Source: a virus. Taken from it: 64,000 nucleotides of DNA. Both the position numbers and the translations under genes were made by a program. This document shows, in pieces, positions 1 through 64,000 of the stretch (its first letter is position 1; every line of letters begins with the position of its first letter). A model generated the notes under the pieces. It had not been told where the DNA came from and made no database searches. It was given only the letters and a program-made list of their open reading frames with translations. Location of the stretch: positions 121,438 through 185,437 of IMG/VR virus record IMGVR_UViG_3300034684_000299. One strand, written 5' to 3'.

Positions 1-2
1 AA

Positions 3-857
3 TTACGAGAGTTTAAGGAATGGTACGACAAACAAAACATAAAATACCAAATATTTGATGTAGAAGATGACACATATGATTCAAAAGGAATAGAAATATG
101 GAAATTAGAAGATATGGTAGATATGTATGAAATCTTTACTAAACCCCAAAAGAAAAATCAAAGCTTTAATGTGAAATTGATTTTGACACCCGATAGAACA
201 TATCCATATCTAAAAGAAGGTGCAAAAAGATTTTTGATTATATCAAAAGATTATGGAGGAGTATCAATACAATCAAAATGTATTATATATTATTTGCTGG
301 GTGAGAATCAATTGTTGAATGCAACAGTAGAATTAGAAGTGGATTATAAACCGTCGGAAGTTTATCTGAAGTTTGATGTAGATGGTAGAGAAGAAAGCAT
401 GTTATGGAAGGAATACGATAATAGAGTTATGTATGCAAGAAATAATTACACTATAGATCTGACTAATTATTTACCAGAAAAATTTTTAAAAGAAAATTAT
501 CAAATTATTGTTGATGAGATGAAGAAATTAAGAGAAAAATATCCATATTTCAACACAATACTAAATTATGATTACAACCATATTGGTATAGAAAAAGGTG
601 AATTTATAGTTTATGATAAAGTAATTGTAAAAATAACTCAAAAATTAATTAATGAGATAATGAAAGTAAGAGGTATGTTTACGATTAGAAACAGTGACTT
701 TTATAATGATTTTGTAAAAGCTATTGGGCATGAATTAGTTAGAGGCACAATAGATGACGAGATAAGAATAGAAAAATTAATATTGAATCAAGATTTTGTG
801 AATTTTTCAAAAGATTTATATATGATTTTGGTAAAACTATCTGAAAAGGAGGAATAA
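3..857 (+). CDS. 5'-truncated paralogue of the 1672-3021 protein (family P2), unknown function
   Basis: The reading frame is open from the first bases of the window, so this is the 3' part of a larger gene and the ATG at 114 is internal. The visible 284 codons align along their length with the C-terminal two thirds of the protein at 1672-3021: both have an EFxEWYxKQNI-type opening, then a YLKxxA stretch, a YYLLGxxQxxN block and a KxxxxFDVDG block. The stop is followed one base later by the next ATG, and the SD (AAAAGGAGGAAT) lies inside this gene's end. No known domain was recognised; the protein is acidic and probably soluble. Confidence 0.8.
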   Translation, partial: LREFKEWYDKQNIKYQIFDVEDDTYDSKGIEIWKLEDMVDMYEIFTKPQKKNQSFNVKLILTPDRTYPYLKEGAKRFLIISKDYGGVSIQSKCIIYYLLGENQLLNATVELEVDYKPSEVYLKFDVDGREESMLWKEYDNRVMYARNNYTIDLTNYLPEKFLKENYQIIVDEMKKLREKYPYFNTILNYDYNHIGIEKGEFIVYDKVIVKITQKLINEIMKVRGMFTIRNSDFYNDFVKAIGHELVRGTIDDEIRIEKLILNQDFVNFSKDLYMILVKLSEKEE

Positions 858-858
858 A

Positions 859-1659
859 ATGAAAATTCCTTGGAGTGATATGAATATTCCCAAAAGGGTT
901 ATCTTTGTAGATGCAAATGTTATTGATAGGTTTCCAGTATTTTGGAAACTAGTGAAAGATAAATTAAAAAAAGAAAAAGTTAGAGGAACAATGGAAAAGA
1001 TTTTATTGCAGAATATAGCATCGATAGGATTGTTTGAAAAAGAAAAATTATTATTTAAATTCCAAGACGATGGATATTATGAGCGAATCAAGAATTATCA
1101 TTTGAATTATAGATATACTATTAATATCCCTAATTTTATGAATAAAGAAGATGCAGATGATATAAATTACAAAACCTTGAATGATAAATATTACAAATTG
1201 AAAGTAGGCAGTATTTATCGAGTATTACAAGGAAAAACAGCAGAGCAATTGTTGAGTTTTTTCATGAGATTAAACAAAAAGACGGAGAATTTGTACACAT
1301 TATTGAATATGGGAATAGCGGATAAAATTATGAATTCGGAGTTCAACAAATATTTAGATGAAAATGATTTGAAAAAATATTTGGAGTTTAGTGATTTTAC
1401 AGCGTATTTCCCAACAATAGATTTTATAGATTACAATGATTTCGATGAAAATGGGAAAATCATCTATTATCCATACGAAGAATTCTATAACCTCATGGTT
1501 GAATTAGAGAATAAGTCTTATTCAGCCAATGAGGATTTTAAAGACAGAGTAAAAAGATATAGATATATGGAAGAATTAATTTTAGATTTAGAAAAACAAA
1601 TAAAAGTTATATTGGAAAATGTACCAGATAAATATATCATTGATTTATCAAAAATATAA
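859..1659 (+). CDS. Family P1 protein (IPW...PKR N-terminus), unknown function
   Basis: First of four paralogues (also 3102, 3893, 4686). Shared features are an N-terminal (K/Q/R)IPWxDxxxPKR motif, a (R/K)FPxxWKL block near residue 35, a central FxxFMxLNxK-like helix, an APxIxFIxxxDFDxxGxxxxY block near residue 190 and a C-terminal (I/M)xDLSxL signature. 266 residues, no signal peptide or TM segment. Translation starts one base after the upstream stop, with the SD inside the previous gene. The family was not recognised. The strongly conserved ends with a divergent middle suggest duplication and diversification. Confidence 0.85.
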   Translation: MKIPWSDMNIPKRVIFVDANVIDRFPVFWKLVKDKLKKEKVRGTMEKILLQNIASIGLFEKEKLLFKFQDDGYYERIKNYHLNYRYTINIPNFMNKEDADDINYKTLNDKYYKLKVGSIYRVLQGKTAEQLLSFFMRLNKKTENLYTLLNMGIADKIMNSEFNKYLDENDLKKYLEFSDFTAYFPTIDFIDYNDFDENGKIIYYPYEEFYNLMVELENKSYSANEDFKDRVKRYRYMEELILDLEKQIKVILENVPDKYIIDLSKI

Positions 1660-1671
1660 GGAGGGGCTAAC

Positions 1672-3021
1672 ATGGATGAGAAATTATTTGAAGTGAATAA
1701 TAGTGTAGAAAGAACATTGCGATGGGTGTATGTGCCTATTATAAAAAATGCTTTTGAGTTTGATAATGAAAGATTTGACGTTATGCTTGAAAATTATGTG
1801 GATTATATTCCTTTTTATGAAGAACAAAAGTTTGATGAAGATAATAGATATAAAGTAGCAAAACTCTTAAATATGTTTAATTTAGCTGAATATTTTGGTG
1901 TGATTGACGATTATGATATTGAAGATCTGGACAAAGAAGAGTTATACCTTCTTATAAACCAAGAAGCGAGGAGTAATACAAAAGAATATACTTCCACTAA
2001 TCTTATTAAAAATAAAATATTCGAGGACTTTGTAGAATGGTATAACAAACAAAACATTGATTTTATCCAATTAGATATGAAAGATAAGGAATATACAATA
2101 ACAGGTTGGAATTTTTCAGAATACGTTAATACAGAACAAATATTCAAAGATGAAGATCAATGGAAATTTGATGTTAAACCCTGGCTAATTTTAAAACCAA
2201 ATCATGACTATTCTTATTTAAAAGATGATGCTATTGAACACTTTAATTTATATTATGAACTAGCCAATTATGATATAACGGTTTCTTCCGTTATTCTTAA
2301 ATATTATTTGTTAGGAGTACATCAAATGTTCAATTCATTAGCTGAAGTTGATGGGAAAGATTTTAAACCTTCTTGGGATTTTGATATAGAATTCGAAGTG
2401 GACGGGGAAAAGCAAAAGCTTCATTGGGAACCATATAGAGACACAAACGCTCCTGACAATTATTGTATAAATGTAAAAGGATTGTATTTAGACCTTGTGG
2501 CACCATACGACGATTTAGACAATGAATATGGTGAAGTTGATTATGAATATATAAATAACTTATACAACAAAATTATAGAAGACCATATAAGATCTTTGGA
2601 AGGAGATTTTGATTTTCATCCATTGGTTCTAGGCAGAAGTGGTGGATATTTCGGATTTCAAAAAGAAGATTTTAAGATCTTTGATACCATTATTATTAAA
2701 GTAAATAACGAATTAATTGAAGAAGTAATCTCAGGTGGAGCTAACTTTTCAATTCAAGATTTTAGAGGAAGTTTTCTAAAAGAAATAGAAGATATGGTAT
2801 CTGACATGTTTGCTTCAAACACTGATGTAGAAATGATTGAAATAGAAGATTTTGAATTTGATGATGAATTCATTGAATTCAATCAATCTGTATACAAAGC
2901 TATAAAAGCATTAAGTTCTGGTCCAGAGTTGAGAAACTGGGAAGAATATGAGTTTTGGTTGGAGAATGATTATGATAATTCCAAGTTGGAGGAGTTTAGA
3001 AAAAAGAAACTTTCAGAATAA
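1672..3021 (+). CDS. Family P2 protein, full length, unknown function
   Basis: 449-residue acidic protein preceded by AAGGAGGGG. The C-terminal two thirds match the truncated gene at the window start. The first 110 residues are only visible here and contain a FxxDRFDVML / YVDYIPFYEEQKF region rich in aromatic residues. No catalytic motif, TM segment or signal peptide was seen. It ends an operon: a rho-independent terminator follows immediately. It sits between members of family P1, and the alternating P2-P1-P2-P1 order suggests that a P2-P1 pair was duplicated as a unit. Confidence 0.85.
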   Translation: MDEKLFEVNNSVERTLRWVYVPIIKNAFEFDNERFDVMLENYVDYIPFYEEQKFDEDNRYKVAKLLNMFNLAEYFGVIDDYDIEDLDKEELYLLINQEARSNTKEYTSTNLIKNKIFEDFVEWYNKQNIDFIQLDMKDKEYTITGWNFSEYVNTEQIFKDEDQWKFDVKPWLILKPNHDYSYLKDDAIEHFNLYYELANYDITVSSVILKYYLLGVHQMFNSLAEVDGKDFKPSWDFDIEFEVDGEKQKLHWEPYRDTNAPDNYCINVKGLYLDLVAPYDDLDNEYGEVDYEYINNLYNKIIEDHIRSLEGDFDFHPLVLGRSGGYFGFQKEDFKIFDTIIIKVNNELIEEVISGGANFSIQDFRGSFLKEIEDMVSDMFASNTDVEMIEIEDFEFDDEFIEFNQSVYKAIKALSSGPELRNWEEYEFWLENDYDNSKLEEFRKKKLSE

Positions 3022-3046
3022 AGAGGCTATATGCCTCTTTTTTTTC
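3022..3046 (+). terminator. Rho-independent terminator
   Basis: AGAGGC-tatat-GCCTCT stem followed by nine T residues, directly after the 1672 gene stop. Confidence 0.85.
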
Positions 3047-3056
3047 TAAAAAGCAA

Positions 3057-3073
3057 AGTTTTTTGGTATATAT
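3057..3073 (+). promoter_or_regulatory. Putative early promoter motif (TTTTTTGGTATATAT)
   Basis: The string TTTTTTGGTATATAT lies between a terminator and the SD of the 3102 gene. The same T-rich GGTATATAT string occurs at about 12145, 22975 and 25680, each time upstream of a gene and not inside coding sequence. No good -35 box is visible, so it may be an activator-dependent or phage-specific promoter. Function is inferred from position only. Confidence 0.45.
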
Positions 3074-3101
3074 CAATTATATTTGATAAGGAGGTGTTTC
3101 T

Positions 3102-3866
3102 ATGCAAATACCATGGCAAGATATCAAAGTTCCAAAAAGATATATTACAGTTAACAAAAAAATGACTGAGAAATTTCCTATATTATGGAAGTTATTTGAA
3201 TATGGAGCTGATGATATTATAGCGGCACAAAAACGATTCAACAAATTATTAATAAAAAATATTTTTGAAATAGGATTAACTGAAGATATGAAATTAGAAT
3301 TTAATTTTAGAGTTGGAGAAGATTTTCTACCACAAAAACTTATGTATTTTGTTAAACCAATATTGAGAAAAAAACCCCTTAAGGATTTCATTGGTGGAAA
3401 ATATACTTTAAATACTGTAAAACCAGAAGATGAAGCAAATGTATTTGAATTTTTTCAAAAATTAAATAGCAAAATTGGTACTAGATATCAACCTTATCAG
3501 AATCAAATAAATGAAATAGTTCAAAATTCTGAATTAGCCAAATTTCTAAAACAATTTCCGAATATTATAAGAATGTATAAATTACAACACAGCGAAATCA
3601 TTAAATATGCTCCTGAGATTGAATTTGTTCAAGATGAGGATTTTTATAGTAATAGTAGAATTTTGAGATTTTATTTTACAGGTTCCATTAATATCCTTAG
3701 TGGCGAAATTAGACATGAGTTGGATGAAAATAAAGACCTTAACGATAGTGAAAGAGAGAAGTATAAAGAACAAGTAAGCAATTGGTGTGATGAAATGGAA
3801 CGAAAAATAACAAAATTGTTGGAAAATATAAAAGAAAGTGATATATTAGATTTATCTGAACTTTAA
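3102..3866 (+). CDS. Family P1 protein (IPW...PKR), unknown function
   Basis: 254 residues starting MQIPWQDIKVPKRY, with FPILWKLF near residue 27, FEFFQKLNSKI near 115, a YAPEIEFVQDEDF block near 172 and a C-terminal DLSEL. SD is AAGGAGGTG. First of three P1 genes in tandem with the same length and spacing (3102, 3893, 4686). It is likely the first gene of the operon that starts after the terminator at 3046. Function not recognised. Confidence 0.85.
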   Translation: MQIPWQDIKVPKRYITVNKKMTEKFPILWKLFEYGADDIIAAQKRFNKLLIKNIFEIGLTEDMKLEFNFRVGEDFLPQKLMYFVKPILRKKPLKDFIGGKYTLNTVKPEDEANVFEFFQKLNSKIGTRYQPYQNQINEIVQNSELAKFLKQFPNIIRMYKLQHSEIIKYAPEIEFVQDEDFYSNSRILRFYFTGSINILSGEIRHELDENKDLNDSEREKYKEQVSNWCDEMERKITKLLENIKESDILDLSEL

Positions 3867-3892
3867 AACAACTGATAAAAAGGAGGAATATT

Positions 3893-4657
3893 ATGCGAAT
3901 ACCTTGGAGAGATATCAAAATACCAAAAAGATATATAAGAATAGATTATAAAACTATCAAGAAATTTCCTGTATTTTGGAAGTTGTTTGCGGATCAAGCT
4001 TATGATATATTTCTTGATAAAAGAATAATAAACAAATTAATGATGAAAAATTTATTGGAAACTGGTCCAAATGAAAATACAAAGTTAGATTTTGCTTTCA
4101 AAATAGATGAAGGTATTACTCCAATAAGACTTGAATTTGAAATGCGTTTACATCCAGAAGATTTAAATTTTCCTTATGTGGATTCACTTCTAGATATTCA
4201 AGGAGTTATTTATGATCCTGACGATGAAATGGAATTGTTTGAATTTTTTAAAAAATTGAACAGCAAAATTAATTCAATGCATCCTTCTTACATTGATAAG
4301 ATAAATGATATATTAAAAAATTCAAAGTTGCAACATTTTATCAAACAAGACGAGAAAATAAATAAACTTCCTGAATTTCAGGATGAAGATTTAACAAAAT
4401 TTGCTCCAAAAATAGAATTTATACAGAAAGGGGATTTTGATGAAAACGGAGAAATGACTTTTTATGCAACGGATTCAATTAATTTACTTAGTGCCAAAAT
4501 AAGAGGAAGATTCATAAACAATTCTAGTTTTTCTAAAGAAGAAGAAGAAAAATATACAGATATAGTTAAAGAAGGATTCGAAGATATAGAGGAACAAATA
4601 AAGGAAATGTTGGAGAAAATAGATGAAAAAGATATGATAGATTTATCTGAACTTTGA
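3893..4657 (+). CDS. Family P1 protein (IPW...PKR), unknown function
   Basis: 254 residues starting MRIPWRDIKIPKRYIRI, followed by FPVFWKLF, FEFFKKLNSKI, FAPKIEFIQKGDFDENG and a C-terminal DLSEL. It is exactly as long as its upstream neighbour, and the 5' ends of the two genes are nearly superimposable, which suggests a fairly recent duplication. SD AAAGGAGGAATATT. No known domain. Confidence 0.85.
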   Translation: MRIPWRDIKIPKRYIRIDYKTIKKFPVFWKLFADQAYDIFLDKRIINKLMMKNLLETGPNENTKLDFAFKIDEGITPIRLEFEMRLHPEDLNFPYVDSLLDIQGVIYDPDDEMELFEFFKKLNSKINSMHPSYIDKINDILKNSKLQHFIKQDEKINKLPEFQDEDLTKFAPKIEFIQKGDFDENGEMTFYATDSINLLSAKIRGRFINNSSFSKEEEEKYTDIVKEGFEDIEEQIKEMLEKIDEKDMIDLSEL

Positions 4658-4685
4658 AAAAAAGTTAATAAAAAGGAGAGATATT

Positions 4686-5456
4686 ATGTCAGTTTTGTGG
4701 GGAAATGTAAGAGTACCTAAACGGTATATAAGAATAAATCATCAAACCATCAAAAAGTTTCCTATATTTTGGGAATTGTTTCTGAGCTATATAGACGATA
4801 CATTCCAGAACCAAAACAGACAAAATCAAATATTGCTCAGAAATATGATGGAAATAGGTTTGACAAAGGAAACCAATTTAGACGTTATGTTTGAAAAAGA
4901 TTCAGAAACCTTTTCTTCGAGAGAATTATTTCCAGAGTCAATTAGATATGGAATAGAACCAATAAATGCAAACATACCTTTTGAAGATTTGCCCATCCAT
5001 ACTATGAAATATATGATTGACCACAGAAAAGAGCTAGCTATTCTTGATTTCTTAGAAAAATTAAGTAGAAAAATTGATTCAATAAATGCTATATATCCAT
5101 CAAAGATACAAGGTGTTATATGGAATTCAAATTTGTATAGTATTTTGTCAAAAGTTCCAGAGGACAATTATGAATTGCAAGAAGAAGATATAATGAGATA
5201 TGCACCTGAAATAGAGTTTATTCAGATTGATGATTTTGATGAAGAAGGAAATTTAATATTTAGTTTTAGGAATTTTATTGATGAATTTAATTTAAAATTA
5301 GACGAGTTTATAGAAAGAAATAATAAATTGACAGAATATGAGAAGAGCAATTATAGAATGCAAATAAGAAAGGAATGTCTTAAGATTGAAAAAGAAATAA
5401 AACATATATTAGAAAGATTGGATAAAAATGAAATTATAGATTTATCACAATTGTAG
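4686..5456 (+). CDS. Family P1 protein, divergent N-terminus, unknown function
   Basis: 256 residues. The IPW signature is altered to MSVLWGNVRVPKRYIRI, but the FPIFWELF, LDFLEKLSRKI and YAPEIEFIQIDDFDEEG blocks and the C-terminal DLSQL are retained. It is the fourth family member in the window and the third in tandem. SD AAAGGAGAG. Unknown function. Confidence 0.85.
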   Translation: MSVLWGNVRVPKRYIRINHQTIKKFPIFWELFLSYIDDTFQNQNRQNQILLRNMMEIGLTKETNLDVMFEKDSETFSSRELFPESIRYGIEPINANIPFEDLPIHTMKYMIDHRKELAILDFLEKLSRKIDSINAIYPSKIQGVIWNSNLYSILSKVPEDNYELQEEDIMRYAPEIEFIQIDDFDEEGNLIFSFRNFIDEFNLKLDEFIERNNKLTEYEKSNYRMQIRKECLKIEKEIKHILERLDKNEIIDLSQL

Positions 5457-5471
5457 AAAGGAGGAAGAAAG

Positions 5472-5822
5472 ATGAAAAAGGAAGAATTTAAAAAAATAGT
5501 TGAAAAGAAAGCTGGAGATTTGCGATTTGTAAAAGTTGAAATAGAATTAGACAAGCTAAAGGAAATTGATAATGCAGAGTATCAACGATGGATTCAAAGA
5601 ATTAGTGAGTTCAAACAGTTGGAAGATTCAGGAGAAGAGTTCAAGAAAAATGGAAAAGTTATGTATGAGTTTAATCTGAATGCTTCATCTATTGAGAGTT
5701 GTTTGACTTATTATCAGCGAATGATTCAAAGTGGTGGCATAAAATTTTGGAATTATTTGGATGATGGAGAATTGGATATGTACGCACAAATTCTCAATCA
5801 AACAGAAAATTTATATAACTAA
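5472..5822 (+). CDS. Family P9 protein (xxFKKxV ... FNxW...Y(A)xIL), unknown function
   Basis: 116 residues, SD AAAGGAGG. It belongs to the largest paralogous group in the window (about ten genes). Members share an N-terminal EEFK helix, a (V/I)x(I/V)xxxxLxx(I/L) strand, an xWxxxI helix, a (F/G)xxNGxxxYxF strand and a C-terminal (E/D)xxxWAxIL(x) helix. Here the C-terminal block reads LDMYAQILNQ. No catalytic motif was seen. These are probably small regulators or inhibitors of host functions, which is inference only. Confidence 0.8.
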   Translation: MKKEEFKKIVEKKAGDLRFVKVEIELDKLKEIDNAEYQRWIQRISEFKQLEDSGEEFKKNGKVMYEFNLNASSIESCLTYYQRMIQSGGIKFWNYLDDGELDMYAQILNQTENLYN

Positions 5823-5834
5823 GGAGGAATTAGT

Positions 5835-6605
5835 ATGATGCAAGAATATCAGATTTTTGTGAAGGATGTAGAATATAAAGATTTAAAAGGTGATTTGTAT
5901 GTAGGGAGTATTTTGGAAGGCGATTGGTTTGAAACTCCACAAGATACATTGGAGCAAAGAGCTATTATGTTAATTCCAGAGTTGAAAGACAAAAAATTCG
6001 AGATTATAGTTGGAGAACCTATCTCATTGTTAGCAGAAAAGAATTTAAGAACCGACAAATTATATATAAGTATATACGAAACGAGTTACGATATGGAATA
6101 CAAACCATATGATTCATTAATATATGCATTATATCATCCACATATTGAACTAATAAATAATGCAAATAAAAGTTATACTGAGTTTGATTCGTGGGAAAAG
6201 TATCGAAATTATTTAATCACAGAATATGACCCTCATGTTATATTCCCAGTAAAGTATCCTGGAGGTTCAGCTTTTGGATTGCAATTACAGAAAGAAATTC
6301 CAAATAAACATATGGTAGGTTTTATGCTTATGACAAAGGAGTTTGCAAGTGCAAACCTCATTTCACAATATGAAGCAAAAATAATCATAGAAGAAGCTTT
6401 AGAGGAATATAGCTATTATCTTTCAGATGAAGTATACAAAGTAGTTGCTTATGATCTACTCAAGCTGTATAAACATAATGAAATAGAGCCCATACTCGAA
6501 GAAGTTATCTTGGGATATGATAATGCATTAGCTTTTGTCGAAGAACTAAATGATGCTTTGCCAGAAAGTCTAAAATTTGAACCTAATGAACTTAAGGATG
6601 ATTAA
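5835..6605 (+). CDS. Family P4 protein (PVGFMYIT type), unknown function
   Basis: 256 residues. One of four paralogues (also 8638, 24533, 27922) sharing an N-terminal (Y/I)xIxxxDxxxxxFKGDL opening, a LIPELK(D) block near residue 50, TDKLYISxxE near 75, a LxxxYxPxxIxP region near 130, a GFMLMTKE block near 165 and a DxxxLYK block near 210. Acidic, with no TM segment. SD AAGGAGGAATTAGT precedes the first of two adjacent ATGs. Unknown function. Confidence 0.85.
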   Translation: MMQEYQIFVKDVEYKDLKGDLYVGSILEGDWFETPQDTLEQRAIMLIPELKDKKFEIIVGEPISLLAEKNLRTDKLYISIYETSYDMEYKPYDSLIYALYHPHIELINNANKSYTEFDSWEKYRNYLITEYDPHVIFPVKYPGGSAFGLQLQKEIPNKHMVGFMLMTKEFASANLISQYEAKIIIEEALEEYSYYLSDEVYKVVAYDLLKLYKHNEIEPILEEVILGYDNALAFVEELNDALPESLKFEPNELKDD

Positions 6606-6624
6606 TAAATAAGGAGGAATTAAA

Positions 6625-7053
6625 ATGAAAATAGGAGACTTTAAAAAAGAAGTATTAAACAAAATACGTCAGGATATTGACTATGAAGAACAATTTCCTA
6701 TAGATGATTATGAAATGAGTTTAGAGGAAGTATTAAACATAGATGATGAGAAAGAAATGTCTTTAAAAGATATAGAAGATGAATTGAAAAATGCTCAAGA
6801 ATATTTTGGAGAACACGCTGATAGTTTAGTAGATGTTTATACAAGGGATTTATTGTATTGGTATGCAGAAGATGTCAACAGAATAGCTTATATGGAAGAT
6901 GCAATCAAAGAACTAGGAGCACAAGAGGCTTACCAGATTTTGTCTGGAGGGCAGTATCTGTATTGGGAAGAAGTTTTGAATGAGGTAATAGAAGCAGGAT
7001 TGGGATTAGTTCAAACGGAAGATAACGAAACAGAAGAAGATGAAGAAGAATAA
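6625..7053 (+). CDS. Family P3 protein (GGQYLYWEEV type), unknown function
   Basis: 142 residues starting MKIGDFKKEVLNKI. One of four paralogues (also 7067, 9464, 25757) sharing an N-terminal xxxFKKxVL helix, a DYxxxLxEVL repeat, ADxLxDxYTxDLLxWY, and the hallmark MEDAIKELGA...GGQYLYWEEVLNEVIE near residues 93-130. The acidic C-terminal tail is rich in E and D. The last 150 bases are almost identical to the end of the next gene, which indicates a recent duplication or gene conversion. Confidence 0.85.
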   Translation: MKIGDFKKEVLNKIRQDIDYEEQFPIDDYEMSLEEVLNIDDEKEMSLKDIEDELKNAQEYFGEHADSLVDVYTRDLLYWYAEDVNRIAYMEDAIKELGAQEAYQILSGGQYLYWEEVLNEVIEAGLGLVQTEDNETEEDEEE

Positions 7054-7066
7054 AGGAGGAATTAAA

Positions 7067-7513
7067 ATGAAAATAGGAGATTTTAAGAAAGCAGTATTAT
7101 ACAAAATATGGCAAGATTTTGCTTTTAAAAATAGAACTCCTACAGTTGATTATCAAACAGCTATAAATGAGATTTTGTATGAGACAGATGATACAGAGAA
7201 GACTAAAGAAGAAATAGCAGATAAATTAACAAAAGTACAGGATTTTGTAGGAGACTATGCTGACAATTTAATTGACACTTATACAACAGATCAATTAGAT
7301 TGGTATTCAAACGACGCTAACAGAATAGATTATATGGATGATGCAATCAAAGAACTAGGAGCACAAGAGGCTTACCAGATTTTGTCTGGAGGGCAGTATC
7401 TGTATTGGGAAGAAGTTCTTAATGAGGTAATAGAAGCAGGATTGGAAGTAGTTCAAACGGAAGATAACGAAACAGAAGAAGATAAAGATGAAAATGAAAA
7501 TAAAGAAGAATAA
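7067..7513 (+). CDS. Family P3 protein (GGQYLYWEEV type), unknown function
   Basis: 148 residues. The start at 7067 is chosen because the SD (AAAGGAGGAATTAAA) lies just before it; an earlier in-frame ATG at 7040 has no SD and lies inside the previous gene. The N-terminal half differs from the 6625 gene, while the C-terminal half is almost identical to it at the DNA level. The tail is long, repetitive and acidic (EDNETEEDKDENEN). Confidence 0.85.
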   Translation: MKIGDFKKAVLYKIWQDFAFKNRTPTVDYQTAINEILYETDDTEKTKEEIADKLTKVQDFVGDYADNLIDTYTTDQLDWYSNDANRIDYMDDAIKELGAQEAYQILSGGQYLYWEEVLNEVIEAGLEVVQTEDNETEEDKDENENKEE

Positions 7514-7527
7514 AGGAGGTATAAAAA

Positions 7528-7914
7528 ATGAGTGATGCAGAATTGTGGGAGGAACGTTTAAAAAAAGAAGAAGTAAAACAACAAATAAAAGAAAAAATGA
7601 TAGAAGCAATTACTAAACTTCTATCAAAAAACGATAGGAATTTGTATAGTTATTGGATATATTTTGATGTTAAAGGTAATGTTCATTTAGAACAAACAAA
7701 ACAAATGGAAGCAGAAGATTTTAGAGACAACAAAAATGAAAAAATTTATGTTATTACACATTTTAATACTACTGATAGATTTTTGAAAGACTTTCTTAAA
7801 AAACCAGACTTTTGGTTAGAACATATAATCGAAGTGGCTATGAATGAAATTCAAAGAAAAATAGCTTGGGAAGAATATTTCAGAAAACAAAAAGAAAAAC
7901 AAAGTGTTATTTAA
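7528..7914 (+). CDS. Small protein, remote P7-like, unknown function
   Basis: 128 residues, SD AAAGGAGG. Strongly charged N-terminal helix, then a WIYFDVKGNVHLEQ strand pair that resembles the (V)xLxxNGxxY segment of the 13366 and 28882 proteins, and a C-terminal helical WLEHIIEVAMNEIQRKI segment. Part of the closely spaced run 5472-9871. Function not recognised. Confidence 0.75.
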   Translation: MSDAELWEERLKKEEVKQQIKEKMIEAITKLLSKNDRNLYSYWIYFDVKGNVHLEQTKQMEAEDFRDNKNEKIYVITHFNTTDRFLKDFLKKPDFWLEHIIEVAMNEIQRKIAWEEYFRKQKEKQSVI

Positions 7915-7932
7915 AAAAAAGGAGGAATTTAA

Positions 7933-8256
7933 ATGTATAAAGTAATTACAATTAAAAATTTCGTTGATGACTTCAAAAATTCAAGTTACAAAGACCATTT
8001 TTCGTATGAAGGGCTTATTGAACTCTTCAAGCATTTCGAAGAGATGGAAAATGAGTTTGATGAAAATTATGTGTTTGATATTGTGGGTATATGTGGCCAA
8101 TTTAGTGAATATCCAAATGTCGAAACGGCTTTAAAAGAATTGGGTGTAGATTCTGAAAAAGAGCTAAGAGAAAATTATTTTGTTATTGATATACCAGAAC
8201 GTGATGGCATAATAGTACAAGTTGATGATTTCCCACAGGAATGGCAATTAATATAA
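7933..8256 (+). CDS. Family P5 small phage protein (FSYEGL type)
   Basis: 107 residues with FVDDFKNSSYKDHFSYEGLIELFKHFEEMENEF, FDIVGICGQFSEY and a C-terminal IVQVDDF strand. It pairs in tandem with the 8278 gene. The layout resembles a family of small acidic proteins common in Gram-positive phages, with FSxEGLxxLFxYLEExE followed by (L/F)DVIAxCxxxxEY; that resemblance is from memory and was not searched. No function is known for that group. Confidence 0.8.
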   Translation: MYKVITIKNFVDDFKNSSYKDHFSYEGLIELFKHFEEMENEFDENYVFDIVGICGQFSEYPNVETALKELGVDSEKELRENYFVIDIPERDGIIVQVDDFPQEWQLI

Positions 8257-8277
8257 ACTTTAAAAGGAGGAATTAAA

Positions 8278-8610
8278 ATGTATAAAAAATTAGATTTTTG
8301 TGATTTTATTCAAGAATTTAGAAATTCAAGATTTAGAGACTATTTTTCAAATCAAGGTTTGCTTGTTTTATTTAACTATTTAGAAAAACTTGAAGAAGAA
8401 CTTAAGGAGAATTTCGTTTTTGATATTGTAACAATTTGTGATCAATTTCGGGAATTTCCAGATGTAGAAACAGTTTTAGAGGAATTTTATTTAGGTACTG
8501 AACAAGATTTAAGAGAAAGATATAAAATTATTGAATTTCCTGGAAATGAGGGTTTGATTGTTCAAATTGATAAATTCCCTAAACCTTGGCAAAAGGTTCA
8601 GAACTTTTGA
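8278..8610 (+). CDS. Family P5 small phage protein, tandem copy
   Basis: 110 residues. Aligns end to end with the 7933 product: FIQEFRNSRFRDYFSNQGLLVLF, then FDIVTICDQFREFP and a C-terminal LIVQIDKFP. SD AAAGGAGGAATTAAA. The pair is a clear tandem duplication that has diverged at most third positions and many residues, so it is old. Unknown function. Confidence 0.8.
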   Translation: MYKKLDFCDFIQEFRNSRFRDYFSNQGLLVLFNYLEKLEEELKENFVFDIVTICDQFREFPDVETVLEEFYLGTEQDLRERYKIIEFPGNEGLIVQIDKFPKPWQKVQNF

Positions 8611-8637
8611 GACAAAATTTAAAAAGGAGGAATTAAT

Positions 8638-9435
8638 GTGTTGAAACAATATAAGATACTTATTGATAATGCTGAGAGCAAAGGTTTTAAAGGGAAGTTA
8701 GATATAAATAAAAGTTTCTTAGCATATGTTGAAGACGAGGAAAGAGAAGAAGAAACGTTAAGAAATAAAGCAATTGAACTAATTCCAGAATTAAAAGATA
8801 TGAGTTTTTCTTTAGAACCAATTTGGGAATTAAAAAAAGAAGGTCATAATTATAATAATGATAGGTTCACGGACAAGATATATGTAAGTGTGGATTATGA
8901 TACAGGAGAATGGGAATATGAACCATTAGACTATGTGGATTTTGCACTATTCTACAAAAAATATAAGTTCATAAATACAGTTCCATTCACACCTGATAGA
9001 TTTGAAAGTTGGGAAGAAATGGAAAGATTTATAATGAAAGAATACAATCCTGTTGCTATTATCCCAGTATCCCTCCATGATCATGGGGGGCTTGTTTTAC
9101 TTGATTGGGTAGAAAGGGGATGGGATACTATGCAAATAGGATATATGTTTATATCAAGAGAGACGGCAAATCGAGAAAATTTAACTGAAGAGCAAGCTAA
9201 GAAACTTTTGAAAGACACATTTGATGAATATGCGGCTTATGTGCAAGGTGAGTGTTATATAATAGATATATTTGATTTAACTGAGTTATATAAAGAAGAT
9301 GAAATGGCTCCAATCGAAACCATATCTATTTTAGGGTATGACTATTTGCAAGAAGTGTTAGAAAAAAAGTTAAATGAATTTTTACCGGAAAGGTTGCAAT
9401 TTAAGAAAGACGAGTTATTAGAAGTTCTCGAATGA
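8638..9435 (+). CDS. Family P4 protein (GYMFIS type), unknown function
   Basis: 265 residues, GTG start after AAAGGAGGAATTAAT. Shares the family P4 blocks: YKILIDNAESKGFKGKLDI at the N-terminus, LIPELKDM, TDKIYVSVDY, YxPVAIIPV near residue 140, IGYMFISRETA near 180, and an IIDIFDLTELYK block near 222. Acidic and soluble. Followed by a family P3 gene, as is the 5835 copy, so the P4-P3 order recurs. Confidence 0.85.
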   Translation: MLKQYKILIDNAESKGFKGKLDINKSFLAYVEDEEREEETLRNKAIELIPELKDMSFSLEPIWELKKEGHNYNNDRFTDKIYVSVDYDTGEWEYEPLDYVDFALFYKKYKFINTVPFTPDRFESWEEMERFIMKEYNPVAIIPVSLHDHGGLVLLDWVERGWDTMQIGYMFISRETANRENLTEEQAKKLLKDTFDEYAAYVQGECYIIDIFDLTELYKEDEMAPIETISILGYDYLQEVLEKKLNEFLPERLQFKKDELLEVLE

Positions 9436-9463
9436 AAAAACAAAAATCAAAGGAGGAATTTAA

Positions 9464-9871
9464 ATGAAAGCAGGAGATTTTAGAAAAGAAGTATTAGACA
9501 TAATACGTGATAATTTTGATTACGACAAACGAATCCCAATGGAAGATTATGAAACTGCTTTAGATAAAGTTTTAGATGCGGTTGATGAAGAAGATATGAC
9601 ATTAGAGGAAATAGAAAAAGAATTAACAGATGTTGAAGGTAATGTACATGATTATGCCGATGGTTCTGTTCATCCTTATACAGCGGATCTTTTGAGATGG
9701 TATTTGGAAGATATAAATAGGGTATATTATATGGAAGATGCAATCAAAGAGCTAGGTGCTGAAGATGGATTTCAGGTTTTAACTGGTGGGCAATATTTAT
9801 ATTGGGAAGAAGTTTTGAACGAAGTAATAGAAGTTTGTTTGCAATTAATAGAAACAAAGAAAAAAAAATGA
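9464..9871 (+). CDS. Family P3 protein (GGQYLYWEEV type), unknown function
   Basis: 135 residues starting MKAGDFRKEVLDII, with YTADLLRWYLEDINR, MEDAIKELGAEDGF and GGQYLYWEEVLNEVIEV. It is the last gene before the structured RNA locus at 9885. No terminator hairpin with a T-run follows, so the operon may read into the RNA locus. Confidence 0.85.
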   Translation: MKAGDFRKEVLDIIRDNFDYDKRIPMEDYETALDKVLDAVDEEDMTLEEIEKELTDVEGNVHDYADGSVHPYTADLLRWYLEDINRVYYMEDAIKELGAEDGFQVLTGGQYLYWEEVLNEVIEVCLQLIETKKKK

Positions 9872-9884
9872 ATCTAAAAAAGAA

Positions 9885-10172
9885 GAGTCAACTACCCCCG
9901 TCTAAAGACGGTGGCTTGTAATAAGCAAGCCCTAGTTGATTAGCCTCAGCCAGAGTCGCAAGACTATCGGGCTACGTTATATCGGAATATATAGGTACCA
10001 TAGGATGCTCCACAAGTCCGATGCTCTACGGTCAGTGATTAAACATCTCTGAGGGGTAGGAGAAGTGTTGCTGACAACAAACCCAATATAACATTGGCGA
10101 TGTGGACCTACCGCTTAACAGCGGATTTATCCTCGAAAGAGGATCTAAGTAGGTTCCTATCTCCAAAGATAG
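9885..10172 (+). ncRNA. Structured RNA locus A (paralogue of the locus upstream of tnpB; candidate IscB/HEARO-type omega-RNA)
   Basis: No ORF covers this 387-base gap. The core (9885-10097) starts AGTCAACTACC, has a GTCT-aaag-AGAC hairpin and a GGCTTG...CAAGCC hairpin enclosed by a first stem AGTCAAC/GTTGATT, then a CGTTATAT segment that pairs with ATATAAC near 10090. It is related to locus B (29902-30097): the same ordered helices are present with compensatory changes, for example GTCAG/CTGAC here against CTTAACT/AGTTAAG there. A three-way junction follows (10108-10152: GACCTAC/GTAGGTT around CCGCT/AGCGG and a GAAA-capped ATCCTC/GAGGAT), then a CTATCTCC/GGAGCC-type hairpin. Start and layout resemble IS605/IscB left ends that encode omega-RNA, but the family assignment is from memory. 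No nuclease gene is adjacent. Confidence 0.65.
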
Positions 10173-10192
10173 GAGCCTATTTCTATTAATTA

Positions 10193-10234
10193 CCAGCTTT
10201 CATCTCTCCAATGAATTGGAGAGTGTTCTAGCTG
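10193..10234. repeat. 42-base hairpin repeat, inverted relative to the copy at 30141
   Basis: Near-palindrome centred on CTCTCCAATGAATTGGAGAG with CAGC/GCTG ends. The asymmetric flanks show that it is the reverse complement of the copy at 30141-30183, with only a few differences. It follows the structured RNA in both loci and precedes the next SD by about 10 bases here. Confidence 0.8.
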
Positions 10235-10258
10235 AATTTTCATAAAGGAGGAATTAAA

Positions 10259-10660
10259 ATGGGAACAGGTGAATTCAAAAAATTGGTAGAAAGTTTGAAT
10301 AACGGGGAACCAGTCAGAGTAATAGTAAACAAAGAAGAATTAGAGAAATTAACACAGATTTATAAATTTGATGAAAATTATTTTGAATTAGGTTTATACA
10401 TGATGGATGTAACAAGGGACAGAGACCCAGATATTGATCTCAACGATGAAGATTTTGATTATTATCGAGAAAATGGGGAAATACTATTTGTATTTGACCC
10501 AAGATCAGAAGATACTTCAATGTATTGGTGGTTAGATGGGTATTATTTTCTAACTGAAGATCCTTTTGAGGGTTCCGAATGGGAAAAAACTTCTATTAGC
10601 GAAATAAATTTTTGGGCAAAAATTCTCGAAAATAAATATATGAAGGAGGAAGGGAAATGA
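10259..10660 (+). CDS. Family P9 protein, unknown function
   Basis: 133 residues: GEFKKLVESLNNGEPVRVIV at the N-terminus, YYRENGEILFVFD in the middle, and a C-terminal EINFWAKILENK. This matches the P9 scheme well. SD AAAGGAGGAATTAAA. The stop overlaps the next start (ATGA), so the 10657 gene is translationally coupled. Confidence 0.8.
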   Translation: MGTGEFKKLVESLNNGEPVRVIVNKEELEKLTQIYKFDENYFELGLYMMDVTRDRDPDIDLNDEDFDYYRENGEILFVFDPRSEDTSMYWWLDGYYFLTEDPFEGSEWEKTSISEINFWAKILENKYMKEEGK

Positions 10661-10923
10661 TAAGAATGCCATATGGTATGTTTTTTGAAGATATGAAAAT
10701 AATGACTTCATATTCTGATGATGCCATAGATACTATCTTTGAATTTCTAGACGATTTTGATGGAGAAGCAAACTATGATCCAGTTAATATGACATATGAG
10801 TTTCATGAATACGATAGTTTGGAAAAAGCTTGTGAAGATCTGGATATGTCTAAAAAAGAAATTGAAGACAAATACACTATATTAAAAATGAAAAATGGTG
10901 GAGTAGTTATTTGGATAGTGTGA
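10657..10923 (+). CDS. Small acidic protein, remote family P5-like
   Basis: 88 residues. Contains DDAIDTIFEFLDDFDGE, YEFHEYDSLEKACEDL and a C-terminal ILKMKNGGVVIWIV. The order (helix, acidic turn, EYxSLExAxxDL, hydrophobic C-terminal strand) resembles 7933/8278 and the phage family they recall, but identity is low. Coupled to the upstream gene by ATGA overlap and followed by a strong terminator. Confidence 0.75.
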   Translation: MIRMPYGMFFEDMKIMTSYSDDAIDTIFEFLDDFDGEANYDPVNMTYEFHEYDSLEKACEDLDMSKKEIEDKYTILKMKNGGVVIWIV

Positions 10924-10928
10924 TTTAC

Positions 10929-10954
10929 AGGGGAGTATTCTCCCCTATTTTTTT
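10929..10954 (+). terminator. Rho-independent terminator
   Basis: AGGGGAG-tatt-CTCCCCT stem, then a run of eight T residues one base later. Confidence 0.9.
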
Positions 10955-10972
10955 AAATAAGGAGGTAATTAA

Positions 10973-12064
10973 ATGGAAAGAAAATTAGCAAGTATACAAA
11001 GGATTACAGAGATACGCCCAATCGAGAATGCTGATAATATCGAAGTTGCAAAAGTTCTTGGTTGGGAATGTGTTGTTAAAAAATCAGATAATTTTAAAGT
11101 TGGAGATCTTGTAGTTTATATAGAAATAGACTCTATCGTTCCAGATAGACCAGAATTTGAGTTTTTAAAAGAAAGAAAGTTCAAAGTTAAAACAATAAAA
11201 CTTAGAGGGCAAGTATCTCAAGGACTTATAATGCCTCTTAACATACTTCCAAAAAGGCATTATAAAGAAGGAGATAATGTTACTAAAGTACTTGGAGTAA
11301 AGAAATATGATCCCCAAGCTGAGTTAGAACAAAAATTACAAGAACAAAGAGCAAACATAAGTAAAAATAGAGTATATAAATTTTTATCAAGATATTCTTG
11401 GTTTCGCAGACTAATTTTTAGAAAAAGAAGAGATAGATTTCCTAAGTTTATCAAGAAAACTGATGAACCAAGAATTCAGTTATTCCCTACAATCTGTGAG
11501 GATTATAAAGATTTAACGTTCTCGGTTACAGAAAAAATAGATGGAATGAGCGCCACCTACTTTTTGTTAAAGAATCCTAAAAAACGGTTTGCTAATAAAA
11601 ACAAATATATCTTTGGAGTTTGTAGTAGAAACTTATATCTATTACAGGAAGGTAATTCTTCATACTGGATTATAGCAAGAAAGTTTAACATCAAACATGT
11701 ACTTGAAAAATTAATAGGGAACAATGACTATATAGTATTACAAGGAGAAATAATAGGACCTGGAATTCAAGAAAACAAATATCAGCTTTCAGATTATGAT
11801 TTTTATGTGTTTAATTATATCTATCCACATACACAATTCAATAATCTAGAAGCAAAAGATGCATTAGAACCATATGGCATAAAATTTGTTCCCATATTGG
11901 AAGATATGAAATTGAAACCAACAATTCAAGAAATGGTTGAATATTCAAAAGGAAAGTCTAAATTATTACCAATCGATAGAGAAGGGATTGTTTGTAGAAA
12001 TTATGAACACAATATATCCTTTAAGGTAATAAACCCGGATTTTTTGCTCACTAACGATGAATAA
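10973..12064 (+). CDS. ATP-dependent RNA ligase (DraRnl/Rnl5-like)
   Basis: 363-residue covalent nucleotidyltransferase. Motif I is TEKIDG at residues 186-191, with Lys188 as the predicted AMP-bound residue. FGVCSRN (214-220) fits motif III, LQGEIIGPG (257-264) motif IIIa, REGIVCR (336-342) motif IV and FKVIN (350-354) motif V. The first 110 residues (ASIQRITEI.PIENADNIEVAKV.GW) form an OB-like N-terminal domain as in the Deinococcus RNA ligase family that seals nicks with RNA at the 3'-OH side. It likely repairs tRNA or rRNA cut by host defence nucleases, together with RtcB at 23.4 kb. It starts a new operon after the terminator at 10954; SD AAGGAGGTAATTAA. All key residues are intact. Confidence 0.92.
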   Translation: MERKLASIQRITEIRPIENADNIEVAKVLGWECVVKKSDNFKVGDLVVYIEIDSIVPDRPEFEFLKERKFKVKTIKLRGQVSQGLIMPLNILPKRHYKEGDNVTKVLGVKKYDPQAELEQKLQEQRANISKNRVYKFLSRYSWFRRLIFRKRRDRFPKFIKKTDEPRIQLFPTICEDYKDLTFSVTEKIDGMSATYFLLKNPKKRFANKNKYIFGVCSRNLYLLQEGNSSYWIIARKFNIKHVLEKLIGNNDYIVLQGEIIGPGIQENKYQLSDYDFYVFNYIYPHTQFNNLEAKDALEPYGIKFVPILEDMKLKPTIQEMVEYSKGKSKLLPIDREGIVCRNYEHNISFKVINPDFLLTNDE

Positions 12065-12078
12065 TTTTTATTTTAAAG

Positions 12079-12107
12079 TTGTTTTGGCAAAGAAAATAAG
12101 GTATAAT
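12079..12107 (+). promoter_or_regulatory. Sigma-A-type promoter
   Basis: TTGTTT, 17-base spacer, TATAAT, in the 122-base gap before the 12187 gene. A second promoter-like motif follows at 12145. Confidence 0.65.
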
Positions 12108-12144
12108 TGATCGATATAATCTTTGTTTTTATCAAAAAATATGA

Positions 12145-12160
12145 TTTTTTGGTATATATT
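12145..12160 (+). promoter_or_regulatory. Putative early promoter motif (TTTTTTGGTATATAT)
   Basis: Same T-rich GGTATATAT string as at 3057, 22975 and 25680, 12-20 bases upstream of the SD of the 12187 gene. Confidence 0.45.
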
Positions 12161-12186
12161 ATGTAATTATATAAGGAGGAATAAAA

Positions 12187-12729
12187 ATGACAAACGAAAT
12201 TTTAGTAGGGTTAAGAGAATGGCTAAAAGAACAAGGAAGCATTAATCCTGAAGAGTTAGAGATTATATCAAGAAATTGGATAAAAGAGAATAAGAGTAAA
12301 AAGGTTGTAGAGATAGATGAAAAAGTTCGTGAGCTTTATCCAGCAATTGAAGATATGTACAAAAGACTAATGGATGAGTTGTGTGATATATTAGTTTCTA
12401 TTTTTGAATATGGATGGTCTGATACTTATATTTACTATAATGAAATGTCACGTGTTACTTATAAAATTCATCCAAAAACTCATTCTCTAGAGATTGGGGA
12501 AAATTACATTCTAGAATCTACAGAAAGCGAAATAGAATATAATGTTAAGCATATGAGTACAGAAAAAATATTGTATCTCATATCACCAAAAAATGATTTT
12601 ATCGAGAATTTTCCTGCAATAATTCATAGACTTTTAGAAGAATACTTGAGTAGATTTGATATGGATTACCAAGATCTAAGTAAAAAATACAAAGATTTAA
12701 TTGATACTTTCACAAAAAAGGAGGAATAA
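12187..12729 (+). CDS. Unknown acidic protein
   Basis: 180 residues, SD AAGGAGGAAT. The N-terminal 45 residues look helical (LREWLKEQGSINPEELEII), followed by a VRELYPAIEDMYKRLMDELCDILVSIFE helix and a C-terminal helical segment. No recognised domain, TM segment or paralogue in the window. Its stop lies just before the 12732 start and carries that gene's SD (AAAAAGGAGGAATAA). Confidence 0.75.
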   Translation: MTNEILVGLREWLKEQGSINPEELEIISRNWIKENKSKKVVEIDEKVRELYPAIEDMYKRLMDELCDILVSIFEYGWSDTYIYYNEMSRVTYKIHPKTHSLEIGENYILESTESEIEYNVKHMSTEKILYLISPKNDFIENFPAIIHRLLEEYLSRFDMDYQDLSKKYKDLIDTFTKKEE

Positions 12730-12731
12730 CA

Positions 12732-13382
12732 ATGGAAGAATGGAGTAAAATATTTTTGAAACATGAGGATGAGATAAAGGAAAAGTTAGGAGAAATGTTG
12801 AAGATAGCTTACGGAAGGCTTTCTGGTATAATAAGTCTTATATTAGACGAAGAAGGAAAGTTATACATAGAAATTTCAGAGTCAGAAAGTACTATAAACG
12901 AAGACATAAATTCCGGGAAAGCTGTATATGTAGAAACATTCGACGCCCAATATTTCGAGATCAGTGATGATTTGTATACGATGAACATAGATAATGCAGA
13001 AAGAATATTCACTGAATGTGGTGGTGGTGAATATTATGAAAAGTATATAAAAAATTTAGGTGAAGAAGAAAGGTTTGACGCAAGAGAAATATACGACAGT
13101 CTTCCAATAGAAATTCGTAAAAAGGTTTTTGAAAAAATTGTTCAAAACAACATCGATTACTACTTTGATAAATTTTATCCTGAACTTCAGGATTATTGGA
13201 CTACTGATGAAGTCGACGAAGAGGAAGAAGATGATGGAATAACAGAAGAGAAAATTGAATGGAATAACGATAAAATCAAAAAAGAAAGAAAAAAAGAAGA
13301 TGAAGAGGAAGAAGAGCAAAAAATAGAAATGGAGGTAATACATATCAAAAAGAAAGGAGACAAAGATGTTGAAAAAGATTAA
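12732..13382 (+). CDS. Family P6 protein with extended charged tail
   Basis: 216 residues. Shares with the 14944, 31893 and 26928 proteins an N-terminal W-x(3)-(F/L)-x-(K/E) helix, an IAYxxxxGIISLILDEEGKLYIEI strand pair, and a SGKAVYVETFDAQYFEISDDLY block. Residues from about 160 onward are an extra low-complexity tail of E, D and K (EEEEDDGITEEKIEW...KKEDEEEEEQ) that the 14944 paralogue lacks. The 3' end overlaps the start of the 13366 gene by 17 bases. Confidence 0.8.
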   Translation: MEEWSKIFLKHEDEIKEKLGEMLKIAYGRLSGIISLILDEEGKLYIEISESESTINEDINSGKAVYVETFDAQYFEISDDLYTMNIDNAERIFTECGGGEYYEKYIKNLGEEERFDAREIYDSLPIEIRKKVFEKIVQNNIDYYFDKFYPELQDYWTTDEVDEEEEDDGITEEKIEWNNDKIKKERKKEDEEEEEQKIEMEVIHIKKKGDKDVEKD

Positions 13383-13758
13383 TTTTAGAAATTTATTTTC
13401 GCCACGCAAAAAGAATGTCAAAGCAGAAAAAGAATTGACGAAAGAAGAATGGTTAAAAATAGCTATTGAAGAAAAAACAAAAATCAAAGGTAGTATACAA
13501 GAAGCGTTAGATAGTTTTTCTAAAATAAAGGAATATCCTGGTGTGTACGATGTATGGATATTTCCAAACAGAGAAGTAAGTTGTATTCTGAGAGGCATTC
13601 CAAAACCAGAGGATAATTTTTCAATGTATCAACTTGGTAATAATGGGAAACTTTTTTGTAGCTTTTTTCCACAAAGAGTAATAAAATACAATAAACAAGA
13701 ATTTGACTTGTGGTTTGAAAAAATACTTGAAAGATTTATAGACAGATTACAATTTTAG
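13366..13758 (+). CDS. Family P7 protein (LTKEEWLK type), unknown function
   Basis: 130 residues. A basic N-terminal extension (MLKKINFRNLFSPRKK) precedes LTKEEWLKIAIEEKTKIKGSIQEALD, an IFPNREVSCI strand pair and a C-terminal helix FDLWFEKILERFIDRL. The last part matches the 28882 protein (FWFEIFFETFIERI). The SD AAAGGAG lies inside the upstream gene. Unknown function. Confidence 0.75.
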   Translation: MLKKINFRNLFSPRKKNVKAEKELTKEEWLKIAIEEKTKIKGSIQEALDSFSKIKEYPGVYDVWIFPNREVSCILRGIPKPEDNFSMYQLGNNGKLFCSFFPQRVIKYNKQEFDLWFEKILERFIDRLQF

Positions 13759-13776
13759 GAAAAGGGAGGAAATTAG

Positions 13777-14886
13777 ATGGCATTCGAAATAAATACAAGA
13801 GATCTAAGAAATGCTGTTCAACTCACCACAAATGCTGTTTCAAAAAAGACAACTAATCCTATTTTGAAGGGAATAAAGTTAGAAGTAGATGGTGATGTGT
13901 TACATATCTATGCTACTGATTTACAAACCGGATTTCATAAATGGTTGGAAATTAAAAGTGATGGCAAGAACTTTTCTACTGTGGTAGAACAAAATATTTT
14001 CTTAGAAATCATATCAAATCTTAATTATGATACACTTAATATCGATTTAGATGGTGTATTAAAGATATCTAGTGGTAATTCAGTATTCAAGTTGCCTACG
14101 ATGAATCCTGAATTGTTCCCTTCAGTTACATTTGATGTTAGAGGGAACATTATTGAAATAGATAGAACACTTCTTACAGACATGATTGATAAAGTTATCT
14201 TCTGTGTTGCAAAAGATTCTTCTCCATTTTCAGCTAGTATAAACGCTATTTACTGGGATTTCACACAAGAAGGATTTTTAAATCTAGTTGCTACAGATTC
14301 ATATCGATTAGCTATTTGTAAACATCAGTTGGAAAATGGGGATAGACTTTCCCCATTCCTTTTATCGTTGAAAAGTATGAACGAATTAAAAGTTATTTTA
14401 TCAGAATCAAAAGAAGAGAAAATAAAAATAGTTCAGGATATATCACAGGTTCTTTTTGATTTTGAAGAGGATAATAATCGTGTGATTTTTAATGTTGTAG
14501 AAGCAAACTTCCCAGACTATATTAGTATAATTCCACAAAAATTCATTACCGAAATTAAATCCAAATCCACAGAATTTCTAGGAATAATGAAAAGAATGTC
14601 TATTGTATCAAAACAAGAAGATTTAACTTTGTTCAATATAAACGATGGATATATACAATTTTATGCTGATTCTCCAGATGTTGGTGAAGCAAGAGAAGAA
14701 ATAACAGTAGAACAAAAAGGAAAAAATCTTGAGATAGGTTATTCGCCAAAATTTTTTAGAGAAGCTTTGGAAAAAGTAGAGACAGCAGAATTCGAATTAA
14801 AAATATCCGGTGAGGAACAACCAGCTATATTAAAACCTGCAGAAGATGACAGTTATATGTTTATAATAATGCCAAAAAGGAAATAA
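13777..14886 (+). CDS. dnaN: DNA polymerase III beta sliding clamp
   Basis: 369 residues, the usual length for DnaN, in three successive clamp domains. The N-terminus (LRNAVQLTTNAVSKKTTNPILKGIKLEV) and LHIYATDLQTG are the classic domain-1 signatures. LVATDSYRLAICK near residue 170 is the domain-2 signature, and the C-terminus ends in YMFIIMPKRK, close to the usual Y(V)xMPMR end. It forms the ring that tethers the replicative polymerase to DNA, so it implies that this phage replicates with a DnaE/PolC-like or host polymerase, which is not in the window. A strong terminator follows. It sits among accessory genes rather than next to dnaA or recF, as expected for a phage copy. Confidence 0.95.
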   Translation: MAFEINTRDLRNAVQLTTNAVSKKTTNPILKGIKLEVDGDVLHIYATDLQTGFHKWLEIKSDGKNFSTVVEQNIFLEIISNLNYDTLNIDLDGVLKISSGNSVFKLPTMNPELFPSVTFDVRGNIIEIDRTLLTDMIDKVIFCVAKDSSPFSASINAIYWDFTQEGFLNLVATDSYRLAICKHQLENGDRLSPFLLSLKSMNELKVILSESKEEKIKIVQDISQVLFDFEEDNNRVIFNVVEANFPDYISIIPQKFITEIKSKSTEFLGIMKRMSIVSKQEDLTLFNINDGYIQFYADSPDVGEAREEITVEQKGKNLEIGYSPKFFREALEKVETAEFELKISGEEQPAILKPAEDDSYMFIIMPKRK

Positions 14887-14890
14887 ATTC

Positions 14891-14926
14891 AGCTTCCTAT
14901 CTTCAGATAGGAGGCTTATTTTTTTA
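14891..14926 (+). terminator. Rho-independent terminator
   Basis: AGCTTCCTATC-ttca-GATAGGAGGCT followed by TTATTTTTTT. Confidence 0.9.
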
Positions 14927-14943
14927 TAAAGGAGGAATAGAAA

Positions 14944-15465
14944 ATGAGCAAATGGGAAAAATTAGCTGAAAAATTTGAAGAAAAAATTAAAGATAAAATA
15001 GAAGAAGCTATTGAAATGGCTTATGAAAGTCCATGGGGTATCATAAGTGTTGTATTACATGAAGATGGAGATGTTTATGTGACACACGATGCTTCTGATA
15101 GCACCACTGATGGTGAAGTTTGGGCTGGAAGGGCTATTTATATAGTTAGTTTTGACGCTAATGATTATCATATAACTAATGATTTATATGATTTAGAAAA
15201 AGAAGATGCTGAAAGAATTATAGCTAAAGAATGTAATGGAAAAGAGTATTTTGATAAATATATACAAGATTTAGAAAATTCTGAAGAAGAAGATAAGGAT
15301 TTCGATGCTAGAGACATTTACTATGATTATCTTCCACCAGAAATTCAAAAACTTGTATATGAAGATTTAGTTGATGCATATGTTTATTATTATTTTACAG
15401 AATACTATGATGATTTAATTAACAATTTAATTAAAGAATTAGAAGAAGAAAATGAAGAAAACTAA
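14944..15465 (+). CDS. Family P6 protein, unknown function
   Basis: 173 residues. WEKLAEKFEEKIKDKIEEAIEMAYESPWGIISVVLHEDGDVYV followed by WAGRAIYIVSFDANDYHITNDLY and a C-terminal ARDIYYDYLPPEIQKLVYEDLVDAYVYYYF block. These match the 12732 protein across its length except for that protein's tail. The pattern of helix, GxxxVVLxxDGxVY hairpin and VxxFDxxDY recalls small proteins found in many Gram-positive phages, with no function known. Confidence 0.8.
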   Translation: MSKWEKLAEKFEEKIKDKIEEAIEMAYESPWGIISVVLHEDGDVYVTHDASDSTTDGEVWAGRAIYIVSFDANDYHITNDLYDLEKEDAERIIAKECNGKEYFDKYIQDLENSEEEDKDFDARDIYYDYLPPEIQKLVYEDLVDAYVYYYFTEYYDDLINNLIKELEEENEEN

Positions 15466-15480
15466 GAAGGAGATGTTTAA

Positions 15481-16176
15481 ATGGAAAAAAGAATAGAAGT
15501 ATTAGACAAAGGATTTGTAGAATTGATTGATATAATGGGGGACGACAGATCTGCTGTTAGAGCTGCTAGAGTTTCTCATGGGAAAGATGTATCTACTGAT
15601 GAAAGAGATAAAAAACTTATTAACTACTTAATGTCTCACGAACACACATCACCATTCGAACATATTACTTTTACGTTCCATATAAAAGCTCCAATATTTG
15701 TAGCTCGCCAATTATTTCGCCACAGAATTGGAATAAGTTTTAACGAGCGTAGTGCAAGATATACTTCTAAAGGTACAGATGAATTTTATATTCCTAACCA
15801 TATCAGAGTTCAAGATACAAAAGACAAACAAAATAGTATTCGTTTTGAAAATGAAGAATTGAAAAATGAAGCTATTAATCTAATTGAAGAAGCATATAAA
15901 AATAGTTATGAGACATACGAAAAGCTTATAAATATGGGTGTAGCAAGGGAAATGGCACGTATTGTATTACCTGTTGGACAATACACTGAATTTTATTTAA
16001 CTTTAAATGCTAGAGCTTTAATGCATTTTCTAGATTTAAGGGCTTCTTCACATGCCCAGTGGGAAATACAGGAATACGCTAAAGCTCTAGCTTATTTTTT
16101 CAAAGAGACATGCCCTTGGAGTTATGAAGCGTATTTAAAGCATCAATACAAGGGAGATATTTTAAAGGAGGAATAA
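15481..16176 (+). CDS. thyX: Flavin-dependent thymidylate synthase ThyX
   Basis: 231 residues. The ThyX signature is present as [15 protein letters not shown] (residues 80-94), the form with eight residues between RHR and the serine. Conserved flanks EHTSPFEH (54-61), [10 protein letters not shown] (73-82) and [11 protein letters not shown] (C-terminal third) are also intact. It methylates dUMP to dTMP using methylene-tetrahydrofolate, FAD and NADPH, supplying dTTP for an AT-rich phage genome. SD AGAAGGAGATG. The next gene follows two bases after its stop. Confidence 0.95.
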
Positions 16177-16178
16177 TA

Positions 16179-16562
16179 ATGACAAGTACATCAGATCTTT
16201 TAGAAGGAAGCTTTTTAGAAGAAAAAGACAAGGAAACTGTTAATGCTCAATTAAAAGAATTTTTGGATGAGATAAAATTACCTCAGGGATGGTATATTAA
16301 TTTCCATGTCTATCATAGTAATACAGAAGATGTTGAGATAGACTTTTACAATGAAAGTTCAGAAGATGAAAATATTCCTAAATTAGAAATATGGCTTAGA
16401 ACTAAAAAAAAAGGGAGAAAAATTAATTTAATAATGGACTTTTGTGGAGCAAAATTAGGGAGTAAGATGGTTCAATTAAACTATTTACCAATTAATAAAA
16501 TAAAAGATTTTTTGGAAAGATATGAAGAAATTAATAATATTTTTGAGGAAATAGGTATTTGA
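16179..16562 (+). CDS. Family P8 protein, unknown function
   Basis: 127 residues. Shares with 16949 and 20924 the sequence LKxFLxxIxxPxxWYIxxxxx, an xIDFYN(E/K)xxEDExxxxLxIxL block, and a C-terminal (K)xxxFLExYEEIxxIFEEI. Translationally close to thyX (SD AAAGGAGGAATAAT inside the thyX end). Unknown function. Confidence 0.75.
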   Translation: MTSTSDLLEGSFLEEKDKETVNAQLKEFLDEIKLPQGWYINFHVYHSNTEDVEIDFYNESSEDENIPKLEIWLRTKKKGRKINLIMDFCGAKLGSKMVQLNYLPINKIKDFLERYEEINNIFEEIGI

Positions 16563-16590
16563 TAAATTCTATAAAAAGGGGTGTTTTTAA

Positions 16591-16947
16591 ATGACAATTG
16601 AAAAATTGTTTTGTGAACTCAACACTAAACCAGCTGATATGCCAGTAGTAGTTTTAATTGATGGAGAATATTACAATATAATAATAACATATTCTCTCTG
16701 GAAATCTTATACAATCAAAGCTTCAAAAAATAATGTTGACAGATTAATGACAGTTAAAGATTTGAGAAAGGACCTTTTTGGATATCGAAAGGATCTAAGT
16801 TTGTTAACAAAAGTTAGTGTGGAAGCTGTATGGAAAAAAGAAAATGGGGATAAAGACTCTAAAATATTTTACGAGCCTGAGATTAAAATTTTAGAAAAAA
16901 ATGAGAAATTAATACTAAACATAATTTCAGAAATTGAGGAGGCTTGA
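16591..16947 (+). CDS. Unknown small protein
   Basis: 118 residues, SD AAAAGGGGTGTTTTT. Opens with an IEKLFCELNTKPADMPVVVLIDGEYYNI stretch, which looks like the small phage proteins that start with a leucine-rich helix and a PDxPVxV strand. The remainder is a mixed alpha/beta pattern with a long C-terminal helix. No paralogue was recognised in the window. Its stop contains the SD for the next gene. Confidence 0.7.
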   Translation: MTIEKLFCELNTKPADMPVVVLIDGEYYNIIITYSLWKSYTIKASKNNVDRLMTVKDLRKDLFGYRKDLSLLTKVSVEAVWKKENGDKDSKIFYEPEIKILEKNEKLILNIISEIEEA

Positions 16948-16948
16948 A

Positions 16949-17341
16949 ATGAGGAATGGAATTGAATTTTATAGAGGAAATGCAATTCGTGAAGGAGAAA
17001 ATGAAGAAATATTAAAAAGTAAGTTAAAAGATTTTTTAAGTAAAATTAATATTCCGGATGATTGGTATATAGTAATAGATGATTTCATGGATCCTCCTAG
17101 AATATCAGAATATATATCTGTAGATTTTTATAATAAAAAATTTGAAGATGAAGACACAGAAATATTATCTATCGTGTTAGAAGTATCTAGAAGAGAAAAT
17201 CCAAGGCTGGAAATATTAAATTGTTATGTAGGAATCAAGGAAAATATATTGAAACTGAAAAATATAAAACCAGAGAAAGTTTATAAGTTTTTAGAAAAAT
17301 ACGAAGAAATTTATAGAATTTTTGAAGAAATAGATTTATAA
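16949..17341 (+). CDS. Family P8 protein, unknown function
   Basis: 130 residues from the ATG at 16949, which has a well-placed GGAGG. An in-frame TTG at 16934 overlaps that SD and was rejected. Contains LKDFLSKINIPDDWYIVID, ISVDFYNKKFEDEDTEIL and VYKFLEKYEEIYRIFEEIDL, parallel to the 16179 protein, so the two are a split tandem pair around 16591. Confidence 0.75.
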   Translation: MRNGIEFYRGNAIREGENEEILKSKLKDFLSKINIPDDWYIVIDDFMDPPRISEYISVDFYNKKFEDEDTEILSIVLEVSRRENPRLEILNCYVGIKENILKLKNIKPEKVYKFLEKYEEIYRIFEEIDL

Positions 17342-17353
17342 GGAGGTAATAAA

Positions 17354-17707
17354 ATGACAGAAGAGGAAGAATGGGGATGGGAAGAACAAACAGGCATTAT
17401 TATAGGTGGAATTTTTCTAATATTTTTTCTTATTAGTTCAACATTGTTTCTTTACATGGGAGAATTATTGTTCAGCATAGTATGCCTTATATTAGCTGGA
17501 ATTTTTTCTTTTGGTGCTAATGATAAGGAAACATCTCCTATCACAATTTTGGGATTGCTAAGCATTTTTACTATTATAATTCTTATTATTTTAAAAACAT
17601 CATGGATAATTGCTTTTGTTTCCGCAATATTATGGTCTATTTTAATTGTAATACAATTAATAGCGTATGGTACAACAATTAAAAGAGAAAAGGAGGTTAA
17701 AAAATGA
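17354..17707 (+). CDS. Small membrane protein with three to four TM segments
   Basis: 117 residues, SD AAGGAGGTAATAAA. A short acidic N-terminus (TEEEEWGWEEQ) precedes hydrophobic segments at about 13-35, 38-55, 62-78 and 83-105, with a basic C-terminus (KREKEVKK). No family was recognised; it is not an obvious holin because it is embedded in accessory genes. The stop overlaps the next start (ATGA). Confidence 0.75.
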   Translation: MTEEEEWGWEEQTGIIIGGIFLIFFLISSTLFLYMGELLFSIVCLILAGIFSFGANDKETSPITILGLLSIFTIIILIILKTSWIIAFVSAILWSILIVIQLIAYGTTIKREKEVKK

Positions 17708-18027
17708 CTAAAGAAGAATTTAAAACATTTTTGTATACTGCACAACATACTTGTATTGATATTTATGAAGACAACGAAGATTTTGATAAATTTCTAAAAG
17801 AAATGGAAGAAGGTATCTATGATGATAAAGACGTCGAAAAGTTTGAAATGCATGGATGGGTTTATTATGAATTTGATGTCGATGAAGAAATAACAGAAAT
17901 AACACCAATATGTCCAGAATCTGATGAACCAGTTGAATTACCAGCACCGATTGTTTATTATTGGGATGAAGTTGAACCTGAAATGTTTGATAAATGGGCT
18001 AATTATATTCAGCAGTATACAAAATAG
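17704..18027 (+). CDS. Family P9 protein, unknown function
   Basis: 107 residues: TKEEFKTFLY at the N-terminus, EMHGWVYYEFDVDEEI in the middle, and YYWDEVEPEMFDKWANYIQQ at the end. The W-x-E-V-x-(P/S)-E-x-F-x-x-W-A block is shared with 18055, 23020 and 32408. Strongly acidic. Coupled by ATGA overlap to the membrane protein upstream. Confidence 0.8.
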   Translation: MTKEEFKTFLYTAQHTCIDIYEDNEDFDKFLKEMEEGIYDDKDVEKFEMHGWVYYEFDVDEEITEITPICPESDEPVELPAPIVYYWDEVEPEMFDKWANYIQQYTK

Positions 18028-18054
18028 TAACATTTAGAAAAGGAGAGATCGAAT

Positions 18055-18471
18055 ATGAGCGAAAATTTTGTGTGGTTATTAGAAAAAGCCAAGGCTGAAA
18101 TAGATAATCCTTATGGATATACAAATGAATTTGGTGAATATACTATCCGTATTCCAATGAAAGAATTAGAAGAAATTGATGATTTGGAATGGGATTTTTG
18201 GGTTTATAAGATTATTTCAATTATAAAAGGCGAAGAAGAAAGAAAAGATTTTGAGGAAAATGGTGCTATAGAATATTCTTTTGATTTACGCTATCGAGGG
18301 ACTTCAACAACAGCTTATGATTCTAAAGGGCAAGAAATTGTGTTTGGAAGTACACAATATTGGAAAGAAGTTTCAGACGAAGAATTTAATTTTTGGGAAA
18401 AATTACTTAAATGGTTGATACAAAAAGATAAAGCATTGGATAATGGGAGCAATCATGTCCACATATCATAA
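18055..18471 (+). CDS. Family P9 protein, unknown function
   Basis: 138 residues. YTIRIPMKELEEIDDLEWDFWVYKI, then FEENGAIEYSFDLRY, then QYWKEVSDEEFNFWEKLLKWL. The 3' end overlaps the start of the downstream DNA methyltransferase by 17 bases, so the two are co-translated. Unknown function. Confidence 0.8.
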   Translation: MSENFVWLLEKAKAEIDNPYGYTNEFGEYTIRIPMKELEEIDDLEWDFWVYKIISIIKGEEERKDFEENGAIEYSFDLRYRGTSTTAYDSKGQEIVFGSTQYWKEVSDEEFNFWEKLLKWLIQKDKALDNGSNHVHIS

Positions 18472-19285
18472 ACTATTCATCAAAAATAGTTCTAATATGT
18501 TAGAAATAGCAAGTGAAAGTATCCAATTAATACTCACTTCTCCTCCATACTTCAATGCACCATTCGATTACAAAGATATGTTTGATACTTACGAACAATA
18601 TTTAGAACTTTTGCAACAAGTATCCAAAGAACTATACAGAGTTTTAGCTGAAGGAAGGATCTGTGTTATCAATATCGATGATATGTTGATTAATGGAGAA
18701 AAATTCCCTATTGTTGCAGATGCAACTAAAATTTTCCAAGAAGCTGGGTTTAAGTACAGGGACAGGATTATATGGAAAAAGCCAGATGGTTATTTGAGAA
18801 TAAGTAGAAGAAGCGGTGTTGTTCTACAAAATCCATATCCCATGTATTTTTATCCAGACAATCTCTTGGAGAGTATACTAATCTTCCAGAAAGGGAAATT
18901 TGATTACAAGTCTATTCCTCAAGATGTTAAAGAGAGCTCAAAAATAGATACAAAAGAAATATTAGAAGAAAAATGGTATATGAATCTATGGGAAATGACA
19001 AATGTTCTTCCAAATCAGTCATTAGAGAAAGATATAGCAGCGTTTCCTGACGAATTACCTTATAGAATAATTAAATTATTCTCTTATGTAGGTGAAACAG
19101 TTTTAGACCCATTTGTAGGATCTGGAACTACTATGAAAGTTGCAAGGCAATTGGGAAGAAATAGTATAGGGATAGAAATAGATAGTTCTTTGGTTCCAAT
19201 AATCAAAGAAAAAGTCGGGTTTGGAGGACAATTGAGTTTGTTCCAAAACAAAGATACGTTTGAAATAATACGCGAAAAGGAGTGA
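18455..19285 (+). CDS. DNA methyltransferase, beta class (N4-cytosine or N6-adenine)
   Basis: 276 residues from the ATG at 18455, which has GGGAG five bases upstream; the ATG at 18443 lacks an SD. Motif IV (LTSPPYF, near residue 27) comes first, and the AdoMet-binding motif I (DPFVGSGTTMKVARQLGRNSIGIEID) is near residue 220, the order typical of the beta class. The TSPPY catalytic tetrapeptide fits N4-cytosine or N6-adenine methylation of exocyclic amines. No restriction endonuclease is adjacent, so it is probably an orphan protecting phage DNA or marking it (inference). Target sequence unknown. Confidence 0.9.
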   Translation: MSTYHKLFIKNSSNMLEIASESIQLILTSPPYFNAPFDYKDMFDTYEQYLELLQQVSKELYRVLAEGRICVINIDDMLINGEKFPIVADATKIFQEAGFKYRDRIIWKKPDGYLRISRRSGVVLQNPYPMYFYPDNLLESILIFQKGKFDYKSIPQDVKESSKIDTKEILEEKWYMNLWEMTNVLPNQSLEKDIAAFPDELPYRIIKLFSYVGETVLDPFVGSGTTMKVARQLGRNSIGIEIDSSLVPIIKEKVGFGGQLSLFQNKDTFEIIREKE

Positions 19286-19290
19286 TATCA

Positions 19291-19632
19291 ATGATTATTT
19301 ATACAAAAGATTTATTAGAAAAATTGGGTAATCATTCTGAACAATACATGACAGTTGTTACCCAAGATGTAGATTCAAAAAGATACACGATCTATTATAT
19401 AAAAGAAGTGGTTTGTGCAGGTAACTTCATAATTTTAGATTTGATGTATCAAAAGAAGTTTTATTCAACAAAAGAAGTTTATGACATTATTTCTCATCTT
19501 GACAAAGAAAATTCAGAGTCAACAGTGAAAATAAACCTTCCAGAAGGCAAGTTTATTGATGATTTTGAATTTTGGGATGTAATCAGCCCGGTAGAAAATA
19601 GCTTAATACTCATTATAGGGGTAAAAAGTTGA
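19291..19632 (+). CDS. Unknown small protein
   Basis: 113 residues from the ATG at 19291, eight bases after AAGGAG; an in-frame GTG at 19282 overlaps the SD and was rejected. The SD lies in the end of the methyltransferase gene, so the two are coupled. Predominantly beta pattern (MTVVTQDVDSKRYTIYYIKEV, NSLILIIGVKS). No known family. Confidence 0.75.
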   Translation: MIIYTKDLLEKLGNHSEQYMTVVTQDVDSKRYTIYYIKEVVCAGNFIILDLMYQKKFYSTKEVYDIISHLDKENSESTVKINLPEGKFIDDFEFWDVISPVENSLILIIGVKS

Positions 19633-19636
19633 TATA

Positions 19637-19665
19637 GGCTAGCAAATTGCTAGCCTTTTTGTTTT
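19637..19665 (+). terminator. Rho-independent terminator
   Basis: GGCTAGC-aaatt-GCTAGCC followed by TTTTTG and more T. Confidence 0.9.
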
Positions 19666-19709
19666 TATAGAATATTAAATAAGTTTATCTACTAATGATC
19701 AGATTTTTG

Positions 19710-19739
19710 TTGACTTATTTATTGTTAGTGTGGTACAAT
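19710..19739 (+). promoter_or_regulatory. Sigma-A-type promoter
   Basis: TTGACT, 18-base spacer, TACAAT, between the terminator at 19665 and the 19779 gene. Confidence 0.75.
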
Positions 19740-19778
19740 CGAATTAATCAGTATTTACCGAAAGAAAGAGGGAAAAGT

Positions 19779-20264
19779 ATGACTTTTGAAGAATTTGATA
19801 AATATATAAAGAAATTATGCAATAGTACTTATTATGTCATAGTAATGCAAAAAGAAGATTTGAAACAATTAGGATTAGAATATTTTTTCAGGTATATAAT
19901 TGAAAAGATAGAAACGGGATATCCTTTGGTAAAACCAGAACAAATAGATTTATTTATCTCTGAAGGATTAATTGAATCTGATAGAGCGGTTATGACACCC
20001 GGAGAGTTTGAGAAATTTAAAAAAGAAGGATGTTTGATGTTAGGATTTTCATACCAGATGCAAAGTTTAGAAATCTTTCCATATTGTCCTAATCAAAAAT
20101 ATTTTTATAGACCGTATTGGCCTTATTATCTCGATGATGAAGACCCAGAAGAATGGATGAGTATATCTTGGAGCAATTTTAGTGAAAAGTTGTTCGATAT
20201 TTTTGTTGATTATATAGAAAAACAGCAACAAAAAATATTAAAATTAATTGAAAAAGGAGAGTGA
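19779..20264 (+). CDS. Family P9 protein (long variant), unknown function
   Basis: 161 residues from the ATG at 19779 (SD AGAGGG, spacing six). The ORF extends in frame upstream to 19695, but that stretch covers the promoter at 19710-19739. Contains TFEEFDKYIKKL, FKKEGCLMLGFSYQ and WSNFSEKLFDIFVDYIEK, following the P9 order with a longer central insertion. First gene of a new operon. Confidence 0.75.
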   Translation: MTFEEFDKYIKKLCNSTYYVIVMQKEDLKQLGLEYFFRYIIEKIETGYPLVKPEQIDLFISEGLIESDRAVMTPGEFEKFKKEGCLMLGFSYQMQSLEIFPYCPNQKYFYRPYWPYYLDDEDPEEWMSISWSNFSEKLFDIFVDYIEKQQQKILKLIEKGE

Positions 20265-20268
20265 AAAA

Positions 20269-20574
20269 ATGGCAGATTTAAAAACTTTAAGGAGTTTGAT
20301 TTATGGGGACTATCTCGAGGTAACGTTAACACCAAAAGTTTTAAAAAAATTAGTTGGAAATAGGTATTATTTACCAGAAACATGTCAGGGCAATGTAACT
20401 TTTACTTTTGACAAAACAAACAATACAACTGAAATTTTTAAACAATGGTTTAAAGACAACGAATTTGATTGGCGAGAAAAAAAGTTATTTATGTGGGGAA
20501 GAGCTGATGATGATGAAATAGAAGCTTGGTGCACAATCCTTGAACATGTAAAAGGCACATCAGCTGTTCAATAA
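20269..20574 (+). CDS. Small protein, tandem pair copy 1 (P9-related)
   Basis: 101 residues from the ATG at 20269 (SD AAAGGAGA). ADLKTLRSLIYGDYLEVTLTPK, then NVTFTFDKTNNTTEIFKQWF, then DDDEIEAWCTILEHVKGTSAVQ. The C-terminal E-x(1)-W-C-T-I-L-E recalls the WAxIL end of family P9. The 20597 gene is a clear tandem copy. Confidence 0.8.
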   Translation: MADLKTLRSLIYGDYLEVTLTPKVLKKLVGNRYYLPETCQGNVTFTFDKTNNTTEIFKQWFKDNEFDWREKKLFMWGRADDDEIEAWCTILEHVKGTSAVQ

Positions 20575-20596
20575 TTTATAAAAAGGAGGAAACAAA

Positions 20597-20908
20597 ATGG
20601 CAAATTTGCAAACTGTAAGGGATTTAATTAATGGGCTCTGGTTTGAGGTAACATTAACATCAAAAGCTTATAAAAAAATATTTAAAAACATAAGGGAGCA
20701 ACCAGCAACACTTGATTATGATATAACTTTTACTTTTGATAAAACAAAAAATACAACTAATATTCTCAAACATTATTTTAAAGAAGGTGAATTTGATTGG
20801 TATGAAAAGAAAGAAATTTTTTGGGATAGTGCTGATGAGAATGAAATAGAAGAATGGTGTACAATCCTTGAACATGTAAAAAGGACATCAGCTGTTCAAC
20901 AATTTTAA
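20597..20908 (+). CDS. Small protein, tandem pair copy 2 (P9-related)
   Basis: 103 residues. Same layout as 20269: NLQTVRDLINGLWFEVTLTSK, ITFTFDKTKNTTNILKHYF, and EIEEWCTILEHVKRTSAVQ. The DNA is most similar in the first 30 and last 50 bases of the gene. SD AAAAGGAGGAAACAAA. Confidence 0.8.
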   Translation: MANLQTVRDLINGLWFEVTLTSKAYKKIFKNIREQPATLDYDITFTFDKTKNTTNILKHYFKEGEFDWYEKKEIFWDSADENEIEEWCTILEHVKRTSAVQQF

Positions 20909-20923
20909 AAAGGAGGTAACAAA

Positions 20924-21406
20924 ATGGTTAGTATAGTAGAAGTTTTAAAGGGACAAAACGAATGGCAAAATATAGTAGATCAGATTAAAAATCATTACAC
21001 AAAACAAGAAGAACAAAATGCACATATCAAGAATCTTGAAAACGTTTTTGAAGAGATAAAAATACCTGACGATTGGGAGGTGATCATTGCAGGATTTGAA
21101 TTCAATGAGCCAAGTGTCCCATCATATATATCTGTGAACTTATATAAAAAAGATGGGAAAAAGCCTCTATTCTTTTTCTATATTGCCCTAAATAGAGGTT
21201 CCACATTTGAAGAAGAGAAATATAAATATAAAATATTTGTAAGAGATCTTACGCTTCACTTTTATGACCCTGAAATTCGAATATTAATTGATGAACCTGA
21301 TACTCCAGATTTTTACAAAAATATAGATCTTGATAAGCTGTTAGAAAAGTATGATGAATTAAATTCTTTATTTCAGAATTTTTATAAAAAGGAGGTAACA
21401 AAATGA
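20924..21406 (+). CDS. Family P8 protein, unknown function
   Basis: 160 residues. A specific N-terminal 35 residues (VEVLKGQNEWQNIVDQIKNHY) precede the P8 core: LENVFEEIKIPDDWEVIIAGFEF, YISVNLYKKDGKKPLFFFYIALN, and LDKLLEKYDELNSLFQNFY. The stop overlaps the next ATG (ATGA). Confidence 0.75.
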   Translation: MVSIVEVLKGQNEWQNIVDQIKNHYTKQEEQNAHIKNLENVFEEIKIPDDWEVIIAGFEFNEPSVPSYISVNLYKKDGKKPLFFFYIALNRGSTFEEEKYKYKIFVRDLTLHFYDPEIRILIDEPDTPDFYKNIDLDKLLEKYDELNSLFQNFYKKEVTK

Positions 21407-21879
21407 GAATAGTTATTATTTGGCCAAAAGATACAAAGAATTATGTAGAGGAAGGTAACAAAGATATAGGTTCAAACTTAACTATTTATCCACCAGTAGG
21501 TCATAATCCCATTGAAATTTTATGGGAAGAAAGAGATTTTGATGGGTATATATGGAGGTCTGAATTTGAATGTGATGTTAAAGACAAAGTATGGGCTGAA
21601 CAATGGAAAACGGAAAAGGATCACTCAAGATTTTATATAAAAAAATATGCCCATGAAGATGTACTAAAAAGAGGGTTTGAACCAGACGAATTAAAATTTC
21701 TTAATGCCTATAGAGACAGATTTCTTCTTATAGGTATAAGGGGTAATACTCCCATTGAAGGAATGCAAGATTTGTACATTTGGGATAATGAAACTAAAGA
21801 GAAATATCTAATGGAATATACACACCCGGCAAATTTTGACAGTTTTAAAAAGAAATTAGAAGAATTGCACTTAATTTAA
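21403..21879 (+). CDS. Family P10 protein, unknown function
   Basis: 158 residues. Paralogue of 22442. Shared blocks are (I)W.KDTKxxxE near the N-terminus, PxGxNPxxILWxExxFxGxxWxxEFECxVKDKVW, an xYAHxDVLxRGFxPxELKFLNxYRD(R/K)FLLxxI block and LYIWDNxTKEKYL. The W-rich, alpha/beta composition suggests a compact domain. No known family was recognised. Confidence 0.8.
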   Translation: MRIVIIWPKDTKNYVEEGNKDIGSNLTIYPPVGHNPIEILWEERDFDGYIWRSEFECDVKDKVWAEQWKTEKDHSRFYIKKYAHEDVLKRGFEPDELKFLNAYRDRFLLIGIRGNTPIEGMQDLYIWDNETKEKYLMEYTHPANFDSFKKKLEELHLI

Positions 21880-21899
21880 TAATAATAAGGAGTGAAAAA

Positions 21900-22172
21900 A
21901 TGGTAGAGATGAAAAAATATGAAGTAAGAATAGATAGGGAATATCTTGTTGAAATTTATGCTAAAAATGCAGAAGAAGCTGAAGAGTATGTTCAAACATA
22001 TTTAGGCAATTTAGTTGATGAATCAACTCCTAAAGATCAAGAAGAGAAAAATTTCAAAATATCCGATATGGAACTCTTATGGAGCGAAGTTTTAGACTGT
22101 CAAGAAGCTGAAATTAAGGAAAAAGCAAGAAAAATGGGTGTATTTGATAGGTTTTTTGGGGCAAAATATTAA
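21900..22172 (+). CDS. Family P11 small protein, unknown function
   Basis: 90 residues: KKYEVRIDREYLVEIYAKNAEEAEEYVQTYLGNLVDESTPKDQEEKNF, then a short helical C-terminus. The beta-beta-alpha start (xYxVxIxxxYxVxIxAxNxEEAxExA) recalls small proteins in phages with a ferredoxin-like strand-strand-helix. Tandem paralogue at 22207. Confidence 0.8.
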   Translation: MVEMKKYEVRIDREYLVEIYAKNAEEAEEYVQTYLGNLVDESTPKDQEEKNFKISDMELLWSEVLDCQEAEIKEKARKMGVFDRFFGAKY

Positions 22173-22206
22173 ACTCAAAAAAACAAATTATTAAGGAGGC
22201 AAAAAA

Positions 22207-22425
22207 ATGAAAGAATTTGAAGTGGTACTATCTAGAGATTATGTTGTAAGAATCAAGGCTGAGAATAAAGAGAAAGCAAAAGAATATGCAGAAATATTTA
22301 TTGGTGACCCAAAAGACGAATCCACACCAGAAGATAGGGAAGAAAAAAGATTTGAAATTTTAGAGATTAGTTCAGAATTCAACGAAGCATTAGATTGCGA
22401 AGAAGTAGAAGAAATAGAAGAATAA
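22207..22425 (+). CDS. Family P11 small protein, unknown function
   Basis: 72 residues: KEFEVVLSRDYVVRIKAENKEKAKEYAEIFIGDPKDESTPEDREEKRF plus an acidic tail. Tandem copy of 21900, lacking that gene's basic C-terminal 18 residues. SD AAGGAGGCAAAAAA. Confidence 0.8.
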   Translation: MKEFEVVLSRDYVVRIKAENKEKAKEYAEIFIGDPKDESTPEDREEKRFEILEISSEFNEALDCEEVEEIEE

Positions 22426-22441
22426 AAGGAGATGATGGTTA

Positions 22442-22915
22442 GTGGAAATGGTAAGAATTTGGCAAAAAGATACAAAAGTGTTTTTGGAAAAATCACCCGA
22501 GAATTTTAAATCTAGTTTGACTCTTTTAGCACCGGAAGGGCAAAATCCACCAAAGATTTTGTGGTGGGAAGAGCCAAATTTTAATGGGCATGAGTGGCAA
22601 AAAGAGTTTGAATGTAACGTGAAAGATAAGGTTTGGATTGAACATTGGAAAAAAGTAGACAATATAGAGTTTAAAGTAGAATATGCACACAAAGATGTTC
22701 TAGAAAGAGGATTTACACCTGAAGAATTGAAGTTTCTGAACGTATACAGAGATAAATTTTTGTTGTTAGCTATTCCCAAAGACAGCGAAAGTGAAACAAT
22801 AGAAGATTTGTATATTTGGGATAACAGCACTAAAGAGAAATATTTGTTACCGGATGATTTCACGTGCAAATTGGAAGAATTTAAACTAGAATTAGAAAAA
22901 CTTAAACTAATCTAA
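22442..22915 (+). CDS. Family P10 protein, unknown function
   Basis: 157 residues with a GTG start (SD AAAGGAG, spacing 10). WQKDTKVFLEKSPENFKSSLTLLAPEGQNPPKILWWEE, EFECNVKDKVWIEHW, AHKDVLERGFTPEELKFLNVYRDKFLLLAI, LYIWDNSTKEKYL. The P10-P11-P11-P10 order (21403-22915) suggests duplication of a block. A terminator follows. Confidence 0.8.
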   Translation: MEMVRIWQKDTKVFLEKSPENFKSSLTLLAPEGQNPPKILWWEEPNFNGHEWQKEFECNVKDKVWIEHWKKVDNIEFKVEYAHKDVLERGFTPEELKFLNVYRDKFLLLAIPKDSESETIEDLYIWDNSTKEKYLLPDDFTCKLEEFKLELEKLKLI

Positions 22916-22935
22916 AGTCATAAAACTCACCTTCT

Positions 22936-22962
22936 CCCCACCTAAACAGGTGGGGCTTTTTT
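22936..22962 (+). terminator. Rho-independent terminator
   Basis: CCCCACCT-aaac-AGGTGGGG followed by CTTTTTT. Confidence 0.9.
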
Positions 22963-22974
22963 CAAAATTTTATT

Positions 22975-22990
22975 TTTTTTGGTATATATT
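22975..22990 (+). promoter_or_regulatory. Putative early promoter motif (TTTTTTGGTATATAT)
   Basis: Same T-rich GGTATATAT string as at 3057 and 12145, between a terminator and the SD of the 23020 gene. Confidence 0.5.
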
Positions 22991-23019
22991 AGTTAATATA
23001 TATTAAAGGAGGGATTTTA

Positions 23020-23346
23020 ATGGGAAATATGATTACTAAGGAAGATTTTTTGGAATTGTTATACAGCCCCATAGTAACTAAAGCATTGGAAATTACTGAT
23101 ATGGAAAAGATCTCAAAAGAAGAGTTTGACAGAATAATGGAAAATGCAAATGATGAAGAAGATAAACTTTTTATGCAATATAAAGGGTTTATTGCATACA
23201 CTTTTGATTCATACAATCAAGAAACCAAAATCAGGATATTTTCTAAAGTTGAAAACAATATCCAACACAAAGGATTCTTTTGTGAAAAATGGAGTGAAGT
23301 AACTCCAGAGAAGTTTGAACTATGGGCAAAAATTTTGCAATACTAA
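23020..23346 (+). CDS. Family P9 protein, unknown function
   Basis: 108 residues. ITKEDFLELLYSP at the N-terminus, FMQYKGFIAYTFDSYNQ in the centre, and CEKWSEVTPEKFELWAKILQY at the end, an almost ideal P9 C-terminus. SD AAAGGAGGGATTTTA. It opens the operon that carries rtcB. Confidence 0.8.
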   Translation: MGNMITKEDFLELLYSPIVTKALEITDMEKISKEEFDRIMENANDEEDKLFMQYKGFIAYTFDSYNQETKIRIFSKVENNIQHKGFFCEKWSEVTPEKFELWAKILQY

Positions 23347-23361
23347 AAGGAGGTAATTTGT

Positions 23362-24510
23362 GTGATTATACAAGGAAAATATAATTTTGCTAAGGTATTT
23401 ACAGAAAATATAGAAGAACAAGCTATTGAACAAATAAAAGAATTTTTAGATCAAGAATTCTCTAAAGATCTAAAGATACGAATAATGCCAGATGCACATG
23501 CAGGTGCAGGATGTGTAATTGGTACTACTATTTACTATCCTAAGAATGATAAAATAATTCCTAATCTGGTTGGAGTTGATATAGGTTGTGGAGTACAAGT
23601 GGTGAAACTAGAAGAGAAAGATATAGATTATGCTAAATTAGACGAAGTTATAAGACAAGAAATTCCTTCTGGTTTTCATGTACGTAATGTTCCACATAAA
23701 TACGCTGAAAAAATACGAATAGAAGAGTTAATGATGTGCGTTTATAACATAAACTGGCGAAGAGCACAATTAAGCATAGGAACATTAGGGGGAGGAAACC
23801 ACTTTATTGAAGTCGATAGAAATGACGATGGAGAGCTATATTTGGTAGTACATTCCGGGAGCAGATATTTAGGTAAGGAGATAGCGGATTACTATCAAAA
23901 ATTGGCTGGTGCTTCCCTTACTGGTTATCCAATAGAACAAAAAAAGAGTATCAAAAAGAAACTTCAAGAAATGGGAATACCAAAAGACTTAGCATATCTA
24001 GAAGGAGAAGATTTAAGAAAGTATTTGTACGATATGGATATAGCACAACATTTTGCTATTTTGAACAGGATGGCTATTATAGACACTATTGTTGAAAAAA
24101 TGAGATTCAAAGTTATAGATAGATTTGAGTCTGTACATAATTATATAGATATAGACAATATGATACTGAGAAAAGGAGCTGTATCTGCTCAATTTGGACA
24201 AAGGTTAATCATTCCAATAAATATGAAAGATGGTAGTTTGATATGTGTAGGAAAAGGTAATCCAGATTGGAATTATTCGGCTCCTCATGGTGCAGGTAGG
24301 ATAATGGGCAGACGGCAAGCAAAAGAAACTCTGTCTTTAGATGAATACAAGTATGCAATGGCAGGTGTTTATTCGACGTCTGTTAATGAAGATACAATAG
24401 ATGAAGCACCTATGGCATATAAACCAATAGAAGAAATAGAAGCAAACATAAAAGATACAGTAGAGATCTTGGAAAGGATATATCCAGTTTACAATTTCAA
24501 AGCTAATTAG
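23362..24510 (+). CDS. rtcB: RNA-splicing ligase RtcB
   Basis: 382 residues, GTG start after AAAGGAGGTAATTT. RtcB hallmarks are all visible: MPDAHAGAGCVIG (42-54), GVDIGCGV with metal-ligand Cys76, GTLGGGNHFIEVD (140-152), HSGSRYLG (164-171) and SAPHGAGRIMGRRQA (306-320), where His309 is the predicted guanylylated residue. RtcB joins RNA 2',3'-cyclic phosphate or 3'-phosphate ends to 5'-OH ends using GTP and manganese. In a phage it most likely repairs tRNA broken by host anticodon nucleases. The sequence is compact, close to the short bacterial and phage form. No archease gene is adjacent. Confidence 0.95.
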   Translation: MIIQGKYNFAKVFTENIEEQAIEQIKEFLDQEFSKDLKIRIMPDAHAGAGCVIGTTIYYPKNDKIIPNLVGVDIGCGVQVVKLEEKDIDYAKLDEVIRQEIPSGFHVRNVPHKYAEKIRIEELMMCVYNINWRRAQLSIGTLGGGNHFIEVDRNDDGELYLVVHSGSRYLGKEIADYYQKLAGASLTGYPIEQKKSIKKKLQEMGIPKDLAYLEGEDLRKYLYDMDIAQHFAILNRMAIIDTIVEKMRFKVIDRFESVHNYIDIDNMILRKGAVSAQFGQRLIIPINMKDGSLICVGKGNPDWNYSAPHGAGRIMGRRQAKETLSLDEYKYAMAGVYSTSVNEDTIDEAPMAYKPIEEIEANIKDTVEILERIYPVYNFKAN

Positions 24511-24532
24511 TCTTAAAAAAGGAGGAGCTCAT

Positions 24533-25270
24533 ATGCTGAAAAGTTATAGAATACTAATAAAAGATGCATATAAAGATGAATTTAAAGGAGATCTTGAAAT
24601 ATGTAGTATATTAGTGCCAGTAGGTGAAGACGAAAGGGAAAAAGCATTACAATTAATTCCTGATTTAAAGAATTTAAATTGGGAAATTGAAGAAGAGAAA
24701 ACGATAACAAATGAGCCAATGGAGACTGGAGTGTACGATGAAGAATTCTATATTAACGTAGTTCAAAAAGTTATCGGTATTAACTTCGAACCAGTAGAGT
24801 TTGTTAAATACGCTTTGTTTGATAATAAACATAACTTATTTAACAACATTGATTACAAACAAAAAGATTTTAAAAGCATTATAGAAATGCGGGAATATAT
24901 ATTGGAAAAATTCGAACCTGTTGCTATGAAAGAGATATTTCTGATAGAAAATGGTGTTGTTAAATTAACTGATAAACACGAAATAAATTCCAAACCTGTA
25001 GGGTTTATGTATATAACTAAAAAAGATATGGAAAACAATGATTTATCCAAGAAAGATTGTGAAGATATATTAGAAGAAGAGTTCAAATATTACAAAGCAT
25101 TTGTAGAAGGAGAATTGTTTCTGATAGAAATATATGATTTAAAAGAAATTTATAAAGATGGTATAGAACCTTTAGGTACAATGGTATATTATGGTTTTGA
25201 GAGTGTCGAAAAGTTGTTGAATGGGAATATAGAGGATTATTCATATTTTAAAAAAAATAAGAGGAGGTAA
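24533..25270 (+). CDS. Family P4 protein (PVGFMYIT type), unknown function
   Basis: 245 residues. SYRILIKDAYKDEFKGDLEI, LIPDLKNLNWEIE, FKSIIEMREYILEKFEPVAM, KPVGFMYITKKDM and FLIEIYDLKEIYK. The C-terminus ends in basic residues (KKNKRR) rather than the LPExLxFxxxEL found in the other three members. SD AAAGGAGGAGC. Unknown function. Confidence 0.85.
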   Translation: MLKSYRILIKDAYKDEFKGDLEICSILVPVGEDEREKALQLIPDLKNLNWEIEEEKTITNEPMETGVYDEEFYINVVQKVIGINFEPVEFVKYALFDNKHNLFNNIDYKQKDFKSIIEMREYILEKFEPVAMKEIFLIENGVVKLTDKHEINSKPVGFMYITKKDMENNDLSKKDCEDILEEEFKYYKAFVEGELFLIEIYDLKEIYKDGIEPLGTMVYYGFESVEKLLNGNIEDYSYFKKNKRR

Positions 25271-25275
25271 AAAAA

Positions 25276-25638
25276 ATGAAAGTTGAAGAATTCAAAAATA
25301 TAATAAGTAAAGAGAAAAAGAAACATAATAGTTTGATAATCAAAATAACTAAAAAAAAGCTTGAAAATATAATTCCAAAATATTTTGAATATATAAAAAA
25401 GAATATTGCTGATGGGATAGTCCACAAAGAAGAAGTAGAAAATGAAAAATGGAATTGTTTATATCTTGAAATTGATCCACAATATCAAGATATTTTTTTC
25501 TATTTATCAACAGAGGATATTAAAAATGATGGTAGTTTTATGTTTAGAAAAAAATTCAATGAAGTGTCTGAAGAAGAATTAGAAATTTTAAGTAATCTAT
25601 TTAGTAATGACAAATTTTACTACAAACCAAAAAAATAG
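25276..25638 (+). CDS. Family P9 protein, unknown function
   Basis: 120 residues: KVEEFKNIISKEKKKHNSLIIKITKKKLENIIPKYFEYI, NEKWNCLYLEIDPQ, and KKFNEVSEEELEILSNLF. The SD and first eight codons (25259-25297) are identical to those of the unrelated family P3 gene at 25757, a shared initiation cassette. Confidence 0.8.
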   Translation: MKVEEFKNIISKEKKKHNSLIIKITKKKLENIIPKYFEYIKKNIADGIVHKEEVENEKWNCLYLEIDPQYQDIFFYLSTEDIKNDGSFMFRKKFNEVSEEELEILSNLFSNDKFYYKPKK

Positions 25639-25654
25639 AAAACAATTAAGAGAA

Positions 25655-25703
25655 ATTTCTAAAAATGTTTGTCAAAATTGGTATATATCTTCTAGAAATT
25701 TGA
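25655..25703 (+). promoter_or_regulatory. Inverted repeat enclosing the GGTATATAT motif
   Basis: AAATTTCTA (25653-25661) pairs with TAGAAATTT (about 25693-25701). Between the arms lies TTGGTATATAT, the motif seen upstream of the 3102, 12187 and 23020 genes. No gene covers 25639-25756. It may be a promoter, an operator, or both. Confidence 0.4.
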
Positions 25704-25756
25704 AGTATTTAAGGAAGGAAGATTGGGACGACAAAATATAAGAGGAGGTAAAAAAA

Positions 25757-26176
25757 ATGAAAGTTGAAGAATTCAAAAAGAGTGTCTTAAACAGTTTAGA
25801 TGAAATACCTGAATTACCGTATGGTTCAGTGTTCATTGAGATGCATTATGATAAAGCCGATTACCAAAAAACTTTAGACGAAATATTAGATCAAGAAGAA
25901 ATGAGTGTTAAAGAAATAGAAGAAACATTAAAAGAAGCACAAAATGAGCCATATAGAATAGCTGATAATTTGACTGATATTTATACAGCCGATCTTTTGG
26001 AATGGTATATGAAAGATCTTGACAGAATTTCTTATTTAGACGAAGCTCTCAAAAATTTAGAAGCACCAGATGGTATTACTGCTTTGTCAGAAGGACAATT
26101 TTTATATTGGGAAGAGGTAGTATCAGAAGTAATTGAAAAGGGACTTGAAACACTTAAAAACTTTAAAAAAAAATAA
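25757..26176 (+). CDS. Family P3 protein, unknown function
   Basis: 139 residues. The start region (SD plus MKVEEFK) is copied from or into the 25276 gene. The body is P3: LDEILDQEEMSVKEIEETLKEAQ, YTADLLEWYMKDLDRISYLDEALKNLEAPDG, and EGQFLYWEEVVSEVIEKGLETL. Differs from the other members by a longer N-terminal insert (EIPELPYGSVFIEMHYD). Confidence 0.85.
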   Translation: MKVEEFKKSVLNSLDEIPELPYGSVFIEMHYDKADYQKTLDEILDQEEMSVKEIEETLKEAQNEPYRIADNLTDIYTADLLEWYMKDLDRISYLDEALKNLEAPDGITALSEGQFLYWEEVVSEVIEKGLETLKNFKKK

Positions 26177-26191
26177 GAGGAGGAATTTAAA

Positions 26192-26935
26192 ATGCCAAAT
26201 TGGGTATATAACAATCTAACGTTAAAAGCTAAAAGCGAAAAAAGATTATTAGAAGTAATTCAAGAAATAACTAGCGACGAAGACGGAAAAATGGTATTAG
26301 ATTTCAACAAGATAATTCCAGCTCCGGCGAATGTCTTTCAAGCATCATACAATGAAAGTACTATTGAAGCATTGAATGCTTATATAAACTTAAACAACAT
26401 TACTTCTGATGAAGAGTTAAATAAAGTATTAAAAGATCCGCACTGGGAAGATGAAACACCTAAGTTTGAATTTATAGACATGACAAAGAAAGAATTTGTG
26501 GAAAAATACAAAGATATGAAATATAAACCTAAAATAGAGATTGTGAGTTGGTACGACTGGAATACAGCTTGTTGGGATACCAAATGGAATGCGTATACTA
26601 GAAATATTGAACTATCAGGAGATACGGCATACATTGAATTCGAAACAGCTTGGTCTGCACCTGAAGACATTTTTAAAGAGCTGAAGAAAAAGTATCCCGA
26701 TATTGTTTTTAAATGGAAGTATTGGGAACCGATGATGGGATGGGCTGGTAGTAATGGATATTATGTAGATGTTAGCGAGGGACTAACAAAATATGTAGAG
26801 TTTTTAATTATGAATGATTTCATTGACGAACCAGAAGAAATTGGTTATACAATGGATGAAGATGGGGATTATAGATGTATGTCAGAAGACGAAAATGAAG
26901 AATGGGAAAAAACAAGGGGTGAATTAAATGACTGA
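26192..26935 (+). CDS. Api92-like / DUF1281 family protein
   Basis: 247 residues starting MPNWVYNNLTLKAKSEK, the typical MPNWxxNxLxVxG opening of this phage family. Also present are DFNKIIPAP (36-44), a WDTKWNAY block near residue 130, YIEFETAWSAPEDIFKELKKKYPDIVFKWKYWEP and a GWAGSNGYYV stretch. The family is widespread in phages and mobile elements with a ferredoxin-like fold; its biochemical role is not established. The stop overlaps the next start by eight bases. Confidence 0.8.
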   Translation: MPNWVYNNLTLKAKSEKRLLEVIQEITSDEDGKMVLDFNKIIPAPANVFQASYNESTIEALNAYINLNNITSDEELNKVLKDPHWEDETPKFEFIDMTKKEFVEKYKDMKYKPKIEIVSWYDWNTACWDTKWNAYTRNIELSGDTAYIEFETAWSAPEDIFKELKKKYPDIVFKWKYWEPMMGWAGSNGYYVDVSEGLTKYVEFLIMNDFIDEPEEIGYTMDEDGDYRCMSEDENEEWEKTRGELND

Positions 26936-27419
26936 TAATCTCACTGTGCAAGATTGGAACAAAATAATAGAAGAAAAAGAAGTCGATTTACTTATAGAAA
27001 TTGAAAATATGATAGATCAGGCGTTTGAAAAAAACGATGATGATGTTTTAAGTGTTATTTTAAACTCAGACGGAGAAGTATATACAAAAATCTTCCATCC
27101 CGGGGAAGAAATTAAGGTAAATGACAACGAAGTGGTAATAGAAAGTCTGTTACCAGAGATGTGTCAATTAGAAAGCGAATTAATGGATTTGCATTATGAA
27201 TTTTTTGAAGAATTGATGTATGAATTAGACCTTATAGAAGAATACAAAAAATTTAAACAACAACATGGGAACAGTACTAATTTCAAGGAATTTCCTATGG
27301 ACAAATTTTATCAATTTCTTCCAAAAGATAAACAAGAGAAAGTGAAAGAATTTATTATTGAAAAGTTCAAAGGAGATTTTTTTAAAAATTACCGTATATA
27401 TCCAAAGTTTTGGAGATGA
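26928..27419 (+). CDS. Family P6-like protein, unknown function
   Basis: 163 residues. TVQDWNKIIEEKEVDLLIEIENMIDQAFEKNDDDVLSVILNSDGEVYTKIF has the helix, then VILxxDGEVY pattern of family P6, followed by a different C-terminal half (FYQFLPKDKQEKVKEFIIEKFKGDFFKNY). A terminator follows. Confidence 0.75.
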   Translation: MTDNLTVQDWNKIIEEKEVDLLIEIENMIDQAFEKNDDDVLSVILNSDGEVYTKIFHPGEEIKVNDNEVVIESLLPEMCQLESELMDLHYEFFEELMYELDLIEEYKKFKQQHGNSTNFKEFPMDKFYQFLPKDKQEKVKEFIIEKFKGDFFKNYRIYPKFWR

Positions 27420-27434
27420 GTTAAGTGTTTTAAG

Positions 27435-27468
27435 GGTTCCTATCAATTGGGATAGGAACCTAATTTTT
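27435..27468 (+). terminator. Rho-independent terminator
   Basis: GGTTCCTATC-aattgg-GATAGGAACC then TAATTTTT. Confidence 0.85.
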
Positions 27469-27486
27469 AAAAAAGGAGGTAATAAA

Positions 27487-27891
27487 ATGAGTCATGGAGG
27501 AAAGAAAAAAGAAATACTTAAAGAAATTGAAGAAATAGAAAGTCAATTTAATGATTGGGAGTGTACTGGCAAAGAAGATTTATATGATGAGACTGTTGAT
27601 TATTTAAAAATAGTGTTTGAAAAACACAAAAATATAACTAAATCGATTTTTTTAAGTTATACAGTAGTTTTTCATGGAAATGTTAGTTGGGAATTGCCAA
27701 TTTTTGATTGTATAATAACTATTGGTAATGCTGGAGATAATATAGGTTTTTGGGAGGAATTTTCACTTATTACATATAACAAATCAGAATATTTAGCAAT
27801 AAAAGATATTCCAAATATTTTAAAGGCAATAGACAATTTTGGAAGTCCTGAAAATAATCTACAACTTTTATTCAATAAAACTATAAGCTAA
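27487..27891 (+). CDS. Unknown small protein
   Basis: 134 residues from the ATG at 27487, which has AAAAGGAGGTAATAAA. An in-frame ATG at 27358 lies inside the previous gene and upstream of the terminator, so it was rejected. Helical N-terminus (KKKEILKEIEEIESQFNDWECTGK), then a strand-rich middle (LSYTVVFHGNVSWELPIFDCIITIGNAGDNIGF). No known family or paralogue. Confidence 0.75.
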   Translation: MSHGGKKKEILKEIEEIESQFNDWECTGKEDLYDETVDYLKIVFEKHKNITKSIFLSYTVVFHGNVSWELPIFDCIITIGNAGDNIGFWEEFSLITYNKSEYLAIKDIPNILKAIDNFGSPENNLQLLFNKTIS

Positions 27892-27921
27892 TTTATTACA
27901 TAACAAAAAGGAGGCTTTAAA

Positions 27922-28731
27922 ATGCTGAGAGAAATACAAGTTTTTGAACAAAATAATCCATTTGAAATTCCTTATGATTATTATTTAGGCAATGTTTTAA
28001 CTCCAGATGAAAATTTAGAAGATACTTATTCAAAATTATCATTCCCAAAAGACACTAAATCCAAAAATCCGCAGTACTATTTCCTCAAAAAAGGAATAAT
28101 AGCTGAAAACACGTTGGGATTAGATGTTAAGACTGATAAATTGTATATGAGTGTAGAAATGTTCGACGGTGATTTGAAATATCAATCATTAGAGAATATC
28201 AAATACGCATTGAATGATGAGAAATATAAATTTTTGAATAACACAACAGTTAATTTTAAGTATTTCAATTATATTTTTGGTTTAAGGGATTACATAATAT
28301 CCGAATATAATCCAATAGCTATAAAATTATTGTCAATAATAGATTCTGGCACTGGCTTTGAATTGAAAGAAGGTATTCTAACAAATTTTGAATCCCGTGA
28401 AATTGGATACATGTTTATCACAGAAAAAACAGCAGAAAAGATGGGATGGAGTAAAGAACAAGCAGAATTAGAACTGCAAAAAGCATTTGAAGATTATAAA
28501 CATTATGTAGAAGGAGAAATATTTTTGATTAATGTATATAATATATACAGCATCTACAAACAATCAAGGAAGATAGAAAGAACCAGGAAATCTAATCTTC
28601 CTTTCATCACATTGATATGTTTTGGAGAAGAAGAATTAAAGAATATATTGGATGAGAAACTTAATGAGATTTTACCAAAAATGTTTAAGTACAAAAAAGA
28701 AGATTTAATTCATGTTGGAAAAGGAAATTAA
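27922..28731 (+). CDS. Family P4 protein, divergent, unknown function
   Basis: 269 residues. It keeps TDKLYMSVEMFDGDLKYQSLENIKYAL, YIISEYNPIAIKLL, EIGYMFITEKTAEKMG and FLINVYNIYSIYK, plus the C-terminal LNEILPKMFKYKKEDL. The N-terminal 60 residues have diverged from the other three members. SD AAAAGGAGGCTTTAAA. Confidence 0.8.
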   Translation: MLREIQVFEQNNPFEIPYDYYLGNVLTPDENLEDTYSKLSFPKDTKSKNPQYYFLKKGIIAENTLGLDVKTDKLYMSVEMFDGDLKYQSLENIKYALNDEKYKFLNNTTVNFKYFNYIFGLRDYIISEYNPIAIKLLSIIDSGTGFELKEGILTNFESREIGYMFITEKTAEKMGWSKEQAELELQKAFEDYKHYVEGEIFLINVYNIYSIYKQSRKIERTRKSNLPFITLICFGEEELKNILDEKLNEILPKMFKYKKEDLIHVGKGN

Positions 28732-28753
28732 ATTTTAGAGAGGAGGAATTTAA

Positions 28754-28885
28754 ATGGCTGAAGATTTGGATGAATTAATAAATGAATATAAAAATAAGAA
28801 TGACGAACTCTCAAAGTCATATAAAAGAGCTTTAGAAATACTAAAAGCAAAAGAAAGTATAGAAGAAAAGAAGGGGGAAAAATGA
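28754..28885 (+). CDS. Tiny helical protein (43 aa), unknown
   Basis: MAEDLDELINEYKNKNDELS, then a lysine- and glutamate-rich helix ending KGEK. Strong SD (AGGAGGAATTTAA), and its stop overlaps the next start (ATGA), so it is likely translated. Probably a single amphipathic or coiled-coil helix. Confidence 0.7.
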   Translation: MAEDLDELINEYKNKNDELSKSYKRALEILKAKESIEEKKGEK

Positions 28886-29172
28886 CTAAAGAAGAATGGC
28901 TAAAGGTGGCAAATGATAGTCATGACCAATTAAAAGAAAAATTTAAGGAAGCGTTGGAATTAACTCGTACTAAAAATATGGAACATACGGTAGTATTGGA
29001 AAGTAATGGCAATTGTTATGTTACTGATAATTACTCAGAAAATCAAACAAGTTTAGATTTCATAAGATTTGAAAATCTAAAAGAAGAAATTGAGCTGTTT
29101 GAAAGAAAGTTAGACTTTTGGTTTGAGATATTTTTTGAAACATTCATTGAGCGGATAGAACTAACACTTTGA
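28882..29172 (+). CDS. Family P7 protein (MTKEEWLK type), unknown function
   Basis: 96 residues: TKEEWLKVANDSHDQLKEKFKEALEL, HTVVLESNGNCYVTDN, and FWFEIFFETFIERI. Parallel to the 13366 protein without its basic N-terminus. ATGA-coupled to the small upstream gene, with an additional SD (AAGGGGG). Confidence 0.75.
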   Translation: MTKEEWLKVANDSHDQLKEKFKEALELTRTKNMEHTVVLESNGNCYVTDNYSENQTSLDFIRFENLKEEIELFERKLDFWFEIFFETFIERIELTL

Positions 29173-29194
29173 ATTAAACAAAGGAGGTAATATC

Positions 29195-29884
29195 ATGGGA
29201 CAATACTATTTAATTGCAAATATAGATAAGAAAGAATATTTAGAACCTGATTTGCTGAAATTAATGGAAACTTCTTACATTGGGAACCCGTATCCAGAAA
29301 CTGTAGTTGATTTATTAGCAGGTAGATGGAAAGGGGATAGAGTAATGTGGTGTGGTGATTATGCCCAAGATGAACCACATTTTAAAGAATTTATGAAAGG
29401 TATTGATTTAGACAAATTAGAAGAAGATATAATTAAACAAGGGCATTTTGATATTAAATCTATCAAAGCTAATTTTGGGTCGGTAAAAGATTATATTAAA
29501 GAAGCATTCAATTATTACTTCTTGGCTGAATATACTTTTACAAAAATAGAACCAAATTATTCATCCAATAGTGTAGTAGAAAGGACAGGAGCGTGTGTTG
29601 AGTTTATTCTGAATGAAGACAAAAAAGAAGCTATTGCAGTACCTTTTTATCGTCATGCCCATTTAGATTATACAATTCATCCACTCCCATTATTAACAGC
29701 AACTTCTAATGGACGTGGAAGCGGAGATTATGAAGGAATAAACATGGAATATGTGGGAAGTTGGGCTGGTGATAGATTATCAGCAATAATAAACGATTTT
29801 TCAGATCCAAAAGACAACAAGTATATCAAATTATTGGATGAAGGTTATCAAATATTAGATATACATTTTCAAGAAACTTACTGA
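29195..29884 (+). CDS. Conserved protein of the MGQYY type, unknown function
   Basis: 229 residues starting MGQYYLIANIDKKEYLEPDLLKLMETSYIGNPY, with LLAGRWKGDRVMWCGDYAQDE near residue 45. From memory, this opening is typical of a widespread family of uncharacterised bacterial and phage proteins (MGQYYxxxNLDKKE...KLMExSYxGN). No catalytic motif is evident. SD AAAGGAGGTAATATC. It is the last gene before the structured RNA at 29902. Confidence 0.75.
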   Translation: MGQYYLIANIDKKEYLEPDLLKLMETSYIGNPYPETVVDLLAGRWKGDRVMWCGDYAQDEPHFKEFMKGIDLDKLEEDIIKQGHFDIKSIKANFGSVKDYIKEAFNYYFLAEYTFTKIEPNYSSNSVVERTGACVEFILNEDKKEAIAVPFYRHAHLDYTIHPLPLLTATSNGRGSGDYEGINMEYVGSWAGDRLSAIINDFSDPKDNKYIKLLDEGYQILDIHFQETY

Positions 29885-29901
29885 AGAAATAAAAGAGATC
29901 T

Positions 29902-30097
29902 AGTCAACTACCCCACCCTATAGAGGGTGGAGCTTGTAAAAGCTCAAGTTGACTACCCTAAGTCCTTCGAGGACTACGTTATATAGGTCATAACACCTAC
30001 GGGCGTTTCTCCTAACTCGTAGCTCTGTTGCTTAACTTTAAACAATCCTGTGAGGTAGGGATAGTGAGTTAAGTGTAAAAAGCCTATATAACATTGG
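29902..30097 (+). ncRNA. Structured RNA locus B (candidate IscB/HEARO-type omega-RNA or IS left end)
   Basis: In a 398-base gap without a gene. Starts AGTCAACTACC, then a CACCC-tata-GAGGGTG hairpin (an IS605-type end), GAGCTT-gtaa-AAGCTC, and a closing GTTGACT that pairs with the first bases. Next come a perfect ten-base long-range helix GTTATATAGG/CCTATATAAC (about 29978 with 30083) enclosing CTACG/CGTAG and CTTAACT/AGTTAAG stems, the latter with an inner ATCC/GGGAT. Locus A at 9885 has the same helix order with compensating base changes. It lies directly upstream of tnpB but is unlike the TnpB omega-RNA, which is at the 3' end of that gene. Confidence 0.65.
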
Positions 30098-30140
30098 GGA
30101 AGGAGACATTACTCCAAAAGGAGGTATACTTTATGAAAAT

Positions 30141-30183
30141 CCAGCGAGAACACTCTCCAATTCATTGGAGAGATGAGAGCTGG
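30141..30183. repeat. 43-base hairpin repeat, inverted relative to the copy at 10193
   Basis: CCAGC...GCTGG ends around CTCTCCAATTCATTGGAGAG. Matches the reverse complement of the element at 10193-10234. It lies between structured RNA B and the tnpB promoter region. Confidence 0.8.
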
Positions 30184-30282
30184 CTTTAAACAATGAAACA
30201 AATTTTAACTACAAATATTATATATAAATGTATGATACATTTGTAATATATTATACAATTATCTAATAAAGGAGAATTTAAG

Positions 30283-31446
30283 ATGTTGAAGACATATAAG
30301 TTTCGTATATACCCAACAGAAGAACAAATTGAGAAGTTGAACCAGCATTTCGGACATACTCGATTTGTATATAACTTGTTCTTAGAGCTTTCAAGCAATG
30401 CATATAAAAATACCAAAACGCATACTAATTACAATGTTTGGGCTAAAATGCTTGTGGCTCTTAAGAAATCCGAAAAGTATAAATGGCTGAACGATGTTAA
30501 CTCTCAATCGTTACAACAATCTTTGAAAGACTTAGATACTGGCTATAAACGTTTCTTTAAGAAGCAGAGTAAACATCCGAAATTCAAGAAAAAAGCGAAT
30601 AGACAATCGTTTAGAGTTCCTCAACATATACAATTGTACGAAAATGAGAGTAACGATAAATACGGTATTCTTTTCATTCCTAAGTTTAAAGAAGGCATTA
30701 AAGTACGTATGCATCGTAAAGTACCTTCTAATGCTAAGTTGAAAAGTTGTACGATTGTTAAAACTACTACAAATAATTACTATGTGTCTATTCTTGTGGA
30801 AACAGATGAAATCGTACCTGTAAGAGATATAGACTACAAAAATTCAATTGGTATAGATGTAGGGCTTAAGGATATGGCAATTTTGTCTAACGGTAAAAAA
30901 TACGAAGTGCTCAAACCATTAGCCAAACTTGAGAGAAAACTAAAACGTGTTCAAAAGAAACTTTCAAAGAAAGTTCTATATTCCAAGAATTGGCATAAAG
31001 CAAAATTAGAGGTGGCTAAAGTACATGAGAAAATTAAGAATACAAGAGAGGATTTTTTACATAAACTAACGAAGGAAATCAGCGAGAACCAAGCTGATGT
31101 CTTTTTCGTTGAGACTCTTAATATAAGTGGCATGTTAAAGAATCATCATTTAGCTAAAAGTATCTCAGATGTAAGTTGGTACAAATTCAAGACGTTTCTA
31201 AAATACAAAGCAGAGAGGTTAGGTAAGAAGGTAATCGAGATAGGAATGTTCGAACCTTCGTCTAAGATTTGTAGTGTTTGTGGATATAAGAACAAAGATT
31301 TAGAACTCTCTGATAGAGAATGGATATGTCCTGAATGTGGTACCAAACACGATAGAGATATAAATGCCGCTATCAATATTAGACAGTTTGGAATAGATAA
31401 ATATACTTCCAAACCATCGAAAGAGTTGCAGTTAGTTCCTGCTTAA
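30283..31446 (+). CDS. tnpB: TnpB, RNA-guided nuclease of an IS200/IS605-family element
   Basis: 387 residues, intact. The N-terminus (MLKTYKFRIYPTEEQIEKLNQHFGHTRFVYN) is the standard TnpB opening. RuvC residues are visible as GIDVGLKD (Asp192), VETLNISGM (Glu277) and DRDINAAINI (Asp357/Asp359). The zinc ribbon has Cys330, Cys333, Cys349 and Cys352 (CSVCG...CPECG). TnpB cuts DNA guided by an omega-RNA made from the element's right end, which is also present here. No tnpA transposase is adjacent, so the element is non-autonomous or immobile. Base composition is similar to its neighbours. Confidence 0.95.
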   Translation: MLKTYKFRIYPTEEQIEKLNQHFGHTRFVYNLFLELSSNAYKNTKTHTNYNVWAKMLVALKKSEKYKWLNDVNSQSLQQSLKDLDTGYKRFFKKQSKHPKFKKKANRQSFRVPQHIQLYENESNDKYGILFIPKFKEGIKVRMHRKVPSNAKLKSCTIVKTTTNNYYVSILVETDEIVPVRDIDYKNSIGIDVGLKDMAILSNGKKYEVLKPLAKLERKLKRVQKKLSKKVLYSKNWHKAKLEVAKVHEKIKNTREDFLHKLTKEISENQADVFFVETLNISGMLKNHHLAKSISDVSWYKFKTFLKYKAERLGKKVIEIGMFEPSSKICSVCGYKNKDLELSDREWICPECGTKHDRDINAAINIRQFGIDKYTSKPSKELQLVPA

Positions 31447-31566
31447 AAGAACTCTACCCCAGGGACTGGGGAATGTTAAGCCTTTGGAGACTGTGTAAGA
31501 CGAGCATTCATTGTCGCAACAGTCGATGAATTAGGAAGCTTACCTCTTTAGAGGTAAGTAGTTCAC
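31430..31566 (+). ncRNA. TnpB omega-RNA encoded by the element's right end
   Basis: Follows and overlaps the tnpB stop. Contains the typical elements GCCTTTGGAGACTGTG, GACGAGC, GCAACAGTCGATGAATTAGG and a final CTTACCTC/GAGGTAAG hairpin ending TAGTTCAC. The guide would be the bases just downstream of 31566. The assignment rests on close agreement with the known layout of IS605 right ends. Confidence 0.8.
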
Positions 31567-31590
31567 GACAAGAAATAGGAGATGATTAAA

Positions 31591-31878
31591 ATGGATTTTA
31601 ATGATCAAGATTTAGAACAACTTGTAGATCTTATTATAGATAAAATAGCTGATAAACTAAAAAAAATCAAAGAGTTTGAAAATGAAAATAGTTGGTTGAC
31701 TTATGACAACACAAAACTAAAAAGTGAAATAAGTAACCAAAATAATGTAATATATTATTATTCCTCTCAAGTGTCAGATTTAAGAAAAGAAAATAAAAAA
31801 TTGAAAAAAGAATTAGAAGAAGCTGAGAAAGAAATTAGTTTTCTCCATGAAGAACTAAACAAAAGTGAATATCAATAA
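31591..31878 (+). CDS. Coiled-coil protein, unknown function
   Basis: 95 residues from the ATG at 31591 (GGAG with a 10-base spacer); the in-frame ATG at 31582 directly abuts the SD. DFNDQDLEQLVDLIIDKIADKLKKI is followed by a long heptad-like coiled coil (LRKENKKLKKELEEAEKEIS). It lies 25 bases after the element's right end, so its promoter may have been displaced by the insertion. Confidence 0.75.
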   Translation: MDFNDQDLEQLVDLIIDKIADKLKKIKEFENENSWLTYDNTKLKSEISNQNNVIYYYSSQVSDLRKENKKLKKELEEAEKEISFLHEELNKSEYQ

Positions 31879-31892
31879 AGGAGATCTTATAA

Positions 31893-32414
31893 ATGGTTAA
31901 TTGGATAGAATTAATTGAAAAAAATGACAAAAAAATTAGAAAGAAAATAGAAATAGCAATAAGAAAAACTTATGATTTTACTTTAGGATTTAATAAACTT
32001 TTAGATATTTTTGTGTTGTTGAGCAAGAAGGGTAAAGTTTATTTAAAATATAGAAAAAATGATATTGATAAAGAATTAAAAGAAGTCGAAAAAGGAGAGG
32101 CTATTTTAATTGCTTCTTTCTACCCACTAGAATGTGATTCAGATGATGAATTATATAGGATGGATAGAGAAATAATACAAGAGATCTTTGAAAAGTGTAA
32201 TTGTGTAGAGTATTTAGAAGATTTCTTAAAACTAAAAGAAAGTGACGAATATAATAAAGCTATGGTGTTTCTTTATAATTTACCACAAGAAAAAATATAT
32301 TGTTTAACAAAAACAACTACAAATTATATTGTTGATAATTACTTCCAAACATATTATCTGGAAAATCTGGACAATCTGTTTGAAGAATATAAAAAGGAGG
32401 AATTAAAATGTTAG
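31893..32414 (+). CDS. Family P6 protein, unknown function
   Basis: 173 residues: WIELIEKNDKKIRKKIEIAIRKTYDFTLGF, IFVLLSKKGKVYLKYRKND, a KGEAILIASFYPLECDSDDELYRMDREIIQEIFEKCNCVEYLEDFL block and YNLPQEKIYCLT near the end. These parallel the 12732 and 14944 proteins. More basic than its paralogues. Confidence 0.75.
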   Translation: MVNWIELIEKNDKKIRKKIEIAIRKTYDFTLGFNKLLDIFVLLSKKGKVYLKYRKNDIDKELKEVEKGEAILIASFYPLECDSDDELYRMDREIIQEIFEKCNCVEYLEDFLKLKESDEYNKAMVFLYNLPQEKIYCLTKTTTNYIVDNYFQTYYLENLDNLFEEYKKEELKC

Positions 32415-32953
32415 AAATACCAGAGTTATTAAGTATTTTTGGAGATCTAAAACCAAAAAATAAAGAGGTTTTGTACAATTTCTTAGTAGATCCAAGAACA
32501 TACAATGATAGAGGTGAAATTAAAGAGTTTAGACAGATATTGAGGGAAATGAAAAATGATTTGTTGTACTATGATGCATATTTTGATGAAGAAATGAGTC
32601 AAAGTGAAGAGAAGTTCAGACAACTAATAACTGAGAACAAAGGCAGATATAAGACCGTAACTATTAAAATGGAGGATTTATTTAAGATCTCCGAAGAAGA
32701 ATATCGATATTGGGTAGAATGTATAGAGGAAGAATATAATGCGATAATGACTGCTGGATTTGAGAAAATAGGAATAATTACTTATTATTTTGATTTAGAA
32801 AATGAAGAAACGTTGTCAGAAGCTGAAGCTGACAACGTACCTATGGGTGAAGAAAGGATAGAGAAATGGGTCGATCAGACAAATTCAAAATTTGATTTAT
32901 GGTCTGAAATAATTGAGTATTACATAGAAAAGAAAAAGGAGGAAAAATCTTGA
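32408..32953 (+). CDS. Family P9 protein with an extra N-terminal domain
   Basis: 181 residues. The last 105 residues are a standard P9 unit (YKTVTIKMEDLFKISEEEYRYWVECIEEEY, FEKIGIITYYFDLENEE, IEKWVDQTNSKFDLWSEIIEYYI). The first 75 (LEIPELLSIFGDLKPKNKEVLYNFLVDP) are not found in other members, so this is a fusion or the ancestral long form. A strong terminator follows. Confidence 0.75.
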   Translation: MLEIPELLSIFGDLKPKNKEVLYNFLVDPRTYNDRGEIKEFRQILREMKNDLLYYDAYFDEEMSQSEEKFRQLITENKGRYKTVTIKMEDLFKISEEEYRYWVECIEEEYNAIMTAGFEKIGIITYYFDLENEETLSEAEADNVPMGEERIEKWVDQTNSKFDLWSEIIEYYIEKKKEEKS

Positions 32954-33006
32954 ATGTACAAATATTTGAAACAAGGGATTAAGTTTCAATATCAATTAGA
33001 AATACA

Positions 33007-33037
33007 GCCCTATCTTTTAGGTAGGGCCTTTTTTTTA
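33007..33037 (+). terminator. Rho-independent terminator
   Basis: GCCCTA-tcttttagg-TAGGGC followed by C and eight T residues. Confidence 0.9.
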
Positions 33038-33086
33038 CCCTATTGAATTTTTTGAAATGATACAATGTAGACAGGAGGTGGGATAA

Positions 33087-33566
33087 ATGGACAAAGGAGA
33101 ACTAATTGAACAAGCCAAGAAAATGGAACAAGAAAGCACTTATTCCGCTGTTGCACATTTTATTATGTACAAGATATGGAATAATTTTCGTTTTTTTATA
33201 GGTATACCTGCTATTATTTTGAACGTTGTTTGGCTTATTCTTATGATACCTAATTTTAATCTAGATATCTATATATTAGGAATAACAGAATTATTATTAG
33301 TAGCTTTTTTAGTTTTTTACGATATAGATCTAAAAAAAGATAGATATAGCAAGACATGGAAACGATATTATTCTATTAAATTAAAAATACACAATTTAAC
33401 TCAGCATTCTAAAGGGGAAATAGACAAGGAGATGTTTCAAAAAATAAGATTTGAATTTGAAGAGTTAAACAACAATGCACCAAAAGTCTGGAAATATGTC
33501 GATAAGATTTCTAAAACAAGTAAAATAGATACTTCCAAAGGAAAAACCACTGGAAAAAATAAGTAA
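33087..33566 (+). CDS. SLATT-like two-TM membrane protein
   Basis: 159 residues. An amphipathic lead (LIEQAKKMEQESTYSAVAHFIMYKIW) precedes two TM helices at about 35-52 (FFIGIPAIILNVVWLILMI) and 59-77, then a long cytosolic helical tail (RYSKTWKRYYSIKLKIHNL). The xSAxxHxxxxxxW...GIPAxxLN pattern and the two-TM-plus-helix layout fit the SLATT domain, known as a pore-forming effector in nucleotide-signalling and TM-effector defence systems. No nucleotide cyclase, SLOG or reverse transcriptase gene is next to it, so a stand-alone role is likely. A TGATACAAT extended -10 lies about 25 bases upstream. The family call is by eye. Confidence 0.6.
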   Translation: MDKGELIEQAKKMEQESTYSAVAHFIMYKIWNNFRFFIGIPAIILNVVWLILMIPNFNLDIYILGITELLLVAFLVFYDIDLKKDRYSKTWKRYYSIKLKIHNLTQHSKGEIDKEMFQKIRFEFEELNNNAPKVWKYVDKISKTSKIDTSKGKTTGKNK

Positions 33567-33613
33567 TGATATAATTATTAAGACAATTGACAAAATTTTT
33601 AAAGGAGGGGAAG

Positions 33614-33637
33614 GTGCGTTTTTTGCACAGAATATAA
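33614..33637 (+). CDS. Putative seven-codon leader peptide (MRFLHRI)
   Basis: GTG CGT TTT TTG CAC AGA ATA TAA, with an ideal SD (GGAGG, spacing five). Its stop overlaps the ATG of the 33637 gene (TAATG). It also forms the GTGC/GCAC hairpin between that SD and the downstream ATG. Either the leader is translated and ribosomes restart at TAATG, or the hairpin brings the SD near the ATG. Confidence 0.45.
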   Translation: MRFLHRI

Positions 33638-34995
33638 TGGAAGAAAAATTATTAAAATTAGCTTCAAATGTTGAACTTTACCAATACGACAGACCGATTG
33701 GTCCTGGTCAAGGAGCAGAAGATTATTTATCTTATCAATTAATGAAACAAAAACAAGAAGAAGATAGGAAAAAAGCCAGAAAAGAAGGGAGAGGTGTCGC
33801 TATAGCAACTGGAGCAGGATTAGGAGCTTTAGCATCGTTGATAGCTAGAAAACCATTAGGTTTGGATGCACTACCAAATAAAATGCAAGCTGGACTAATA
33901 CTAGGTGGAGCTGGCGAAGGTGCTATCGCAGCAGGAATTCCTTATGCAGTTGGAAGGACGAGTGAAGAAAGAAAATACAAAAAGTTAGAAAAGAAAGGAG
34001 CAGATATTGAAGGCACTTATACTCCAGTTAATTATGAATTAACACCTGAACAATATGAGGCGTTGCAAAAAGAGCAAGAACGATTAGTAAAAAAGGTATC
34101 AAGAGCTAATATATCGGGAGCGGTAGGAGCTGGTGCCGCAACTGCAGCTGGGTTAGCAGCTTTAATAGCTGGTAAAAATTTGAAAACAAAAACTCCAAAA
34201 GAATTAGGAAAATATTTTGCAACTTCTGCAGGTGCTGGTGCTGCAGCTGGATTAGCTGGGAACATAGGGGGATTAGCTGCCGCTACTTCAACTGCTAAAA
34301 AGGAATTAGATAAAAAAGCTGAATTGTTTAATGCGGGAGTTAACTATGCACTAAAACAAGCTGAGTTAACACCTGCTGAAGAAAGAAAATTGCAACAAAT
34401 GCAAGCAGAATATTATCAAACAATGAGCGATCTCGAAAGGAGATATTACAATAGATACCAGGAAGAAAAAAGAAATGTAGAAAAGAAACAAATGGCTAAG
34501 AACTTAGGTGCTGGTGCTTTAACAGGAGCTGCTGTGGGTTCAACTGTTGGGTTAATTGCTACACCTAAACCAAATAAAATGTCTGGGACGGCTAAAGGTG
34601 CTATTGGCGGAGCCGCTGTTGGAACTCTTGGTAGATATGTGGGTGAAAAGGTTAAAAAGGGTAAAGAGCAAAAAGTAATAGACGAAATAGCATACACTAA
34701 AGCATTGCAAGGTGGTAATCCTTACAGCCCAGAATATGACTTAGCATTAATGAGATATACTAAAAATGCATCTGATAATACGGAAGATATATTAAAAAAA
34801 AGAGCTAATTTTTTTAAAGGGGCTTACAAGAATTTAAGTCAATTCATGAATCAAGTAAAAAAAGATATATTGAGTACTTCTGATGGAAGTATAAAAAAAA
34901 ATAAAATAAATGTTGAGGAACCCAAAAGTATACGTCAGACTAACAAAAAGATAACCGAAGATCAGGTTAAAACACAGCCTCAAGCTGGAATGTAA
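33637..34995 (+). CDS. Glycine/alanine-zipper protein, probable virion or membrane-active protein
   Basis: 452 residues. The N-terminus (MEEKLLKLASNVELYQYDRPIGPGQG) is a degenerate form of the tag found on late minus-strand proteins. Glycine-zipper hydrophobic segments follow: ATGAGLGALASLIA near 55, GAVGAGAATAAGLAAL near 155, SAGAGAAAGLAGNIGGLAAAT near 195 and GAGALTGAAVGSTVGLIA near 290. Charged helices separate them, including LFNAGVNYALKQAELTPAEERKL near 235. Such repeats can form membrane-inserting helices in ejected internal proteins. It is the only gene of this kind on the plus strand. Its SD lies 27 bases upstream of the ATG. Confidence 0.75.
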   Translation: MEEKLLKLASNVELYQYDRPIGPGQGAEDYLSYQLMKQKQEEDRKKARKEGRGVAIATGAGLGALASLIARKPLGLDALPNKMQAGLILGGAGEGAIAAGIPYAVGRTSEERKYKKLEKKGADIEGTYTPVNYELTPEQYEALQKEQERLVKKVSRANISGAVGAGAATAAGLAALIAGKNLKTKTPKELGKYFATSAGAGAAAGLAGNIGGLAAATSTAKKELDKKAELFNAGVNYALKQAELTPAEERKLQQMQAEYYQTMSDLERRYYNRYQEEKRNVEKKQMAKNLGAGALTGAAVGSTVGLIATPKPNKMSGTAKGAIGGAAVGTLGRYVGEKVKKGKEQKVIDEIAYTKALQGGNPYSPEYDLALMRYTKNASDNTEDILKKRANFFKGAYKNLSQFMNQVKKDILSTSDGSIKKNKINVEEPKSIRQTNKKITEDQVKTQPQAGM

Positions 34996-35028
34996 TGTGG
35001 GGGAAACGATGACGTTGGGGTGAACGGC

Positions 35029-35064
35029 GGGCTCTTATCGTAAGATAAGGGCTCGTTTTGTTTT
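35029..35064 (+). terminator. Rho-independent terminator
   Basis: GGGCTCTTATC-gtaa-GATAAGGGCTC followed by GTTTTGTTTT. It ends the plus-strand transcript of the 33637 gene. Confidence 0.85.
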
Positions 35065-35071
35065 AGCAATA

Positions 35072-35166
35072 GAAAAGGGCTGATACTTGATCAGCCCGGT
35101 GTGTGAGTGTCTATACGAGGAGTTAAAGATGAAAAAAAAGGAGATGAATTCTTACATTGGTTGTTA
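35072..35166 (-). ncRNA. Short transcription unit 1 (promoter plus hairpin), candidate small RNA
   Basis: A perfect minus-strand sigma-A promoter (TTGACA at 35195-35200, 17-base spacer, TATAAT at 35172-35177) leads into about 90 bases with no ORF. These end in a GGGCTGAT/ATCAGCCC hairpin (35077-35097) followed by TTTTCTATT. The same 21-base hairpin and the same kind of promoter recur at 36362-36458. Confidence 0.65.
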
Positions 35167-35171
35167 ATTTA

Positions 35172-35200
35172 ATTATATCATGAAATCAAAAAGATGTCAA
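35172..35200 (-). promoter_or_regulatory. Consensus sigma-A promoter of short unit 1
   Basis: TTGACA, 17-base spacer, TATAAT on the minus strand, with TG one base upstream of the -10. It starts just downstream of the dcm-like gene. Confidence 0.85.
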
Positions 35201-35226
35201 CGAAATATCTTTAATTTAAAATTAAA

Positions 35227-36282
35227 TTATATTTTTAGTTCATTCGGTTCTATACTATCATATTCTATTCCAGCAAAGCAATTAAGAATAGCTTCAAAAA
35301 TAATCTTTGCTCCTTGACAAGGTACTGCCATTCCTATTTGTTTTCGCACACTCTCTTTTGTCCCAAAGAAAACATACGTATCCGGGAAAGTTTGAAGTCG
35401 AGCTCTTTCTCTGTTTGTTAAAGCTCTAGGCTCTGACCAGTGATACATATGAGTTCCTCCACCTCCACTACCAGTAACTGTATAAGCGGGTTTATTTGGG
35501 TCCAATCTCTTATAAATTTGGCTTATTTTTGCACCTTTTACTTTTAATTGAAGCTCTGGAGGAAGATTAGCTGTAAAAGCATTTTCCCCGGGCTTAATAT
35601 GAAGAAGCCTTTGTATTACAGTTTCAGATTGTTGGGTTCTTTCATTGTTTGGAGCATCCGCAGGTATTGGAGGCACTTCAAGTGCAGTACGACATGTATT
35701 ATCAATATTTGCATAAGGGGCAGGGGATGGCACTTTAAAAGTTACATTTATATCATTTCGAATACCTACAATAATAATTCGGTGTCGTGACTGTGGTATT
35801 CCATATTCCTCAAATTTATATAAATGTGGAGTAATTGTATACCCGGCTTCCTGTAATTCATTCAGTATTTTTGTAAAAGCTTTTCCGTCATTGGCATTAC
35901 GAAGTCCACCTACATTCTCTGCAAGGAACCACATAGGGCGAAACTTTTTCAATGCTTTAACTCCATAAGAATATAACGGTCCAAAAACTCCGTTAATTCC
36001 TTTCTGTTCGCCAACTATACTAAAATCATTGCATGGGAAACCGAATGCCAAAGCATCAATTGGAGATAATTTATCCATATCTAGTTTGCGAATATCTTCT
36101 TGATAAACTGTTTCTGGATTGTTTGGACAAATATTGTAGCGATATGTTTTACAGGTATCTTCATCGTAATCACTAGCCCATTCATGGACTATAAAATGCT
36201 GTCCGTCAGCACTGGTGGCATTTATAGCGCCGTAAGCAAGTCCTCCAGGTCCACAGAATAATTCACCTAATCTATATTTCAT
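35227..36282 (-). CDS. C5-cytosine DNA methyltransferase
   Basis: 351 residues. Motif I is LFCGPGGLAYG (8-18). Motif IV is FGFPCNDFS (80-88) with catalytic Cys84. Motif VI is ENVGGL (122-127), motif VIII QSRHRIIIVGIR near 163-174, and motifs IX-X are TNRERARLQTFPD...IGMAVPCQGAK. The target-recognition region between VIII and IX is short and includes GSGGGGTHMYHW. It methylates cytosine C5 in an unknown site. No restriction enzyme gene is adjacent. The gene is less AT-rich than its neighbours and is framed by two copies of a promoter-hairpin unit, which suggests a transferred cassette. An extended -10 (TGTTATAAT at about 36322-36330) gives it its own promoter. Confidence 0.93.
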   Translation of the reverse strand: MKYRLGELFCGPGGLAYGAINATSADGQHFIVHEWASDYDEDTCKTYRYNICPNNPETVYQEDIRKLDMDKLSPIDALAFGFPCNDFSIVGEQKGINGVFGPLYSYGVKALKKFRPMWFLAENVGGLRNANDGKAFTKILNELQEAGYTITPHLYKFEEYGIPQSRHRIIIVGIRNDINVTFKVPSPAPYANIDNTCRTALEVPPIPADAPNNERTQQSETVIQRLLHIKPGENAFTANLPPELQLKVKGAKISQIYKRLDPNKPAYTVTGSGGGGTHMYHWSEPRALTNRERARLQTFPDTYVFFGTKESVRKQIGMAVPCQGAKIIFEAILNCFAGIEYDSIEPNELKI

Positions 36283-36356
36283 ATATTCACTCCATTATAT
36301 TTGAAAATTCTAATTTATTTTATTATAACAAATTCAACTTAGTAATATAATAATAA

Positions 36357-36424
36357 ATAAAGGGCTGATACTTGATCAGCCCTATACGAATAAGCCTATC
36401 GGAGCAAGTTTTTTTATATTTTCA
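36357..36424 (-). ncRNA. Short transcription unit 2 (promoter plus hairpin), candidate small RNA or attenuated leader
   Basis: A minus-strand promoter with TTGACA (36453-36458), 17-base spacer and TATAAT (36430-36435). About 65 bases downstream lies the same 21-base hairpin as in unit 1 (36362-36382), then TTTATTTATT. It sits upstream of the dcm-like gene, so it could be an attenuator in its leader or an independent small RNA. Confidence 0.65.
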
Positions 36425-36429
36425 TTCAA

Positions 36430-36458
36430 ATTATACCACGAAAAAAATCCTTTGTCAA
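36430..36458 (-). promoter_or_regulatory. Consensus sigma-A promoter of short unit 2
   Basis: TTGACA, 17-base spacer, TATAAT on the minus strand, preceded by a TGG, in the 288-base gap upstream of the dcm-like gene. Confidence 0.85.
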
Positions 36459-36466
36459 TATAATTA

Positions 36467-36496
36467 GAAAAAAGGGATCGATTATTCATCAATCCC
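36467..36496 (-). terminator. Rho-independent terminator (minus strand)
   Basis: Minus strand GGGATTGAT-gaata-ATCGATCCC followed by six T residues. It insulates short unit 2 from transcription coming from the right. Confidence 0.75.
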
Positions 36497-36514
36497 AAAA
36501 GATAATAAAAAGAG

Positions 36515-36544
36515 TTGAACCATGATCTGATTATATTTTATCAT
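36515..36544 (+). promoter_or_regulatory. Sigma-A-type promoter
   Basis: TTGAAC, 18-base spacer, TATCAT, 26 bases upstream of the 36571 start. Confidence 0.6.
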
Positions 36545-36570
36545 ATATGAATATTAAAGGAGGTAAAACA

Positions 36571-36756
36571 ATGGACGAATACGAAAAGGCAAAAAAAGAA
36601 GCCGAGAGATCTTACTTGAGGGCAAGAAAATATGCAGAAAAAGTGAAGAAAGAGTTGTATTTTTCAGAAAATTATGATACAATAGAAGTGGACGAAGATT
36701 TTATAGATTTATTCAAAGAATATTTAAAAGAGGAGGAAGAAAATGCTGAAAGTTGA
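36571..36756 (+). CDS. Small helical acidic protein
   Basis: 61 residues from the ATG at 36571 (SD AAAGGAGGTAAAACA); the ATG at 36547 is upstream of the SD. DEYEKAKKEAERSYLRARKY is one charged helix, followed by an acidic C-terminus. It overlaps the next gene by 14 bases. Unknown function. Confidence 0.7.
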   Translation: MDEYEKAKKEAERSYLRARKYAEKVKKELYFSENYDTIEVDEDFIDLFKEYLKEEEENAES

Positions 36757-37045
36757 AGGAGCTCAAAAATTAGGTGGAAATGTTGGTGTTATCTTATACT
36801 ACGATACAAAAGAAAAAATGTATTACTCATATCTATACTCATTTGGGACCATGCTTTATGGCAGAACGTTAGAAGAATGTTTGGATGAAACTAAAAAAGT
36901 TCTGAACGAATACAAAGAAATGCTGGAAAATAAAGAAGTGAAATTCAGCTCATTGAAGAAGAAAGAAAAATTATCCAAAACAATTCAGTTGTATTGGGGA
37001 ATAATAAAAGTAAAACTAGCTTCAATTTTTGGTTTTGTGAAATGA
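36743..37045 (+). CDS. Unknown small protein
   Basis: 100 residues. A beta hairpin (VGVILYYDTKEKMYYSYLYS) precedes a helix (TLEECLDETKKVLNEYKEML) and a basic C-terminus that ends in a hydrophobic stretch (KLASIFGFVK). The first part recalls HicB-like or other strand-strand-helix small proteins, but no HicB signature is clear. SD GAGGAGG inside the previous gene. Confidence 0.65.
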   Translation: MLKVEGAQKLGGNVGVILYYDTKEKMYYSYLYSFGTMLYGRTLEECLDETKKVLNEYKEMLENKEVKFSSLKKKEKLSKTIQLYWGIIKVKLASIFGFVK

Positions 37046-37054
37046 GGGGATAAT

Positions 37055-37243
37055 ATGTTTTTTGCATGGTATTATTTAATAACAATAACTGCAGTATTGG
37101 TGCTAATTATTGTTTTCTTTTATCTTCTAAAGACTCCAAATAAAAGACCAAAAATGCAAAGAAATATAGAAATGATAATAATTACGATATTATTTTTTGA
37201 TTTGTTCTTTGTATTGCTTTATGCATTGTCAAGATGTTGCTGA
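37055..37243 (+). CDS. Small membrane protein with two TM segments
   Basis: 62 residues. Hydrophobic helices at about 3-24 and 40-58, separated by a basic loop (KTPNKRPKMQRN). SD is weak (GAGGGG). It resembles holin-like size and topology, but no lysis gene is nearby and the function is unknown. Confidence 0.6.
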   Translation: MFFAWYYLITITAVLVLIIVFFYLLKTPNKRPKMQRNIEMIIITILFFDLFFVLLYALSRCC

Positions 37244-37264
37244 TTTCAAAAAGGAGGAATATTT

Positions 37265-37465
37265 GTGTATAGAATGTATTTTGATGACGGAACAGCTAAG
37301 TATTTTGAATATGACCCATTTGATAATGGAAGCACAGCGAAACCATGTATATACGATCCATTCGATAACGGAAGTACAGCAAAACTATTCTTTTATGATC
37401 AATTAATCTTTGACCCATTCACAAATGATGAAAACTCAATCAAGCATATTATCATTAATTTCTAA
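37265..37465 (+). CDS. Small protein with a repeated YDPFDNGSTAK unit
   Basis: 66 residues, GTG start after AAAGGAGGAATATTT. Contains two copies of YDPFDNGSTAK (residues 18-28 and 30-40), after a related DDGTAKYFEYDPF, and before a partial FDPFTND. The DNA of the two copies differs at several third positions, so the peptide seems to be under selection. It overlaps the convergent 37436 gene by 30 bases. Unknown function. Confidence 0.65.
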   Translation: MYRMYFDDGTAKYFEYDPFDNGSTAKPCIYDPFDNGSTAKLFFYDQLIFDPFTNDENSIKHIIINF

Positions 37466-37597
37466 TACTTTTTGAATGATTTGTTCTTTACTGTACTTAT
37501 TTTTTTCTGCTTCCTTTAGAAAATCTATTTCTTCTTCAGATATATCATACCCTTCTATTGCTAGGGTATTCTTTATGTACTCAATTTTATCATACAT
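37436..37597 (-). CDS. Small protein, VbhA-antitoxin-like pattern
   Basis: 53 residues with a good SD (GGAGG, spacing seven): MYDKIEYIKNTLAIEGYDIS, then EEEIDFLKEAEKNKYSKEQIIQKVLE. The N-T-L-A-I-E-G-Y-x-I-S-x-E-E core followed by a short helix resembles the VbhA antitoxin fold that inhibits Fic toxins. No Fic gene is nearby, and the resemblance is by eye. It could also be any two-helix regulator. Confidence 0.55.
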   Translation of the reverse strand: MYDKIEYIKNTLAIEGYDISEEEIDFLKEAEKNKYSKEQIIQKVLEINDNMLD

Positions 37598-37616
37598 AAT
37601 TTAACCTCCATACAAA

Positions 37617-38534
37617 TCAAAAGTTTCTAATAATTAATTCATTAATTTCTCCTCGTTTGTTTGGGTCACTGTTGATAGATCTCTTTGCTTTTATTCTCTC
37701 TATTGTATATCCAGCATATAACTCTTCAAAGAAATTATCGTCTGGGTTTGTATTCTTAGGATCAGAATTACTCAACAACAAATATGCCCCTTTCTCATCC
37801 ATTCTTTTAAAGAATTCTGCTAACCTTTTTTGCTCATTATCATCAAATACATCGTTACTATAATTATTAAAATTTGATGTAGTATTCAATGGACGATAAG
37901 GTGGGTCTAAGTATACTAACGTATTTTCCTTTATATATTTCTCACTTTGTTCAAAATCACCACAAATAATTTCTGCTTTTTGCAATGCTTTACTGGCAGC
38001 TAGCAATTCGTCAACATCATAAATATTACGTTTCTTATAAGTACCCATAGGCACATTGAATTCACCATTTTTATTCACTCTATACAATCCGTTGAAACAT
38101 GTTTTGTTTAAGAAAATAGTATCAGCAGCTCTTTGAATCCAAGATTCACTAAACTTTTCGTAATCAAAATTATTTCTTTCCTTATTGTACCTGTCTCGGA
38201 TAAAATAATAATAAGCTTCAACATCGGCATAAGGTGCTTCGTTGTATATAGAATTATACATACTCAACAAATCAATTAATTTTGAAACGTTGTGTTTGAC
38301 GACTTTATAGGTTAAAATAAGATCTTTGTTGATATCTAACAAATAGTATTGTTTGATGTTGGTGCTATTTCTTAACATAAAGAAGAAAGCACCTCCACCC
38401 AGGAATGGTTCTACATATCTATTTATCTTTTTCACTGGAACCCTTTTATACAATTCTTCTAATATTTGAGTTTTACCACCAGCCCAATGTAGAAATGGTT
38501 TTGCTAAAACAAATTGATTGAATAAAGTATTCAT
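37617..38534 (-). CDS. dam: N6-adenine DNA methyltransferase, Dam/D12 class
   Basis: 305 residues from the ATG at 38534; the GTG at 38543 overlaps the SD (AAGGAGG). Motif I is FLHWAGGKTQIL near the N-terminus with VEPFLGGGAFFF. D12 signatures NKTCFNGLYRVNKNGEFNVPMGTYK and motif IV LVYLDPPYRPL are intact. It methylates adenine N6, probably in a short palindrome such as GATC (inference from family). No restriction partner is adjacent. Transcribed with the late module from its far end. Confidence 0.93.
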   Translation of the reverse strand: MNTLFNQFVLAKPFLHWAGGKTQILEELYKRVPVKKINRYVEPFLGGGAFFFMLRNSTNIKQYYLLDINKDLILTYKVVKHNVSKLIDLLSMYNSIYNEAPYADVEAYYYFIRDRYNKERNNFDYEKFSESWIQRAADTIFLNKTCFNGLYRVNKNGEFNVPMGTYKKRNIYDVDELLAASKALQKAEIICGDFEQSEKYIKENTLVYLDPPYRPLNTTSNFNNYSNDVFDDNEQKRLAEFFKRMDEKGAYLLLSNSDPKNTNPDDNFFEELYAGYTIERIKAKRSINSDPNKRGEINELIIRNF

Positions 38535-38597
38535 AGTAAACACCTCCTTATAACTTAATTATACACTTTTTATCAGTCTTTTCTACTACAAAAATGT

Positions 38598-38633
38598 AAA
38601 AAAAAGGCCAAGGCTCTCAAAGAACACCCTGGC
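38598..38633 (-). terminator. Rho-independent terminator of the late tag-protein cluster
   Basis: Minus strand GCCAGGGT...AGCCTTGGC stem, then CTTTTTTTT. It lies just downstream of the 38659 gene. Confidence 0.8.
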
Positions 38634-38658
38634 ACAGACTATAGGCTTTTGTGTTATT

Positions 38659-39255
38659 CTATTTTTTCTTAAGATAATCATAAGCATCTGCTGACGACAT
38701 GTTCATAACCATAGTTCGTTCTTCTGGTGTTAATTTTTCTATTTTCCTTTGTAATTCATAATTTTGTAATTTTGTACCAAGATAATATCCTAATCCACCT
38801 GCAGTTGCACCTATTGCAGAACCTAAAGCAACAGATGGACCTAATACTTGTTTTGTTTGATATTTCATACTTGTATTTGTCTGTTTAGCTCTTGTGGCAC
38901 CTGAAAGTGGAGCTGAAAGCACTCCTGCAATACCTCCAAGAATTCCCATGTCAACAGCACCTTCAATAGCCTGTTGATATCCATAGGGTTTATGCTTTTC
39001 GATATAATCAGATACTTGCATAGTAGTAGGAGGTAATGGTTTAGCTGTAGATAGCCATTCTTCTTCTGTCATTGTTCCACTTTGTTTGATTTTTTGCAAT
39101 TCACGATTATATTCCTCAATAGCAAGTTTATTAGCTTCTTTAGGAGTATATCCTTGGTTCAAATATTTCACTTGCAAACTGGCTAACATTTTACCTCGTT
39201 TTGTCCCAATATTATCCTCTGAAGCCGCTGTCTTAATAAATTCGTCACTTATCAT
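38659..39255 (-). CDS. Tag-type glycine-zipper protein 1
   Basis: 198 residues. The N-terminal tag is MISDEFIKTAASEDN. A charged region follows, then glycine-zipper segments GILGGIAGVLSAPLSGAT near 105 and GSAIGATAGGLGYYLGT near 145. The C-terminus ends LTPEERTMVMNMSSADAYDYLK. The N-terminal tag and C-terminal block recur in the neighbours. This layout fits a virion-internal or membrane-active protein, which is inference. A TACATTTGTTATC motif lies just upstream. Confidence 0.75.
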   Translation of the reverse strand: MISDEFIKTAASEDNIGTKRGKMLASLQVKYLNQGYTPKEANKLAIEEYNRELQKIKQSGTMTEEEWLSTAKPLPPTTMQVSDYIEKHKPYGYQQAIEGAVDMGILGGIAGVLSAPLSGATRAKQTNTSMKYQTKQVLGPSVALGSAIGATAGGLGYYLGTKLQNYELQRKIEKLTPEERTMVMNMSSADAYDYLKKK

Positions 39256-39278
39256 TTTATTTTCCTCTCCTTATTGTA

Positions 39279-39293
39279 GATAACAAATGTATT
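39279..39293 (-). promoter_or_regulatory. Repeated late intergenic motif (variant)
   Basis: AATACATTTGTTATC on the minus strand upstream of the 38659-39255 gene. Confidence 0.45.
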
Positions 39294-39303
39294 CTATTAA
39301 AAA

Positions 39304-39720
39304 TTAAATATTCAATAAATATTGATATACTTGTTCAGGTGGCAAATTCATTAATTGATCTCTAGCTTGATCTGAAAGTCTGTTCAAATTATATAAAATT
39401 CTATTTTTTATTTTCTTTTCATAAGCTTTCTGTCCAGCGTATCCCGCAAGCCCACCTATAGCAGCACCAGCTATAGCAGCTCCAGGGGCAACAGTGCCTA
39501 CAACTTTACCAGCTCTGGCTGCAGCTGTGTCTCCAGGCATATTTTTATTTAAGGCACCGCCTGCTGCTCCACCTATAAGACCTGACAATCCCCCCATTGT
39601 AGCTCCAGTAGCAGCTCCTAAAGCACCTGCAGCACCACTAGATGATGGCAAATATGGTGATAAATAATTCAAAACTTCTTCTGAACTTGCGGCTGTTTTA
39701 ACAAATTCATTTCTTATCAT
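39304..39720 (-). CDS. Tag-type glycine-zipper protein 2
   Basis: 138 residues. Tag MIRNEFVKTAASSEE; a long glycine-zipper region GAAGALGAATGATMGGLSGL (from about residue 30), then GTVAPGAAIAGAAIGGLAGYAG; and the C-terminal block LSDQARDQLMNLPPEQVYQY. This is the clearest three-part example (tag, zipper, LPPEQ tail). SD AAGGAGGAAATGAA. Confidence 0.75.
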   Translation of the reverse strand: MIRNEFVKTAASSEEVLNYLSPYLPSSSGAAGALGAATGATMGGLSGLIGGAAGGALNKNMPGDTAAARAGKVVGTVAPGAAIAGAAIGGLAGYAGQKAYEKKIKNRILYNLNRLSDQARDQLMNLPPEQVYQYLLNI

Positions 39721-39735
39721 TTCATTTCCTCCTTT

Positions 39736-39891
39736 TTATCTCAAATTATAATAATAATATTCTTCCTCATCTTGCAAACTAAGAAATGGAAACCGAGTAT
39801 ATTGCATTGAACTAAGTTCAACTTCTGCATACGTTCCTTCTTTAGTTAACTCCAAAAAAGTCAAAATATCTTTTTCTTTTTCCTCTAACAT
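39736..39891 (-). CDS. Small acidic protein in the tag cluster
   Basis: 51 residues from the ATG at 39891 (AAGGGA, spacing about five); the in-frame TTG at 39921 lies in the repeated TACATTTG motif. LEEKEKDILTFLELTKEGTYAEVELSSMQY, then a tyrosine-rich end (EEYYYYNLR). It lacks the tag. Unknown. Confidence 0.6.
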   Translation of the reverse strand: MLEEKEKDILTFLELTKEGTYAEVELSSMQYTRFPFLSLQDEEEYYYYNLR

Positions 39892-39913
39892 ATATATCCC
39901 TTCTTTATCTACA

Positions 39914-39930
39914 GATGACAAATGTATACC
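39914..39930 (-). promoter_or_regulatory. Repeated late intergenic motif
   Basis: GGTATACATTTGTCATC on the minus strand upstream of the 39736-39891 gene. Confidence 0.5.
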
Positions 39931-39935
39931 TTTTT

Positions 39936-40142
39936 TTATTCTTCAATTGTTGGAGTTTCAGCTGCTATAGTGCTCATACTCTTAGTTTTAGCGTTTTCTA
40001 ACAAGATCTGATCAGCTAACTTGTTTGCTTCTTCTAAAGATTTGCCTTCAAGCAATAATTGATTGACTATCTGCCTGTGCTCTTCGTTTCTGTTAGGATA
40101 TATGTCTTCTTGAGAGGTTTTCATAAATAAATCTTTTAACAT
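39936..40142 (-). CDS. Small tag-type protein
   Basis: 68 residues starting MLKDLFMKTSQEDIYPNR, a variant of the tag. The rest is a helix (QIVNQLLLEGKSLEEANKLADQILL) similar to the YTPKEANKLAIEEYN segment of the 38659 protein. It has no glycine zipper. SD TGGAGGAATATAA. Confidence 0.65.
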   Translation of the reverse strand: MLKDLFMKTSQEDIYPNRNEEHRQIVNQLLLEGKSLEEANKLADQILLENAKTKSMSTIAAETPTIEE

Positions 40143-40180
40143 TTATATTCCTCCATTCTCTTATCTTTGTCTATCCAAAT

Positions 40181-40196
40181 ATAACAAATGTATACC
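40181..40196 (-). promoter_or_regulatory. Repeated late intergenic motif
   Basis: GGTATACATTTGTTAT on the minus strand upstream of the 39936-40142 gene. Confidence 0.5.
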
Positions 40197-40199
40197 TTT

Positions 40200-40328
40200 T
40201 TATTTATTAACCAAACCAGTTCCGTCTGCTCTACCCTGTCCAGGGCCTAATCCTCTGCCATGAGGACCTGTTCCGTCCCAGGGCCTAACCCTGCTTGTGC
40301 TGTTTTTTTTAAATAGATCTCTTAACAT
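40200..40328 (-). CDS. Tiny glycine-rich tag-type protein (42 aa)
   Basis: Starts MLRDLFKKN (tag variant), followed by a run rich in G, R and P (RPWDGTGPHGRGLGPGQGRA). SD CGGAGGTGCAAC. The glycine-rich part resembles the GPxGxGPxxGRGxG pattern of DUF5320-like small proteins and also the IGPGQG stretch in the 33637 protein. Too short for most ORF callers. Confidence 0.6.
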   Translation of the reverse strand: MLRDLFKKNSTSRVRPWDGTGPHGRGLGPGQGRADGTGLVNK

Positions 40329-40379
40329 GTTGCACCTCCGTTTTTTTCTATTTGTATGCGTAATTAAAGTGCCTTTAAC

Positions 40380-40856
40380 TTATGTTCTTGCATATTTTGG
40401 ATTTGTGGCTTGCAAATATTTAATTAAACTCTTTTTTTGTTCTTCTGGTGGTAACTGAAGTATACGTTTTAATTCTTCTTCAGGAATATTTTGAATAGCC
40501 TTTTTAAAATCTTTATTTATTTGGTTTTCAATAACTTTTTTACCTGCTAAGACACCTAAATTACTTCCCAAATAACCTGCTCCGGCTCCTACTAATGCAC
40601 CCGCTCCCATTTGAACAGGATCTATTCTACCGGGAATCGAACCACCAGGAACTACTTTAGCAGGAATTACTCCTTGATGAAGAGCACCTATTAAAGAGCC
40701 AAAGGCTGTTCCTGTTGCAATAGCAGATTTTTTCTTTCCTGGAAACAATTGATCAAATTCTTTCCATGTAGGATCGAATTTGACATTCTCATAATATGCT
40801 TGCTGTTCTGGGGTTAAATTGACTTTTGCTGTTTTAACAAATTCGTCTCTTACCAT
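40380..40856 (-). CDS. Tag-type glycine-zipper protein 3
   Basis: 158 residues. Tag MVRDEFVKTAKVNLTPEQQ; zipper segments ATGTAFGSLIGALHQG near 50 and GAGALVGAGAGYLGSNLGVLAG near 85; C-terminal block IPEEELKRILQLPPEEQKKS. Expressed from the extended -10 promoter at 40899-40907. Confidence 0.75.
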   Translation of the reverse strand: MVRDEFVKTAKVNLTPEQQAYYENVKFDPTWKEFDQLFPGKKKSAIATGTAFGSLIGALHQGVIPAKVVPGGSIPGRIDPVQMGAGALVGAGAGYLGSNLGVLAGKKVIENQINKDFKKAIQNIPEEELKRILQLPPEEQKKSLIKYLQATNPKYART

Positions 40857-40898
40857 ATTTTTCTCCCCTTTGTTTTTTAAGTAATATAATTCGATTTA

Positions 40899-40907
40899 AT
40901 TATAACA
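40899..40907 (-). promoter_or_regulatory. Extended -10 promoter (TGTTATAAT)
   Basis: Minus strand CCACATGTTATAATTAA. A 17-base block around it is identical to the one at 63641-63657 upstream of another late gene. Confidence 0.6.
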
Positions 40908-40984
40908 TGTGGATTAAACAATAAAAGTAAAAGTGGCTTTTGAAAGATTAAAAAATACCTTGTTATTAAGGAAATTTGTAATTA

Positions 40985-41111
40985 GGTAGTGGGGTAATGG
41001 CGCTACCGTGAACTAGTATTCACTATACTGGTTCATTGACCTTGGAGAAAGACTCCAAGCGACCATCAGAAAAGGCCGAGAAGAGGAAATTAGTCCTCTT
41101 CTCTTTTTTTT
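40985..41111 (+). ncRNA. Candidate plus-strand structured RNA with intrinsic terminator
   Basis: It lies in a 433-base gap between two minus-strand genes. Successive hairpins are GGTAGT/GCTACC (40985-41007), an 11-base stem TGAACTAGTAT/ATACTGGTTCA (about 41009-41035), CTTGGAG-aaaga-CTCCAAG (about 41041-41059) and a terminator GAGAAGAGGA/TCCTCTTCTC with eight T residues (41078-41111). The terminator orientation shows plus-strand transcription. A weak promoter (TTGAAA, 18 bases, TATTAA with TG upstream) lies at about 40938-40967. No ORF. Family not recognised. Confidence 0.65.
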
Positions 41112-41147
41112 ACAAATTTGAATAGAAAGAAGTAATTAAATAAAACA

Positions 41148-41172
41148 CTCTGCCTTAATTGGCAGAGCTTTT
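41148..41172. terminator. Bidirectional terminator
   Basis: CTCTGCC-ttaatt-GGCAGAG with CTTTTTG on the plus side and TGTTTTATTT on the minus side. It ends the minus-strand transcript of the 41290 gene. The rest of the gap (41173-41289) holds only a repeated TGTAGTGACA string at about 41204 and 41276. Confidence 0.7.
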
Positions 41173-41289
41173 TGCTTTTCCTTTTTTTTACTCTGTAGTG
41201 ACACTTTTTGTTTATCCTCTCCTAAGAGAGTACAAAACGAAATTGCTATTAAATCTATATTGCTGTTTTTCGGGGTGTAGTGACATTTT

Positions 41290-41616
41290 TCAGTAGAGGT
41301 TTCTCATTATGTATCCAAAAAAAGAGGCTTCGTTCTTGTTAAGATATTCTTCCATAGCTTCTTTTGCAACATCAGGAGGCATTTGTAATAGCTTCCTAAC
41401 TTCATCATCAGGTAGAAGATCTATCAATGAATCTATGGATTTTTTGTTGAATTTCATATCTAATACTTCCATCTCATAAGAATTTGGTTTCTTGCTTACA
41501 TCAGTAACAAAACTATATTCGTAAGGGTTCCGCGCTTTGAGTATGTGGTTCTTTAGCTTTTTTCTATCATCATTGAATATCCCCATGCCAATTTTAATAA
41601 ATTCATCCTTTATCAT
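41290..41616 (-). CDS. Tag-type protein without glycine zipper
   Basis: 108 residues. Tag MIKDEFIKIGMGIF, a charged middle (DDRKKLKNHILKARNPYEYS), and C-terminal block LPDDEVRKLLQMPPDVAKEA. The tag and tail are present without a hydrophobic zipper between them, which argues that the two end motifs are independent modules. SD AGGGGAGAACGAAA. Confidence 0.75.
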   Translation of the reverse strand: MIKDEFIKIGMGIFNDDRKKLKNHILKARNPYEYSFVTDVSKKPNSYEMEVLDMKFNKKSIDSLIDLLPDDEVRKLLQMPPDVAKEAMEEYLNKNEASFFGYIMRNLY

Positions 41617-41649
41617 TTTCGTTCTCCCCTCAATTATTTGTCTATTAAA

Positions 41650-41666
41650 GATAACAAATGTATACC
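41650..41666 (-). promoter_or_regulatory. Repeated late intergenic motif (GGTATACATTTGTTATC)
   Basis: Minus strand GGTATACATTTGTTATC upstream of the 41290 gene. Near-identical copies at 40181-40196, 39914-39930 and 39279-39293 (as GAATACATTTGTTATC), each 15-45 bases before a late start. Candidate late promoter. Confidence 0.5.
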
Positions 41667-41680
41667 TTTTTTTATTCCAA

Positions 41681-43645
41681 TTACATCTTGTAAGTCACCA
41701 AATAATTATATGTAAGATAGGCATTTGTTGGGTTTGATATTCTTATTTTCCTTCTTTTTCTTTCTATCCCATGTTCATCATAGTATATTTCTTCGTCATC
41801 TCCCTGTATCGGTAATCCTCCTCCTTCTATATCTCCTACTACTGTAACATGTATAAAGTCTATATTATCATACGGCATTAGATAGCTTTCCCCTGGTCCC
41901 AACGTTTTGGTTCCTATTCTTATTTGCGTTGGTATTATCGCATCTGCTGTACCGTTGTCATGGTATACATTCAATCCCGATACGTATTTTTGGTCTTCTG
42001 TTATATTGTTTTTGTTTCTGAATGTACTGTCCATTTCACCTGCTCTGTAATATCTTTCATCATGATTATGCCCTTCTAGAGCAAACTCTCCTATTTCTTT
42101 ACCGTCCAGTCTGAATGAAGCAACAGCCGTGTCTTCTTTTGATAAGTATTCTATTAGATTTCCTTCTTCATCATAATGGTCTGTATGCCCTTTTAATGCA
42201 AAGTCTTCCATTCCATACGTTTGTCCATTTATGTTGTCATAGAATCTTTCAGCACCCTGTGGAGTATCTGTTTGTTGCATGTATACATTATCATGATTGT
42301 GCCCTATTGCTGCAAAGTCTTCAGTAGTGTATAGCCTGTAAAAAGCGTTGTTTGTTTTGTCTACTAAATAAGGCAATCCATTTACGTATTCTATACTTGA
42401 TTTCGTTTTGTTGCTGACTAGTGTCGTTAATATCCCTAATAATTCAGGATCTGTTATCTTTTCTCCCAATATGTATCTAGCTTCTAAGTTTGGTAAGTCT
42501 TCTATCTTTACATATCCTTCATTGTCATGGTTGTGGTCTTTAGCCGCAAAGTCTTCTGGAAAGTATTTCTTCCCTGTGTCTTTGTCTATTAGACTTAATA
42601 CATCTTCTACCGCTTCATCTATTCTTACATACTGTTTATGGCTTTCATATACTTCCTCATGCCCTTCAGTTGCTATGTCTTCAGCCGAATGTGGCTCTTC
42701 ATTTTCATCTAGAATGTAATCTGCATACTGTGTTTCAGGCACTATGTACTTTATCCCATTCAACGGTTTGTCTTCTAAAATAGCATTCCTTTTGCCTTCA
42801 ACCGTGTTTGAACTGGAATTGATTATGTTTATGTTCAGCATGAGGTCATCAGCCCATTCTTCCATTTGCTCTATGTCTGCTTCTTGCAGTTTGTCTATAT
42901 TTAACGTTCCGTATATTAACTCTCCAAACTTGTAAATAGTATCAAATAGTTCTTTGGCATCATCAGTAGCATCTTCATCCATCATGTACATCGCATATTT
43001 CTGTCCTAATAGTCCAACAAGAGTCTTTGTATATTCCTTTACTAGAGAATCTTCCTTGGCTATGTTGTATATCACATCAAATGATTGATATTCCTCTATA
43101 TCATTGACTATTGCTCTTCTTTCAGTCTTCCATTGCTTAAACTTTTCTTTCATGTAAACACGCACACTGAAGATAGTAGCTAATAGGAAGAAATCTTCAA
43201 TTAATTGCTGTTTGTAACCGCTGCCGAAGCGATTTAATGCGGATTCTGGATCAGTGGTATTTATGTAAATATAAGGTAAAATTTTTGTGTTCGCAGAAGT
43301 CTGCACCCCGTAGAAACCCTGCATTAATTCAGCATAAAAGAAGGAAGTAGCAAAAGTTAGCTCATCGCTGTTTTGAGCGTAATCATCGGCTCCAGTGATA
43401 ATTTCCTTTAACTGCCGTAATAATTCATCGAATTTTAATCCATCAGAACTTTTCAAAGGATGGTCAGCAGGTAGAGGTTCCATATAAGTTAATAGGTATC
43501 CTTGCACACGCCCATTGTTATAATTAGCAAGTGTATAATCAATAGCCTGTTTAATCCCTTGGTAAGTAAGTTTAGTGGCTACTGAATTCATTGGAGGTAT
43601 ATATACTTTATAAGGGTTCAATATGTTTATATATTCATTTAACAA
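41681..43645 (-). CDS. Tail fibre protein with GHxHD repeats
   Basis: 654 residues, TTG start after AGGAAGTGA. The N-terminal 280 residues are a helical/mixed domain likely to attach to the baseplate. From about residue 320 there are repeated units of the form (D/E)FAxxGHxHDxxY: DIATEGHEEVY, DFAAKDHNHDNEGYV, DFAAIGHNHDNVYM, DFALKGHTDHYDEEG and EFALEGHNHDERYY. Such histidine-bearing repeats are typical of trimeric phage tail fibres, where HxH sites can bind metal ions along the shaft. The C-terminal 90 residues end in a beta-rich tip (GESYLMPYDNIDFIHVTVVG). It probably binds the host surface. Confidence 0.85.
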   Translation of the reverse strand: MLNEYINILNPYKVYIPPMNSVATKLTYQGIKQAIDYTLANYNNGRVQGYLLTYMEPLPADHPLKSSDGLKFDELLRQLKEIITGADDYAQNSDELTFATSFFYAELMQGFYGVQTSANTKILPYIYINTTDPESALNRFGSGYKQQLIEDFFLLATIFSVRVYMKEKFKQWKTERRAIVNDIEEYQSFDVIYNIAKEDSLVKEYTKTLVGLLGQKYAMYMMDEDATDDAKELFDTIYKFGELIYGTLNIDKLQEADIEQMEEWADDLMLNINIINSSSNTVEGKRNAILEDKPLNGIKYIVPETQYADYILDENEEPHSAEDIATEGHEEVYESHKQYVRIDEAVEDVLSLIDKDTGKKYFPEDFAAKDHNHDNEGYVKIEDLPNLEARYILGEKITDPELLGILTTLVSNKTKSSIEYVNGLPYLVDKTNNAFYRLYTTEDFAAIGHNHDNVYMQQTDTPQGAERFYDNINGQTYGMEDFALKGHTDHYDEEGNLIEYLSKEDTAVASFRLDGKEIGEFALEGHNHDERYYRAGEMDSTFRNKNNITEDQKYVSGLNVYHDNGTADAIIPTQIRIGTKTLGPGESYLMPYDNIDFIHVTVVGDIEGGGLPIQGDDEEIYYDEHGIERKRRKIRISNPTNAYLTYNYLVTYKM

Positions 43646-43662
43646 GACAAATCACTTCCTGT

Positions 43663-44082
43663 TTAGTCGGGTGATATTTCCAACAATAATTTTCTTAGAG
43701 TTTCTAAAGCAGAGTCCAGTTCTTGGTACAGATTGATATCCTTTTGTATTTCTGGTGTTTTGAGTAAGTATTCGCCGAATATGATGATCTTTAATATATT
43801 CTCTTCCAACTTTATTTCGTCTTCTAGCGATAGCAGATATGTATCTTCGTTTTCAAGATATGTAGAATATTCCTGGGATAATGTATTCAATGAATCTAAT
43901 AAGTCGTATGCAAACTCTTTTACATTAGTGACATCTGCCTTTTTGATTTTCTCATATGCCTTAGTTAAATTAGTAGTGTTTATTTTGTTTTCTTGATTTA
44001 AACTACTCAGGTGATAAAACAAGTATATTATGTTCACAATAAGTACGAAATAAAATAAGTCTATTCCTACAGATAGTATCAT
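43663..44082 (-). CDS. Small protein with N-terminal TM anchor
   Basis: 139 residues from the ATG at 44082 (AAAGGGG, spacing eight); the ORF reads further upstream from a GTG at 44172 that has no SD. TM helix at about 3-24 (LSVGIDLFYFVLIVNIIYLFYHL), then a helical domain. It sits between the tail fibre and baseplate-like genes. It could be a chaperone, spanin-like or baseplate accessory protein; nothing specific was recognised. Confidence 0.65.
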   Translation of the reverse strand: MILSVGIDLFYFVLIVNIIYLFYHLSSLNQENKINTTNLTKAYEKIKKADVTNVKEFAYDLLDSLNTLSQEYSTYLENEDTYLLSLEDEIKLEENILKIIIFGEYLLKTPEIQKDINLYQELDSALETLRKLLLEISPD

Positions 44083-44221
44083 CTTTCTTACCCCTTTCCT
44101 TGCATTTTTTCTGTGTTTTTTTACGTGATTAAAAGGTAATAATTTGCATATAAACGAAACCCTATTTAACACTCTTTTTTCTAAGTTATACTATTGGAGC
44201 TTAACTGATACAAAGGAATAC

Positions 44222-44548
44222 TTATTTTCTTTTGTTACCTTCTATTTCTTTTAGTCTTTCGATGATATCGAATTCTTCTTTTTCTTCTTGATTGTACTCT
44301 GTATTATGTAATTGTCTTAATGTAAGTGCTATTCCCTCGAATATTTTAGCTAACTGGTCCTCTTGTTTATCTACTTCTTGTATATCCTCAGTATAGAACA
44401 AGAAGATTTTAGAAAACATTTGGGCTACCTGTTCAGGTTCTATTACTTTAAGGAGAGTCCACATAGCAAATTTCAATAATTTAGCAGCTAGCCATTTTAA
44501 AGTAGTTTTGAATACATGAACATATAAGAAATCAAGAACTTTCACCAT
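44222..44548 (-). CDS. Small helical protein, late module
   Basis: 108 residues. Amphipathic or hydrophobic N-terminal helix (LYVHVFKTTLKWLAAKLLKFAMWTLLKVI), then an acidic helical tail (QEEKEEFDIIERLKEIEGNKRK). SD GGAGG with nine-base spacing. Unknown function. Confidence 0.65.
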   Translation of the reverse strand: MVKVLDFLYVHVFKTTLKWLAAKLLKFAMWTLLKVIEPEQVAQMFSKIFLFYTEDIQEVDKQEDQLAKIFEGIALTLRQLHNTEYNQEEKEEFDIIERLKEIEGNKRK

Positions 44549-44552
44549 CCCC

Positions 44553-45383
44553 CTATTCCTCCCTTAAAGAAATTAAAGAAATGATCGTTTCGCCTATTTC
44601 TTTTATTTCCCGCCCCAAAAAATTTTGGTCGACAAGTGTAGTAAGATCCAACACCATGTTATCGAACATGATACGTCTTGGGAAATTGAAATCATAATAT
44701 TGCCCATCATTATTAATTCTAACATAAATGAAATTGGTTGAAGGTGAATAGACTACAACCGTACCAGTAATTGGGAACCCCGGTGCACCCAGCAATATAT
44801 TTATATAATTCTGCATATTAGAGATCGTAAACAGTTTGTCTTTTAAATATACTGCGAGTTTTATTTGAGTAGCAAAATAGTCCCAAGTATCTAATTCTTG
44901 AGAATAAGTTAATAAATTGTTTGGCTCGTTTCGAATAAAATTATCGTATAATTTCATTATCATTGAATTGGCTATTTTGACTTCTTTGAATTCTAAAATT
45001 ACATCTGTTATTGGCTCATAATATTTAAAATCTATCTCCCATAAAGTGTCTTTTAATTGTGGGGATTCTGCACTATAAGTAGGTAAACCCCTGTCATTAA
45101 CCAACTTCCCTATCTCTTGCCCATCTCCATATAGTATTACTTCAGTGAATGTAAAAGGTATAGAAAGATCTATGTTTACTATCCCACCACTGTAGCTGAC
45201 ATAATTTTCTTTGTTCACATCAACCATCCATTTATTGTATTTCCAGTAATTTGGGATGTCTAATACAGATTTTATTCCCCGCATGGTTTTTAAATTGTTG
45301 TATATATCAGTCATCATTGTGTTAGCAGGTTCTATTAATTGATAAGATACTTCTTTAATTGTGTTTTCTTTGAATATACTCAT
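44553..45383 (-). CDS. Baseplate/tail-associated protein, unknown family
   Basis: 276 residues, mostly beta pattern (YVSYSGGIVNIDLSIPFTFTEVILYGDG), with an ILLGAPGFPITGTVVVYS segment near residue 200 that looks like the C-terminal domain of the next protein upstream. It lies in the tail operon. The SD (GGAGG at 45409-45413) is 25 bases from the ATG, with a GGTG/CACC hairpin between them. Confidence 0.65.
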   Translation of the reverse strand: MSIFKENTIKEVSYQLIEPANTMMTDIYNNLKTMRGIKSVLDIPNYWKYNKWMVDVNKENYVSYSGGIVNIDLSIPFTFTEVILYGDGQEIGKLVNDRGLPTYSAESPQLKDTLWEIDFKYYEPITDVILEFKEVKIANSMIMKLYDNFIRNEPNNLLTYSQELDTWDYFATQIKLAVYLKDKLFTISNMQNYINILLGAPGFPITGTVVVYSPSTNFIYVRINNDGQYYDFNFPRRIMFDNMVLDLTTLVDQNFLGREIKEIGETIISLISLREE

Positions 45384-45390
45384 TGTTAAC

Positions 45391-45413
45391 GGTGAATGTA
45401 CACCTAGCCTCCT
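45391..45413 (-). promoter_or_regulatory. SD - hairpin - start arrangement for the 45383 gene
   Basis: Minus strand GGAGG, then GGTG-tacatt-CACC, then GTTAACA and the ATG. The stem would shorten the apparent SD-start distance from 25 to about 10 bases. Confidence 0.55.
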
Positions 45414-45418
45414 CCCGA

Positions 45419-47041
45419 TTATTGGTTAGAAACTATCGGTTTCGGATCGATAGCCATTATTGCAAAATCAGTTGTTTTATCAAACGGAAACTCTCCAGAG
45501 AAGTCATCCATCTTTAAAGCATATTGTGGATTGGTCGTTGTTTTGGTGTATCTTCCCAGAGAATATGTATGAGCGGTTAGACTTATTTTATTTGCCGCCA
45601 AATTTTGTGCTCCGTTTGTTTTGAGTATTTGTACTAATCTGTTTATCGATATGTCATAAAAATGAGCTATTTCTGAGTTTACCCCTATATCAGAAATTAT
45701 TCCTGTGTATGTTCCAGTTAGTTGTGCAAATACTACAGGTCTGACTTTAACCATCAAGTCTATCCCTATTGGCACTATGTATGGATCATTTATTATCTTT
45801 TCTTTTATCTCTTTGTATTTTAAGGGCACTATGTACTGAATCGAAACTGAGGTTCCTGGATTAGTTTTAAAAAATATAAGTATTTTGTTTTTATCTGAGA
45901 ATGTATAACCTCTGTCTACACTTATATAAATGTAGTCTGTATTGTATTGCAAAATTTGCCCATTACTGTTGGTTATTGATTCTATCCCCAATATTGGAAG
46001 CATATCAGGTATCTGTTCAGGCGACATTTCTATGTAATATAAATCTTTGATAATAAAATTATCTGCATTGACATCAAAATATGTTCCCCACGCCGTTAAA
46101 TCAATATCTTCAACAGGATATTTGTAATCTTTCAGCGGATTGCCAAAACTTGGGAAATATGCAGAATCAGCAGTCATTACTTGCGTTCCCATTGTCGAAA
46201 TAGCATTTCCTACAAACGTCCTTAAACCGTATGTGTTTTCTGTATAATAAACATCAACTTTCCCGCCATCATGGAAAACTAATCCATCATCTGTCTGAGA
46301 TAAGTCCCTTATCATTAATATATCATCCGTTGATACGAATTCAACGTCTACATTGTGTTTGTCTTTTACATATTGTTTCATATTCTCTTTGTTGTATGTT
46401 TTGTAAACGGTAAAGCTATCAAACAATTTGTTTATTTTATCGTCTAAAGTTTCTGCATACCTACCTTCTTCTATCCCTACAATTATTCCTTTCTCAAATC
46501 CTTGTACCGTCAGAACATCTCCAGTTTTTAACTGTGATGCACCTATAGAATACGAATAAAACTTTTTCTTTCTCGATACAAAAGATGTACCTGACGATAT
46601 GAAATCAGAAGAAGAGAGTGTGAATTCAAAGTTTTTTAATACCGTATCACCACTGGTTATTATTATCGACCCGTCTGTGTATTTTTTCTTTGTTCCCAAT
46701 ATCTTTTGGTATTGTTCAGTATTGAGATATAGATCGACATAGTAAATCCATGGCGTTGCATATACCCCAGTGTATCCTTTTGTTCTTAAAAAGAAATCTA
46801 ATATCTCACTTCCGTTAGGTTCCTGATCCATTATCGTTCTCAACGTTTCTTTGTCTTCTATTCCGTAAGCTAAAGCTAAAAAATTGTTTAAATCAAAAAA
46901 TTCTTTTCTAGCTGTAGTATCTAAAAAATCAGCTATCGGTCTTATGAGATATTTGTAGTTTATAGACTCTTCATGCGTATCAAATCCTAAAGTTTTGTAT
47001 ATGTTCATTAACTGAGTTTTTGGATCGTAATATTTAAACAT
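45419..47041 (-). CDS. Probable baseplate wedge-type protein
   Basis: 540 residues, beta-rich. Starts FKYYDPKTQLMNIYKTLGFD and ends in YIVPIGIDLMVKVRPVVFAQLTGTYTGII...INRLVQILKTNGA. The VPIGIDLMVKVRPV-type strand pattern followed by a helical turn resembles the C-terminal region of baseplate J/gp6-like proteins. The resemblance is weak and by eye; position in the tail operon supports it. Confidence 0.5.
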   Translation of the reverse strand: MFKYYDPKTQLMNIYKTLGFDTHEESINYKYLIRPIADFLDTTARKEFFDLNNFLALAYGIEDKETLRTIMDQEPNGSEILDFFLRTKGYTGVYATPWIYYVDLYLNTEQYQKILGTKKKYTDGSIIITSGDTVLKNFEFTLSSSDFISSGTSFVSRKKKFYSYSIGASQLKTGDVLTVQGFEKGIIVGIEEGRYAETLDDKINKLFDSFTVYKTYNKENMKQYVKDKHNVDVEFVSTDDILMIRDLSQTDDGLVFHDGGKVDVYYTENTYGLRTFVGNAISTMGTQVMTADSAYFPSFGNPLKDYKYPVEDIDLTAWGTYFDVNADNFIIKDLYYIEMSPEQIPDMLPILGIESITNSNGQILQYNTDYIYISVDRGYTFSDKNKILIFFKTNPGTSVSIQYIVPLKYKEIKEKIINDPYIVPIGIDLMVKVRPVVFAQLTGTYTGIISDIGVNSEIAHFYDISINRLVQILKTNGAQNLAANKISLTAHTYSLGRYTKTTTNPQYALKMDDFSGEFPFDKTTDFAIMAIDPKPIVSNQ

Positions 47042-47061
47042 GTTAGCTACCCTGCCTTTCT

Positions 47062-47376
47062 CTATAGTTCTATTTCAATTAAATCGGTTTCTTCATTCTG
47101 ATTGGTTACCCTTAGTATGAATGTATTCTCTGTATCACCAAACTCTATTTGAGCATCACTTAACATTTCATTTGGTGTTTTGCCAAACGTTTTCATCGCA
47201 GATTTAATATTGTTTATTTCATTTTGAAATAGCAAATACATTTCTTGGGAACTGGTAGTTTCACTGTAATGTTTCATCACCCGTTCCAACAATGCTACAA
47301 GGAAATTGTTGGCTAAATAGGATATACCTTCTTGCTCTTCAAATTTATTTTTTTCAAAATTAAAAATTAAATTCAT
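47062..47376 (-). CDS. Small late protein, unknown
   Basis: 104 residues. SYLANNFLVALLERVMKHYSE helix, NNIKSAMKTFGKTPNEMLSDAQIEFGDTENTFILRVTN, acidic end. Size, position and helix-strand layout could fit a gp25-like baseplate protein, but no signature was recognised. SD GCGGGGGAAAGACT. Confidence 0.55.
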   Translation of the reverse strand: MNLIFNFEKNKFEEQEGISYLANNFLVALLERVMKHYSETTSSQEMYLLFQNEINNIKSAMKTFGKTPNEMLSDAQIEFGDTENTFILRVTNQNEETDLIEIEL

Positions 47377-47391
47377 AGTCTTTCCCCCGCT

Positions 47392-49026
47392 TTAAATTTC
47401 GTTGTTTGGGAATCTGAATATAAGATAAGCTATTTTGTTTTCAACACCAGCAACTATAGCATTCTGTGCGGCAGTTTCTTCAGCCTTTTTTGCTTGCCAG
47501 TTGTTGGCAAAGTTTATCATGTTATCCATGTTCGATGTGATATCGTTTATTTGGTCATCAAAGTTTATAGGCATTGTTAATGTGTACAAATCTTCTGTCT
47601 CTTTAATAAGAGGTATATCTCTATATGCAAAATTTAAATCTGATAATGATAGATTTTTGAATTTATCCAGTAATTCTCTCCCTTGTTGTGTAGAAATAAA
47701 GAAATCTTCTTTTTTTGTCTGTTCAGTATGAGAAAATCTATCGAGATATTCCCCCATAATATTTATTATGTATCCTCTTATCCCTTCAGTTATTAACCCT
47801 AGCATCTGTAAATTCTTTTGATGTATTTTAGGCATTATTTGATTTTCTAACAACCATAGAACAAATAAAGTCGTATTGTATGGATGTATCCCCGCCCTTC
47901 CCCAATCAGTAAAAGTGTCTTGTGGGTTGTAGAACTCAGTTGCCAAATTTTGCAAGTCTAGTTCAGTTTGCCAATCAAGATAATCCATCAATTGTTTGTA
48001 TCCCGGAAGGTTCAGTTCGTTGTATTCGCCTACTAAATTGACAGGATTATCGAATAATTTTCTGTATTCATCGGATAATGCAATTTGTCTGGCTTCGTTA
48101 ATCCTTTCTATCTCATATGTTATATCAGATAGAGTGGTAGTATCGGTATAATATATTTTAGTATTTTCTATTTCTTCTAACTTTGAATTAAGGGCTCTTT
48201 TTAAATCCGGTAGGATGTTCTTTTTTAATTCAGGATGTCCATACATATTTACGTATGTGGGTTGATAATTGAACCCAAATTGTTCGTTGTAGAGATCATA
48301 AAAATTTTTTATAGGTTCATTTATACTGTTCTCTTCTTCTGGTCCTAACACTATGGGTGTCCAAGGGTCTTGAGTTGAAAAATAATAATTACCTTGTTTC
48401 CCAATTCCAGCTAGTATATCGTCAATAGATATATTTATGTTCATTTCGTATTTTAGTTCGTTCAATAGTTGAGTATCAGAACTTCTATCTATATCGCTTG
48501 GTGTTATGTTATTAAAATTTCTTAAATCCAAGACAGTATACGACCCTCTGTAATTGTAAGTATTGAATATGTATATCTTTCCACCGGAGATTATAGGTAT
48601 TAAAGGATAAGGTGGTTGCACTATTCTATCAAGTGCATAACTAGAACCTTGTTTACGTATTAGTAAAAATTCTTGGTTTTGTGTCCAGCCAGCTTTTGAT
48701 TGGATTGACATAAAATGCTTTTTAAATATGTCCAACGTGGTTTTCAAAATTTCATCTGTTATTAGCGTTTCCTCTTGCGGAACATTTATATCGTAATACT
48801 CTACATAACTTCTAAAATAAACATAAAAATCGTCCAACATGATTTTTTTAGTAGTTACAGTAGTAGTTGGGAATATGTTTATATTGTACAAACTATTTTT
48901 GTTTGTATTTAATTCTCTAAATACTAATTTGTAGTTAGAGTTAGAATCTATATTTGTTTTTTTTGAAAGAAAATCATTTTTATATGTAGTTAATTGATTG
49001 ATTACATTCTGAGTTTGTTCGTCTAT
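47392..49026 (-). CDS. Large late structural protein with non-standard start
   Basis: 544 residues if counted from 49026. The first standard start codon (TTG at 48891) has no SD and cuts off 45 codons of coherent coding sequence (IDEQTQNVINQLTTYKNDFL). The frame is open back to the TGA of the upstream gene and is in the same frame as it. The only start-like codon near the GGGGG is an ATA at 49024-49026. Options are an ATA start, TGA readthrough giving a fusion with the 49030 gene, or the TTG. No domain recognised; late tail operon. Confidence 0.65.
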   Translation of the reverse strand: MDEQTQNVINQLTTYKNDFLSKKTNIDSNSNYKLVFRELNTNKNSLYNINIFPTTTVTTKKIMLDDFYVYFRSYVEYYDINVPQEETLITDEILKTTLDIFKKHFMSIQSKAGWTQNQEFLLIRKQGSSYALDRIVQPPYPLIPIISGGKIYIFNTYNYRGSYTVLDLRNFNNITPSDIDRSSDTQLLNELKYEMNINISIDDILAGIGKQGNYYFSTQDPWTPIVLGPEEENSINEPIKNFYDLYNEQFGFNYQPTYVNMYGHPELKKNILPDLKRALNSKLEEIENTKIYYTDTTTLSDITYEIERINEARQIALSDEYRKLFDNPVNLVGEYNELNLPGYKQLMDYLDWQTELDLQNLATEFYNPQDTFTDWGRAGIHPYNTTLFVLWLLENQIMPKIHQKNLQMLGLITEGIRGYIINIMGEYLDRFSHTEQTKKEDFFISTQQGRELLDKFKNLSLSDLNFAYRDIPLIKETEDLYTLTMPINFDDQINDITSNMDNMINFANNWQAKKAEETAAQNAIVAGVENKIAYLIFRFPNNEI

Positions 49027-49029
49027 GGA

Positions 49030-50391
49030 TCACACCCCCAACAATGCGTCCAACGATTGCCCTGTTATAGCTTGGGTAATATATGGAGCATACGTTACTA
49101 TCATCAATAAATATATGAAATTCAAATTCTGTACGTTGTCTAATTTTACTTCGAGATACGATTCTAGCGTTATCTCTAAACTGTTTTCAAGTACGTTTAA
49201 AGCATCTTCGGAACCAAACATGTTCATAAGACGTATCTGTTCATTTTCATCTTTTATATTGAAATTCAACATATTGTTTGTTTTCATAAGCAATAAAATT
49301 TCAGCAAAATAAGCAACCATTTCATAGACGGCACATGGTCTTTCATTCCACTCCGCTATTTTTTCTGTTATTTCACGCAATAATACTTTTAGCCTTTCTT
49401 TTTCCCAGTCTTTTTGTGTATCAATTTCAAAGTCAAACATTTTTATTATCTTTAAAGGATAAACAATAGCATTAGGTATGAACATCATCATGTTACTTAA
49501 CGATTGTGCCCCTGCACCTATATCATGAGCAAATTCATCTATCTGATCTTTGAATAGTTCATATAACAACAAAGAAGCATACGTTGCCCAATAAGAATCT
49601 GTACAGCTATAATCAGCTTGAAGATTGTTATGCGATAAAAATGCGTTGAAATTTAGCAGAGCAGCTGTCATGTTACCAGCAGATAGTTGTTGAGCTATTT
49701 GTAAAAGCATTTGTTTGTCAGTATATGCCTTATTCATACTTCCAAAATATCCGTCTATCTTATCCTGAGTAGCTTGACCTTCAGGTGAGTTGTCAAATTC
49801 TATATCTTTACCTGTGAGCATTTTATATGCTATTTTGAAATCGTTCTGTGCGACTCTCAATACATCTGCTTCAACTTGTTGGGATTCTTTTAAAACACCT
49901 ACATTCTCAACAGCTTGCGTTAAACCCATGTATGCTTGAAATAGGTCATTAGAATATATATTGTCTTCATACCATTGGTTCACTATTTCTTGATAGAAAT
50001 GAGCGGATAGATACTTGCTAGGGTCTACACCGTCCTCTTTCATTTTTTTTACAGTGAGATTCCATAAAGTATTGAATGTTGCTTCTATGAACCCTTTAAT
50101 TACAGATGTTTTCGTATCCAGCAAAAATTTTTCTTGCCGTAAATTTCTTTCATGTTCTATACTAGAAATTTCACCTGCATTGTATTTCATAGTAGATTCT
50201 TTAACCTTTTCGTTGTAAGTAGCCTCAAAATGTTTTACAATACGTTTGGTAACATCTTTGGCAGGTTGTTTGAAAGAGATAACATCAACTAGATATTGAG
50301 CTGTTTTATTGCTATCTCTTAAAGTATTTTCAAGATTTTGAGCTTCCTCTTTAGCTTTTGTCATAGCTTGAGCTATTTCTGTTTGTGTCAT
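49030..50391 (-). CDS. Large late structural protein, unknown
   Basis: 453 residues, mostly helical (TEIAQAMTKAKEEAQNLENTL...). Contains a hydrophobic segment near residue 315 (SNMMMFIPNAIVYPLKIIKMF). It ends in SLDALLGV followed by a TGA after which the frame stays open. It may form a fusion with the next gene if the TGA is read through. SD is 26 bases upstream with a hairpin between. Confidence 0.7.
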   Translation of the reverse strand: MTQTEIAQAMTKAKEEAQNLENTLRDSNKTAQYLVDVISFKQPAKDVTKRIVKHFEATYNEKVKESTMKYNAGEISSIEHERNLRQEKFLLDTKTSVIKGFIEATFNTLWNLTVKKMKEDGVDPSKYLSAHFYQEIVNQWYEDNIYSNDLFQAYMGLTQAVENVGVLKESQQVEADVLRVAQNDFKIAYKMLTGKDIEFDNSPEGQATQDKIDGYFGSMNKAYTDKQMLLQIAQQLSAGNMTAALLNFNAFLSHNNLQADYSCTDSYWATYASLLLYELFKDQIDEFAHDIGAGAQSLSNMMMFIPNAIVYPLKIIKMFDFEIDTQKDWEKERLKVLLREITEKIAEWNERPCAVYEMVAYFAEILLLMKTNNMLNFNIKDENEQIRLMNMFGSEDALNVLENSLEITLESYLEVKLDNVQNLNFIYLLMIVTYAPYITQAITGQSLDALLGV

Positions 50392-50398
50392 TAGATTT

Positions 50399-50422
50399 GG
50401 GATTAAAGAATACCCTGCCTCC
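50399..50422 (-). promoter_or_regulatory. SD - hairpin - start arrangement for the 50391 gene
   Basis: Minus strand GGAGG (50418-50422), then GGGtATT-cttt-AATCCC, then AAATCTA and the ATG. Distance 26 bases without the hairpin, about 10 with it. Confidence 0.5.
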
Positions 50423-50425
50423 TTT

Positions 50426-51634
50426 TCACGCCTTCAAAATCTCTGTTACCATTCCAGTTATGTTTAGTCTATAATACCGCCCATAATCTCCTGCTTTCAC
50501 TGTGGATATATTTTGAGGTTGTATGTGTATTACAACATAGTTTTTATACTGATTATTACTACTTTTTAAATAAGGTATTTTTAAAATAAAATTATGTCTC
50601 TTAATAGCAGCAAAAGTTTTGTCACCAAATAAATTTTTACCTGTTTGAGAGTATAAATTGAATGTGCCAATAGTGTCTAAATCATTGTAGACATCGAAAA
50701 CCTCGTTAATAAAATTTTCCTCTTCAGGAGATAATTGCACTATTACTCCGCCAACATTAATTTGATAAGGCATAGACACATTGCGAAAATATAAAGGTTT
50801 GTCGTTTATAGAAAAAACGTCTATATTGTTGGCAACTTGCAGAGATATGGATTGAACAAAAGTCTTTTGCAACATAGAATAAAAACGATTTCTTATCTTG
50901 GTTGTCCAATTGTTTGAAAGAGATTCAGAAAGTTCTTGAACTAAATAATCTATTTGATAATTTATTATTATTGTTTTATTTTGAATTAATTTGTCGATAA
51001 CTTGTGGTCTTAAAGAAATCGGACTGTTTTCTGCTTCCTTTTTGTATTCACCCTCACTTAATTTAATTTTGGAGTATTGAACAACAGATGGATTTAACGT
51101 GTATTTATTTCGATCGAATATCAAAGAGAAATCATTTTTTGACATGGAAGTATAAGTTGAATTTAAAATTGTAAACGATGCACTACCGTTATATGTATTT
51201 GTACCAGCTGTTATGTTGAAACCGAAGTTATTGTAGGCCCCAGACAATATTCTTAATTGTACTAAATTTGGAAATTTTGGATCTTGTAAGTATAAGAATA
51301 AATAATGATAATTGTATTCATGATTCTCAACTAACATTGAATTCGTTTGGGCAACACCTTTTGCAAAATCTGTTAATACGTTTATACCACCTTCTAAAAA
51401 AGGAAAAATAAAATCTATTGATATAATAGTTTTAATAATGGAATTTGTCTCTTTGAACATCAATCCATCAAAGGTTATAAATGGAATAAAATTAATATCT
51501 TTGGATAAATTCACAGATAAGAATTTCCCCTGAGATAATTCTATGTAATCCTTATTATCTTTTAATCTTTGAACCCAGTCCCCAGAACTGAATAAATCGT
51601 ATTTTGATATGATAGGGATCATATTGTATTCCAT
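50426..51634 (-). CDS. Late structural protein, unknown family
   Basis: 402 residues, beta-rich (NYHYLFLYLQDPKFPNLVQLRILSGAY), with a helical segment VDKLIQNKTIIINYQIDYLVQELSES in the centre. No signature recognised. Part of the tail/baseplate operon. SD AAGGAGCCAGAAT. Confidence 0.65.
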   Translation of the reverse strand: MEYNMIPIISKYDLFSSGDWVQRLKDNKDYIELSQGKFLSVNLSKDINFIPFITFDGLMFKETNSIIKTIISIDFIFPFLEGGINVLTDFAKGVAQTNSMLVENHEYNYHYLFLYLQDPKFPNLVQLRILSGAYNNFGFNITAGTNTYNGSASFTILNSTYTSMSKNDFSLIFDRNKYTLNPSVVQYSKIKLSEGEYKKEAENSPISLRPQVIDKLIQNKTIIINYQIDYLVQELSESLSNNWTTKIRNRFYSMLQKTFVQSISLQVANNIDVFSINDKPLYFRNVSMPYQINVGGVIVQLSPEEENFINEVFDVYNDLDTIGTFNLYSQTGKNLFGDKTFAAIKRHNFILKIPYLKSSNNQYKNYVVIHIQPQNISTVKAGDYGRYYRLNITGMVTEILKA

Positions 51635-51645
51635 ATTCTGGCTCC

Positions 51646-52344
51646 TTATGAAAGGTAATCTTTAAAATCTTTTTCGACATCTTTCTTCAATTTATACAAT
51701 TCGTTGTAATCTTTGTTCATTTCTCTTGCTATGTTCATTAAACTTTGTTTAGTTTCACCGTTCAATCCATACAGTTTACTTATTAACATTTCTCCATCGG
51801 CACCATATTTGCTCCTTATATATTGTAGAGCTTCCATTATTTCTAAATTTTCATTGCCATACAACTTATTGAAAGCATCAGCTGACTCCAACACTACGCC
51901 GCCCATTTGTCTTTTAAACGTTTCTATTTTTTTTGGTTCCCACGATAACTCATCAGATAATTCTAAAACAGTAGGTTCACGATCTTTTTTGTATCTCAAA
52001 TCGTTATATGCCTGTTGAAATGTTGAAAACTCAAGGTTATAATTTTCTGGTAACCTCAACATACCTTGATTATCGTTGACAAACCTATTCATTTTTTGTA
52101 AATATTGATTCACGTATGTTACTACTCCGCCTTTTGAAGAGTTATAATTTTCTAGAGCTTGAGCTATTAACTTTCTTGCTTCTAAATCCAATGCAATAGA
52201 ACTTATACCTGAATTCTTATATTTTCCTATACTATAACTGACATAAGGCTTGAGTTTTTGATATATTTTTGAAAATGTTTCTGGATCTTTAGTCTTTTTC
52301 CATTCCTCAACTAATCGAACTAACTCAGGATCGGGTGCTGGCAT
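51646..52344 (-). CDS. Sigma-70 family RNA polymerase sigma factor, phage type
   Basis: 232 residues. A WKKTKDPETFSKIYQKLKPYVSYSI opening and ALENYNSSKGGVVTYVNQYLQKMNRFVNDNQGMLRLPENYN fit sigma region 2 (the AL.YDPs.g..f.TYv...L...R pattern). LRYKKDREPTVLELSDEL fits region 3, and LISKLYGLNGETKQSLMNIAREMNKDYNELYKLKKDVEKDF fits region 4 with its helix-turn-helix. No N-terminal region 1. It directs host RNA polymerase to phage promoters, probably late ones. It lies inside the structural operon, so its expression would be self-reinforcing if it recognises late promoters. SD GGAGGGGACAAC. Confidence 0.85.
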   Translation of the reverse strand: MPAPDPELVRLVEEWKKTKDPETFSKIYQKLKPYVSYSIGKYKNSGISSIALDLEARKLIAQALENYNSSKGGVVTYVNQYLQKMNRFVNDNQGMLRLPENYNLEFSTFQQAYNDLRYKKDREPTVLELSDELSWEPKKIETFKRQMGGVVLESADAFNKLYGNENLEIMEALQYIRSKYGADGEMLISKLYGLNGETKQSLMNIAREMNKDYNELYKLKKDVEKDFKDYLS

Positions 52345-52361
52345 GTTGTCCCCTCCAAATA

Positions 52362-55019
52362 TTACTCTGAATTTGGCATATATTTCAATATTTCTTTTGC
52401 AGGTCTAGTCATTGCAACAAATCTAATCTCTCTTTTCCCAGTTTCTTCAATTTTGTTTATTACAGGAAGTATTTGATATACTTCCACTAGTTCATATACC
52501 GCCCACAATGCAGTGTTCATTTCATTCAATGCGTATATAGGTATCTGTTGATAAAGATCAGAAGTATACGTCTCTATCATCCTTTTCAAAAGTTTTATTA
52601 GAAAATATCTAACTTCTGCTATTGAAGACATTTTTAAAGTTTCTTTTGGTTCTTCACCTTTATCTAAATCAGATAAAAAATTATTTAATATATTGTCCAA
52701 AGATTCTTCTGTGTCTATAATAGGTTTAAAATCATTTATTTTTATATAATCAGTGCTTAAATTGTTAAAAGTATTTTTATTTATAACAGTTACTTGCGAC
52801 ATTTCTTCTAATTTTTGTTTTGCTTCATTTAGTTTAGTCTCATCGTTTGATGAGATCATAAATTGTTTTAATTGCTCTGTTGAAATATAAAAAGCTTCTT
52901 CCATAACAGATTGATATACATTTTCTATTATTTCTATATTCTTTTCTTCTGTTCTTTTGAATGCAGAATTTGCTCCGTACATACTAGGAAGCAAGAATTC
53001 TAATATAAATGCTTTTATCATTTTAATTATATAGAAAGAATTATTAATTCTTGGTTGATTTCTCTTTTTTTCATCATCATCTTTTAGTTTTCTCAGTATT
53101 TTCTTGCCATAATCAGGATCGTTTGGAGATACATTAATATCTTCACCCAAATATTCGTATCCTAGTTGTTCTAAAGCTTTTTTATGTTCAACACCACAAA
53201 ACTTTTTTGCTTGTTCTCTTGTATCTTCTTTAGTCAAAAAATCCGTTAAATAATTATAAATAGTTTCACCAAAAGAAGTAAGTCCTAAATGCTTATAAAA
53301 TTTCTCATGATTATTTACCCTATAATAAGAATCCTTAGTAAGCCACCATTTGACTTCGTCTATAGGGTAAGTTAATTGATCGACATTTTGTAGCACAAAG
53401 GTTGTTGTGGGACTGTCGGTAGAATTAAAATTATGTGTTATTGATACTACCTGTCCAAAATAAATGGCAGAACTTGTGATAACAATTGCAGGTAATCCGT
53501 TTGCCATATATGGATTAAAATCCGTTCTGACTTGTAAGACTTTGGATTTAGACCAGTTCATATTATAGATTTTTCTAGAAGAAGTAGCAACACTATCGTT
53601 GAAAGTTTCAGCATCAACTTCATAAGGAGTTGTTGTTTGTTCTTCTGTTGTTCCTTCTGTGTTTGCGGAAAAATAGCTTAATACGTCTTTATACGAATAT
53701 TCTTCATAGAAATATGTGCCAACAGCTCTATGGTTCAAATTATTTGGAGCTACTAAAGCTTTAATTTTATTGAAGTTAATATCAGCTTCATTGTATTTAC
53801 TGCTTATAGCATACAATTCATTTAAAGTTATTCCTAATTTAGGATACGTGGTTTGATGTAATGGTCCCGGATAAAGACCTGAAACGTTCGAGACATAAGA
53901 TATAGGACCATTAGTTTGTGCAAAGGTAGTAGCTACCCTTGTAGGATATGTATGATTTATTTCAAACGATACAGAAGATATTTGTGAGGGGAAAATCACA
54001 TTAGATGAAGGGGGTATGTATGTAAAAGGTTCTGGTATAAACAAATATTGCATTATACCAGTTCTTTGCTCATCTTCATTTAAAGAAATAAAGTCTGAAT
54101 AATATTTGTTTCTTATCTTTTTTACATCGTCAGGGAAATATTGATTTTTGACATTGGAACTATAAAAGCTTAATTTAGGAAACAATTGTCCGTACATATT
54201 ATGTTCCATATTGCGTGCAAAGATAGATAGCAATTCAGATATAGAGGTTTCTGATTGTAAGTTTCGTATATAATCCAAAATACTGCTTGTAAACATGCTT
54301 CTTAATCTATCTTTTAAAATAGGTGCTTTAGTAGCGTTAGTAGATTCGGTAGCATAATTAAAATCAGCAGGGTATGCTATATCTTCACCTTCTAAAAAGT
54401 TTGGGTCTCCAAACACCAATCGTCTAGATAAGTGAAAAGCATCCTCAAGGTCCATTAAATCATTCTGAAATATGGATAGATAAGTTAATAGAGAAAAAAA
54501 CAAAGTATCCTTTTTTAAAGGTTCTTTTTCTTCTTGAGATTCATATATACCAAAGTATTCTTCTAAAATCCTTATGATAATATATTCAACAGATAATAGC
54601 CCTGTTTTTACATCTTCATTTTGCATGTCTAAACTTTTTAAATCCAAATAATTATGATTGCGAAGTAGAAGTTCTTTGAAAATATTTCCGTTTAACTGAT
54701 TATAATTCAACAATTTTATATTTATTCCCCAATCAAAAGGAGATACAAATTCTAACATGACTTCATTTTTTGTAGGATTGTTTATTCTCCTTGCTCTTTT
54801 GAGCAATCCGTCCATTGCTGTTATCCATCCGTCACCACTTGTTTTAAATAGATCGTTTTTTATTTGTATTACAGCATAAGTATTAGCCGGCAACTCCAAC
54901 AATGCCGGTATAGGTGGAAAATAAGCCTGAAAACTCACAGAGCTCCCAGCGGCTGATATTTGAATTGAATTACAGTAGAATTCTTCATGTTCTACTAGTA
55001 TACGAAAATATGTTTTCAA
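52362..55019 (-). CDS. Baseplate hub/tail-spike-base-like protein
   Basis: 885 residues, TTG start after AAGGTGATT. The central FNPYMANGLPAIVITSSAIYFGQVVSITHNFNS...TTTFVLQNV (about residues 505-560) matches the hub signature in which a (N)PxMxxGxPAxV strand is followed by a xGxVxSxxHxxx strand, seen in T4 gp27 and phage tail-hub proteins. The N-terminal 120 residues are beta-rich with INNPTKNEVMLEFVSPFDWGI. The C-terminal 350 residues are helical. It likely forms the trimeric hub at the tail tip. Confidence 0.65.
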   Translation of the reverse strand: MKTYFRILVEHEEFYCNSIQISAAGSSVSFQAYFPPIPALLELPANTYAVIQIKNDLFKTSGDGWITAMDGLLKRARRINNPTKNEVMLEFVSPFDWGINIKLLNYNQLNGNIFKELLLRNHNYLDLKSLDMQNEDVKTGLLSVEYIIIRILEEYFGIYESQEEKEPLKKDTLFFSLLTYLSIFQNDLMDLEDAFHLSRRLVFGDPNFLEGEDIAYPADFNYATESTNATKAPILKDRLRSMFTSSILDYIRNLQSETSISELLSIFARNMEHNMYGQLFPKLSFYSSNVKNQYFPDDVKKIRNKYYSDFISLNEDEQRTGIMQYLFIPEPFTYIPPSSNVIFPSQISSVSFEINHTYPTRVATTFAQTNGPISYVSNVSGLYPGPLHQTTYPKLGITLNELYAISSKYNEADINFNKIKALVAPNNLNHRAVGTYFYEEYSYKDVLSYFSANTEGTTEEQTTTPYEVDAETFNDSVATSSRKIYNMNWSKSKVLQVRTDFNPYMANGLPAIVITSSAIYFGQVVSITHNFNSTDSPTTTFVLQNVDQLTYPIDEVKWWLTKDSYYRVNNHEKFYKHLGLTSFGETIYNYLTDFLTKEDTREQAKKFCGVEHKKALEQLGYEYLGEDINVSPNDPDYGKKILRKLKDDDEKKRNQPRINNSFYIIKMIKAFILEFLLPSMYGANSAFKRTEEKNIEIIENVYQSVMEEAFYISTEQLKQFMISSNDETKLNEAKQKLEEMSQVTVINKNTFNNLSTDYIKINDFKPIIDTEESLDNILNNFLSDLDKGEEPKETLKMSSIAEVRYFLIKLLKRMIETYTSDLYQQIPIYALNEMNTALWAVYELVEVYQILPVINKIEETGKREIRFVAMTRPAKEILKYMPNSE

Positions 55020-55034
55020 TTAAATCACCTTATT

Positions 55035-55058
55035 AAAAAAGGGAGATTTTCTTCTCCC
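55035..55058 (-). terminator. Rho-independent terminator
   Basis: Minus strand GGGAGA-agaaaa-TCTCCC then TTTTTT, right after the 55059 stop. Confidence 0.8.
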
Positions 55059-55388
55059 TTAGTAATTTTGTCCTCTGATATTTCTCATTTCTCTTTCGTA
55101 TTGAATTTGAGTTTGACGAGGAAGTTTGTTGAAAATCTTTTTGTTGTTGTATACTTTTTCATAGTTTGTTTCTTCCCTGTACTTTATATAGTCTTTGGAA
55201 CCTTTTTGATAAATCCGTTTAGCCCATCCGGTAGTATCGTCTCTGTATTCTATAATAGGTATTCCGTATATACGTTCCATTGTACTACCACATATCTCAC
55301 ATTTCATGGGCTCATTACGATCAGTTGCATCTCTGTATTCCTCAACCAAATGATTACATTTAGGACATTGATATTTATATATGGGCAT
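55059..55388 (-). CDS. FmdB-like zinc-ribbon protein
   Basis: 109 residues. MPIYKYQCPKCNHLVEEYRDATDR...MKCEICGSTMERIYGIP is a typical FmdB/Zinc_ribbon_8 opening, with CPKC (residues 8-11) and CEIC (about 30-33) as the zinc ligands. The C-terminal 60 residues are basic and tyrosine-rich. Similar small zinc ribbons occur in structural modules of several large phages; role unknown, perhaps transcription or assembly. Confidence 0.8.
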   Translation of the reverse strand: MPIYKYQCPKCNHLVEEYRDATDRNEPMKCEICGSTMERIYGIPIIEYRDDTTGWAKRIYQKGSKDYIKYREETNYEKVYNNKKIFNKLPRQTQIQYEREMRNIRGQNY

Positions 55389-55389
55389 A

Positions 55390-55947
55390 TTATCCCCTCA
55401 ACCATTCGAAATAAGCATTTCTTGCTTTTCTGATATCGTTAAAACTTCCATACTTTTCATGTCTCCAAGCTCCCGGATGAAGAAAACTGGTTTCATAGTT
55501 TGTTTCATGTATGGGAGTTCTTGAACCATAAGTTTCCCCTTCAGGAAATACAATTTTTGATTGTGAGGTTGTATTTTGATTATTATTTATTTTTGTTTTA
55601 TTGGTCACTTTTTGATTAGATACGTTTTGTTGAGCGTTTTGGGTAACGTTTTTTGTCTTTTTAATCTCTTCTTCTAAAAGTTTCTTAGCTTCTTCTGGGC
55701 TAGATGCAGTTTCAAATGTTTTTTTAGTAGTACTTGTGGCATTACCAGTTTCTCCTTTTAATGCTTTTCCCCATTCATCAGCACCTATAGCACTTCTAAC
55801 TTTCGGATGTTCTAAAAGTGCTTTTCCCCCCATACCCAAAACAAACCCCTTACTAAATCCTTGCCTTTTTTCACCAGGAGGTGCTATCATACTACCTAAT
55901 ACTCCTGTCCCTAAACCTGTCCATAATAATTGAGATTTAAACGCCAT
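55390..55947 (-). CDS. Late protein with short glycine-zipper N-terminus, unknown
   Basis: 185 residues. N-terminal hydrophobic GLGTGVLGSMIAPP and GFVLGMGGKALL, a long N/Q/T/K-rich disordered middle (NVTQNAQQNVSNQKVTNKTK), and a compact C-terminus (GAWRHEKYGSFNDIRKARNAYFEWLRG). It lacks the DEF tag. Two bases separate it from the zinc-ribbon gene. Confidence 0.7.
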   Translation of the reverse strand: MAFKSQLLWTGLGTGVLGSMIAPPGEKRQGFSKGFVLGMGGKALLEHPKVRSAIGADEWGKALKGETGNATSTTKKTFETASSPEEAKKLLEEEIKKTKNVTQNAQQNVSNQKVTNKTKINNNQNTTSQSKIVFPEGETYGSRTPIHETNYETSFLHPGAWRHEKYGSFNDIRKARNAYFEWLRG

Positions 55948-55968
55948 TATATTTCCCTCCTTAAAAAA

Positions 55969-56202
55969 TCATTTTCCATTGGTTCTTGCTTTAACCACGG
56001 CATCTCTGATACTATTTGTTAAAGCTGTTAATCCCAAAAGACTAACTGCACCAACAGTGCTGCCAAAACTTCCAATAGCTTCTCCAGTTGCTAATACACC
56101 TTGCCCTACCTTTTTTGCTCCTGTTTGAAGTGATTTGCCAATATTTATTTTACTTTTTTGGATTTTCATAGCTGAAGTTTTCTCAAATTCGTCTCTCAAC
56201 AT
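55969..56202 (-). CDS. Tag-type protein in the tail operon
   Basis: 77 residues from the ATG at 56202; the upstream in-frame GTG overlaps the SD (AGGAGTG). Tag MLRDEFEKTSAMKIQ, then a hydrophobic glycine-rich segment (GQGVLATGEAIGSFGSTVGAVSLLGLTAL) and a basic end. Important because it shows that the tag also occurs 15 kb away from the tag cluster. Confidence 0.75.
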   Translation of the reverse strand: MLRDEFEKTSAMKIQKSKINIGKSLQTGAKKVGQGVLATGEAIGSFGSTVGAVSLLGLTALTNSIRDAVVKARTNGK

Positions 56203-56226
56203 ATTTATTTTCACTCCTTTGTAAAA

Positions 56227-58686
56227 TTAATCTAATCCAACAATATAATCTTGTAATTCGCCCCAATATTTTTGCGGTAATGGTGTTTCATGAGCTATAG
56301 CGTATTCTAATTGTTCTTTTGAATATTTATTTCTAAATACATATTGGAATTTGCTGTATTGAATATTAAACATTCCGTGAGCATTGATAGTTATCCAATC
56401 ACCATTTATCTTATCAAGTATATTAAAAACATTTCCAACAATATCTTCAGGTGGGATTAAAAATGGGAATATGATCTTCTCTCCACCCTTTAAATTATAA
56501 CTCTTACCTCTTACAACAACAGTTTGTTCTTGACTGCTATAACTTACTAAGATTGTACCATACAACGTTGTTGATTCAAGTAAAAGCACATCATTAACTA
56601 GATTTTTAAACGATTTAGTAGTTGCTCTATTGAATTCATAAGAGGCTAACCACGGATATTGCTCTTTAAAAATAGCTATAGGATCATAAGGAATAGCTTC
56701 ACTTTCTTTAAAAATGTATGTAAAATTGTTAAAAGGTAAAATATTTCTCTTTTTTAATCGTTTTTTAATCGACGTTATATAAGTAAGGTTAAAAGCATAT
56801 ATATATTTTTGTCCAGTATAGCCAGATATTAAATGTGAGAAATCAATCTGTTTTGATCTTACATTCGAAACATATACGTTGAAATTAATATTTTTTTCGT
56901 CTTTCAAAGAAGTAAAGTTTTTGAAATAAATACTATTTAATAATTCTCTTTTAGCTTTTAGATTAGGGATATGTCCAAAGTATTCCTGAATTACAGCCAT
57001 TAAATTCATGTTTATCATAGATGTTTCAAAAGAACTTGGAATATTATAATAAACTGTATTGTATAATGAAGGCATTAAATAGACTAAAGAATTTATGTAT
57101 AAAGTAGTGCTTTGAAAAATTTTTACCATAGGTTGTATAATTATCATTGTAGATCTTGCATCATCCACAAAGCTGTATGCTATACTATGCGAAACATGTG
57201 TTGATAATAATCTTGCAAAAGCATTTGTTGTAGAATATTCAGGAGATATCTTCTTGGCTTGTATAGTTGCAACAGAAGAGAATCTATCTGTTTTACCCCA
57301 AAGATTGGAGACATTAAACAATTCAGTTATGGTTTGTGCTTCCAAAGTTCCAGTTTCAGCATTAGGTACTAATGCAGAATAGCTTATATTTACTCTTGTA
57401 ACGTCATCCCAGATTTCAAAATCAAAATATTTTAAAGTTGATCCGCTTTGTGTTTTCCATTTTCCTTTTATCTCATATTCGCCATAATAAGTTGTTATTA
57501 TCAAATTTATATCGTCAGAAGTCAATAAATCTGTTTGAGGATAGAATCTGATTATAGCAGACGAACTCATGTATCCAAGTCTTCTTGAATATATGTTGAT
57601 CAATTTAGTATAAGGTGCTTTATCCATATTGTGGGCACCGTATCTAATACTCTTGTAAGATATATCTTCCTTTTTAAGGTAAGTATAAGGATTTAATAAA
57701 TTAAGTTCGGGGAATACTACTGGCAATTCCCATAATACGTTTTGAAATTGTTGCAGAGTAGTTGGATATGGTAAAATAATATCATTAGTATTTATTCTTT
57801 TGATTTTTGTATAAATATTAGTGGTAACTATTTCTGCTCCAACTGTGTATAAAACTCTAGAATATAAATTTATAGCAGTGGGTTCTTCTGGTATAAACAC
57901 ACCGCTTCCTATTTTAAAAGTATCTTTATATACTTCATTTTCCCCTGTTTCGTTGTTTATATACTCTAAAAAGATGGAAACAAACTTAAATTCTGATGGT
58001 ACTCGAATTAACGAATAAAACTTTTCCAAACTGCCAAAGTTCTTTTCAAAAAGAATCGGAAGATTAATTTTGTATGTGTGATGTAGATTTTTAAGTATCA
58101 TGTAAGCATGGACAGGTTCTTTTTTGATCCCATCAACGTCATAATAAAATTTCAAAGTTTCTTCTGGAGTGATAATCTTGTTTTCCAAATTTCTTTCTTG
58201 AGAAAATTTCTTATAACCTTTGTATCTGTCGCTTCTAATTTCAAAGTTTATATTAGAACAAACCATTTCTTGATTTAATGGTCCTCTTGTAACATTGTTT
58301 TTAACAGGGACGTTGTAAATTAAATATCGTGTAAGAGTATTTTTGGAATTATCGAAGCCTATTACTTCTATATCCACATATTTAGCTTGATATGGTACAT
58401 ACAACAGTAAATATCTTTTATTGAACTTTTGTAAATAACGATAAAAAGGATAAAAATAACTAGTATAATCTGCTGTTTTTATTTTAATATTAGCTTTTTC
58501 AAATTCTATATTACTATTCCAATTTAATTTAATAGCATTCCAATTTTCACCAACAAAAGGTCTAGCTAGCATTTCATCGAGAGCATGCTGTGTAATAATG
58601 TTTGTATTTATTGAGTCATAAAGCACTTTACTTCCTACATTTAAATAGGCAACTTCCTCTCTTTGAACTTTTATTTGTAAATTCAA
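56227..58686 (-). CDS. Very large late structural protein, unknown family
   Basis: 819 residues, TTG start after AAGGGGATAAAAAA. Beta-rich throughout with many tyrosines, for example YLLLYVPYQAKYVDIEVIGFD and YSSQEQTVVVRGKSYNLKGG. No domain recognised. Size and position suggest a tail, neck or baseplate component. No TM segment. Confidence 0.65.
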   Translation of the reverse strand: MNLQIKVQREEVAYLNVGSKVLYDSINTNIITQHALDEMLARPFVGENWNAIKLNWNSNIEFEKANIKIKTADYTSYFYPFYRYLQKFNKRYLLLYVPYQAKYVDIEVIGFDNSKNTLTRYLIYNVPVKNNVTRGPLNQEMVCSNINFEIRSDRYKGYKKFSQERNLENKIITPEETLKFYYDVDGIKKEPVHAYMILKNLHHTYKINLPILFEKNFGSLEKFYSLIRVPSEFKFVSIFLEYINNETGENEVYKDTFKIGSGVFIPEEPTAINLYSRVLYTVGAEIVTTNIYTKIKRINTNDIILPYPTTLQQFQNVLWELPVVFPELNLLNPYTYLKKEDISYKSIRYGAHNMDKAPYTKLINIYSRRLGYMSSSAIIRFYPQTDLLTSDDINLIITTYYGEYEIKGKWKTQSGSTLKYFDFEIWDDVTRVNISYSALVPNAETGTLEAQTITELFNVSNLWGKTDRFSSVATIQAKKISPEYSTTNAFARLLSTHVSHSIAYSFVDDARSTMIIIQPMVKIFQSTTLYINSLVYLMPSLYNTVYYNIPSSFETSMINMNLMAVIQEYFGHIPNLKAKRELLNSIYFKNFTSLKDEKNINFNVYVSNVRSKQIDFSHLISGYTGQKYIYAFNLTYITSIKKRLKKRNILPFNNFTYIFKESEAIPYDPIAIFKEQYPWLASYEFNRATTKSFKNLVNDVLLLESTTLYGTILVSYSSQEQTVVVRGKSYNLKGGEKIIFPFLIPPEDIVGNVFNILDKINGDWITINAHGMFNIQYSKFQYVFRNKYSKEQLEYAIAHETPLPQKYWGELQDYIVGLD

Positions 58687-58719
58687 TTTTTTATCCCCTT
58701 ACCTTTTGTTGCCAGATAT

Positions 58720-59109
58720 TTAGAATTTAGATTTTTTTTGAGTTATATCCGAGTATTCTGAAAAATTTCTAGAAAGTGCATTTTTGCTGGTTAAAACTTT
58801 GAAATACATAAATTCCAATTCACTAGCTTTTGCAATATCTTTTGGTTCTTGTCCACGATTTGCTTCATTGTTAAGTAAAAACATATAATTTTGATGTTTA
58901 TATAATATCATTAGTTCTTCATTACTTTGAGCTATAGCTTTTTTAACTTGTTTTGTGAGAAGATAAACTTGTTCCTGAAGTTCTTTCTCTTTATTGACTT
59001 CTTTTTTTCTTTTCAGTAATTTGATAATTATATATTCAATTAAACAGATAGAAGCAATAAACTTTAAGATATTAAAAAACCAAAAGGCAAATTCTAAATC
59101 AGTCATCAT
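58720..59109 (-). CDS. Small protein with N-terminal TM helix
   Basis: 129 residues from the ATG at 59109 (GGTGA five to six bases upstream). TM helix at about 7-30 (FAFWFFNILKFIASICLIEYIIIKLL), then a charged coiled coil (KKEVNKEKELQEQVYLLTKQVKKA). It overlaps the upstream gene. Two such single-TM proteins in tandem could form a membrane or virion complex; unknown. Confidence 0.65.
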   Translation of the reverse strand: MMTDLEFAFWFFNILKFIASICLIEYIIIKLLKRKKEVNKEKELQEQVYLLTKQVKKAIAQSNEELMILYKHQNYMFLLNNEANRGQEPKDIAKASELEFMYFKVLTSKNALSRNFSEYSDITQKKSKF

Positions 59110-59521
59110 TGAATTCACCGCTCTTTTCAGACGATTTAGAAGTTTTGCCGTTAACGAAATCTAATCCTTCTTTAGTTTTATACAATTTATTTATCATTTC
59201 AATAATATCGTCTGTATTCTCTTTATCCTGATTATAATTTGATAATACAGCTTGTTTCTCGAGATGTTTAATAATAGTTTGAAATAATACAGGATCACCT
59301 AATATTATTTTTATAATGTCACTTTGTAATCTTTGTATGAACAAAATTTCTTTCAATAATTTAGCAAAATCACTCATATTCTTATTGTAATTTTCTCTTG
59401 TTTTCGATTCGCTTTTCAATACTTGTATTAATAACAACAACAAAATTATAGTTATAACAGGTAATATACCTATCTCAACTATTATTGAAAATAAGTCTTT
59501 GCTTGAATTAATTAATTCCAC
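59099..59521 (-). CDS. Small protein with N-terminal TM helix
   Basis: 140 residues, GTG start after GGGGGG. TM helix at about 12-30 (IIVEIGILPVITIILLLLLIQVL), then helical (NKNMSDFAKLLKEILFIQRLQSDIIKIIL) and an acidic tail. Same topology as the 58720 product. Overlaps both neighbours by about 10 bases, consistent with coupled translation. Confidence 0.65.
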   Translation of the reverse strand: MELINSSKDLFSIIVEIGILPVITIILLLLLIQVLKSESKTRENYNKNMSDFAKLLKEILFIQRLQSDIIKIILGDPVLFQTIIKHLEKQAVLSNYNQDKENTDDIIEMINKLYKTKEGLDFVNGKTSKSSEKSGEFNDD

Positions 59522-60021
59522 TTTTGTTGCCCCCCAACAAAAAAAGAAGTTAAAAATTCCCCGTCGATAACCAATGAATATCGGTTTGGAAATAGTGTTT
59601 CTAATAAAACTGAATGTATATAAAAATCATCGATTCGTTTTGTTATATAATTTAATGAATACCTTTCACCTGCCCAATTAACAGCTTCTATTTTGTGTTC
59701 TTCGTCTTCATTGGTTAGAAAAAAGAAGTGCGAAGAGTTTGCTTTATTAGAGGTTCGAAATCCGTGCAATTCGTAATTTCCTCTTTCGTTTAAAATAATC
59801 ACTATTAAATAATTGAATGGTTCATATATATCCAAAAGATACATATAACCATTATCGTTGTAAGGGGAAGATGTGTATTTCAAATCTATTCTCTTTAAAT
59901 TTTCATCAAACGAATATATTCTTATTATTTTGCTTAAGGAAAAAAGTTTGATTTTCGTTCCAATTAAAAAATCATCGGTAATATTTTGACAAATAGTAGA
60001 AGTTATAATATTTGTTGCCAT
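59512..60021 (-). CDS. Late structural protein, unknown family
   Basis: 169 residues, beta-rich (LSKIIRIYSFDENLKRIDLKYTSSPYNDNG). Overlaps its neighbours by 10 and 19 bases. No family recognised. Confidence 0.65.
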   Translation of the reverse strand: MATNIITSTICQNITDDFLIGTKIKLFSLSKIIRIYSFDENLKRIDLKYTSSPYNDNGYMYLLDIYEPFNYLIVIILNERGNYELHGFRTSNKANSSHFFFLTNEDEEHKIEAVNWAGERYSLNYITKRIDDFYIHSVLLETLFPNRYSLVIDGEFLTSFFVGGQQKWN

Positions 60022-60536
60022 AATAAATTCCCCAAGCTTAAAATTGAAGGTTTAATTAAACAATATGCATTTTCTTTATTCAATGAAATATTATATTGGA
60101 CAGAATTACCAGATAACAAATTAAATTCTTTTTTGGTTGTATTATCGGTAAAATGCCCGTCTCCAATGATTTCTAATGAAAAAACGAAATTAACTGGTTC
60201 TTGATTCTCTATTTCATAAGTAAAAGTTAAATCATTTGAACCATATTGATCCGAAAATATAATCTTTATTGCACTGCTAACAACTGCTTTGAAAACAGAT
60301 CCTTTAATTCTCCACATACCATTGAGATATTGGCATAAGTCAGAAGATAATTGTTTGATAGCGACAGTATTATGCATGTTATCTAAAAATACAACAGCAA
60401 CAGGATCCATTCCCAACAATGGATCTGTTACAGATGTAGTATAATAAGCAGTTTCTGAAATATATACAGGAACTTTAATTTCAGGAGATAAAAAAGATTT
60501 GGCTGCAGGTTGCCCATTAATTCTTAAATAAAGCAT
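60003..60536 (-). CDS. Late structural protein, beta-sandwich-like, unknown family
   Basis: 177 residues. YLRINGQPAAKSFLSPEIKVPVYISE start and repeated short strands with IIFSDQYGSNDLTFTYEIEN. Its ATG follows the upstream stop by one base. It may be a virion decoration or tail protein; inference from position. Confidence 0.6.
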   Translation of the reverse strand: MLYLRINGQPAAKSFLSPEIKVPVYISETAYYTTSVTDPLLGMDPVAVVFLDNMHNTVAIKQLSSDLCQYLNGMWRIKGSVFKAVVSSAIKIIFSDQYGSNDLTFTYEIENQEPVNFVFSLEIIGDGHFTDNTTKKEFNLLSGNSVQYNISLNKENAYCLIKPSILSLGNLLWQQIL

Positions 60537-60537
60537 T

Positions 60538-61275
60538 TTATAACACCGCTACAGTATTACCAGACGCCTTTATATGGTAATTTAAGAAAAATAAGCTTTT
60601 ATCGATGGCTGTCCATGCCCCTGTATCTTTTGTCAAATCCATGGTTAAAGTTACTTCTAATACAGCTCCATTTGTTGTATAAGAAGATCCAATTACACCA
60701 GACGACAAATCAGAACCAGCTACTCCATTACCCGTAAAAATAGTCGTTGTACCTGATTTTATAGTTAAGCTTATTGTATCCATATCAGGATATAAATCAC
60801 CATCTAAATTAGCAGTACTCAAAAGATCTTCAACGGTAATTATTACATTTTCATAATCATTGTCAGTAAAAGTGATTTGAAAAGTTTTAGAGATGACTTG
60901 ATTGTTGTTTGTAACTATATCCGATTTGGTAAAGAATTCGTTGGGATCTGAACTATCAAATAAAGGATTTCCTGTAGTTTTTATTAAAGATACAGCTCCG
61001 TTGAATCCTGTAGGAACATAAAGCGTACCTGCAGTGTTATCATAGATGAATCCAGCAGGAACAGGGAACGATGAAGTATTAGTATCGTATATCAATTTGT
61101 TGACTTTATCTAATCCAGTTTTATCTTTATCGTATATAACCAACCTATAATCACCTTTTGAAATCGAATCTACAAATTCTGTTGGCAATGTATAAGTGGT
61201 ATCTGGTACTGCTGGATTAACAGCCCAATCTTTATTTAAAGCAATGCCGGTAGTATCACGAAAAATTATAGCCAT
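60538..61275 (-). CDS. Late structural protein, beta-rich, unknown family
   Basis: 245 residues. VTVTLxxDLTK-like strands, for example VTLTMDLTKDTGAWTAIDKS and FQITFTDNDYENVIITVEDL. Possibly a tail or decoration protein. Its SD lies 53 bases upstream of the ATG with a long hairpin between them. Confidence 0.6.
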   Translation of the reverse strand: MAIIFRDTTGIALNKDWAVNPAVPDTTYTLPTEFVDSISKGDYRLVIYDKDKTGLDKVNKLIYDTNTSSFPVPAGFIYDNTAGTLYVPTGFNGAVSLIKTTGNPLFDSSDPNEFFTKSDIVTNNNQVISKTFQITFTDNDYENVIITVEDLLSTANLDGDLYPDMDTISLTIKSGTTTIFTGNGVAGSDLSSGVIGSSYTTNGAVLEVTLTMDLTKDTGAWTAIDKSLFFLNYHIKASGNTVAVL

Positions 61276-61283
61276 TTTAATTA

Positions 61284-61333
61284 GGTGCTTGATTCTCTAT
61301 TTAAATAAACAGAGATAAACGCACCATACCTCC
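61284..61333 (-). promoter_or_regulatory. SD - hairpin - start arrangement for the 61275 gene
   Basis: Minus strand GGAGG (61329-61333), then GGTGC...GCACC with an inner TCTCT/AGAGA stem (61284-61325), then TAATTAAAATG. A mini-ORF (GTG CGT TTA TCT CTG TTT ATT TAA) starts four bases after the SD, like the leader at 33614. Confidence 0.55.
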
Positions 61334-61348
61334 TTTCTATTAAAATTT

Positions 61349-61948
61349 TCAAATTAGTTCTTCGTACATCATTAAGATTTTTGTTGCACCGGTAGGATTT
61401 GTCATAGTACAATTGACAAATTTACTCTGCAAAATCAAATAATCAGTATAATATTTTTTACCAATAACAGTGATACCATCGACTCCATATACATTTTCTT
61501 CATAAATATTAGAAACCAAAATATCAGGATTAGAATCAATTCTATCTGCTCCTGCAAAACAAATCATATAAGATGTATTTGGAGCAGTTTTTGTTGGTTT
61601 CTTAACACCTGAACTATATTCAGTCGGGGTAGCTAATCCTGCATAAAATGAATACATATTAACTGCTTCAGGAGTTGTAAAAGGAATATCAAATGAAAAT
61701 TGTACAGATAATATTTCAGTAGTATCGTCATCTAGAAACCATGCTCTAAGATATCTTTGCATTGAATAGACGGTAGTGGAGGGATCAATTTTTACCCCCA
61801 TGTTTATATCAGAACCGTCAATATAATTGTCCACATCGCCTATAATGATTAATGGATTCGGAGACGATATGTCAATAGTTGAAGGGAAATGGTTAATACC
61901 AACATTAGGATCACCCCAAGCAACTTGATATTTTACTGTTCTAGCCAT
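61349..61948 (-). CDS. Probable tail-tube-like protein
   Basis: 199 residues: ARTVKYQVAWGDPNVGINHFPSTIDISSP, SMQRYLRAWFLDDDTTEILSVQFSFDIPF, CTMTNPTGATKILMMYEELI. Size, beta-rich pattern and neighbourhood fit a tail-tube or related virion protein. There is no diagnostic motif, so the call is tentative. Confidence 0.45.
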   Translation of the reverse strand: MARTVKYQVAWGDPNVGINHFPSTIDISSPNPLIIIGDVDNYIDGSDINMGVKIDPSTTVYSMQRYLRAWFLDDDTTEILSVQFSFDIPFTTPEAVNMYSFYAGLATPTEYSSGVKKPTKTAPNTSYMICFAGADRIDSNPDILVSNIYEENVYGVDGITVIGKKYYTDYLILQSKFVNCTMTNPTGATKILMMYEELI

Positions 61949-61956
61949 ATTTTATT

Positions 61957-61991
61957 GCCGAACATATTATATGTTCTGGCTTCTATCCTCC
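61957..61991 (-). promoter_or_regulatory. SD - hairpin - start arrangement for the 61948 gene
   Basis: Minus strand GGAGG (61987-61991), then GCCaGAACATAT-a-ATATGTTCgGC (61957-61980), then AATAAAAT and the ATG. Distance 38 bases unfolded. Confidence 0.55.
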
Positions 61992-62011
61992 TTTTAAAAA
62001 TTATTGCAAAT

Positions 62012-62057
62012 AGGTGCCAGGAGTTCCCTGCCCCAACGAGCAGGGAAAATAGCACCT
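62012..62057. other. Strong two-part hairpin between late genes
   Basis: AGGTGC/GCACCT outer and TTCCCTGC/GCAGGGAA inner stems in the 149-base gap between 61948 and 62098. There is no T-run on the minus strand; CTTTTCTTT follows on the plus strand. It may be a processing site, an mRNA stabiliser or a plus-strand terminator. Confidence 0.6.
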
Positions 62058-62097
62058 TTTCTTTGTTATCAGATTTTGATAGAACAAAGAAACAATA

Positions 62098-62901
62098 TCA
62101 AATAATTATTCTTGAATCATAAGATACGTCAAATAATTCATTAATTTTTGACTCTACTGGTTCTAATTCATTATTCATATTAACGTATAAAACACTAGCT
62201 TCAGTTCTGACGTCTGCCATTACTCCTTCTCTAACAATGGAACCGTCTGTAGCTTTAATATCTAAAATAACTTTATCTCCTTCAGAAAAATCGGTAGAAG
62301 AAATATTTAATTTAAGTTCATAAACACCAGTATTTCCAACTTTAATAAAAGAAAATCCACCATATATATCTTTCTTTAAAGGATATTTAAAAGTAATTGT
62401 TGTTCCGTTAATTTCAGAAACTTTCAAATATTGTGAATATTCTTCCATTATACCCGAAATTTCTGTTTCAACTTCACCCCATGTTGTTGTTGTACCGATA
62501 GTTAGAGTACTACTGATGGCATCAAGCCGAGCTTGTAATTCTGATACTAAAGCAGTTCTAGTTCCGTTAGGATCAATAACTGTTGTAGATATAGGCCCAA
62601 TTTTAACTTTATCGGTTACAGATACCCCAGTGTTTCCTGAAACTGTTACATCGTATATAGCTGTTGCTGAATTTAATACATCTACATCATTTGAAACTGT
62701 AATAGCAGGAGAATAATCCGTTATATGAGGCATGATAATTTCACTTAAATTATGAACGGTATCTGTAATTCCAGTTATTGTTTTTGCTGTGGAAGTTTTA
62801 TCTAAAACACGTATATTTGCTTGTAAAGTTTTAGCCAATGAATTTAATCCTGCATTAACTATGACAGTAGCAGTTTCATTTATAACAAACGTATTAGCCA
62901 T
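62098..62901 (-). CDS. Virion protein with Ig-like beta domains
   Basis: 267 residues: FVINETATVIVNAGLNSLAKTLQANIRVLDKTS, ATAIYDVTVSGNTGVSVTDKVKIGP, TGVYELKLNISSTDFSEGDKVILDIKATDG, and a helical end ELEPVESKINELFDVS. Related in layout to the 62918 product. Possibly a decoration or tail-adhesin protein. Confidence 0.65.
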   Translation of the reverse strand: MANTFVINETATVIVNAGLNSLAKTLQANIRVLDKTSTAKTITGITDTVHNLSEIIMPHITDYSPAITVSNDVDVLNSATAIYDVTVSGNTGVSVTDKVKIGPISTTVIDPNGTRTALVSELQARLDAISSTLTIGTTTTWGEVETEISGIMEEYSQYLKVSEINGTTITFKYPLKKDIYGGFSFIKVGNTGVYELKLNISSTDFSEGDKVILDIKATDGSIVREGVMADVRTEASVLYVNMNNELEPVESKINELFDVSYDSRIII

Positions 62902-62917
62902 TTAAATCCCCCCTTAA

Positions 62918-63610
62918 TTAAATGTAAATTTGAACATAATTTTTCGAATACATATAACTTACTCTGGTATTTAACCTTTGAATTCTCGATTGAAGCTCTG
63001 CACTACTTTCGACTTCTGATTTTCTAACTACTGCTTTAACAGTTTGACTAATTTGCCCTTGTTCATCCTCGATGAAGAACATTATTTTATCTCCATTAGC
63101 CCATGTTGTAGAATCTACATTAAAAGTATATTCATAGTAACCAGTATTTTGCACCTTATGAACTTCATCGTTTGCGGATACAGAAACTTTCAATGGGAAT
63201 TTCAATATAATGGTATCTGTAGTTGCATGAGATACTATGTCCATTACTTCATTAAATTTGTTCCACACTCTAGAACCGACTGTTTCAGAACCTATGTAAA
63301 TAGCATCTCCTGCTTTCAAGTCGTAAGCACTATCAACTGTAATACTGTATAAATCGACTTCTGGATTAGAAACATCCTTTGCTTCTTGAATTAAGGGAAC
63401 AGTTGTAAAGTCAACAATACTAGTATCCATATGCTCACTTAAAGTTATTACTGGTGCTGTGGTATCATCATACGTAACATTTGAAACTGTTTTTGTATTT
63501 CCAGAAACATCTTCGGCTAAAATCTTACCTTTAACAGTTAGTCCAAAAAGATTTCTGTTTGTATCCAAAATAATAGGAGTTTGTTCTCCTAAAACGAATA
63601 CATCTGCCAT
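62918..63610 (-). CDS. Virion protein with Ig-like beta domains (paralogue)
   Basis: 230 residues from the ATG at 63610 (AAAGGGGGGATTTAC); the longer ORF from 63640 begins upstream of the SD. FVLGEQTPIILDTNRNLFGLTVKGKILAED, TVDSAYDLKAGDAIYIGS, TGYYEYTFNVDSTTWANGDKIMFFIEDEQG, and C-terminal coiled helix ELQSRIQRLNTRVS. Blocks TGxYExxxNxxSTxxxxGDK are shared with the 62098 protein. First gene of the late operon in this window. Confidence 0.65.
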   Translation of the reverse strand: MADVFVLGEQTPIILDTNRNLFGLTVKGKILAEDVSGNTKTVSNVTYDDTTAPVITLSEHMDTSIVDFTTVPLIQEAKDVSNPEVDLYSITVDSAYDLKAGDAIYIGSETVGSRVWNKFNEVMDIVSHATTDTIILKFPLKVSVSANDEVHKVQNTGYYEYTFNVDSTTWANGDKIMFFIEDEQGQISQTVKAVVRKSEVESSAELQSRIQRLNTRVSYMYSKNYVQIYI

Positions 63611-63643
63611 GTAAATCCCCCCTTTGTTTTTTGCTTTCAATTA

Positions 63644-63652
63644 ATTATAACA
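63644..63652 (-). promoter_or_regulatory. Extended -10 promoter (TGTTATAAT)
   Basis: Minus strand CCACATGTTATAATTAATTG, 34 bases upstream of the 62918 start. Shares a 17-base identical block with the promoter at 40899. Confidence 0.65.
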
Positions 63653-63723
63653 TGTGGCAAGAACTAGAAAGGTGTTTTTAGCTTTAGAATAGAAAAATTT
63701 AGTATATGAGCTTTTATCATAAA

Positions 63724-63767
63724 GTGCAAGAAGACACCCACCTCTATAGGTGGGGGATGAATTGCAC
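63724..63767 (-). other. IS605-type right-end hairpin downstream of iscB
   Basis: GTGCAA...TTGCAC arms around CCCACCT-ctat-AGGTGGG, just after the iscB stop. Fits the end structure of IscB-carrying IS200/IS605 elements and may double as a terminator. Confidence 0.6.
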
Positions 63768-64000
63768 CTATAGTACACAAAATCCTTTTCTAAACATATA
63801 AGGCTTAACTAAACTTGTTTTAACTGGTTTAGACAGTTCCACTAACCTAATATATTCTCCTTTGTTTTGTATGCCTTTAACAGTATATTTTTTCCCTTGG
63901 TATATAACAATATCCTTAGGCTGATAAGAATATCTTTGCTTACGGATACTTCTTCTTCCACTTGACTTTTTAGTTCCACGATACTTACGAAGGTTTTCTT
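63768..64000 (-). CDS. iscB: IscB RNA-guided nuclease, C-terminal part only
   Basis: About 77 codons remain; the gene continues beyond the right edge. The residues LRKYRGTKKSSGRRSIRKQRYSYQPKDIVIYQGKKYTVKGIQNKGEYIRL, followed by VKPYMFRKGFCVL, match the C-terminal target-side domain of IscB (RKxRYxxQPxDxVxYxGKxYxVKGxxNKGxxVxL). The stop is TAG. The nuclease domains and the upstream omega-RNA lie outside this window, so activity cannot be judged. IscB cuts DNA guided by an omega-RNA encoded just upstream of it. Confidence 0.85.
   Translation of the reverse strand, partial: ENLRKYRGTKKSSGRRSIRKQRYSYQPKDIVIYQGKKYTVKGIQNKGEYIRLVELSKPVKTSLVKPYMFRKGFCVL

Follow-up and report, generated by a model that had tools for sequence, protein, structure and literature searches.

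A short N-terminal tag on seven late proteins

The window, the 64-kb stretch of DNA analyzed here, forms the end of a 185,437-base IMG/VR virus record from a large uncultured phage. Across the whole record, 206 genes were called with a simple in-house caller, on which the gene starts also rest; positions marked "genome" refer to the record and all others to the window. Seven genes, all on the minus strand and each preceded by a Shine-Dalgarno-like sequence, encode proteins that begin with M[IVL][RKS][DN][EL]FxK. This tag is composed of a header (M-I/V/L-x-D/N-E/L-F) leading into an end that reads phi-x-K-x-A/S/G, with phi a hydrophobic residue and the last position designated P1.

Three tags carry Ala at P1: MISDEFIKTA (39226-39255) on a 198-aa protein (38659-39255), MIRNEFVKTA (39691-39720) on a 138-aa glycine-zipper protein (39304-39720), and MVRDEFVKTA (40827-40856) on a 158-aa glycine-zipper protein (40380-40856). 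P1 is off consensus in the remaining four of the seven, being Ser in MLKDLFMKTS (40113-40142), which opens a 68-aa charged protein (39936-40142), in MLRDLFKKNS (40299-40328), which opens a 42-aa protein (40200-40328) made up of the tag and a Gly-rich tail alone, and in MLRDEFEKTS (56173-56202), which opens a 77-aa protein (55969-56202), and Gly in MIKDEFIKIG (41587-41616), at the start of a 108-aa protein (41290-41616). For the distal gene, an ATG at 56202 with an upstream AAAGGAG is favoured over a longer GTG start at 56214. Pfam and PHROG searches with these candidate cargo proteins of the window returned only weak glycine-zipper or holin-like matches.

All seven starts listed in the earlier note (39255, 39720, 40142, 40328, 40856, 41616, and 56202) are present; the pattern above thus occurs seven times, against 0.0008 expected from composition among the 206 called genes. 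A looser tag pattern occurs nine times, compared with a mean of 0.12 and a maximum of 4 in 5000 shuffles, and an additional, eighth member was found elsewhere in the record (genome 90829-91068, MLKKEFEKTSETA). The bodies of most tagged proteins are mutually unrelated, so that, as in T4, a short N-terminal sequence is common to otherwise unrelated proteins of one phage. Identical tag residues use identical codons in 67% of cases, versus 58% expected from codon usage, and the DNA upstream of the tagged starts differs among members. Since codons and upstream DNA differ, the tag is conserved as a peptide and does not reflect recent copying; it is genuine.

The degenerate tag that had been proposed for a 452-aa protein on the plus strand (33637-34995) did not hold up: its start (MEEKLLKLA-S, 33637-33666) has the cut-site half alone, with the header absent, and its counterpart in the related genome G001 begins MKSLTKMAS. 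G001 counterparts of the 41290-41616 and 55969-56202 proteins begin MINDEFIKTA and MIHDEFIKSA, respectively. The two halves of the 38659-39255 protein are separate tagged genes in G001, where another tagged protein also carries the Gly-rich tail seen in the 42-aa protein, indicating that modules have been shuffled behind the tag.

C-terminal tails form two duplicated pairs

Four of the tagged proteins had also been described as sharing a related C-terminal block, and this relation stands only within two pairs, all encoded on the minus strand. The block LTPEERTMVMNMSSADAYDYLKKK (38659-38733) pairs with LNRLSDQARDQLMNLPPEQVYQYLLNI (39304-39387), with an alignment score of 42 versus 19.5 +/- 3.8 in shuffles, while IQNIPEEELKRILQLPPEEQKKSLIKYLQ and its subsequent residues (40380-40496) pair with LIDLLPDDEVRKLLQMPPDVAKEAMEEYLNK and its subsequent residues (41290-41427), with a score of 71 versus 23 +/- 5. 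Scores between the two pairs range from 20 to 34, mostly inside the shuffle range, and a four-way C-terminal code was therefore rejected. Because two pairs alone hold, and because a single G001 gene matches both the 38659 and the 39304 proteins, the tails are probably local duplicates by their sequence relations, and beyond these pairs nothing supports a C-terminal component of the modular targeting system proposed in the earlier note.

phi-x-K-x-A is concentrated in head modules

The head module of the phage, at approximately genome 63-83 kb, encodes the portal, major head protein, head maturation protease, and terminase along with core-like proteins. Its genes (48-66) contain 37 phi-x-K-x-A matches versus 6.4 in shuffles, and the other modules of the genome, tail and late included, are at or near expectation. 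One site-rich gene lies outside the head module (genome 35093-36901, 12 sites; 14 in its G001 counterpart).

An alignment of the protease led to 149 protease-bearing contigs and retrieved 80 related viral loci, in which gene functions for the uncultured relatives have a sequence basis alone; a protease scan of genome contigs found no relatives. Around the protease in these loci, hydrophobic-x-K-x-A occurs 2329 times versus 530 expected (4.4-fold), and any residue other than Lys at P3 reaches at most 1.24-fold. With Lys fixed, Ala at P1 is enriched 4.3-fold in the head proteins, compared with 1.6-fold for the runner-up and 1.0-fold for Ser, so Ser was rejected as an equal P1 residue. A motif-free count of all gapped patterns returned L.K.A (808 versus 116) and M.K.A (279 versus 37) as the top deviations. 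The position two before Lys favours Leu, Met, Phe, or Ile, the one directly before it Glu, and the one immediately past the site Ser, Glu, or Ala.

Candidate sites are present in the protease, the capsid protein, and the core-like proteins. In 64 of 74 loci the capsid protein has a motif match among its first 80 residues, ahead of the conserved N-arm, and six core-like proteins contain 41 sites versus 5.2 expected. Beyond the tag, the tagged proteins of G000 and G001 hold one site versus 3.9 expected, a depletion that is not significant and only suggestive of cargo poor in internal sites, unlike the core. From the head-module enrichment together with the site positions in capsid, protease, and core proteins, we infer from sequence that phi-x-K-x-A is the prohead-protease site; that the cut would fall after Ala is a guess from where the motif ends. 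With Ser lacking enrichment at P1 in head proteins, part of the tags may escape cutting.

Two further motif occurrences were noted. Mycobacteriophage I3 has a mild enrichment of both phi-x-K-x-A (9 versus 3.0) and phi-x-R-x-A (12 versus 4.7). A match at the start of an HU-like protein (genome 109199-109474, MNTKETIEKIAS) was taken as a false positive, this start being presumably native HU sequence.

A gp21-like protease and an HK97-fold capsid protein

The candidate protease gene (genome 76848-78275) matches the PHROG head maturation protease family (5.8e-8). Its AlphaFold2 model (mean pLDDT 81) has T4 gp21 (5jbl) as best PDB match, with a probability of 1.00 and an E value of 1.5e-3; a profile search of solved structures by sequence gave no match for the protease. 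His95 and Ser147, invariant across 32 sequences, are the likely catalytic residues. K-x-A sites flank the protease domain on both sides in this protein, in those of Arash, D181, and L014, and in gp19 of Bacillus phage G, as expected of self-processing. The capsid protein model adopts the HK97 fold with its phi-x-K-x-A match at a helix break, and the corresponding profile search of solved structures matches phage G gp27 (6wkk).

Tag families in related phages

N-termini of non-paralogous proteins were clustered per genome without use of the motif. This recovered MIxDEFxKTA in G001 (seven genes), MKYFEKxA/S in G004 (nine genes), MLKxLGFxKxA in G006, MNxRAYLxKxA in G007, M(S/T)NxYLEKxA in G013, and MIKTAxQIAxxTLxKMA in G012, at about 4-9 tagged genes per genome. 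The families of G001, G004, G006, G007, and G013 all end in phi-x-K-x-A, with a header that varies by lineage. The earlier note had named failure of its motif to recur in relatives as counting against its reading, and this outcome did not arise. No clear tag family emerged from the clustering in G005, G008, or G009. A second N-terminal group in the early region (MKxxEFKK) was set aside as having no motif end and being probably paralogous. In other genomes a tag is borne by, among others, an SNF2-type helicase (L104:5994-7349) and a protein with a weak LigT-like match (L096:8001-8537).

In the cultured phages whose protease and capsid protein are homologous to those of the window phage (Salmonella phage Arash and Vibrio phages D181, D148, and D69), phi-x-K-x-A sites likewise occur in both the capsid and the core-like proteins. 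Arash, unlike the window phage, has no clear N-terminal header family. The published Arash proteome reports no cleavage sites (PMC10585845). The presence of a bare phi-x-K-x-A within residues 1-16 was rejected as a predictor of virion detection in Arash (4/8, P = 0.54); extending the region to 45 residues and requiring at least five peptides gave P = 0.006, as one of four settings tried and on a set that includes head core proteins.

Arash virions contain the sigma factor gp10 and both RNA polymerase subunits (PMC10585845). The window encodes a relative of gp10 (51646-52344), and a 2611-aa protein (genome 37684-45519) is related to both virion RNA polymerase subunits. Judging by these encoded relatives, the window phage may package a polymerase.

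A putative capsid-targeting propeptide

We favour, at a probability of about 0.7, reading the shared N-terminus as a capsid-targeting propeptide, in which a lineage-specific header is joined to a site for the gp21-like protease and the cargo is delivered to the next host. The header would probably bind a prohead-core component, loading otherwise unrelated late proteins into the prohead. The phi-x-K-x-A end of the tag would then be recognized by the gp21-like protease, whose other targets in maturation would be the capsid-protein N-terminus, the protease itself, and the core proteins. Once the tag was removed, the mature cargo would stay in the head and be delivered into the next host; targeting by the header, presence of the cargo in virions, and its ejection are each presumed here. 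The motif in head modules (in this genome and the 80 loci), the gp21-like protease, and the families in relatives all point to the capsid-targeting peptide cut by a prohead protease that the earlier note had offered as an example, shorn of its C-terminal half.

The strongest competitor, which we nevertheless consider unlikely, is that the tag is a cleavage site alone, with head entry achieved by other means, the protease trimming the product, and the header incidental or a remnant of an ancestral start. All lineages do share the motif part while their headers differ, and the 33637 protein has a site without a header. Against this, headers are kept within a genome across unrelated proteins whose tag codons differ, even where P1 is the off-consensus Ser or Gly, and such retention is expected of a targeting element.

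Less probable still is an unprocessed peptide that docks onto a virion partner, in the tail, the neck, or elsewhere, its likeness to the head motif being partly coincidental. The tagged genes of the window belong to the late region, with a tail-fibre-like gene as neighbour and the head module far away, and not all tags match the cut consensus, as docking would allow. However, the families of G004, G006, G007, and G013 lie near the head protease gene and end in the head motif, which has no enrichment in tail and late modules. Nearness to the protease fails as general support for capsid targeting, the tagged genes being far from it in G000, G001, and G012. The weakest alternative, that the common start stems from paralogy or from an element at the nucleotide level such as a ribosome-binding or translation-start signal and carries no peptide code, is very improbable: local duplication did happen, as the two pairs with common C-terminal ends attest, but tag residues are kept while upstream DNA and codons differ, most members have unrelated bodies, and in both G000 and G001 the tag turns up again at distant loci.

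Comparison with known head-targeting systems

The capsid-targeting reading has its closest parallel in T4. The first 10 residues of T4 IPIII are enough to bring a protein into the head; residues 4 and 7 contribute to targeting and residues 8 and 10 to processing, and with Asp at position 10 the peptide still targets but is no longer cut (PMC9026906). The window tags are consistent with such a division of labour, for which T4 has separable targeting and processing positions. They would likewise form an N-terminal propeptide of ~10 residues on different, presumably internal proteins, ending in a putative site for a prohead protease with a predicted gp21 fold. Unlike in T4, the predicted cut follows K-x-A, with Ala and not Glu as the motif P1; no T4-like header is apparent, and several headers occur across lineages.

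The proteases of T4, phiKZ, 201phi2-1, and SPN3US cut after Glu (PMC5694885), which would set K-x-A apart as another specificity. For SPN3US, phiKZ, and 201phi2-1, the cited excerpts (PMC5694885, PMC10052503) describe one protease that cuts capsid, portal, itself, and ejection proteins at sites ending in Glu (A-x-E in SPN3US), unlike K-x-A; they mention two short propeptides of 20-24 residues, most propeptides being long, and describe no genome-wide short tag family. In phage P1, an N-terminal signal takes DarB, and a reporter, into the head (PMC9024508). The putative head-targeting signal of the window phage resembles it in being N-terminal and differs in that phage P1 has its signal on at least one large protein and the window phage a short tag on many small unrelated ones. 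A header-plus-K-x-A code was not found described in the open-access papers searched.

Implications for large phages

Ejected head proteins of large phages have usually been found by virion proteomics alone and are mostly of unknown function. For the wider clade of ~140-210-kb phages, we see an even chance that the members share a phi-x-K-x-A protease code and use a lineage-own header as an address for head cargo, so that packaged or injected proteins, enzymes included, could be listed from sequence. Such a list, if the code is real, would include the tagged SNF2-type helicase and the tagged LigT-like protein. The prohead protease would then represent a specificity not ending in Glu, and the lineage-specific headers would constitute a set of short targeting peptides. 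Ejected proteins would become predictable from sequence in uncultured phages, providing candidates for early takeover or counter-defence proteins.

Tagged proteins and tag variants

N-terminal tags also stand in front of enzyme domains in other phages, where domain matches identify an SNF2/Helicase_C protein (L104:5994-7349) preceded by MRYFEKNA and, weakly, a LigT-like phosphoesterase (L096:8001-8537) preceded by MSTRTYWELMTKRA. The 42-aa protein at window 40200-40328 consists of the tag and a DGTGPHGRGLGPGQGRADGTG tail and nothing else, and in the related phage G001 a tagged protein of 84 aa has a tail like it at its C-terminus. A tag-like sequence, NxYLQKAASL, also lies near the C-terminus of N-tagged proteins (related phage G013, 100099-100644 and 117011-117388; locus L084:13867-14235).

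Neighboring and early-region genes

Two genes adjoining the tagged cluster (window 35227-36282 and 37617-38543) encode proteins that, by eye, look like DNA cytosine and adenine methyltransferases. Similar N-termini recur in the early region, with an IPW-x-D-x-x-x-PKRYI-like start in four paralogues (window 859-1659, 3102-3866, 3893-4657, and 4686-5456) and an MKxxEFKK-like start in six genes (window 5472, 6625, 10259, 19779, 25276, and 25757). The latter starts carry no head motif (phi-x-K-x-A, the proposed prohead-protease site) at their end, and the six genes are probably paralogous. Two further proteins (window 30283-31446 and genome 107480-108640) begin with MLKTYKFR(I/L)YP and presumably resemble TnpB-type proteins.

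Site-rich proteins and possible packaging of a polymerase

A DUF6582 protein (genome 65981-67057; L005:5981-7057) contains 10 phi-x-K-x-A sites. Because several relatives also encode site-rich proteins of similar size, DUF6582 may form one part of a prohead core protein. In Mycobacterium phage I3 (L034, gp102-105), phi-x-K-x-A and phi-x-R-x-A both show mild enrichment, a hint that mycobacteriophages may use a form of the code built on a basic residue.

Sequence comparison relates the 2611-aa protein at genome 37684-45519 (L003/L004) to the RNA polymerase subunits gp206 and gp216 of Salmonella phage Arash, and the sigma-like protein at window 51646-52344 to Arash gp10. Since gp206, gp216 and gp10 have all been found in Arash virions (PMC10585845), it is possible that the phage of the window likewise packages a polymerase.

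Follow-up and report, generated by a model that had tools for sequence, protein, structure and literature searches.

Evidence for a probable AUA start codon one codon past the stop of an upstream gene in a tailed phage genome

A two-gene junction on the minus strand

Two genes of 453 and 544 codons lie one behind the other on the minus strand of the window, the 64,000-nucleotide stretch of DNA that was analysed here and that corresponds to bases 121438-185437 of a 185,437-base IMG/VR virus record (Table 1). The predicted proteins of this record identify it as a tailed phage, with PHROGs matches for the large terminase subunit and for a portal protein, and a protein that matches, at 25%, the major capsid protein annotated in Salmonella phage Arash. 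On the minus strand, the junction between the two genes reads GAC GCA TTG TTG GGG GTG TGA TCC ATA GAC GAA CAA ACT. The frame of the upstream gene is open again from the TCC directly after its TGA, over 545 amino acids, and the first ATG, GTG or TTG that it contains is a TTG located 45 codons past the ATA. A sequence-only reading of this locus had described an upstream gene ending in GGG GTG TGA with an open frame beyond it, which sequence and translation bear out. It had also counted 45 codons before a TTG devoid of a Shine-Dalgarno (SD) sequence, and the TTG indeed has an SD score of only 4; the 998 residues that it gave for a fused product agree with the arithmetic (453 + 545). Its view of TGA as a normal stop, with global recoding unlikely, is likewise upheld: the 80 tabulated main-strand open reading frames (ORFs) of the window end with TAA in 47 cases, TGA in 24 and TAG in 9, so that TGA is an ordinary stop in this window and its global recoding was rejected.

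Table 1. Features of the junction and of the rest of the record (window positions unless the record is named)
Feature	Position	Strand	Remarks
Upstream gene, 453 aa	49030..50391	-	ends ...LLGV, then TGA at 49032-49030
Downstream gene from ATA, 544 aa	47392..49026	-	ortholog in G002; one of the five pairs lacking a canonical start close to where homology begins
Proposed start codon ATA	49024..49026	-	G002 has ATG there, second codon past the stop
Predicted SD GGGGGTG	49033..49039	-	within the end of the upstream gene; score 18; identical in G002
Disputed 45 codons, coding as judged from G002	48892..49026	-	21/45 residues identical in G002
TTG, first canonical start, rejected	48889..48891	-	SD score 4; internal Leu codon in G002
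Probable -1 frameshift product	32516-32872 of record		one of the five pairs
Pair, probably antisense	62291-62692 of record		one of the five pairs
Pair matched internally only	154966-156432 of record		one of the five pairs
Overlap case	180536-181063 of record		one of the five pairs; GTG behind GGGGGG is the likely start
RusA-like gene (PF05866)	61616-62110 of record, outside window	+	relative at L022:4153-4572
Probable -1 frameshift locus	32516-33618 of record, outside window	-	relative at G002:88138-89351
Glycine-zipper-like protein (below Pfam cut-off)	33529-34995	+
ORF presumed C-5 type methylase-like	35227-36282
Two adjacent ORFs, presumably TnpA/TnpB	107016-108640 of record		85% and 71% identical to G002 counterparts

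The 46 open codons that precede the first canonical start are the longest such stretch among the 80 ORFs, the next ones having 36 and 35. Given the local base composition, the chance of 46 stop-free codons is about 0.011, and about 0.004 if canonical starts must be absent too. A chance of about 0.01 for the open stretch by itself is not overwhelming; the case is decided by a related genome. An out-of-frame GTG at the junction was rejected as a start, the frame that it opens having just 17 codons.

Searches for relatives of the two proteins were carried out in several collections. PHROGs contained no family for either protein at an E value of 0.1, Pfam returned two matches for the downstream protein, both below cut-offs, and nothing for the upstream one, and no solved relative of either was found in the PDB. 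AlphaFold models of the two proteins have mean pLDDT values of 41 and 31, too low for use. No relative of either was detected by tblastn in 50,697 phage records, or by a profile search of Salmonella phage Arash and Vibrio phage D69 that was run without a positive control. Scans of viral sequences and of genomes for relatives returned two records only. The first, G001 (45 kb), is near-identical to this genome and aligns with approximately 57.7-103 kb of the record, without either gene. The second, G002 (IMGVR_UViG_3300035529_000070, 183.5 kb), has a terminase 74% identical to that of this phage and is the single informative relative for the junction.

Comparison of the junction with a related genome

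Both genes are found in G002 in the same order, with 57% identity over residues 1-453 of the upstream protein and 47% over residues 2-544 of the downstream one, which has 3 extra residues close to its N-terminus in G002. The G002 junction reads CTG GGG GTG TAA ACT ATG GCT ACA. A TAA thus occupies the place of the TGA, the GGGGGTG ahead of it is identical in both genomes, and the ATG aligns exactly with the ATA of the window. The sequence-only reading had offered an ATA start with GGGGGT upstream as one candidate, and had pointed to an ATG at this place or a fused gene in relatives as informative; G002 backs this candidate with an ATG at the very position of the ATA behind the same SD, and its two genes are separate, with the TAA between them. 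The ATA itself is not conserved, since the sole informative relative carries ATG. We infer that ATG is the ancestral codon at the junction, although a single relative does not give the polarity of the ATG/ATA change.

Homology between the downstream proteins begins at residue 2, right after the ATA. In the 44 aligned codons of the disputed stretch, the proportion of nonsynonymous differences from G002 (pN 0.327) is close to that of the rest of the gene (0.325), and differences at codon positions 1, 2 and 3 number 13, 13 and 24. Over the disputed stretch dN is 0.43 and dS 1.30 (dN/dS of approximately 0.33), and the other two reading frames of the 45 codons have no excess of silent changes relative to G002. 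These comparisons indicate that the 45 codons are protein-coding and under purifying selection, and that coding begins at the AUA. A lack of similarity in the 45 codons, which the sequence-only reading had named as grounds for abandoning its proposal, is contradicted by the conservation of this stretch in G002.

The predicted SD is strong and suitably spaced for a start at AUA, GGGGG lying 8 nt from the ATA. Its value of 18, from a simple score for pairing with the standard 16S tail, equals the upper quartile of 105 genes of this genome (median 15), a reference in which each gene is represented by whichever of its first two canonical starts scores higher. Scores as high as 18 are reached by 39 of 28,652 internal codons, and by 3 of 1,308 internal ATA codons. 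The SD letters double as codons for the conserved LLGV, and in the window the hairpin that overlaps the SD does not exceed shuffled sequences in stability (z of +0.57).

Start codons and other features of the record

Reciprocal best hits between this genome and G002 gave 155 pairs, which were reduced to 118 by removing nested shadows, to 106 by a stricter filter and to 101 by dropping five pairs antisense to one 2,613-codon gene; these filters are rough and analyst-made, and have probably left some shadow pairs in the set of 101. Starts chosen by rule for this genome are ATG in 77 pairs, TTG in 13 and GTG in 6, and in the five remaining pairs this genome has no canonical start close to where homology begins. 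Among these five, the downstream gene of the junction stands alone in having an ortholog whose ATG is well placed and preceded by a strong SD.

A second candidate is the RusA-like gene, in which AGAGGGGG lies seven bases (by the spacing of the score) ahead of an ATT where homology to G002 begins. The ATT stretch is identical in G001, and the G002 counterpart has AGGAG eight bases ahead of an ATA at the aligned place. The gene may therefore start with ATT, and with ATA in G002. We regard this ATT as a lead and not as a result, because later ATGs are possible starts (codon 34 here, codon 11 in G002) and because the preceding gene ends within the ATT stretch here. It is doubtful that this phage lineage relies on near-cognate AUA and AUU starts behind strong SDs, at the junction and in the RusA-like gene, as a means of limiting protein output.

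Several other features of the record were observed. At the probable -1 frameshift locus, a 239-amino acid gene ends with ATT AAA AAT TTT TAA, the -1 frame AAA TTT TTA runs on for about 118 codons, homology to G002 runs through the overlap and both genomes share the heptamer A AAT TTT; the locus adjoins a 1372-amino acid gene, an organization that we take to resemble the tail-chaperone G/GT arrangement. The first canonical start of the glycine-zipper-like gene is an ATG at 33637 without an SD, with 36 open codons ahead of it, including a CTG behind AAAGGA. A genome scan for the host with the TnpB-like protein of the presumed IS200/IS605-type TnpA/TnpB pair as bait gave no match and no relative of that protein. 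Across the whole record, GATC occurs 360 times versus 581 expected, GGATCC 5 versus 15.4 and TGATCA 39 versus 76.2 by a first-order count, which perhaps reflects restriction avoidance. Loss of a CCATGG site by a G-to-A change was considered as a reason for the ATA and rejected: CCATGG is observed 14 times versus 14.9 expected and is not avoided.

Initiation at AUA and alternative readings

We favor, with a probability of about 0.7, the interpretation that the junction holds two separate adjacent genes, the second of which begins at AUA, read as fMet. As judged from the sequence, initiation at this AUA in the host is likewise probable. Translation of the upstream gene would terminate at the TGA, its last codons holding the strong SD, and the AUA one codon past the stop would be decoded as fMet by the initiator tRNA. 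Initiation would probably proceed via termination-reinitiation or via 30S binding at the exposed SD, possibly aided by translational coupling, and the yield from AUA is probably reduced relative to AUG.

A start at the TTG, with the 45 codons ahead of it untranslated, would have the advantage of using the first canonical start of the frame, and TTG starts are chosen by our rule for 13 of the 101 paired genes of this phage. It is nevertheless very unlikely because the conserved 45 codons, which match the rest of the gene at the protein level, would be discarded; this TTG is also without an SD and stands at the position of an internal Leu codon in G002. We give just as little credence to programmed readthrough of the TGA yielding the 998-residue fusion along with a 453-residue form, the other candidate of the sequence-only reading. 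Programmed UGA readthrough exists, as in the coat protein of Q-beta, and the phage locus is similar to that system in that a UGA closes the upstream protein and the frame is open beyond it; the frame likewise stays open across the TAA of G002. Unlike the Q-beta coat readthrough, however, the relative has a UAA followed by its own AUG behind an SD, from which it follows that a separate start serves the downstream gene and that no in-frame extension lacking one is kept in G002. Moreover, RNA structure on the 3′ side of the TGA does not exceed that of shuffled sequences (z of +1.25), ARAGORN detected one tRNA in the whole record, a tRNA-Asn, and no suppressor, and TGA terminates other genes in the ordinary way. 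Readthrough is left unsupported by these observations, and the finding is most likely an unusual instance of a known phenomenon.

More weight, although still well short of an even chance, is due to the explanation that the true codon is ATG and that the ATA entered the assembly through an erroneous base or from an allele that is minor or defective (start loss). A single base separates ATA from ATG, G002 carries ATG at this position, and the sequences searched contain no independent copy of the junction: the exact junction pattern, with the third base of the start left free, had no match in the viral collection, scans of which may omit the window's own record and those very close to it, and one match, with ATA, in its own record. 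ATG-to-ATA start mutations are also known as natural defects or attenuations in the cases described in PMC2766830 and PMC12864459. On the other hand, no defect is seen elsewhere in the downstream gene, whose 545 codons are uninterrupted and evolve under purifying selection. In the main alignments with G001, over approximately 45 kb elsewhere in the genome, a single base differs; this suggests few consensus errors, although it is not proved that G001 was sequenced separately.

Our interpretation of an AUA start is comparable with previously described cases, which indicate that AUA is a poor start that can nonetheless function behind a strong SD. In PMC13009471, AUA starts are reported for infC, ccpN and citZ of S. 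aureus, with extended SDs for infC and ccpN; the ccpN and citZ AUA reporters reach about 10% of AUG, and ccpN up to 30% in rich medium. An AUA start in E. coli is stated to give up to 1% of ATG (Hecht 2017 as cited in PMC12864459). The phage gene is similar to the three S. aureus genes, as portrayed there, in having an AUA behind a strong, well-spaced SD, one base from AUG, but its SD sits in the end of the upstream gene, unlike theirs. The S. aureus starts were mapped by ribosome profiling, whereas the phage AUA is a start predicted from sequence, and the ccpN AUA is described as conserved in B. subtilis, in contrast to the ATG of the sole phage relative. The rpoS allele of E. coli O104:H4, for which an at most five-fold drop is given (PMC12864459), and silCR of a GAS strain, described as no longer forming SilCR after the change from ATG to ATA (PMC2766830), also have ATA where relatives have ATG; unlike the phage gene, both are presented as variants within a species for which a loss of product was measured or stated.

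Gene callers limited to ATG, GTG and TTG would cut 45 residues from the downstream protein, an error that comparison with one relative mends. If the AUA is confirmed, a phage gene would join the natural AUA starts, and the AUG/AUA ortholog pair behind the same SD would allow the cost of initiating at AUA to be measured.
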